Below are positions 1 to 24,479 of a stretch of 24,479 nt of DNA, one piece after another (the stretch's first letter is position 1; every line of letters begins with the position of its first letter). The notes below the pieces were generated by a model, which was not told where the DNA came from, did not search any database, and was given only the letters and a program-made list of their open reading frames with translations. The stretch covers positions 1 through 24,479 of the IMG/VR virus record IMGVR_UViG_3300044630_002048; one strand, 5' to 3'. A program made the translations under genes and the position numbers. The DNA is from a virus.

Positions 1-206
1 TCAGTAACACTAAATGATAACCCAGTAGAAGATGTGAAATCTGCCCAAGCAGTTCCATTATATTGTCTTATTTTATTGGTAGAACTGTTGAAATATATTT
101 CTCCTGCGGAAGGGGATGATGGATCAGAAGTTCCTACAGGCAATCCTATACGATCAGATTTTCCTTCAAATCCAGTGCCGCCACTACCTACAATGATTGG
201 TGCCAT
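1..206 (-). CDS. Virion/tail-fibre-type protein, 5' part only (runs off window)
   Basis: Only the first 68 codons are inside the window; the gene continues past base 1. The start ATG (206-204) is preceded on the minus strand by CGGAG about 9 bases upstream. The protein begins MAPIIVGSGGTG and contains the blocks SDRIGLPVGTSDP, GEIYFNSSTNKIRQYNGTAW and ADF. It is a clear paralogue of the complete 57-aa protein just upstream, sharing PIIVG, SDR, PxGTSDP, YxNSST-K-R-YNGTxW and D at matching positions. The block with 'YNGTAW' resembles short beta-rich modules in cyanophage tail-fibre proteins. It lies in a minus-strand run of structural genes. Function beyond 'virion surface/fibre module' is inference; its full length is unknown. 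Confidence 0.75.
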   Translation of the reverse strand, partial: MAPIIVGSGGTGFEGKSDRIGLPVGTSDPSSPSAGEIYFNSSTNKIRQYNGTAWADFTSSTGLSFSVT

Positions 207-223
207 TTAATTACTCCGTTAAA

Positions 224-397
224 TTACGCATCGCCCCAGGTGGTTCCATTATATACTCTATATTTTTGAGTGGAACTATTATAATAGAAATCTCCAGTAG
301 CGAGGTTTGTTGTTGGGTCTGAAGTTCCTGCTGGTATTTTTAACCTGTCTGATTTTTTAACAGTTCCTGTAGTTAAATTGCCTACAATAATTGGCAT
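224..397 (-). CDS. Small (57 aa) tail-fibre-module protein
   Basis: Complete small gene. Its ATG overlaps the stop of the 1204-aa gene upstream by one base (TAATG). A strong AGGAGG ribosome site lies inside the end of that gene (about 405-411), spaced well for this start. The product begins MPIIVGNLTTGTVKKSDR and ends YNGTTWGDA. It is a single copy of the module that starts the next gene at 206. The tight coupling and strong SD support real translation, probably as a small virion or fibre-associated protein made with the large fibre protein. No catalytic motif is visible. The family function is not known to me. Confidence 0.75.
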   Translation of the reverse strand: MPIIVGNLTTGTVKKSDRLKIPAGTSDPTTNLATGDFYYNSSTQKYRVYNGTTWGDA

Positions 398-3300
398 TAA
401 CCTACCTCCTGGAGAACGAACTTATACTTTTTGCCGTTCCTTCTATTTATTAGGAAGAGGTCTTCTTCTCCTTCTTGTACTGTGTATTGTCCCCAAGTTC
501 CATCAACATCATTAGCACTACCTTCGTTGGAAAGTTGAAGGTCAGCAGAGTAGATGTTTGCCCAACGGAATGATGAAGAACCGAGATTATATGTATTGTC
601 TGCTTGTGGTAAGAAATTAGATTTACTTTTTATTTCAATGTTGCTAATCTCAAGTTGAATAGTACCATTGCCATTTTGAGTTGTTAGAGAAAGTGAATTC
701 CCATTTCCGTAAATAGATGTACTGGTAATACTCAATCCATTTACAAGAAGTTGATCTCCTGCTGGATTATATGTTAAACCAGATCCACCATCAATAATTC
801 CAGTCGAAGTTCTGAATAATACAGGTAGGTTAGCATTATCAGTATTTGCTGAAGGCACAGATCCAATAGAAATACTTCCAGATACTGTGAGTGATGAAAG
901 AGTACCAACAGAAGTCAAGCTAGAAGCAGTAACACCACCACCTAAACTAAATGTTCCAGTTGAAGGACCAATCTGAGAACTGCTAGCAATTAGTACGTTA
1001 CCAAGTCTGTACTGCTTGCCAGATGCTAAGTCAAAATGTTCTGTTGATGTCCAAGCATCTGTAGTGTCAGACCATGTGATTGACTTATCTGTAGTTCCTT
1101 TGAGAACAATACCACCATTGTTTGCTGATAGATCTGAAGGACCAACAGCATTGAATGTAGCAGCACCAGATGAACCAGTAACATTGTTCGATAGGGTTGC
1201 TGAATTACCACTGATTGAAACAATTGTGGTGCCAGCAGGAACGCTAACACCAGCAGTTGTAATGCTAACTTCAATGCCAGGAATTAATCCAGCAGTTGGC
1301 GTGATACCAGAAATGTTAGCACTATTGTTTGTAACAGTAGCAACAAAAGTTGTGTTAACAATAGCACCAATTTCAATGGTCTTGTCATCTACCGAAAGAA
1401 CCGAAGAATTAATTGTTGTGGTTGTTCCGTTTACAGTTAAATTGCCACTCAATACAAAATTACCACCAACGTTAAAGTTTCTTGGTACAGTAACGTCAAA
1501 GTTATTATCTCCACGAACCCACGTTTCTGTTCCAGAACCAATTACTAATTGTCTATCACCAGAGATTGATGGTGGTTGATATGTAGCGTTAGTGCTATTC
1601 TCATCATCAGCAGGACCGATTAAAACGTTACCTGTTCCTAGGCAGTTATAACCAGCAAAGTGTCCAATACAAACGTTAGCATTGCCACTTTGATTTTCGC
1701 CCAACGCATTAGAACCAACAGCAGTATTTTTGCCACCAACAAGTAAGTTGAGCATTGAATCTCTACCAACTGCTGTGTTACCAGAACCAGTGTTGGCATT
1801 TCTAAGTGCTCTATAACCATACGATGTATTTGAAGCACCAGAGCTTAGAGTTGATGATGCTTCAAAACCTACAGCAGTGTTCTGACTGCCTGTTGAGTTT
1901 GTTTGTAGAGCATTGAAACCAACTCTGGTGTTGGAAGCAATAGCGTTTCCACCTCTACCAATACGGAATGGGTTAACACTCGTTCCACGAATAGTAACGT
2001 CAGCGTTTACAAAGTCAACCGTGCCATTAACGGTTAGTGTGTCACCAACAATTGAGTTTAAAGTGACGTTCTTAGCTACACTTAAACCATGGCGAATTGT
2101 TGTTGTTCCTGTTCCATTAGCACCTAAAGTGATTGCTGTAGCAACACCAAAAGCATTAACTGTAGTTGCTGTTGAGTTTAGTAAAGCAAACGATGTACTT
2201 GAAGTGCCGATGCTATCAACAAAGTTTGGGTTCTGGTTGAATAGTAAAACGCCTGTTCCACTACTATCAGAAATGATACCTCTTAACTGAGTTGAGGTTG
2301 TGGTAGCAAACACTGCCAAAGTATCTGCTGTGTAAGCAATGTTACCACCAGTACGGAAGTTAACGTTAGAACCATCTGTTCCAGAGAATGTTACTGTGTT
2401 GCTGGCAGTTAAAGTTTTTGAGTTGGCAATAGTAAGTGTGCCAGATGCTGTGGTTGTAATTGCCAATCCATTAATAGTGGTGGCAGTGGCAATACCTAAA
2501 GTTGGGTTGGAAAGAATTGGGGAAGTTAGAGTTTTGTTTGTTAGAGTTTGAACTTCGGTTTCTGTTACAAATCTTCTAGAAACTGAACCATCAAAATATC
2601 TCCAGAATCCACCTGACTCAAACCATTGTAGTGAAGCAAATGTTTGAACTACTCCAGAAGAATTAGTAGTTCTGTTTACACGTATACCACCATCAGAACC
2701 TACAAGGTTGTTGCCTCTTCTTAGTTCAATTTCGTTGTCGGCAACGTTTAAAGTTTGGGTATTTAAAGTTGTCGTTGTACCAGATACAATAAAATCACCA
2801 CCGATGGTTACTGTAGAGCCGTCATCTGTGATGATACTATTAGTGAACTGTTTGTTTGAGTTATCCCATTTGATAACACGAGAATCAGTAAAGTTGTTGG
2901 AATTTTTTAATGAAAAAGCTGTAGATGAAAGTGTGATACCACCATTAGTATCAGCAGTGTACGTAGTATTTGTGTCTACAGCTGAAATGTTGATTGTGCT
3001 GCCAGATTGTGATACTGTAGCTGATCCAGTAGAAGTAAATGTTACGTCACCAGATACAAAACTTCCGCTAACCGTACCTCTTAAACGAGTTACTGTGTTG
3101 GTATCTACTGAAGTAACTGTAATTGTTGAATCTGTTTGTGATACTGTGGTTGAACCAGCACCCACAATCGTAACGTCACCTGTGTTATAATTTGATGTTG
3201 AACCACCCCTCACACGAGTGATAGTATCCTGAGAAGAAATGGTAATATTTCCGCCGTCTTGTGTGACTGTCGATGCACCACCTTGAAGGAAAGTGAAATC

Positions 3301-4011
3301 TCCAGAAGCTAGAGTTTGTCCAGTTCCAGCTCTCAATCTGGTAATAGTATCTGTAAACGTAGAGGAAATTGTAATAATATTTCCTGACTGAGAAACTGTT
3401 GAAGAACCAGTAGCAGCGATGGTAACATCACCAGATACTAATGAACCACCAGAAGCAGATTGAATACGAGTTACTGTATCTGTATCAACGAAACTGGAGT
3501 TGATAGTAATAGCATCGTCAGTTCTAGATAATGTTACATTGCTTCCAGCTACTAATGATACATCATCGGTGACACCAGACCCAGCATTACCACCTGATGT
3601 TAATCTAATAATTTTTTGTGATGCTGATAAACCATCAGTAGCAGAAATGCTATATGTTGTATTATTATCTGGTGTTGTTACCGAACCACCAAGAGGAATA
3701 GAAACTCCGTTTACATTAATTCCCGAATTAACCAGAGCAGTGTTTGGAATATTTGAAAAAATATTAGCACTACCTGAAATAGTACAACTCGTTAAAGTTT
3801 TATTAGTTAGTGTTTGTGTAGCAGTTAAATATACATCACCGGGACTATCCCAAACTAATCCAGTACCAGTGCTTTTCAAGTACTCGCCACTAACGCCAGT
3901 ATCACCATCTATTGATAAACCATTACCAGTTAAGTTTAAGTTGTCTCCAGATACTAACTCTTCAATCTTTTTTGAGATAGCATTAACTATAAGGGGAAAA
4001 CGATCTGCCAT
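397..4011 (-). CDS. Large repetitive virion protein (tail fibre/adhesin-like, YadA-type repeats)
   Basis: A 1204-aa beta-rich protein, low in Cys and rich in Thr, Ser, Gly and Asn. The N-terminus (MADRFPLIVN, then KKIEELVSGDNLNLTGNG) resembles the start of cyanophage structural proteins. Residues about 115-350 hold five or six imperfect 40-aa repeats of the form DTxTRxR...SGDVTxxxxGSxTVSQ...ITISS. Two copies of a module TTTxN...LxVxDxxIE...DGGI follow (about residues 400-480 and 845-995). Between them, about residues 683-808, lie YadA-like head repeats (NTAVGFEAS, NTAVGRDSM, NTAVGSNAL), known from trimeric adhesins. The C-terminus is compact (RWANIYSADLQL ... RRNGKKYKFVLQEVG) with no S74 peptidase motif visible. 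Upstream are two minus-strand late-promoter-like motifs. No good SD precedes the ATG. Role in host attachment is inferred from the repeat architecture. Confidence 0.85.
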   Translation of the reverse strand: MADRFPLIVNAISKKIEELVSGDNLNLTGNGLSIDGDTGVSGEYLKSTGTGLVWDSPGDVYLTATQTLTNKTLTSCTISGSANIFSNIPNTALVNSGINVNGVSIPLGGSVTTPDNNTTYSISATDGLSASQKIIRLTSGGNAGSGVTDDVSLVAGSNVTLSRTDDAITINSSFVDTDTVTRIQSASGGSLVSGDVTIAATGSSTVSQSGNIITISSTFTDTITRLRAGTGQTLASGDFTFLQGGASTVTQDGGNITISSQDTITRVRGGSTSNYNTGDVTIVGAGSTTVSQTDSTITVTSVDTNTVTRLRGTVSGSFVSGDVTFTSTGSATVSQSGSTINISAVDTNTTYTADTNGGITLSSTAFSLKNSNNFTDSRVIKWDNSNKQFTNSIITDDGSTVTIGGDFIVSGTTTTLNTQTLNVADNEIELRRGNNLVGSDGGIRVNRTTNSSGVVQTFASLQWFESGGFWRYFDGSVSRRFVTETEVQTLTNKTLTSPILSNPTLGIATATTINGLAITTTASGTLTIANSKTLTASNTVTFSGTDGSNVNFRTGGNIAYTADTLAVFATTTSTQLRGIISDSSGTGVLLFNQNPNFVDSIGTSSTSFALLNSTATTVNAFGVATAITLGANGTGTTTIRHGLSVAKNVTLNSIVGDTLTVNGTVDFVNADVTIRGTSVNPFRIGRGGNAIASNTRVGFNALQTNSTGSQNTAVGFEASSTLSSGASNTSYGYRALRNANTGSGNTAVGRDSMLNLLVGGKNTAVGSNALGENQSGNANVCIGHFAGYNCLGTGNVLIGPADDENSTNATYQPPSISGDRQLVIGSGTETWVRGDNNFDVTVPRNFNVGGNFVLSGNLTVNGTTTTINSSVLSVDDKTIEIGAIVNTTFVATVTNNSANISGITPTAGLIPGIEVSITTAGVSVPAGTTIVSISGNSATLSNNVTGSSGAATFNAVGPSDLSANNGGIVLKGTTDKSITWSDTTDAWTSTEHFDLASGKQYRLGNVLIASSSQIGPSTGTFSLGGGVTASSLTSVGTLSSLTVSGSISIGSVPSANTDNANLPVLFRTSTGIIDGGSGLTYNPAGDQLLVNGLSITSTSIYGNGNSLSLTTQNGNGTIQLEISNIEIKSKSNFLPQADNTYNLGSSSFRWANIYSADLQLSNEGSANDVDGTWGQYTVQEGEEDLFLINRRNGKKYKFVLQEVG
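1587..1965 (-). repeat. YadA-head-like repeats inside the large fibre gene
   Basis: The encoded segment contains successive NTxVGxxAL-type units of roughly 23-27 aa (NTRVGFNAL, NTAVGFEAS, NTSYGYRAL, NTAVGRDSM, NTAVGSNAL, ANVCIGHFAG). These resemble the left-handed beta-roll repeats of trimeric autotransporter adhesin heads. The similarity is read by eye. Confidence 0.7.
2960..3670 (-). repeat. 40-aa beta repeats in the N-terminal third of the fibre gene
   Basis: On the minus strand the codons give repeats beginning with DTxTRxR and ending ITISS or INISA: about four good copies and one or two degenerate ones. The matching DNA on the plus strand shows recurring blocks such as 'aacgtcacc' and 'gatactgt'. 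This pattern suggests tandem duplication followed by divergence. Confidence 0.7.
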
Positions 4012-4031
4012 TACACTAACTGAGAGGGGCG

Positions 4032-4039
4032 TATTTATT
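4032..4039 (-). promoter_or_regulatory. Late-promoter-like motif (AATAAATA), proximal copy
   Basis: The minus strand reads AATAAATA about 20 bases before the ATG of the large fibre gene. It is the second of two tandem motifs, so either could drive the minus-strand structural genes. It would leave a leader of only about a dozen bases with no evident SD. Confidence 0.45.
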
Positions 4040-4047
4040 CTTAAAGT

Positions 4048-4055
4048 TATTTATG
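4048..4055 (-). promoter_or_regulatory. Late-promoter-like motif (CATAAATA), distal copy
   Basis: The minus strand reads CATAAATA, one base from the T4 late promoter core TATAAATA. It lies 37 bases upstream of the start of the large fibre gene. A second copy is 16 bases nearer. It is a motif match only; late promoters also need the gp55/gp33/clamp system, and a gp33-like gene is in this window. Confidence 0.45.
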
Positions 4056-4125
4056 CCCAAGTGATGTCCTCCCATAAGGGATCTTAATGTCAGCACTTCC
4101 TGACTATTGTAGGTACTAATACCCA

Positions 4126-4154
4126 TTGACTTCCTAAATAAAAGGTTGTATTAT
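4126..4154 (+). promoter_or_regulatory. Sigma70-type promoter of psbA
   Basis: TTGACT at 4126-4131 and TATTAT at 4149-4154 are separated by exactly 17 bp. Each hexamer is one base off consensus. This suits host RNA polymerase and early or constitutive expression. The predicted start near 4161 gives a leader of about 65 bases before psbA. It overlaps a late-promoter-like motif at 4152-4159. Confidence 0.7.
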
Positions 4155-4159
4155 AAATA
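4152..4159 (+). promoter_or_regulatory. T4-type late promoter motif TATAAATA before psbA
   Basis: An exact TATAAATA lies 66 bases before the psbA ATG. It overlaps the last three bases of the sigma70-type -10 hexamer. Together they could allow psbA to be transcribed both early by host sigma and late by the phage-modified polymerase. Confidence 0.55.
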
Positions 4160-4225
4160 AGTCGGTGAGGGAGCTTAACATTCCTTCACATACTTTTTAA
4201 TAAACCTTTACGTTCTTTTAAAACT

Positions 4226-5305
4226 ATGACTGCTACCCTCGCTCAACAGCGTGGAAGTAACACTTGGGAACAATTCTGTGAGTGGGTGACTTCTACCAAC
4301 AATCGTCTTTACGTTGGTTGGTTTGGAACTCTAATGATTCCAACACTTCTCGCTGCTACTATTTGTTTCATTGTTGCTTTTATCGCTGCTCCTCCTGTCG
4401 ATATCGACGGCATCCGTGAACCAGTTGCTGGTTCTCTAATGTATGGAAACAACATCATTTCTGGTGCTGTTGTTCCTTCTAGCAACGCTATCGGACTTCA
4501 CTTCTATCCCATCTGGGAAGCCAATTCGCTTGACGAATGGCTATATAACGGTGGACCATTCCAATTGGTCGTATTCCACTTTCTGATTGGTATCTATGCC
4601 TACATGGGTCGTGAATGGGAACTATCTTACCGACTGGGTATGCGTCCTTGGATTTGTGTTGCCTACTCAGCACCCGTTGCTGCTGCTAGCGCAGTGTTTC
4701 TGGTCTATCCCTTCGGTCAAGGATCCTTCTCTGACGCTATGCCTCTGGGGATTTCGGGAACTTTCAACTACATGCTTGTTTTCCAGGCAGAACACAACAT
4801 TCTTATGCACCCTTTCCATATGCTGGGAGTTGCTGGTGTCTTCGGTGGTTCTCTTTTCTCTGCTATGCACGGATCTCTTGTCACCTCTAGTCTTGTACGT
4901 GAGACGACAGAAACTGAGTCACAGAACTACGGTTACAAGTTCGGACAAGAAGAAGAAACCTACAACATTGTAGCTGCTCATGGTTATTTTGGTCGCCTTA
5001 TCTTCCAATATGCTTCCTTCAATAACTCACGTTCACTACACTTCTTCCTGGCTGCTTGGCCAGTGGTTGGTATCTGGTTTACTGCTCTTGGGGTAAGCAC
5101 CATGGCATTCAACCTGAACGGCTTCAACTTCAACCAGTCGATTGTTGACAGCCAGAACCGTGTCATTCCTACTTGGGCAGACATTCTGAATCGTGGTGGT
5201 CTGGGGATGGAAGTGATGCACGAGCGTAACGCTCACAACTTCCCTCTTGACCTCGCTGCTGCTTCTACTACTGAAGTTGCTCTTACTGCTCCTTCTATTG
5301 GTTGA
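4226..5305 (+). CDS. psbA: Photosystem II reaction centre protein D1
   Basis: A full-length 359-aa D1 protein, intact and without an intron. D1 binds the PSII cofactors and the Mn4Ca cluster in the thylakoid membrane. Phage copies are thought to keep photosynthesis running during infection as host D1 turns over. Key residues are all present: Tyr161 (TyrZ), Asp170, Glu189, His190, His198 (P680 chlorophyll), His215 and His272 (non-haem iron), Ser264 (QB site), and His332, Glu333, His337, Asp342 and Ala344 (Mn cluster). Residues 345-359 form the C-terminal tail that host CtpA removes. Position 130 is Glu, the form associated with high-light D1 isoforms. Five membrane helices are expected. It has its own promoter region and a strong terminator. 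No psbD follows. Codon choice looks more C-rich at third positions than in its AT-rich neighbours, in line with host origin (judged by eye). Confidence 0.99.
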
Positions 5306-5325
5306 TACGTATCTTGGCGTTTCTG

Positions 5326-5350
5326 GGAGTCCTTCGGGACTCCTTTTTTT
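5326..5350 (+). terminator. Rho-independent terminator after psbA
   Basis: The stem GGAGTCC (5326-5332) pairs with GGACTCC (5337-5343) around a TTCG tetraloop, followed by seven T. It begins about 20 bases after the psbA stop. It isolates psbA as a single-gene unit before the next promoter at 5374. Confidence 0.93.
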
Positions 5351-5373
5351 GTGCTTGTAATTTGCTGTTCCTC

Positions 5374-5402
5374 TTGACAAACCCAAGAAAACCACGTACA
5401 AT
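5374..5402 (+). promoter_or_regulatory. Sigma70-type promoter of the acidic 222-aa ORF
   Basis: Consensus TTGACA (5374-5379) and TACAAT (5397-5402) are spaced 17 bp. The predicted start near 5409 leaves a leader of about 15 bases before ATG 5425, which rules out the in-frame TTG at 5416 as the likely start. Confidence 0.85.
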
Positions 5403-5424
5403 GGCAGAGTAATTTTTGAAACCT

Positions 5425-6093
5425 ATGGCAACCTACAAAATCTGGGTCAGCTCTGGCGAAGATTCTTTTGCCAGAACATATTTTAATGAGCTTGGAGCAG
5501 TCCAATTAACTCAAGAACAAGTCGATAAGTATTTTACTTTTGACGAAGACGGTAAGATTGAATTTGATCAAGATCTTATTGCTGAAGAAACTGATCGTGA
5601 CTGGAATGATCCTGAAAAAGATCTCCCTACATGGGATGAAATTACTGATGGGTGTCTCTGTTGGGGTCCTGATGTAGATGACCAGAACATTGGTGTCTGC
5701 CTAGAAGATGATGAGGATACTCAAATCTGGGTCAAGCCACTTTCTGCTTTGACTTATTACACGGCAGAAGATATTGAAAATTCTGTACATTACGAAGAAG
5801 ATTCAGGGAATGCCATTGCTTGTATTCATTATGAATTAGAAGATTCGGATGGTGTGTGGATTGTTTACAATTCATATGAGCGTGGTGGGTATGTTGGTGA
5901 GTTTGAATTGCCTGATGGCGAAGAATTTGATCCCGCTAAATTGATTGTCAACCTTACCGAAGTTGCTGAGTCTTGGACTGTTGTTAGCGGTATGGAATAT
6001 AATGGCGAAGATATCTATTGTGATGGTGATACCATGGGCAAGGGTATCGATTGGTATGTTTATCACAAAGGAAACCTTTATAACTTTAAATAA
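5425..6093 (+). CDS. Very acidic 222-aa protein of unknown function
   Basis: I do not recognise this family. The start is ATG 5425 (MATYKIWVSSGED), chosen because the promoter -10 ends at 5402; an in-frame TTG nine bases earlier is less likely. The protein is dominated by Asp and Glu (for example CLEDDEDTQIW and YELEDSDGVW) and has many Trp and Tyr. It shows no signal peptide or membrane segment. Its N-terminus ('YKIWVSSGED') and later strands look beta-rich. Such acidity could mean a DNA mimic or a protein inhibitor, but that is speculation. It stands alone between the psbA terminator and the next nested promoter/terminator, so it is probably its own transcription unit, expressed early. Confidence 0.85.
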   Translation: MATYKIWVSSGEDSFARTYFNELGAVQLTQEQVDKYFTFDEDGKIEFDQDLIAEETDRDWNDPEKDLPTWDEITDGCLCWGPDVDDQNIGVCLEDDEDTQIWVKPLSALTYYTAEDIENSVHYEEDSGNAIACIHYELEDSDGVWIVYNSYERGGYVGEFELPDGEEFDPAKLIVNLTEVAESWTVVSGMEYNGEDIYCDGDTMGKGIDWYVYHKGNLYNFK

Positions 6094-6103
6094 GTTTAAG
6101 CAC

Positions 6104-6132
6104 TTGACAAAATTCTCTAAACCGCTTACAAT
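6104..6132 (+). promoter_or_regulatory. Sigma70-type promoter of the 2OG oxygenase operon
   Basis: Consensus TTGACA (6104-6109) and TACAAT (6127-6132) are spaced 17 bp. The -10 is exactly the first six bases of the loop of the terminator hairpin at 6119-6148. Transcripts starting near 6139 lack the 5' arm and cannot form the hairpin, so the promoter would escape its own terminator. Confidence 0.85.
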
Positions 6133-6148
6133 ACAGTAGCGGTTTTTT
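6119..6148 (+). terminator. Terminator of the acidic ORF, with a promoter -10 in its loop
   Basis: AAACCGCT (6119-6126) pairs with AGCGGTTT (6138-6145) around an 11-base loop that starts with TACAAT, and six T run from 6143. It lies 25 bases after the acidic ORF stop and ends one base before the next ATG. Confidence 0.8.
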
Positions 6149-6149
6149 C

Positions 6150-6806
6150 ATGCTTATGATAGAGACATCGGAAAGATATATATTTCCTACATTTATTTAC
6201 GAATCTATAGACAAAGAATTTTCTTATCAACAAGAACTTATTGATTCTTGTTATTCTTTGGCGACTATTTACCCATTATTAGCAAGACCAAGATCTAATG
6301 TAAATGGGTGGCAAAGTCCAATGTTTAATTATAATAATGATCCATTATTTTTTAAAAGCAATATTTTTAAAAGTATATGGAATCAATTTACTCAAACTTC
6401 TAAGTATATTAATTTGAAAGATGATTATTGTTTTTCGTTGAAAGAGATATGGGTAAATATAAATTATCCTGGATCATATAACTTATCTCATACCCATCCG
6501 TTATCATCTATTTCTGGAGTTTTTTATATTAAAGTTCCCGAAAATTCTGGTGGTATTGTTTTCCAAAATTTATTTGAAACTAATGCTGCTATTCCAGCTT
6601 TTAGTAAAAATAAAGAATTAACAATTACTGAAAAAATTAAACCAGAAGAAGGAAAAATGGTCTTGTTTAATTCTTATTTACCTCATTACGTAGAACAAAA
6701 TCATTCCGATGATGATAGAATAAGCATGTCTTTTAATGTTGGGATTTCAATTAAAGAATCTTTTAACGCAAAACAAAGAAAAATCAAACACATTTTTAAT
6801 CATTAA
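6150..6806 (+). CDS. 2-oxoglutarate/Fe(II)-dependent oxygenase-like protein
   Basis: A 218-aa protein resembling the putative 2OG-Fe(II) oxygenase family common in cyanomyophages. The core reads HTHP at residues 114-117, then SGVFYIKVP (122-130) and GGIVF (134-138). The second half of the fold is PEEGKMVLFNSYLPHYV, with His179 as likely distal iron ligand and Arg190 (DRISMSFN) as likely 2OG-binding arginine. Substrate is unknown; hydroxylation of a protein, lipid or small molecule is possible. Two ATGs compete (6150 and 6156). The leader is very short and lacks an SD, so the start is uncertain by two codons. It is first gene of a tight operon, followed two bases later by glutaredoxin. Confidence 0.85.
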   Translation: MLMIETSERYIFPTFIYESIDKEFSYQQELIDSCYSLATIYPLLARPRSNVNGWQSPMFNYNNDPLFFKSNIFKSIWNQFTQTSKYINLKDDYCFSLKEIWVNINYPGSYNLSHTHPLSSISGVFYIKVPENSGGIVFQNLFETNAAIPAFSKNKELTITEKIKPEEGKMVLFNSYLPHYVEQNHSDDDRISMSFNVGISIKESFNAKQRKIKHIFNH

Positions 6807-6808
6807 TT

Positions 6809-7060
6809 ATGAACATTCACATTTATAAATCACCTGGCTGTGGATATTGTGTTAAAATTATTGAACTTATGGAAAGAGCTGGAGTTCCTTATCATTCGAC
6901 TGTAGTTGGAACTGATATTACTAGAGAAGAATTTAAAGAACTTTATCCAAAAGCATCAGGATTCCCTTACGTAATTGTTGATGATGAACCTATTGGAGGA
7001 TTGATAGAAACAGTTAAACTATTTGTTGAGAAAGGTTTAGTAAGTTCTAGAAAAAAATGA
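6809..7060 (+). CDS. grx: Glutaredoxin
   Basis: An 83-aa single-domain glutaredoxin. The dithiol active site is CGYC (Cys11, Cys14) after the first beta strand (MNIHIYKSPG). Pro53 (GFPYVIVDD) is the expected cis-proline, and GG at 63-64 belongs to the glutathione-binding turn. It likely supplies electrons to the phage ribonucleotide reductase or keeps thiols reduced, as NrdC does in T4. The active site has Gly where CPYC is usual. It overlaps the next small ORF through ATGA. Confidence 0.95.
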   Translation: MNIHIYKSPGCGYCVKIIELMERAGVPYHSTVVGTDITREEFKELYPKASGFPYVIVDDEPIGGLIETVKLFVEKGLVSSRKK

Positions 7061-7221
7061 ATAATGATATTGAAACTCCAATAAATAAAGGTGTGGAGCT
7101 AATGCTCAGGAGGGTAGCGAAAGAACCAAAAAAATATGGTCTTCAAATATTTAAAGAATTCACCCTCCACAGAAAACAATTCTTATTTAAATTTGAATTT
7201 ACCTGGAGGAATTTAACCTAA
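7057..7221 (+). CDS. Small basic hypothetical protein (54 aa)
   Basis: This short ORF starts with an ATG overlapping the glutaredoxin stop (ATGA at 7057-7060) and runs 54 codons to TAA at 7219. The product begins MNNDIETPINKGVELMLRRV and ends KFEFTWRNLT. It is Lys/Arg/Phe-rich in the second half, without a membrane helix. The four-base overlap, the absence of another gene in this stretch and the consistent frame support it. No family recognised. Confidence 0.65.
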   Translation: MNNDIETPINKGVELMLRRVAKEPKKYGLQIFKEFTLHRKQFLFKFEFTWRNLT

Positions 7222-7243
7222 CCAAGTCGCTCGGAGAATTTAA

Positions 7244-7480
7244 ATGGAATCACCTACAATACTCTTTTTTATGGCGTGTTTTGTAGTTCTATTTTTGATT
7301 GTTGGAATTATAGCGGGTTGGTTTATCAACGACATTGTTTATAATTTTTACAACAAAAATAATTCTCCTCAACTTCACCCTGAAATGTATGATGACGACG
7401 GAATTGTTATTAACGAAGAGCTACTCTCAGTAAGATTTATTGACGAAGAGGAGGAAGAAGAAGAGGATGATTATTATTGA
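7244..7480 (+). CDS. Small single-pass membrane protein with poly-Glu tail
   Basis: A 78-aa protein with a hydrophobic helix at about residues 6-28 (ILFFMACFVVLFLIVGIIAG), followed by a charged C-terminal domain that ends in a run of Glu and Asp then YY. A GGAG sits about 9 bases before ATG 7244. Similar small membrane ORFs are common in cyanophage early operons. The acidic tail is encoded by purine-rich DNA that seems to double as ribosome site for the next gene. Its last 14 bases overlap the RNase H start in another frame. Function unknown. Confidence 0.8.
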   Translation: MESPTILFFMACFVVLFLIVGIIAGWFINDIVYNFYNKNNSPQLHPEMYDDDGIVINEELLSVRFIDEEEEEEEDDYY

Positions 7481-8330
7481 TATGAATCAAGTTATGATTA
7501 GTAACTTGATGGCACAACTTAAAAAGGATGAATTGAATGAAGATTTGGTTCGTCATATGGTTCTCAGAAGTTTAGTTTCCTACGAGAAACAATATAAAAA
7601 CGAATACGGAGAAGTAGTATTAGCTTACGATAGTAAGCATTATTGGAGAAAAGATTTTTTCCCATACTACAAATACAATAGAAAAAAAGATCGTAAAAGT
7701 TCTGGTCTCGATTGGCATTCTATTTTCGATGTTTTGAATAAAATTCGAGACGAGATTAAAGAATATTTTCCATACAAAGTTATGGAAATATATGGGACGG
7801 AAGCAGACGATATCATCTCCGTATTGTGCAGACACAAGAAAGCGAAAGAAAAGATTTTAATTCTTTCTGGGGATAAAGATTTTATTCAACTACATAAGTA
7901 TCCTGGAGTGTTTCAATACAATCCAGTGATGAAAAGTTACATCACATCAGATAATCCGTATACTTTTATCAAGGAACATATTATTAAAGGTGATAAATCA
8001 GATGGCATTCCTAATTTTCTTTCCGAAGATGATACGTTTGTCAATGAAAAAAGACAAAAACCAATTAGCCAAAAAAAGTTAAACGTTTGGGTTGATCAAG
8101 ACCCATCAATGTTCTGTAAAACCAAATCTGAAATTGATAATTACTATAGAAATAGAACCCTTATTGATTTAGATTATGTCCCTGAAGAACTAGAGCAAAA
8201 AATTCTTGATCAATTTAATAACCTAAATACAACTGTAAAACAAGTTCCTTTAGAATACTTTCGGGAACATCAATTAAATGATTTGATGGAAGTATTCTAT
8301 TTCCGTAGTTCATCGCCATTTAAAAAATGA
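7467..8330 (+). CDS. rnh: RNase H / FEN-family 5'-3' exonuclease (T4 Rnh-like)
   Basis: A 287-aa flap-nuclease family protein (T4 Rnh is 305 aa), expected to remove RNA primers from lagging-strand fragments with gp32 and the clamp. The metal-binding acids are all in place: Asp5 (IIIDMNQ), Asp55 (AYDSKHYWRK), Glu112/Asp114/Asp115 (TEADDI), Asp136/Asp138 (SGDKDF) and Asp176/Asp179 (GDKSDGIP). The basic bridge region YYKYNRKKDRK (68-77) fits the arch. I chose ATG 7467, since the longer frame starts at a TTG inside the upstream Glu-rich codons and lacks family similarity. AGGAGG at 7449-7454, inside the upstream gene, is the likely SD. The gene overlaps the next by ATGA. Confidence 0.93.
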   Translation: MIIIDMNQVMISNLMAQLKKDELNEDLVRHMVLRSLVSYEKQYKNEYGEVVLAYDSKHYWRKDFFPYYKYNRKKDRKSSGLDWHSIFDVLNKIRDEIKEYFPYKVMEIYGTEADDIISVLCRHKKAKEKILILSGDKDFIQLHKYPGVFQYNPVMKSYITSDNPYTFIKEHIIKGDKSDGIPNFLSEDDTFVNEKRQKPISQKKLNVWVDQDPSMFCKTKSEIDNYYRNRTLIDLDYVPEELEQKILDQFNNLNTTVKQVPLEYFREHQLNDLMEVFYFRSSSPFKK

Positions 8331-8761
8331 AACTATTAATTTCTGAAGTGCTCCAAAAAGTGAGCAATGCCAAAACTAAAGCAGAGAAAATTAAATTACT
8401 AGACGAGTACAATACACCCGCTCTTCGTTCTCTACTCATCATTAACTTCGACGAGAGTGTGGTATCCATGCTCCCTGAAGGTGAGGTTCCATTTACTCCT
8501 AACGACGCTCCCAAGGGCACAGAGCACACTGTCCTAGAACAAGAGTATCGTAAATTGTATCTGTTTTTTAAAGGAGGTAATTCTTCTATTAACCAAACCA
8601 CTAGAGAAAATCTTTTCATTCAACTTCTCGAAGGTCTTCATGAAGAAGAAGCAAATCTTCTTGTCTTGGTAAAGGATAAATCTCTTGGTAAAAAGTATAA
8701 AATTACCAGAGCATGTGTAGAAGAAGCGTTCCCCCAAATTAAATGGGGAGGTCGTAGTTAA
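8327..8761 (+). CDS. Conserved cyanophage hypothetical protein (144 aa)
   Basis: A 144-aa soluble protein overlapping the RNase H stop by four bases and the next ATG by one. It starts MKLLISEVLQKVSNAKTK and ends with ITRACVEEAFPQIKWGGRS; much of it looks alpha-helical. I recall a conserved T4-like phage family of this pattern next to RNase H (Pfam DUF6433 by memory, not verified). Its position between replication genes suggests a replication or recombination accessory role, but no catalytic residues can be named. Confidence 0.8.
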   Translation: MKLLISEVLQKVSNAKTKAEKIKLLDEYNTPALRSLLIINFDESVVSMLPEGEVPFTPNDAPKGTEHTVLEQEYRKLYLFFKGGNSSINQTTRENLFIQLLEGLHEEEANLLVLVKDKSLGKKYKITRACVEEAFPQIKWGGRS

Positions 8762-9015
8762 TGAAGATTCTCCATCAAAATTGTGATCCTGAACTAGCAA
8801 ACGATAGAAGTTTGCCTTATACAGCATACATTGTGACATATGAAATAGATGGAGCAATTGTTTACGACATAGTAATACCCCACAATAAGATTGAAATATT
8901 TGATTTTTATTGGGATAAATATCGTGAAGGTTTAAAAGAATTTAAACAGGCAGAAGGAAGAGTAAACCCAAAATTATGGGGTTATAAACCTAAAGAAGAA
9001 AAAAAGAAACGCTAA
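8761..9015 (+). CDS. Hypothetical protein (84 aa)
   Basis: The ATG shares a base with the previous TAA (TAATG), and the stop does the same with the next gene. The 84-aa product (MKILHQNCDPELANDRS...) has a middle section TAYIVTYEIDGAIVYDIVIP that looks like a beta hairpin, a helix with Tyr and Lys, and a Lys-rich tail. Family not recognised. Tight translational coupling on both sides supports that it is real. Confidence 0.8.
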   Translation: MKILHQNCDPELANDRSLPYTAYIVTYEIDGAIVYDIVIPHNKIEIFDFYWDKYREGLKEFKQAEGRVNPKLWGYKPKEEKKKR

Positions 9016-9263
9016 TGGAAAGTAGTACTAAAAATACATTTTGTATTCAATATTGGAAAGTATTGGATCCAAAAGATGTTAAAGTTCTTCGAAGAATTAA
9101 TAAGAATGGAACTCCGGTATCCACGAAAAAATATTCCGAAGTATTCTTTTATACTAATTTGAAAGATGCTATTCCTGATGCTAGATTTTTGATGGGAAAT
9201 GGTTATGATATTAAAATTAGAAAATGTTGTAAAGGTACTAACGATAATTTTTGGCTGATGTAA
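9015..9263 (+). CDS. Hypothetical protein (82 aa)
   Basis: A small basic ORF coupled to its neighbours by TAATG on the left and directly abutting speD on the right. The product (MESSTKNTFCIQYWKVLDPK...) contains KKYSEVFFYTNLKDA and a Cys pair KCCKG near the end. It resembles no family I can name. The translated frame is fully open while alternatives are not, and spacing is operon-like. Confidence 0.75.
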   Translation: MESSTKNTFCIQYWKVLDPKDVKVLRRINKNGTPVSTKKYSEVFFYTNLKDAIPDARFLMGNGYDIKIRKCCKGTNDNFWLM

Positions 9264-9590
9264 ATGGGAAAGCATTACTTATTAAACCTATACGGATGCT
9301 CGTTGTCTCTCTTGGACAACGAGTTTTTTCTCTGTGATCTATTGGAGAACGCCGCCGAAGCATGTGGGGCACATGTACTTCAAACTATGTCACATCAATT
9401 CAAACCTCAGGGGGTGACAGCGATTTGTTTGCTTTCCGAAAGTCACATTAGTATTCATACATGGCCAGAAAAAAGAGAAGCGGCAGTTGATGTATTTACT
9501 TGTGGTGATTCGGAACCTAAAATTGCTTGTGATATTATTATTGAACAACTTCAAGCATTAGACTACAGGTTGGAATACGTAGTTCGGTAA
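9264..9590 (+). CDS. speD: S-adenosylmethionine decarboxylase proenzyme
   Basis: A 108-aa prokaryotic-type AdoMet decarboxylase, making decarboxylated AdoMet for spermidine synthesis. The self-cleavage site is Glu59-Ser60 within SESHISIHTWPE; Ser60 becomes the pyruvoyl group. His65 and Cys80 match the processing and proton-donor residues of the family. Length is normal for the short prokaryotic form (about 120 aa). It ends the operon that starts at 6150; its ATG follows the previous stop with no gap. speD is a recurrent auxiliary gene of cyanophages. A glutamine riboswitch unit lies just after it. Confidence 0.96.
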   Translation: MGKHYLLNLYGCSLSLLDNEFFLCDLLENAAEACGAHVLQTMSHQFKPQGVTAICLLSESHISIHTWPEKREAAVDVFTCGDSEPKIACDIIIEQLQALDYRLEYVVR

Positions 9591-9624
9591 CAAAAGATAC
9601 AAAATTAATGTGATAGATACTATA

Positions 9625-9680
9625 CGTTCATCCCTCATTGGGACGGAAGTAGGGAAACCGAAGGAACGCTCTTTAGCCTA
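9625..9680 (+). promoter_or_regulatory. Glutamine riboswitch (downstream-peptide/glnA type)
   Basis: The sequence folds as a three-way junction. P1 is CGTTC (9625-9629) with GAACG (9664-9668), P2 is TCCC (9631-9634) with GGGA (9640-9643), and P3 is CGG (9644-9646) with CCG (9658-9660). The P3 loop TAGG (9650-9653) can pair with CCTA (9677-9680) as the pseudoknot. Conserved blocks GTTCATCC, GGACGGAAGTAGG and CGAAGGAACGC match what I remember of the glnA and downstream-peptide glutamine aptamers of cyanobacteria and marine phages. The SD (AAGGAG, 9688-9693) begins eight bases after the pseudoknot, so ligand binding could control translation. Confidence 0.9.
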
Positions 9681-9699
9681 AAAATTAAGGAGAAATCCC

Positions 9700-9858
9700 A
9701 TGTCACAAGCAACATATCGTGGTTGTCAGTATAACACTGACACACCTAAAGAAGAATATCAAAAGTGGTATTCACAAACTCATGCTCCAGCACATCCACA
9801 GAATACTTATCGTGGTGTTGCCTACCGCCCATGTAAGAATCAGGAGGTAGCACAGTGA
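9700..9858 (+). CDS. 52-aa riboswitch-controlled peptide (DUF4278-like)
   Basis: A short gene starting at ATG 9700 after AAGGAG and directly downstream of the glutamine riboswitch. The product has two related segments: ATYRGCQY near residues 4-11 and NTYRGVAYRP at residues 35-44, so it looks like a duplicated TYRGxxY motif. That motif recalls the DUF4278 family of short cyanobacterial proteins. Its role is unknown; the riboswitch suggests expression follows the cell's glutamine or nitrogen state. Its final codons contain AGGAGG, the SD of the next tiny ORF, and its TGA overlaps the GTG start of that ORF. Confidence 0.85.
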   Translation: MSQATYRGCQYNTDTPKEEYQKWYSQTHAPAHPQNTYRGVAYRPCKNQEVAQ

Positions 9859-9938
9859 GTTGGTTGGAAGTTATTCGTAGACGAATTCAAAAAGAAAAAC
9901 GTTTGAAACAAGCACAACTTGTAATGGCAATGAAATAA
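9855..9938 (+). CDS. 27-aa basic peptide
   Basis: A GTG start at 9855 overlaps the stop of the 52-aa gene (GTGA). A textbook AGGAGG (9842-9847) lies seven bases upstream. The 27 residues begin MSWLEVIRRRIQKEKRLKQA and end VMAMK. The peptide is strongly basic and could form one amphipathic helix. It ends five bases before a terminator. SD quality and coupling argue for translation, although its size makes it easy to miss. Function unknown. Confidence 0.65.
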   Translation: MSWLEVIRRRIQKEKRLKQAQLVMAMK

Positions 9939-9942
9939 TTTT

Positions 9943-9967
9943 GAGGGGTTGACACCCCTCTTTTTTT
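9943..9967 (+). terminator. Terminator of the riboswitch operon, with promoter -35 at its loop
   Basis: GAGGGGT (9943-9949) pairs with ACCCCTC (9954-9960) around the loop TGAC, followed by seven T. It ends the riboswitch unit. The loop and its closing bases spell TTGACA, the -35 of the next promoter. Confidence 0.92.
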
Positions 9968-9977
9968 GTGTTATGAT
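9949..9977 (+). promoter_or_regulatory. Sigma70-type promoter of the thyX-phoH cluster
   Basis: TTGACA (9949-9954) lies across the apex of the terminator hairpin, and TATGAT (9972-9977) follows after 17 bp. The T-tract of the terminator forms part of the spacer. The predicted start is near 9984, 17 bases before ATG 10001. Confidence 0.88.
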
Positions 9978-10000
9978 ATGAACAAATCTGCTGAGATTCT

Positions 10001-10303
10001 ATGGCATCTTTAAAGCGGGCTACTAAAATGCTTACTAAAGCATTAGATAACCCAGTATACACACATGATCAATACGTTGAAATTCTCAAGCGTCGTCATG
10101 AAATTAAGAAACTACGTCAAAACCTACAAAACTATGAGCGAGCAACCCGTGGATTTGGATACAACATCGACCCAGCTATCTTTGAACAATCAGTCAGTGA
10201 AGTTAGTGACAGTGACTCCGAAAGCGGAGGAGACGATGGCGTATGTAGCGAGGGTGAGCAACCCGAACAACCAGGAGAACCCGAAGATTTCGGGGCTGCT
10301 TAA
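10001..10303 (+). CDS. Hypothetical protein overlapping thyX (100 aa)
   Basis: This ORF begins at ATG 10001 just after a strong promoter. Residues 1-60 (MASLKRATKMLTKALDNP..., then VEILKRRHEIKKLRQNLQNYE) look like a real basic helical protein. The rest (SVSEVSDSDSESGGDDGVCSEG...) is low-complexity and Ser/Glu/Gly-rich, and coincides with DNA that encodes the conserved start of ThyX in another frame. Thus the tail is probably an out-of-frame extension, or a true overprint. Overlap with thyX is 107 bp from GTG 10197 or 170 bp from ATG 10134. Function unknown. Confidence 0.7.
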   Translation: MASLKRATKMLTKALDNPVYTHDQYVEILKRRHEIKKLRQNLQNYERATRGFGYNIDPAIFEQSVSEVSDSDSESGGDDGVCSEGEQPEQPGEPEDFGAA

Positions 10304-10826
10304 GTATTGTATTGAACATGGTCACTGGAGTGTCTTCGAACAGGCACACATGACTCTAGAAATTAATACTACTCGTGGTCTGGCAGCTCAAATTTTACGC
10401 CACCGTTCGTTTACATATCAGGAATTTTCTCAACGATATGCTGACACCAATCTTCTGACTGAAGAGATTCCTTTGCCAGAACTTCGTCGTCAAGATACTA
10501 AGAATCGTCAGAACTCTATTGATGATCTTGATCCTGAACTTGTGATTGCTTTCCAGCGACGAATGAAAATGTTGTTTGCTGAAGCCCAAGAACTATATGA
10601 TGATATGCTTGGTGCTGGCGTGGCAAAGGAATGTTCACGGTTTGTGCTTCCTTTGGCTGTACCAACAAGAATTTACATGACGGGATCTGTAAGGTCTTGG
10701 GTACACTATATAGAATTACGCTCAGCAAATGGTACTCAAAAAGAGCACATGGAAATTGCTGAGATGTGTAAAGAAATTTTCTCTACACAATTCCCAACTG
10801 TTGCCCAAGCTTTGGAGTGGAACTGA
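10197..10826 (+). CDS. thyX: Flavin-dependent thymidylate synthase
   Basis: ThyX makes dTMP from dUMP with FAD and methylene-tetrahydrofolate, feeding phage DNA synthesis. The signature RHRSFTYQEFSQRY appears at residues 68-81 counted from GTG 10197. Other family blocks are MAYVARVSNP (14-23), HWSVFEQ (43-49) and, near the end, RSANGTQKEHMEIAE. I place the start at GTG 10197 because it gives MKLVTVTPKAEETMAY, the usual ThyX N-terminal strand. ATG 10134 (21 codons upstream, 230 aa) is the alternative. Neither has an SD. A strong GGAGG lies at 10226-10230 before an internal ATG (10236), but starting there would remove the conserved first strand. The gene overlaps the preceding ORF in a different frame. 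Its TGA overlaps the next ATG. Confidence 0.93.
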   Translation: MKLVTVTPKAEETMAYVARVSNPNNQENPKISGLLKYCIEHGHWSVFEQAHMTLEINTTRGLAAQILRHRSFTYQEFSQRYADTNLLTEEIPLPELRRQDTKNRQNSIDDLDPELVIAFQRRMKMLFAEAQELYDDMLGAGVAKECSRFVLPLAVPTRIYMTGSVRSWVHYIELRSANGTQKEHMEIAEMCKEIFSTQFPTVAQALEWN

Positions 10827-11068
10827 TGCCTACCTACCCTGTAATTCATAAAGAAACTGGAGAAACCCAGGAACTCTATATGTCAATGAAAGAGTATGAT
10901 CAATGGAAAAAAGACAATCCCGATTGGGATAAAGACTGGTCTAAAGGATGTGCTGGTGTCGGAGAAGTTGGAGACTGGAAAGATAAAATGAACAAAACCC
11001 ATCCTGGATGGGCTGATATTATGAAGAACAAGGTAGCGAAAGCTCCTGGTTCCCGTGTCAACTGGTAA
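10826..11068 (+). CDS. Conserved cyanophage hypothetical protein (80 aa)
   Basis: The ATG at 10826 shares the last base of the thyX stop (TGATG), with GGAG at 10814-10817 as SD; an in-frame TTG nine bases upstream is unlikely. The product starts MPTYPVIHKETGETQELYMS and ends KAPGSRVNW, with Trp/Asp-rich DNPDWDKDWSKGC in the middle. The beginning 'MPTY' recalls FmdB-type zinc ribbon proteins, but the Cys pairs are absent, so no zinc site is evident. It looks like a small conserved family of T4-like marine phages. Function unknown. Confidence 0.82.
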   Translation: MPTYPVIHKETGETQELYMSMKEYDQWKKDNPDWDKDWSKGCAGVGEVGDWKDKMNKTHPGWADIMKNKVAKAPGSRVNW

Positions 11069-11085
11069 TTTTACAATAAACAATT

Positions 11086-11838
11086 ATGCCCCGAGCAAGA
11101 AAAAGAAACACCCCTGACATTGCTGGTATGAGCACTAAGCAAATGAAAAGGAAGAAGCCAATTAGTTCTGATTATCTTTTGAATGTAGAACCTCTTACAG
11201 ATAATCAGCGTATTATGTTTGAAGAGTATGGCAAAGGTCAAAACATCTTTGCCTATGGTGCTGCTGGAACTGGTAAAACATTCTTAGCTTTGTACCTTGC
11301 TCTTCGTGATGTTCTAGATGAAAACACCCCATACGAAAAAGTATATGTGGTACGTTCACTAGTCGCCACTAGAGAAATTGGTTTCCTTCCTGGTACACAT
11401 GAAGACAAAGCATCGCTTTATCAGATTCCTTATAAGAATATGGTAAAGTATATGTTTGAAATGCCTAATGATGGAGCGTTTGATATGCTCTACGAAAATC
11501 TAAAGGCACAGGAAACTGTTAGTTTTTGGTCTACCTCATTCCTTCGTGGCACTACGCTTGATAAAGCTATTGTTATCGTGGATGAATGCCAAAACCTGAA
11601 CTTCCACGAACTGGATTCTATCATCACTCGTGTTGGTGAAGATACTAAGATCCTATTCTGTGGTGATGCTAGACAATCTGATCTACAACGTAGTAATGAA
11701 CGTTCTGGCATTATTGATTTCCAACGTATTCTTCAGCAGATGAAAGAGTTCTCTTTAATTGAGTACGGTGTTGATGACATTGTTCGTTCTGGTCTTATCA
11801 AGTCTTATCTAATTGCTAAAATTAATCTAGGTCTCTAA
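11086..11838 (+). CDS. phoH: PhoH-like P-loop ATPase
   Basis: A 250-aa PhoH family protein. Walker A is GAAGTGKT at residues 58-65, Walker B IVIVDE at 162-167 followed by CQN, and a sensor-like FCGDARQSDL at 191-200. PhoH is a predicted ATPase or helicase-like protein, in host bacteria tied to the Pho regulon; it is one of the commonest genes in marine phages. Its substrate in phages is not known. The N-terminal 28 residues are Lys/Arg-rich. ATG 11086 lies 17 bases after the previous stop. The stop overlaps the next ATG by one base (TAATG). Confidence 0.95.
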   Translation: MPRARKRNTPDIAGMSTKQMKRKKPISSDYLLNVEPLTDNQRIMFEEYGKGQNIFAYGAAGTGKTFLALYLALRDVLDENTPYEKVYVVRSLVATREIGFLPGTHEDKASLYQIPYKNMVKYMFEMPNDGAFDMLYENLKAQETVSFWSTSFLRGTTLDKAIVIVDECQNLNFHELDSIITRVGEDTKILFCGDARQSDLQRSNERSGIIDFQRILQQMKEFSLIEYGVDDIVRSGLIKSYLIAKINLGL

Positions 11839-12530
11839 TGAAAATTTTTAATCATGTTGGTCTGATTGAACCAATTGAAATGAATACTGTTATGATTGAA
11901 GGTAGGAGATATTACAATACCCCTACTGGAAATAAACATAAATCAGTAACCACCGTGATTAGTAACAATCTTGAAAAGCAAAAGGGACTTGCTAGGTGGA
12001 GAGAAAGAGTTGGGAAAGAAAAAGCTCAACAAATCTCTAGTCGTGCCGCCACTCGTGGTAATCGTTACCACAAATTAGTAGAGAACTATTTTAATAATGA
12101 ACATAATCCAAATCTTTATAAAGAATATCCTTTGGTTTGGATTATGTTCAATTCCTCACGGAAAATTCTGGACAACATAAATAACATATACTTACAAGAA
12201 GCTGGATTATATTCTGACTTTTTAGGAATCGCCGGTCGTGTAGATTGTATTGCTGAATATAATGGTAAACTTTCTATCATTGACTTTAAAACGTCGGCAG
12301 AAGAAAAGAAAGAAGAGTATCTCTACGATTATTACGTTCAAGAAATAGCATATGCTTGTATGCTTCAAGAACTTTATGGTATTAAAGTAGAACAACTTGT
12401 TACTATTATTGCTTGTGAAAGCGGTGATACTCAAGTGGTTATCCAGCCCCCGAGAAAAGAATATTTTATTAAGTTACAACAGTATATCCACGAGTACGAA
12501 CAAAAATATGAAAGAAACATTGGAGGATAA
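11838..12530 (+). CDS. PD-(D/E)XK superfamily exonuclease
   Basis: A 230-aa nuclease of the RecB/Cas4/MGME1-like group. Visible motifs, in order: RGNRYHKLVE (His78 and Glu82), Glu121 (QEAGLYSD), GRVD (Asp136), IIDFKTS (Asp149 and Lys151) and QEIAYA (Gln168, Tyr172). This is the full set expected for a metal-dependent exonuclease. It may act in phage recombination, replication or host DNA breakdown. It sits in an operon with phoH upstream (one-base overlap) and a gp33-like gene downstream. Its final codons provide GGAGG for the next start. Confidence 0.9.
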   Translation: MKIFNHVGLIEPIEMNTVMIEGRRYYNTPTGNKHKSVTTVISNNLEKQKGLARWRERVGKEKAQQISSRAATRGNRYHKLVENYFNNEHNPNLYKEYPLVWIMFNSSRKILDNINNIYLQEAGLYSDFLGIAGRVDCIAEYNGKLSIIDFKTSAEEKKEEYLYDYYVQEIAYACMLQELYGIKVEQLVTIIACESGDTQVVIQPPRKEYFIKLQQYIHEYEQKYERNIGG

Positions 12531-12534
12531 ATTT

Positions 12535-12753
12535 ATGACAGCTGCGAGATTTTCGCAGGAAGTGGAAAAGATAGCTCACGAAAACTCAATGAATTATATT
12601 GATGCTATTGTTCACTATTGTGAAAAAAATGAAATTGAAATTGAATCAGTACCTAAACTGATTTCAAAACCACTTAAAGAAAAACTAAAGTTTGATGCTC
12701 AGAAATTAAACTTTATGAAAAAAACATCGAAAGCAAAACTTATGCTTGTTTAA
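12535..12753 (+). CDS. Late transcription coactivator, gp33-like
   Basis: A 72-aa protein starting at ATG 12535 with GGAGG (12522-12526) upstream; the longer open frame upstream lies over the nuclease gene and is not used. The central part NSMNYIDAIVHYCEKNEIE then KLISKPLKEKLKFDAQK aligns by eye with the RNA-polymerase-binding half of T4 gp33 (MSYLEATTAFLEENSI... SGIIEKIQSEAI). In T4, gp33 bridges polymerase beta-flap and sliding clamp at late promoters. The C-terminus KLMLV is hydrophobic and may be the clamp-binding tail. T4 gp33 is longer (112 aa). It would act on the TATAAATA-like motifs seen in this window. Confidence 0.72.
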   Translation: MTAARFSQEVEKIAHENSMNYIDAIVHYCEKNEIEIESVPKLISKPLKEKLKFDAQKLNFMKKTSKAKLMLV

Positions 12754-12755
12754 TT

Positions 12756-13097
12756 ATGGGAAACTTTTTTAAATCTGAAATGGTGAGGGGGGACCTTCAA
12801 GAAATGGCAGAACTTCAACAGTTCTGTATGAGATCGATGGTTGCCTTTGCTGTCTTAAACAAAGAAAAGAAACTTCAATATTTTGAAGTGATGGAACAAC
12901 TGATTGAAAAACAGAAAATTTTTCATGCTAGAATTTGTTTGAGTGATGATCCAGAAGCAATGGAGATGGCGGAGAGTATGAAGCAGGCTGCTGTAATGCT
13001 TGGTGCCACCCCAAATCAAAGCATGGGTTCTATGTTCGATGACCTTCTGGAAAAAGTCCGTGTCATGAAAGAACAACTAGAGGTTCAGGAGGATTGA
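12756..13097 (+). CDS. DUF1825 family protein (cyanobacterial type)
   Basis: A 113-aa helical protein matching what I recall of DUF1825: FFKSEMVRGDLQEM at the start, then FEVMEQLIEKQKIFHARICLSDD (residues 43-65) and MLGATPNQSMGSMFDDLLEKV. DUF1825 proteins are small conserved proteins of cyanobacteria with unknown role, so this looks like a host-derived gene kept by the phage. It begins three bases after the gp33-like gene and ends just before gp32. Its TGA stop (13095-13097) lies inside the -35 of the gp32 promoter and inside a hairpin loop. Confidence 0.85.
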   Translation: MGNFFKSEMVRGDLQEMAELQQFCMRSMVAFAVLNKEKKLQYFEVMEQLIEKQKIFHARICLSDDPEAMEMAESMKQAAVMLGATPNQSMGSMFDDLLEKVRVMKEQLEVQED

Positions 13098-13112
13098 CGC
13101 CACCCTGAACCT
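13081..13112 (+). other. 9-bp stem-loop holding the stop codon and the gp32 promoter -35
   Basis: AGGTTCAGG (13081-13089) pairs perfectly with CCTGAACCT (13104-13112) around a 14-base loop. The loop contains the DUF1825 stop and TTGACG. No T-tract follows, so it is not a standard terminator; it may pause polymerase or protect the 3' end of the upstream mRNA. Confidence 0.75.
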
Positions 13113-13122
13113 GTGCTATGAT
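13094..13122 (+). promoter_or_regulatory. Sigma70-type promoter of gp32
   Basis: TTGACG (13094-13099) and TATGAT (13117-13122) are separated by 17 bp. The -35 lies in the loop of the stem at 13081-13112. Predicted start near 13129 gives a leader of about 48 bases to gp32. Confidence 0.8.
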
Positions 13123-13176
13123 GTCTAGGTGATACAGCGTCACACAAGCCAAATCCAATTATCCAAGGAAATCCGT

Positions 13177-14058
13177 ATGTCTTTTGCTGATCTTAAGCGT
13201 AAGTCCCAGAGCAATTTTGAGTTTCTTCAGAAGGAACTTGAAAAGTCCAGCACTCAATCAGGTGCCGACGAGAGGCTCTGGAAGCCCGAACTTGACGCTT
13301 CTGGTAACGGCTATGCCGTTATTCGTTTTCTGCCTGCTCCTGAAGGGGAGTCAGTGCCGTGGGCTAAACTTTATACTCATGCCTTCAAAGGCACTGGTGG
13401 ATGGTTGATTGATAACTGCCCCACAACAAACGGTGATAAATGTCCCGTTTGTGCTGGCAATACTAAACTGTGGAACAGTGGTCATGAATCTGACAAAGCA
13501 GTTGCTCGTGATCGTAAGCGTAAACTGTCTTACTATAGCAACATCTATGTTGTGAATGATCCCAAGAATCCTGACAACAATGGTAAGGTGTTCTTGTTTA
13601 AGTATGGTAAGAAGATTCATGATAAGATTCTTGCTGCCATGCAACCTGAGTTCCAAGATGAAACTCCTGTGAACGTCTTTGACTTCTGGGAAGGAGCCAA
13701 CTTCAAGATTAAAATCAAGACTGTTGGTGGTTACTGGAACTACGATGCTTCTGAGTTTTCTTCGCCAGCAGTGCTCAGTTCTGATGATGATGAAATGGAA
13801 GCCATCTGGAAACAAGCATATTCGTTGGAAGCATTTGTTGCTCCTAGTGAGTTCAAATCTTATGAAGATCTTGAGACTCGAATGAATAGTGTTCTTGGTG
13901 CTGCTCCTGCTACTCGTCAGGCTCAACAAGAAGAAGAGCAAGATCCTGCTCCTGTTGCTGCTTCAACTCGGCAACGTGATGTTGATCTTCCTTCGTTCAA
14001 GTCAGACGATGACGATGATGCTCTGAGCTACTTCGCTCGTCTTGCTGAAGAAGATTGA
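13177..14058 (+). CDS. gp32: Single-stranded DNA-binding protein gp32
   Basis: A 293-aa gp32 (T4: 301 aa), coating ssDNA in replication, recombination and repair. The start is ATG 13177 after AAGGAA; the longer frame runs into the promoter leader. The N-terminus holds the basic LAST-like motif KRKS (7-10) needed for cooperativity. The zinc site is His68, Cys81, Cys89, Cys92 (NCPTTNGDKCPVC). The basic RDRKRKLSYYSN (111-122) matches the second LAST-like and aromatic DNA-binding segment. The C-terminus is acidic (DDDDDALSYFARLAEED) for binding partner proteins. It has its own promoter and a strong terminator, so it forms a monocistronic unit. Confidence 0.97.
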   Translation: MSFADLKRKSQSNFEFLQKELEKSSTQSGADERLWKPELDASGNGYAVIRFLPAPEGESVPWAKLYTHAFKGTGGWLIDNCPTTNGDKCPVCAGNTKLWNSGHESDKAVARDRKRKLSYYSNIYVVNDPKNPDNNGKVFLFKYGKKIHDKILAAMQPEFQDETPVNVFDFWEGANFKIKIKTVGGYWNYDASEFSSPAVLSSDDDEMEAIWKQAYSLEAFVAPSEFKSYEDLETRMNSVLGAAPATRQAQQEEEQDPAPVAASTRQRDVDLPSFKSDDDDDALSYFARLAEED

Positions 14059-14068
14059 TAAAAGTAAA

Positions 14069-14091
14069 GGGGGCGTAAGCCCCCTTTTTTT
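14069..14091. terminator. Bidirectional terminator between gp32 and gp53
   Basis: GGGGGC (14069-14074) pairs with GCCCCC (14079-14084) around GTAA, followed by seven T on the plus strand. On the minus strand the hairpin is followed by TTTACTTTT, so it can also end the convergent structural operon. The gp53 stop (14092-14090) lies in the T-tract itself. Confidence 0.93.
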
Positions 14092-15427
14092 ATACTCCAG
14101 TCTTCTTTAATCTATTATTAATGAAGTCACTTGACTTACCATAAAGATTTGTTTTTCTAAAATCAGATAAAAAGGCATCCAAGTATGTTGGTTTGAGTAA
14201 ATAAATTTCTCTCTTTTTTTCATTCTGTTCTTCTTCGTATTCAAATACATATACTGGTCTACATATTTGAACCCCATTTATTTCTACTGTAGTAGTGCCA
14301 TTAAAATATTTGATTCCATTTCCGGTTTTTCTTTTCCAATTTTCGTCATCGTACTTCCAGTAAACACCATCAATTAAATACGACGTTGGGCTTAATTCTA
14401 CCACTTCATAATCTAATGGAGTGGTTTTTTGGTATGAACCAATAAATTCTATACTACGTATTCCATAATGATCGTTTCCTGGACCACTGCTATTTGCTTG
14501 ATATAATCTAAAGTAAGTATTATTTTGCTTGGCTCCTTGAGGTATATTAACCGAGTATAGATTCAATTCATCTCCAGCATTTCCGGCTCCATCGTCTGTT
14601 GTTGGTACAATAATACCCATATTAATCCAACCAGATGGGTTAGTAGAACCGACTTGATATTGTATTCTTAGTTCTTCTTGACCAGCAATGTCTGGTGTTT
14701 CACCACCATTAAGATCGTTTCCACGAATTACTAATCCAGTTATTGTATTCAAATTTGTAGCATCAATTGGTTTTAATGTTGCCCATCTTTCGCCACTTTT
14801 AATCTCACCAAATTTTAGATGATTGCCAATACCAAAACCACCACTAGAACCAGTTCCAGTTCCATTTGTAGCAATGTAAGTACCATTAAAATCTAAAATG
14901 TTTCCTGAAATTCTTGTATCTATAATTTTAGATATTGGTATTGTTTCTACCGTAGGTTCTGTTTGTGGTAACGTATCGATAACAAATGTCTCCTCTGAGT
15001 TATAAAAATTTTCATCTACAATTGTGCCACCTTTTAATATTACTTGACCAAACATTTGTATTTGTTCTTTATCATCGATAACTTTATAATGTTTTATTGT
15101 CGAATAAGGATCGTCGTATGTAGATTCTAAAAATTTCCTTAGATCATTCTGACTTAATGGTAAATCAAATAACGGATTTATCATGTTGTTTGTCAAAGCA
15201 ATAACCCAATCAAAGAAAGGATTTCCATATGCTTTTTCTGCTATAGTATCTAAACGCTCTCCTTCTTCTATAGAATACTTTTTAAAGTATACGGCATAAG
15301 AAAATACATCTGGGTTAACCTGATATCTTCTGAAGAAATTTTTAGCTACAACAAAATCAGATTCGGAGAATGGATACTGAATTGGTTTTTTATCGTACTC
15401 GATATTAGGAATGAATGAGAAATACAT
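14090..15427 (-). CDS. gp53: Baseplate wedge protein gp53 with inserted beta-sandwich domain
   Basis: A 445-aa protein, more than twice the length of T4 gp53 (196 aa). The N-terminal part fits gp53: IPNIEYDKKPIQYPFSESDF, then a LysM-like segment (YSIEEGERLDTIAEKAYGNP, 51-70) and FFDWVIALTNNMINPLFD. The gp53-like part resumes after about residue 335 (DYEVVELSPTSYLIDG... FLSDFRKTN). Between them, residues about 168-332, is an extra domain: ELRIQYQVGST, YSVNIPQGA, TYFRLYQANSSGPGNDHYGIRSIEF. This resembles Reelin-like or carbohydrate-binding beta sandwiches. It is the last gene of the minus operon, one base after gp48. Confidence 0.85.
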   Translation of the reverse strand: MYFSFIPNIEYDKKPIQYPFSESDFVVAKNFFRRYQVNPDVFSYAVYFKKYSIEEGERLDTIAEKAYGNPFFDWVIALTNNMINPLFDLPLSQNDLRKFLESTYDDPYSTIKHYKVIDDKEQIQMFGQVILKGGTIVDENFYNSEETFVIDTLPQTEPTVETIPISKIIDTRISGNILDFNGTYIATNGTGTGSSGGFGIGNHLKFGEIKSGERWATLKPIDATNLNTITGLVIRGNDLNGGETPDIAGQEELRIQYQVGSTNPSGWINMGIIVPTTDDGAGNAGDELNLYSVNIPQGAKQNNTYFRLYQANSSGPGNDHYGIRSIEFIGSYQKTTPLDYEVVELSPTSYLIDGVYWKYDDENWKRKTGNGIKYFNGTTTVEINGVQICRPVYVFEYEEEQNEKKREIYLLKPTYLDAFLSDFRKTNLYGKSSDFINNRLKKTGV

Positions 15428-15428
15428 T

Positions 15429-16553
15429 TTAGATACCCTCTCCTGTTTCTGTATCTACTTCGCCAGCAAATACTAACTTTGATTCTAGAAATGATATGGT
15501 TAATTCTGTTGCCACTGGCGAACCGTCGCCCATCGTGGCATATGCTCCAGCAGCAGTATAATTAATGCTGACATCAGTAATACCACATAGTTTATATTTT
15601 GGTAGGAACGGATGAATGCCAGACCCTTTCATAAAAAGAACTTGGCAAAGATCTGGAATCGTTATTAGATTTGCTGTTTCTTGAGAAGCACCAAAAATTG
15701 CTTGACCTCCAAATTTAGGGAGCATTGCTTTTTTAAATATATTGCAAATTTGTTTTATATCTTGAGCTTCTTTTCCTGTCCGAGGAACCAGTTTAAATTT
15801 CAAACTAAAGTTTCTTAGTTTGGGTGCTTCGTAAGCAAGTTCTACGTTAGGGTTGAGTATTGTTCCTGTAACTGTTCCTAAGGCTTGATTTAAATTAATA
15901 TTTGCTCCAGCCACAGCGTTTATTCCAGATAACATAGTATTGAATGTAGCTGCTTTTACTGCTCCTGGTATTGAACTTCCAAAAGCTTGAACTAATGCTC
16001 CGAAATCTTTTTGGTTGTTAACTGAACCTGTTACTCCCAACATTCCTGCAGCCGCTGCTCCAAACCCAGCACCATTCCATCCAGCACCAAATTGAGTTTG
16101 AATATCTTCTGGCATATAAAGAATAACTGATTTTAAACCAGAAGGATTTTTATATGATCTATCACTGGAATCTTGGTAGTTAGAATATCCCCATGGGTTA
16201 CTGGAAGATTTTGATGCTGAATTTGCATCTGCTCTGTTCGGAGTATCTCTTCCTCCTCCAAAAGGCGGAGCATAGCTATAAAAACTAAACAATACATAGT
16301 CACTATCTGCTTCAATTGCCGCTGGGTCGGAAGGATATCTTACTGAACTGCTTCGATTATTTGGTAGTTGTATGTTTAATTTTATTGTTTCTTCTTTTGT
16401 AGGATCTTTATTTTCGGCTGCTTCCTGAGAACCAGCTCGACCAGTGGTGATAGCTCCTGGCTTCACATCACTGTTTGTTGATGAAGCTTTTGTTTGGCTT
16501 GCTCTTGCTCTTTCTCGGTTTTGTTGTGCTCTTCGGTTGGCGGCGTCTGACAT
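15429..16553 (-). CDS. gp48: Baseplate tail tube cap gp48
   Basis: A 374-aa protein (T4 gp48: 364 aa), which caps the baseplate dome and starts the tail tube. The first 60 residues are a polar, Arg/Ser-rich disordered arm. The body contains KSVILYMPEDIQTQFG, a Gly/Ala-rich stretch around GFGAAAAGMLGVTG, NPNVELAYEAPKLRNFSLKFKLVPR, and HPFLPKYKLCGITDVSINYTA. The pattern NPxxExxFxxPxLRxFxFxFxLxPR is a hallmark of phage tube-cap proteins. The ATG overlaps the upstream stop (TAATG), with AGAGGG as SD. It is flanked by gp53 and the 287-aa protein. Confidence 0.9.
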   Translation of the reverse strand: MSDAANRRAQQNRERARASQTKASSTNSDVKPGAITTGRAGSQEAAENKDPTKEETIKLNIQLPNNRSSSVRYPSDPAAIEADSDYVLFSFYSYAPPFGGGRDTPNRADANSASKSSSNPWGYSNYQDSSDRSYKNPSGLKSVILYMPEDIQTQFGAGWNGAGFGAAAAGMLGVTGSVNNQKDFGALVQAFGSSIPGAVKAATFNTMLSGINAVAGANINLNQALGTVTGTILNPNVELAYEAPKLRNFSLKFKLVPRTGKEAQDIKQICNIFKKAMLPKFGGQAIFGASQETANLITIPDLCQVLFMKGSGIHPFLPKYKLCGITDVSINYTAAGAYATMGDGSPVATELTISFLESKLVFAGEVDTETGEGI

Positions 16554-17416
16554 TATTTGACCCTCTCTATGTCTTTCCTGTTAGTTCCTTTTATGATTCT
16601 TGTGCCTTTGATACGATCATTCCAGCGTTGGTTAATTTCTTCCCAAACATATTCCTTCGGGTATTCAATTTTTCCACCACCTTTCATTAGCACGAAATCT
16701 TCTACAGGAAGAGCAGAAGCAGACACCCATTCTTCTTTCGCTAAATCTAAGAACAAACTTTTACATCTTTTATAAAGATATTTATGAATGATTACTTTGG
16801 GAATATCTATTTGTCCTTTCTCTAATTTATTGACAACAATTAATCTTTTCTTTGGTTCTAGATAATGTAAATTAGCTCCCCAAAATTCACCCCCAGATAC
16901 TTTCATTACATATAATAAAGGATACTTATCATAGTACGGAAGGTCTGGTGTCTCTGCTTTGTATTCAAAAAAACATAAATGACCAGGAAATAATTTACGA
17001 CGATTTACATTCTGATCTTGGTTAACTAACGCTCCGATTGAATCAAATTTTTCCTGCTCATTCATACGAGAGGGTTCTGTTTGAATACTAGCACTTAACG
17101 TTTTAAGTTTTGCTTTGTACCATAGTAAATTTTTTGCTTCTCCCTCAGTTTCTTCTTTTATTTTTTCGAATATCGTTAATCGTCTTTGTTTTTTTCCTGC
17201 TTGTTTAAATCCCTCAGTTTCACTTACCGCTTGTGCTAACTCTGTCATATCTTTGTATGAAGAGTAACGTTTTATGCCATACTTAGAAGCAAGAGCACGG
17301 ATTTGATCACGAGTGTAATCACTTAAGGATGGTAACTCATGACCACTTAAATAAGACCATCTATCAATGGCATCTTTAGCATATGATTTTGGTTTTAAAT
17401 TATTCTTTGATGCCAT
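16553..17416 (-). CDS. Conserved T4-like virion assembly protein (possibly gp2-like)
   Basis: A 287-aa protein between gp4 and gp48. Residues about 29-65 (LPSLSDYTRDQIRALASKYGI) look like a SAP/HeH-type helix-extended-helix DNA-binding segment. The central part LPYYDKYPLLYVMKV ... GANLHYLEPKKR is a conserved pattern I associate with T4-like phage assembly proteins. In T4, gene 2 (DNA end protector, 274 aa) lies beside gene 4, so size and synteny permit gp2, but I cannot confirm it by sequence. ATG 17416 follows GGAG, three bases after the gp4 stop. Its stop overlaps the gp48 ATG. Confidence 0.7.
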   Translation of the reverse strand: MASKNNLKPKSYAKDAIDRWSYLSGHELPSLSDYTRDQIRALASKYGIKRYSSYKDMTELAQAVSETEGFKQAGKKQRRLTIFEKIKEETEGEAKNLLWYKAKLKTLSASIQTEPSRMNEQEKFDSIGALVNQDQNVNRRKLFPGHLCFFEYKAETPDLPYYDKYPLLYVMKVSGGEFWGANLHYLEPKKRLIVVNKLEKGQIDIPKVIIHKYLYKRCKSLFLDLAKEEWVSASALPVEDFVLMKGGGKIEYPKEYVWEEINQRWNDRIKGTRIIKGTNRKDIERVK

Positions 17417-17417
17417 G

Positions 17418-17855
17418 TTATACTCCTAGATGATCTTCTGTGAGAATTAAAAATTTCATCTGTCTATCTTCACAGAAGTCTTCTGCTGCTGCCCACTTGG
17501 CACGGTTCTTCATGTAGGTTAGGACTTCTCTTTTCCAAGCAGCAGTTTTTCTTTTTGGTTTTTCAACTGGACCAGCAACTTGTTTCTTTGGTTTAACTTC
17601 TATCAAATACTTATTAATATTTCCTTCTTTACTTTTAACTTTGATGTAGAAGTCTGGAAAGTATCTATGGACTCTGCCATCAGTTGGACAACGATAGGGA
17701 ATAATTACTTCTTCACTTCCCCACTCCACAATACTATCGTTGCCATCACAAAACACCATGAACTTCCGCTCCCACATAGAACGGTAAATAATTCTTGTAG
17801 GGTTTCCTTTATATTTTTTTGGATTCTTTGGTTTGTAGATTCCAGAATAAGCCAT
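17418..17855 (-). CDS. gp4: Head completion protein gp4 (gp50)
   Basis: A 145-aa protein close to T4 gp4: MAYSGIYKPKNPKKYKGN, IIYRSMWERKFMVFCD, WGSEEVIIPY, HRYFPDFYIKVK, YLIEVKPKK. These include E and K residues of a PD-(D/E)XK-like fold (SMWERKF; PDFYI; EVKPKK), similar to TnsA-type nucleases. It is needed to finish filled heads before tail joining. The start is ATG 17855, with CGGAGGG as SD. A longer in-frame extension upstream would cross the divergent gene and is not used. A CTAAATA motif precedes it. Confidence 0.93.
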   Translation of the reverse strand: MAYSGIYKPKNPKKYKGNPTRIIYRSMWERKFMVFCDGNDSIVEWGSEEVIIPYRCPTDGRVHRYFPDFYIKVKSKEGNINKYLIEVKPKKQVAGPVEKPKRKTAAWKREVLTYMKNRAKWAAAEDFCEDRQMKFLILTEDHLGV

Positions 17856-17860
17856 AAATA
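17853..17860 (+). promoter_or_regulatory. Late-promoter-like motif before the gp54-like gene
   Basis: CATAAATA on the plus strand overlaps the gp4 start codon and lies 27 bases before the GTG start of the divergent tube-protein gene. Spacing suits a late promoter with a short leader. Motif match only. Confidence 0.4.
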
Positions 17861-17877
17861 AATATATCCCTCCGACT

Positions 17878-17885
17878 ATATTTAG
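17878..17885 (-). promoter_or_regulatory. Late-promoter-like motif before gp4
   Basis: The minus strand reads CTAAATAT 23 bases upstream of the gp4 ATG. It differs from T4 TATAAATA but shares the TAAATA core seen before other structural genes here. The whole divergent spacer is 31 bases, so promoter and SD share it. Confidence 0.4.
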
Positions 17886-17886
17886 A

Positions 17887-18594
17887 GTGGCAAAAGGATC
17901 AATAGACAACTTCATATCAGCCATAGCTAAGAATGGCGGCATGGCAATGTCGAATGGCTATGATGTTGAATTTGATTTTCGTGGAAAAGTTGATCTAGAA
18001 AAATATATAAAAACTATTGGAGTAGATTTGCCTGCTAAAAGTGATAGTGGGGAAGCCGGAGCATTAATTAATTTGTTTTGTGACGAAGCACAACTACCGA
18101 ATATTTCCGCTGCTACTGGGCAAATTACTGGAAGGTATTTGGGAGAAGGTACTATTAATTATCCTCATACTAGAATAGTAAGTGACTTCAATCTTTCGTG
18201 GATGTGTGATGCTAACATGATCCCATTTAAATTTTTAAACGCCTGGCACGAGTATATTTTTGGGCAAGATAAAATTGAAAATCGAGTTGGAACCGATAGA
18301 TTTTTGAGAGATGCTAAAGCAAATGACGCCAAAACAAAACTAATTAACAGAACAAATCGCCTTAGATATCCTGATCAATATCAAACTACGTTAAGAATAT
18401 CAAAAGCAGAACGAGGAGCTAATGCTCCAAACGAAAGAGTTTCTTTAGTTTGTGTGCTTGAAAATGTATATCCATATTCCATAGATGCTGTTCCTATGTC
18501 TTATGGATCATCACAAATAACAAGAGTGAGTGCTAGCTTTTATTACACTCGCCACACATATTACAACTATGACATCCGTAATTATAGAGGATAA
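17887..18594 (+). CDS. Tail-tube-fold protein, probably baseplate tube initiator (gp54-like)
   Basis: A 235-aa protein with the pattern of the gp19/gp54 tube family: NFISAIAKNGGMAMSNGYDVEF at the start, LFCDEAQLPNISAATGQI, HTRIVSDFNLSWMCDANMIPFKFLNAWHEYIF, and VCVLENVYPYSIDAVPMSY near the end. It probably sits at the tube/baseplate junction, as gp54 does on gp48. The sheath-facing tube subunit gp19 is the alternative. The start is GTG 17887; later ATGs (17941, 17947) would cut the conserved N-terminus. No clear SD. First gene of the plus-strand tail operon, divergent from gp4. Confidence 0.72.
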   Translation: MAKGSIDNFISAIAKNGGMAMSNGYDVEFDFRGKVDLEKYIKTIGVDLPAKSDSGEAGALINLFCDEAQLPNISAATGQITGRYLGEGTINYPHTRIVSDFNLSWMCDANMIPFKFLNAWHEYIFGQDKIENRVGTDRFLRDAKANDAKTKLINRTNRLRYPDQYQTTLRISKAERGANAPNERVSLVCVLENVYPYSIDAVPMSYGSSQITRVSASFYYTRHTYYNYDIRNYRG

Positions 18595-18597
18595 ATA
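18590..18597 (+). promoter_or_regulatory. Late-promoter-like motif before gp26
   Basis: GATAAATA overlaps the stop codon of the tube gene and lies 26 bases before gp26. It matches seven of eight bases of TATAAATA. Confidence 0.4.
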
Positions 18598-18622
18598 ATT
18601 ACACGAATTGAAATAAAGCTTT

Positions 18623-19336
18623 ATGGCATTACCAAAAATTGGAATTCCTACTTACGAATTAGAGTTGCCATCCACAGGCAAAACAATTAAGTACAGACCT
18701 TTTGTAGTAAAGGAAGAAAAAGTTTTACTACTGGCATTAGAATCTGAAGATGAAAAAGAGATTAAAAATGCCGTCAAAGATCTGATTAAAAATTGTGTTC
18801 AAACTAGGATTAAAGTTGATGACTTGCCTAGCTTTGATTTGGAATATATCTTTTTAAGAATTCGTGCTGCTTCGGTTGGAGAAGAAATTAGTATGATTGT
18901 CACTTGTCAAGATGACAATAAGACTCAAGTTGAAGTAACCATTAATTTGAATGAAGTTAATGTGTTTAAACCTGAAGGTCACACTAATAAAATTATGCTT
19001 GATGATATCACAGGCATTGTTTTGAATTATCCTGGCATGGATAGATTTATTGATTCTGAATTTTTGAATAAAGATATTAAAACTGATGAAGTAATTAATT
19101 TTATTGCCGATTCTGTGGATCAAATTTTTAACAGTGAGGAGGTTTGGGATTCTTCTACAACTTCTAAAAAAGAAATGAGAGAGTTTATAGAAGGTCTTAC
19201 TGCTAAACAATTTGAACCATTACAAAAATTCTATGAAACTATGCCTAGGCTAATTCATAAATTCAAAGTAATTAATCCAAACACTGGCGAAGAATCCGAA
19301 TATACAATTGAGGGACTACAGAATTTTTTCGTATAG
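18623..19336 (+). CDS. gp26: gp26-like baseplate hub assembly protein / tail chaperone
   Basis: A 237-aa homologue of T4 gp26 (208 aa). Blocks seen: PTYELELPSTGKTIKYRPFVVKEEK (4-28), EKEIKNAVKDLIKNCV, LPSFDLEYIFLRIRAASVGE, and a helical C-terminal part ending KVINPNTGEESEYTIEGLQ. In T4, gp26 was long placed in the baseplate hub. By position, just before gp51 and a tape-measure-like gene, it also fits the tail-assembly-chaperone slot. The last codons contain T_TTT_TTC, a -1 slippery heptamer, two codons before the TAG stop. A frameshift there would give a 296-aa gp26-gp51 fusion. Confidence 0.88.
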   Translation: MALPKIGIPTYELELPSTGKTIKYRPFVVKEEKVLLLALESEDEKEIKNAVKDLIKNCVQTRIKVDDLPSFDLEYIFLRIRAASVGEEISMIVTCQDDNKTQVEVTINLNEVNVFKPEGHTNKIMLDDITGIVLNYPGMDRFIDSEFLNKDIKTDEVINFIADSVDQIFNSEEVWDSSTTSKKEMREFIEGLTAKQFEPLQKFYETMPRLIHKFKVINPNTGEESEYTIEGLQNFFV

Positions 19337-19360
19337 CACTCTTCCAGAATAGCCTGGAGG
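19324..19360 (+). other. Candidate -1 ribosomal frameshift signal joining gp26 to gp51
   Basis: The heptamer T_TTT_TTC (19324-19330, in gp26 frame) is followed after 10 bases by a hairpin. CTTCCAG (19341-19347) pairs with CTGGAGG (19354-19360), loop AATAGC, one G.U pair. After slippage the reading continues CGT ATA GCA into the gp51 frame, which is open for 60 codons to TGA 19510. Confidence 0.55.
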
Positions 19361-19512
19361 GGTACTTTAGAACTAATTTTGCTTTGATTCAGTATCATAA
19401 ATACTCTTTAGCAGAAGTAGAAAATCTTATTCCTTGGGAAAGAGAAGTGTATACATCTTTGTTAATTCAACATCTTAAGGAAGAGGAAGCAAAGAGAGCA
19501 GCTAATCAATGA
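19333..19512 (+). CDS. gp51: gp51-like baseplate hub assembly catalyst (no normal start codon)
   Basis: The reading frame between gp26 and the next gene encodes a peptide with ALFQNSLEGYFRTNFALIQ, then YHKYSLAEVENLIPWERE and a Lys/Glu-rich helix, which fits the short cyanophage gp51. T4 gp51 is a catalyst needed for hub assembly. The frame has no ATG at all; the first codon that could serve is ATA at 19333 (overlapping the gp26 stop as ATAG), and CTG 19354 would remove conserved residues. So it may start at ATA or be made only as a -1 frameshift fusion to gp26. It overlaps the next gene by ATGA. Confidence 0.72.
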   Translation: MALFQNSLEGYFRTNFALIQYHKYSLAEVENLIPWEREVYTSLLIQHLKEEEAKRAANQ

Positions 19513-22500
19513 TACCCGAGAAGGCGATAAAACCAATAATAAAAAACGGCAGGGACAATACTGAAATTGCTGTTGGAACTCTTATTGCCTATGGTGTTTT
19601 TCCTCACACAACTGAGGGCATAGAAAAAGCTAAGAAGCTAATTGCCGAGTCTGAAAATTGGTTGGTGCCATCACAACTACCAGATTATTATGATGGTATT
19701 GATAGTGATTTAATTGTTGGTAGAGAGACCCCAGGTATTTTATCAATAAGAAGAAAATTAAAAGAGTTTTATAAAATCTCTGCTGGCACAGAAGAATTTA
19801 TAGATACAACTGTATACACTCCAGCAGATAAATTTGTTGATGACGGTAAAGAATTTGCTGTAAAAATAGAAACTGATCTTGAAGATGCTTTAGAAAAAAC
19901 ATCTGACGAGATCATGGATTCTATTGATGAGATTCTTAGACAAGATCAGGAAAAATTTGAAGAGTTTAAAAGAAAACAAGAAGAAGAATTAAAGAAAAAA
20001 ATTGAGAAACTTAATACACCAGAAAGAGTTTCTCAAGAACTTACAATAAAAATTCCTCCAGCTCATTATATACAGGGAACTGCTGGTAGATGGCAACCAG
20101 AATTTGAAAATGATATTGATCATGCCGTATACTTTGCTGGCAAATCTCCATTACCAAAAGGAGCAAAGCAAAGAGAAGTTCTTGATTGGTTAAAAAGTTT
20201 AGGCTTAACGTTTGAACAAATACATGACCACCGTGAGAAAGTATTAGATCAAATTCGAGAAACTATTTCTCTTCCTGGTGTGGAAGAAGAGTATCCATAT
20301 GTTTATATTGATGCTGTCGATCAAGATTTTGTACTGGAAGATGATGAGGAGGAGTATGAAGAAACAGAAGATGATTTCGAAGATTTAGATGATCTTTTAA
20401 ATGATGTTAGAAATGATGAAGAAATTTCTGATAAAAAAATAGCAGAAAACATTGAGGAAGAAATCATCGATGCTGCCGAGGATGAAGAAGATCCTATGGC
20501 TGATGCTGATGTAGACATACAAGCCATATTGGATGGGGATGAAGACGAAACAAAAAGTATTACTGAAAAATTAACTGACACAATAAACAAACCTAAGAAA
20601 GAATCTTCTTACGCTAGCAACAAAAAAATTCTGGATTCTATTACCGTAAACTTTGGAAGAATACAAGAAACATTAAACATTGTAAATCGTAATTTAGAAG
20701 AACAGAATACATTAATAAGAGCAAACATTGATACACAACTTGCTGTCGGTGATTTAATAAGTAATCAGACAGATCTTTTGGCATCTAAATTTGATTTGAT
20801 ATTGGAACATTTTGAAAGACAGTTACAACATTCTGAAGAACTTGATGAAGCAGAAAAAAGAAAGGCGAATGAATCTAAATTAGAAGCACAGCGTGATGCT
20901 GCTGGGTCTTCTGACTTTCAAGATCTTACACAAGGTGGTGGTAAATCAAAAAGGCAATCTAAAATTGGATTATATTATAGAAGAAAACTTCTCAGAAAAT
21001 TATATAGAAAAACTCCAAAAAAATTAAGATCCTTAAGGACTAAAGCAAGAAAACTTCAAAGGGTTCCTGACAAATTAAAAACTTCTGCTGCTAATAGAGT
21101 TACCCAAATGTTGCCTAAGCGAGCAGGTAAAGCTGTTGGTAATTTGAGATCAGTAAAATCTGTTGGAACAAGACTTCCTGGAGTAAGACAAGCATTTGCT
21201 GCTTGGGAATATTCTGATAGAAAGGCTGCCGGACAATCCGATGTTCAAGCATTGGCTGGTGTTGGTGCTGGCCTAGGTGGAGCTGCCGCTGGGGGTGCTG
21301 CTGGAGCTGCTACAGGGGCAGCGATAGGTGCTGCTTTAGGATTACCTTTCTTTGGTATTGGAGCTGCTCCTGGAGCTGCTATAGGCTCTGCCATTGGTGG
21401 AATTCTTGGGCTTGTTGGTGGATTTTTTGCTGGAAATGCCGCTTCCGATGCTGCCGATAAGCTTACTGGAGCAGATCAAATTGATAGTCAGTATGAAACT
21501 GGTGGATTAACTAAACCAGGAACGGCAATACTTCATGGTACTGAAGCAATTATTAATCGTGATGCTATTGATATGTCACCATTGAATACTCTTGGTGGCA
21601 TAATGATTGCTTCGACCACAGAGTATATTAATTCTGCTGGTGCTGTAGCTGCTCCCATAGCACCTTCATTGAGAGGTGTATCAACACAAATGGCGAGACA
21701 ATATGATGTTCCTGCTACTTTAGCTCAAACCAATGTTGGTGGTACTTTGCCTAAGATAGATAATGAATTGAAAAAAGTTAGGGAAAAAAGAACAGGTGGT
21801 GATCAAGAAGAATTCTCTGGTCAAGAAAAACAATTATTAGAAACAACAGATGAAGATAATTTTGCTGAAAAATTATTAAAGATGATAGATCCAGATGAAA
21901 AATTCCTCAGTATACTAAAGAATATTAATAACAGAAACCCTTTGTTGCCCCCAGAAGATTATGATGGCACAGGAATTGATGGAGATTTGGAAGGAAATAT
22001 AGTAAACCCAATGGAAGGTGGGGTTATGGAAGATTATCCTGGTGCTAAGTTTGGTGCTTCTAGAGATGGAGGAAAGAGAAAACATAAAGGTAGGGATCTT
22101 GTTGGTCCTCCTGGAATGAAAGTTGTATCTGCTTTGCCAGGAACTGTCACTGGTATAATTGATGTTGGCAAACTACCTGGAGGTGGGTGGAGCAAAGGAA
22201 TATATGTGAAACATTCTAATGGTATGGAAACTCGCTATCTACACGTACATCCATCTGTAAAAGTTGGCGATCAAGTTAAAGCTGGACAACAAATTGCTAA
22301 AATTACAGCAATGGATGATATTAGTTCTGTACCACACCTACACTTTGAAGTTATTGTGAATGGGCGACATGTTGATCCAGAACCAATTGTGAGAGGATCT
22401 TTAAAGATGAGTGATATAGCGGCAGGAAAAGTTCCTGGGCTTTCTGTGAAAGCACCTAAAAATCCAGCTGAAATTGAAAACCATAGCGGAACTGAAGTTT

Positions 22501-22976
22501 CTGACAAAACTCCACCGTCATCTCCACCATCTTCTATGGCAACTCCTCAGCAAGTATCTTCTACTTCTACAATTGCTGAGAAATTAGTAGCACAAACATT
22601 AGAATCCGATGGAAGCATGGACGGCATGGTTGCTGCTACGTATGGAGCAGGAGTTCCTAAAACTCCGAGATGGATGCAAGAAATAGAAAGGCAATATAAT
22701 GAAGTTAAAGATAAGCCATTTAGTCCAGGAACACCGAAGCCAGGAAGAGGAATGGGAGATACGTGGCTCCCTAAGGCGTCATTGGATCAAGGTAGTCAAA
22801 TTGCTAGTTTATCTAGATACGAACAAGAATCTGAAAGCAATACGGTATTAATTAATAATCAATCTTCGCCAATGCCAGCAATGCCTTCTTCCGGAGGAAC
22901 AGAAATTATTCAAATGGGTGGAGTTAGTTCTTCTGAGTTATTAAAAAGTTTGATGTTACAAAGATTAAACGCCTGA
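19509..22976 (+). CDS. Tape-measure-like tail protein with M23 metallopeptidase domain
   Basis: A 1155-aa protein right after the gp26/gp51 pair, the usual place of a tape measure gene. In order: a helical N-terminal part with a Lys/Glu coiled coil (about 130-170), a very acidic region (about 274-345), a coiled coil (about 375-470) with ESKLEAQRDAAG, and a basic region (about 478-550). Next is a Gly/Ala-rich hydrophobic segment (about 578-650) and ETGG..KPGTAILHGTEAII (about 663). The M23/LytM domain has zinc ligands His859 and Asp863 (HKGRD) and His945 (HLHFE, with His943), plus YLHVHPSVKVGDQVKAGQ. The tail is Pro/Ser-rich. Such a domain can cut peptidoglycan cross-links during DNA entry. 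It shares modules with the next gene. Confidence 0.85.
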   Translation: MIPEKAIKPIIKNGRDNTEIAVGTLIAYGVFPHTTEGIEKAKKLIAESENWLVPSQLPDYYDGIDSDLIVGRETPGILSIRRKLKEFYKISAGTEEFIDTTVYTPADKFVDDGKEFAVKIETDLEDALEKTSDEIMDSIDEILRQDQEKFEEFKRKQEEELKKKIEKLNTPERVSQELTIKIPPAHYIQGTAGRWQPEFENDIDHAVYFAGKSPLPKGAKQREVLDWLKSLGLTFEQIHDHREKVLDQIRETISLPGVEEEYPYVYIDAVDQDFVLEDDEEEYEETEDDFEDLDDLLNDVRNDEEISDKKIAENIEEEIIDAAEDEEDPMADADVDIQAILDGDEDETKSITEKLTDTINKPKKESSYASNKKILDSITVNFGRIQETLNIVNRNLEEQNTLIRANIDTQLAVGDLISNQTDLLASKFDLILEHFERQLQHSEELDEAEKRKANESKLEAQRDAAGSSDFQDLTQGGGKSKRQSKIGLYYRRKLLRKLYRKTPKKLRSLRTKARKLQRVPDKLKTSAANRVTQMLPKRAGKAVGNLRSVKSVGTRLPGVRQAFAAWEYSDRKAAGQSDVQALAGVGAGLGGAAAGGAAGAATGAAIGAALGLPFFGIGAAPGAAIGSAIGGILGLVGGFFAGNAASDAADKLTGADQIDSQYETGGLTKPGTAILHGTEAIINRDAIDMSPLNTLGGIMIASTTEYINSAGAVAAPIAPSLRGVSTQMARQYDVPATLAQTNVGGTLPKIDNELKKVREKRTGGDQEEFSGQEKQLLETTDEDNFAEKLLKMIDPDEKFLSILKNINNRNPLLPPEDYDGTGIDGDLEGNIVNPMEGGVMEDYPGAKFGASRDGGKRKHKGRDLVGPPGMKVVSALPGTVTGIIDVGKLPGGGWSKGIYVKHSNGMETRYLHVHPSVKVGDQVKAGQQIAKITAMDDISSVPHLHFEVIVNGRHVDPEPIVRGSLKMSDIAAGKVPGLSVKAPKNPAEIENHSGTEVSDKTPPSSPPSSMATPQQVSSTSTIAEKLVAQTLESDGSMDGMVAATYGAGVPKTPRWMQEIERQYNEVKDKPFSPGTPKPGRGMGDTWLPKASLDQGSQIASLSRYEQESESNTVLINNQSSPMPAMPSSGGTEIIQMGGVSSSELLKSLMLQRLNA
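22082..22386 (+). other. M23 (LytM) peptidase domain-coding segment
   Basis: Encodes HKGRDLVGPPG through HLHFEVIVNGRHVDP. The HxxxD and HxH zinc and catalytic residues are all present, as is the Gly-rich lysostaphin-like strand order, so the domain is likely active. Confidence 0.88.
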
Positions 22977-22981
22977 TGAGA

Positions 22982-22989
22982 AATAAATA
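22982..22989 (+). promoter_or_regulatory. Late-promoter-like motif before the second tape-measure-like gene
   Basis: AATAAATA lies six bases after the previous stop and 23 bases before ATG 23012. An AGGAG at 22997-23001 serves as SD between them. Confidence 0.4.
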
Positions 22990-23011
22990 CTGTGATAGGA
23001 GAATAGTATAA

Positions 23012-24479
23012 ATGTCGGCAGGCACACAGGGTTTTACAGATACTCGAAAAGATACTAATCACATTGGTGCTGTTATTAGTAAGGTGCTTGAGGCAAGAAA
23101 ACTTGCTGAGCAAGAAAGGGAATACGCTGAATCAGTAGCAGAAAAATATCAAACCTCACTAGAAGAATCTGGAATACGACGAGGATATTTTTTCAAGAAA
23201 GCATTAAGATGGAAGTTTGGCGGGGAATTTAAAGCTAAGAAACAAGCACAGTTACAAACTTGGAAATCTCGTGCTGACTTATTTAAATCTGCTGCCACTG
23301 GCAAATCAGGTAGGAATAAACTAAACAAGTTTGAAAGATCACAAGCGATCTTTGATATGTTTAAATCTGGTGATAAGCCAAAAACATTTAGAGATAAATT
23401 TAAACCATTATATGAAGGATTTGTAGATGATCCGATGGCTAGACCACAAAGTCATTGGGTTAAGCCAGGAGCAAGAAAGAAAATACAAAAAGCAACTTCC
23501 AGAAGTAATCGTGTAAGTAAAGAAGATATTCTGAATTCTCTTTCTGCCATCACTGATTCAATTGAAAGGGTTGCTGAATCTATATCAGAAAAAAATAAAG
23601 TAATTGCTGATCAGATGGTTCATTCATCTGTCTTACAAGGCATGATGCACCAGCAGCTTAAGACAAGTAACGATTCTTTAGAAGATAAATTACAAAAAAT
23701 TGTTGATGTTTTATCTAATCAAACTCAATACCAAAAACAATCTGTAGATAAAATTGAAGCAAAATCTGCTGAAAATAAATTAGAAAGACAAAAAGATGCT
23801 GCTAGTATAGTTAATTTTGATGACCTCACTACTAAAGAAGATGAGAGTAAAATAGCAGCAACTTCTGCTCAGGACATGGAGTTCCAGCAAATGTCTGCTT
23901 ACGAGCAGAATGACATACCACAAGCAGAAACTGGCGGTATTATTTCTGGTCCTGACAGTGGGTATCTTGCCAAACTTCATGGCAACGAAATGGTCATTCC
24001 ATTAGATAATAATTATACACAAGGAGAACCTAGTGCTATTGATGGGAAGGTTAGACCTAAACCACAACAGCCTATTACCACTCCAAAAAGTATTGAATCA
24101 ATGCCCAAGTATGAAATGGGTACTAGTAAGATCGTTAATAATTATCCCAAGTATGAAATGGGGAATAGCACAGTAAATTCTGCTCCCATATCATCTAAGT
24201 TTGGATTTAATACTACCCAAAATATTGTTGGTAATGCTGGAGGAGGAACTACTGAAGGATCTAAATTAACTCAATCAATGGTTGATGTGATGTCGTTACC
24301 AATGATGGCTGCTGGAGGGACATTACTTTCGGCAACTACAAAGTATATGCAAAGTTTGGGTGGGGAAGGAGCAAATATAAACCCAGAAATAGAAAGAGTA
24401 TCGAGACCTATTGCCAACGTATTTGGATTGCCTCCAACAATAGTAAGTGCTGCTAAGGGAAGCACCCCAAGAAAAGCTG
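23012..24479 (+). CDS. Tape-measure-like structural protein, paralogue of the upstream gene (3' end outside window)
   Basis: The frame from ATG 23012 (MSAGTQGFTDTRKDTNHIG...) stays open for 489 codons to the window end. The first 170 residues are basic and helical. A coiled coil follows, with EDILNSLSAITDSIERVAES, then ENKLERQKDAASIVNFDDL (near 254). After that comes AETGGIISGPDSGYLAKLHGNEMVIPL (near 307), a spacer holding two PKYEMG copies, and GGTLLSATTKYMQSLGG. Each block has a counterpart in the same order in the 1155-aa protein. No M23 motif is visible before the window ends. It is likely a tail-internal or baseplate-linked virion protein. Confidence 0.82.
   Translation, partial: MSAGTQGFTDTRKDTNHIGAVISKVLEARKLAEQEREYAESVAEKYQTSLEESGIRRGYFFKKALRWKFGGEFKAKKQAQLQTWKSRADLFKSAATGKSGRNKLNKFERSQAIFDMFKSGDKPKTFRDKFKPLYEGFVDDPMARPQSHWVKPGARKKIQKATSRSNRVSKEDILNSLSAITDSIERVAESISEKNKVIADQMVHSSVLQGMMHQQLKTSNDSLEDKLQKIVDVLSNQTQYQKQSVDKIEAKSAENKLERQKDAASIVNFDDLTTKEDESKIAATSAQDMEFQQMSAYEQNDIPQAETGGIISGPDSGYLAKLHGNEMVIPLDNNYTQGEPSAIDGKVRPKPQQPITTPKSIESMPKYEMGTSKIVNNYPKYEMGNSTVNSAPISSKFGFNTTQNIVGNAGGGTTEGSKLTQSMVDVMSLPMMAAGGTLLSATTKYMQSLGGEGANINPEIERVSRPIANVFGLPPTIVSAAKGSTPRKA

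Follow-up and report, generated by a model that had tools for sequence, protein, structure and literature searches.

That viruses control the nitrogen assimilation of their hosts has so far been inferred chiefly from auxiliary genes and from NtcA sites dispersed over phage genomes. Among described systems, the gifB/IF17 cassette of Synechocystis combines NtcA repression, a type 1 glutamine riboswitch and a fusion of DUF4278 to a glutamine synthetase (GS) inactivating factor (IF); according to a review (PMC6316151), DUF4278 is the usual gene behind cyanobacterial glutamine riboswitches, and glutamine turns gifB on. Marine and freshwater picocyanobacteria have DUF4278 genes (for example Prochlorococcus PMM1846) that likewise pair the riboswitch with a small repeated-YRG protein. 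In phages, the annotated glnA riboswitch of S-CREM1 (PMC9964418) and the p189-p191 region of S-PM2 show the same succession of speD, riboswitch and DUF4278, with an ORF2 of the kind described below in S-PM2, and the marine Melnitz and Mosig phages also carry a glutamine riboswitch (PMC9004378), which is linked to tmRNA in OM43 and SAR11 phages and not to DUF4278. In addition, 157 glutamine doublets have been published as independent, pseudo-cooperative riboswitches (PMC9481103).

The stretch of DNA analysed here (the window) is an entire IMG/VR virus record of 24,479 bases that carries psbA, speD, phoH and T4-like structural genes and, as judged from its sequence, is a cyanomyovirus fragment. 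Within it the phage carries an apparent copy of the switch by which the host responds to nitrogen excess, followed by genes for two conserved micro-proteins, and the parts on which the best explanation draws, namely an NtcA-type box, an aptamer, a Shine-Dalgarno (SD) hairpin, two peptides and a terminator, can all be read in the window. Upstream of the cassette lies speD (S-adenosylmethionine decarboxylase; 9264..9590, + strand; Pfam PF02675, E 6.1e-35), as does SpeD at the equivalent position in S-PM2. The glutamine riboswitch that the initial annotation had placed ahead of two ORFs was recovered as the sole Rfam match when the whole window was searched with cmscan: the type-I aptamer RF01739, in its single canonical form (9623..9672, + strand), aligns over all 53 model positions with an E of 1.3e-9 and passes the curated gathering score of 35 bits at full length, with 54.4 bits. 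The three-way junction could also be located as described, with P1 formed by CGTTC 9625-9629 and GAACG 9664-9668, P2 by TCCC/GGGA and P3 by GG-GAAA-CC; a pseudoknot has been reported in this family on crystallographic and covariation evidence (PMC7657543).

Both small genes proved to be where they had been reported. ORF1 (9700..9858, + strand), behind the SD AAGGAG (9687-9692), encodes a 52-aa protein with a duplicated TYRGxxY motif (TYRGCQY and TYRGVAY), and ORF2 (9855..9938, + strand), the 27-aa basic helical peptide MSWLEVIRRRIQKEKRLKQAQLVMAMK, follows an AGGAGG (9842-9847) and starts at the GTG at 9855, within the GTGA that holds the ORF1 stop. ORF1 matches Pfam DUF4278 (PF14105) with an E of 8.7e-5 and 23.2 bits, slightly below the cut-off of 25.3; DUF4278 matches 10 of 11 aligned relatives, and L008, at 31.1 bits, exceeds the cut-off. 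ORF1 is therefore probably a divergent DUF4278 protein, the domain that forms the N-terminal half of the GS inhibitor IF17. It also matches PHROG 5049 (E 7e-10), and its dN/dS of 0.13 is indicative of purifying selection. An AlphaFold model of ORF1 was dropped from fold searches at a mean pLDDT of 67.8. ORF2 has an N-terminal match to PHROG 545 (E 8e-4), a family that matches both window ORFs because fusions of an ORF2-like helix with YRG motifs exist; the ORF2 profile gave no match among solved structures. The initial annotation had called the functions of the peptides unknown; with PHROG 5049, PHROG 545 and DUF4278 they are not wholly anonymous.

A common function of the two peptides is best supported by fusions, which occur in both orders. 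S-CREM1, which like S-PM2 and unlike the window has a composite double leader, joins the first half of ORF1 to ORF2 in a single 48-aa protein, and six sampled composite loci encode one protein with the ORF2-like helix first and the YRG motifs second. Downstream of the composite leaders of relatives, a YRG (DUF4278-like) ORF is found in 116 of 125 cases, and most of the remainder are fusions.

We lean, with moderate confidence, towards a gifB-like cyanomyovirus transcription unit that is controlled by nitrogen status and whose peptides act on host ammonium assimilation. NtcA, at a repressor-like distance, would block transcription while 2-oxoglutarate is high, and glutamine binding would stabilise P1 and open the SD, so that both peptides would be made only in a nitrogen-replete infected cell. 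Since the fusions suggest joint action, the peptides may together act on host ammonium assimilation, GS (or PII) being, less surely, the likeliest target; glutamine would then be held down and 2-oxoglutarate would rise, favouring NtcA-driven phage promoters and shutting the cassette off again. There is precedent in the expression of a host-type small regulator, CP12, by cyanophages (PMC7760959). We propose, with modest confidence, host nitrogen assimilation as the most likely site of action, with GS or PII as the first targets; if the peptides do inhibit GS, they would provide a direct viral handle on nitrogen entry in marine and freshwater primary producers.

The window shares with gifB/IF17 the aptamer class, a DUF4278 gene directly behind it, an NtcA-type box at a repressor-like distance and the nitrogen-replete logic, and the two elements of gifB-type control, box and riboswitch, both stand in front of the genes. 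What it does not share is the IF7-like GS-binding core, in place of which there is a separate, coupled basic ORF2 with no detectable homology. Three arginines (R8, R21 and R28) are invariant in 19 cyanobacterial IF cores and absent from ORF2, and hhalign found no alignment between the ORF2 profile and the IF7/IF17 core (probability 0.15), a comparison that excludes ORF2 as an IF7-like peptide. By sequence, the cassette accordingly falls outside the IF family, lacking the IF7/IF17 inhibitory core. A structure search with the Synechocystis IF7 sequence, which is 100% identical in two genomes, returned chance matches only. The earlier proposal that the phage senses nitrogen and alters host metabolism, as GlnA-inactivating factors do, thus retains a plausible nitrogen-control link through DUF4278 and the NtcA box and loses its IF homology.

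A possible though less favoured reading keeps the regulation as described and lets the peptides spare GS: ORF1 would be a DUF4278 regulator of the kind seen in picocyanobacteria, while ORF2 would serve another phage step as a basic helix that binds RNA or membranes. In Cyanobiaceae genomes the aptamer also precedes DUF4278 proteins without the IF core, and these, unlike those of the window, are 66-74 aa long, have three YRG motifs and are followed by no ORF2; the DUF4278 part alone may therefore have a role in picocyanobacteria. It also speaks for this reading that IF-type regulation of picocyanobacterial GS is unproven (PMC6316151) and that ORF2 is without the three IF arginines. The link to GS, on the other hand, is favoured by the combination of NtcA box, glutamine riboswitch and DUF4278, which is the gifB set, and by the fusions that tie ORF2 to DUF4278. 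We also note that in some cyanobacteria (L275, L276, L277, L278 and L291) the riboswitch is followed by an ORF of 45-61 aa that has an IF-like core but lacks DUF4278, and behind it by a conserved ORF of ~50-66 aa (..AHR..LLETLEHRLxxAK..LVxQLEAEKxYY).

The NtcA-type box GTAACAAAAGATAC (GTA-N8-TAC; 9587..9600, + strand) is centred ~31 nt upstream of the first P1 base of the aptamer. Of 121 non-redundant related leaders, 110 have an exact GTA-N8-TAC in the 120 nt that precede the aptamer, a ~20-fold enrichment over the 3.5% expected from shuffled sequence or the 4.8% from random windows of the same loci, and spacers of 5-7 or 9-11 nt in place of N8 occur in only 3-12 of the 121. Before the aptamer there is also a weak, possible -10 or T4-late-like element, GATAGATA (9612..9619, + strand), of an A/T type that is conserved in position within the leader class of the window; in another class of leaders, a sigma-70-like promoter is present and the NtcA box lies ~52-55 nt upstream of the aptamer. 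NtcA-activated promoters have their site at -40.5/-41.5. The sites of the NtcA-repressed gifA and gifB genes are at -30.5/-7.5 (PMC6316151), and if transcription starts at the 5' end of the aptamer, we infer that the box of the window has the repressed gif geometry, not the activated one. It is unlikely, though far from negligible, that NtcA activates instead, in which case the cassette would respond to nitrogen stress, with glutamine lowering or raising its expression. Cyanophage NtcA sites, known already from cyanophages generally, are usually read as activators (PMC3037559), and the box position of the sigma-70 class would suit activation; in the class of the window, given the same start, a centre ~31 nt before the aptamer rather than at -41.5 argues for repression. 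Among open-licence PMC papers we found no report that ties an NtcA site to a riboswitch in a cyanophage, and the box and the terminator of this cassette are additions of the present analysis. The latter is an intrinsic terminator, GAGGGG-TTGACA-CCCCTC followed by T7 (9943..9967, + strand; hairpin 9943-9960). Its loop, TTGACA, is at the same time the -35 element of a following promoter (TTGACA-17-TATGAT; TATGAT 9972-9977), and equivalent merged terminators and promoters follow the ORF2 of L010, L017, L022 and other relatives. In sigma-70-type leaders (for example L003, L345, L390 and L383), an upstream inverted repeat holds the -10 box in its loop, and the arms of this repeat vary among phages yet remain complementary (mean longest arm 5.7, compared with 4.0 in shuffled sequence).

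The expression platform (9663..9698, + strand) was folded with ViennaRNA as a free ensemble and with P1 forced. In the free ensemble, CTCTTTAG (9669-9676), just behind P1, pairs with the SD region TTAAGGAG (9685-9692), and this hairpin is extended by an outer pairing of GGA 9663-9665, part of the P1 3' strand, with TCC 9696-9698, which immediately precedes the start codon; the extended SD hairpin and P1 thus compete. In other alleles, GGA/UCC, AGG/CCU or AAC/GUU provide the equivalent P1-competing pairing. When P1 was forced, the inner 8-bp anti-SD stem of the window was still paired (SD unpaired 0.01), and the SD became about half free in some alleles only, for example L017 and L054. The P1-competing pairing of the leader fits glutamine-ON control, the direction of which rests, for the window, on precedent and not on folding, because the 8-bp stem persists with P1 forced. 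The precedent is that cyanobacterial glutamine riboswitches have been measured to be glutamine-ON (reviewed in PMC6316151). We consider it improbable that the switch is glutamine-OFF, with P1 freeing CTCTTTAG to mask the SD and a ligand-free alternative fold leaving it open: the masking of the SD with P1 forced would agree with this, but the SD is masked in the free ensemble too, and more strongly (-24.4 vs -20.7 kcal/mol), and the known type-I and type-II riboswitches activate (PMC6316151).

ORF2 overlaps ORF1 by 4 nt in all 80 IMG/VR relatives and is intact as a basic peptide of 27-35 aa in 79 of them, L049 being truncated; conservation of the frame in relatives was one of the checks named in the initial annotation. 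Its dN/dS is 0.16 and 0.10 in the two common variants and 0.15 in a third (0.10-0.18 over the well-sampled variants); a fourth, at 1.37, comprises 3 sequences, too few to judge. That the 27-aa peptide is not made, and that its frame is open simply because an RNA element is conserved there, is very improbable: ORF2 is very short, amounts to one basic helix and is left without annotation in two of four annotated isolates, but the low dN/dS, the 79 intact copies, the constant ATGA/GTGA coupling, its fusion to DUF4278 elsewhere and a stand-alone ORF2-like peptide behind the riboswitch in L374 all argue against a spurious frame, which we excluded on dN/dS, coupling and fusions. The expectation that such an ORF would usually escape annotation held for half of the four annotated isolates with a separate ORF2; it is annotated in S-PM2 (p191) and S-SRM01 (gp019). 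Several ORF2 variants stand behind near-identical copies of ORF1 (for example in L009, L010 and L015), which suggests exchange of cassettes.

Among 88 homologous loci, 26 have a single aptamer like that of the window, 57 have 'tandem' leaders and five were left unclassed. A scan for the joint GGAACGGATCGTTCA identified at least 120 viral stretches, and altogether 125 distinct composite leaders were collected, mostly from metagenomic relatives; the patterns used to gather them fix the flanks but leave X, Y and P2 positions 3-5 free. Their order is CGTTCA-P2-GACGGAAGTA-X-GGAACG-GAT-CGTTCA-P2'-GACGCAAA-Y-GAAGGAACG, in which the canonical 5' junction GGAAGTA occurs in the first half only and the canonical 3' junction GAAGG in the second half only. 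X is complementary to Y, and the two covary. Within the long class (n=99), X8-Y1 is U-A in 78, G-C in 20 and A-U in 1, X1-Y8 is A-U in 88, G-C in 6, G-U in 3 and C-G in 1, and X5-Y4 likewise changes on both sides. The observed covariation scores were reached by 0-1 of 1000 shuffles, and a register control lowered the score from 0.76 to at most 0.38. Two near-constant A.C mismatches in the long class keep the nearest-neighbour folding weight of X/Y low (0.05).

The published doublets (PMC9481103) resemble most relatives of the window locus in having two aptamer-like halves in a row. The window, however, is single, and neither it nor its relatives hold two complete aptamers per leader: the phage halves split one consensus and X/Y covary as a shared P3, so that the phage doublets are probably not two independent aptamers. 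The best reading of the sequences is one outer aptamer, with X/Y as its P3, that encloses a circularly permuted inner module in which GAT closes P1'. X/Y would equally serve a kissing helix between two aptamers, but this is disfavoured relative to the nested form by the consensus split and by folding, in which the outer P1 has a probability of 0.83 and the local P1 stems of the two halves have 0.02 and 0.005, values that likewise disfavour two independent aptamers. At least in phages, glutamine riboswitches catalogued as independent tandem pairs may thus be one interlocked sensor. Examples of the shared-P3 form are L003 1372-1466 and L004 1378-1470. Among 400 Cyanobiaceae genomes searched for GGAACGGATCGTTCA, it was present in six, one of them through a phage contig (L209). 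This contig (G001 contig C3, 189,106 b; L209 and L298), filed as Prochlorococcus AG-418-C09, has the phage cassette, including a nested ORF of the outer kind; L209 was set aside as host evidence, and its candidate counterpart is the IMG/VR phage record IMGVR_UViG_2716884766_000001 (189 kb).

Many composite leaders also show, at the sequence level, protein-coding genes nested within the loops of the aptamer. An ORF of 50-70 aa lies within a P2 loop in 76 of the 125 (56 inner, 32 outer, 12 both), the loop being replaced by 136-223 nt that hold the intact ORF; examples are L002, L005, L006, L008, L015, L021, L023 and L079, among others, for the inner P2', and L007, L008, L015 and L341, among others, for the outer P2. 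The nested ORFs begin 3-7 nt into the 5' strand of P2, except in two inner cases at 15. The inner ORF continues past the 3' strand of P2' in 52 of 56, and these 52 end most often with DAKAD and a TGA or TAA inside Y-GAAGG. In the inner P2' stems that bear an ORF, compensatory changes maintain pairs 3-5 (covariation reached in 0-3 of 1000 shuffles); their outer counterparts are mostly paired and too few for covariation testing. With start codons in the P2 stem and most inner stops in the ligand-side junction, this anatomy implies that a sensor folded around its ligand would preclude translation of the nested gene, and such translation the ligand-bound fold, giving a two-way glutamine switch. 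We hold it an even call that the riboswitch of the sister phages combines shared-P3 halves, genes in P2 loops and such a two-way switch, the window being a reduced single-aptamer allele. No report of genes nested in glutamine aptamer loops or of a shared-P3 architecture was found among open-licence PMC papers.

The nested ORFs have dN/dS values of 0.20 (inner) and 0.29-0.57 (outer), and their proteins match PHROG 504, 6471 and 13397, families without an assigned function. In the inner family C8 and C43 are invariant, and an AlphaFold model is a two-helix hairpin (pLDDT 82), the only confident structural match of which (E 2.3e-5) is an unnamed 51-aa entry with 61% identity; weaker matches are to uncharacterised cyanophage proteins. 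RefSeq S-SRM01 gp017 and DSL-LC02 WJZ48349.1 are such nested genes, annotated without any riboswitch. Finally, in the marine single-cell virus contigs L007 (1680-1881) and L008 (1679-1876), a manA RNA (RF01745, 162-185 bits) stands directly behind the DUF4278 ORF.
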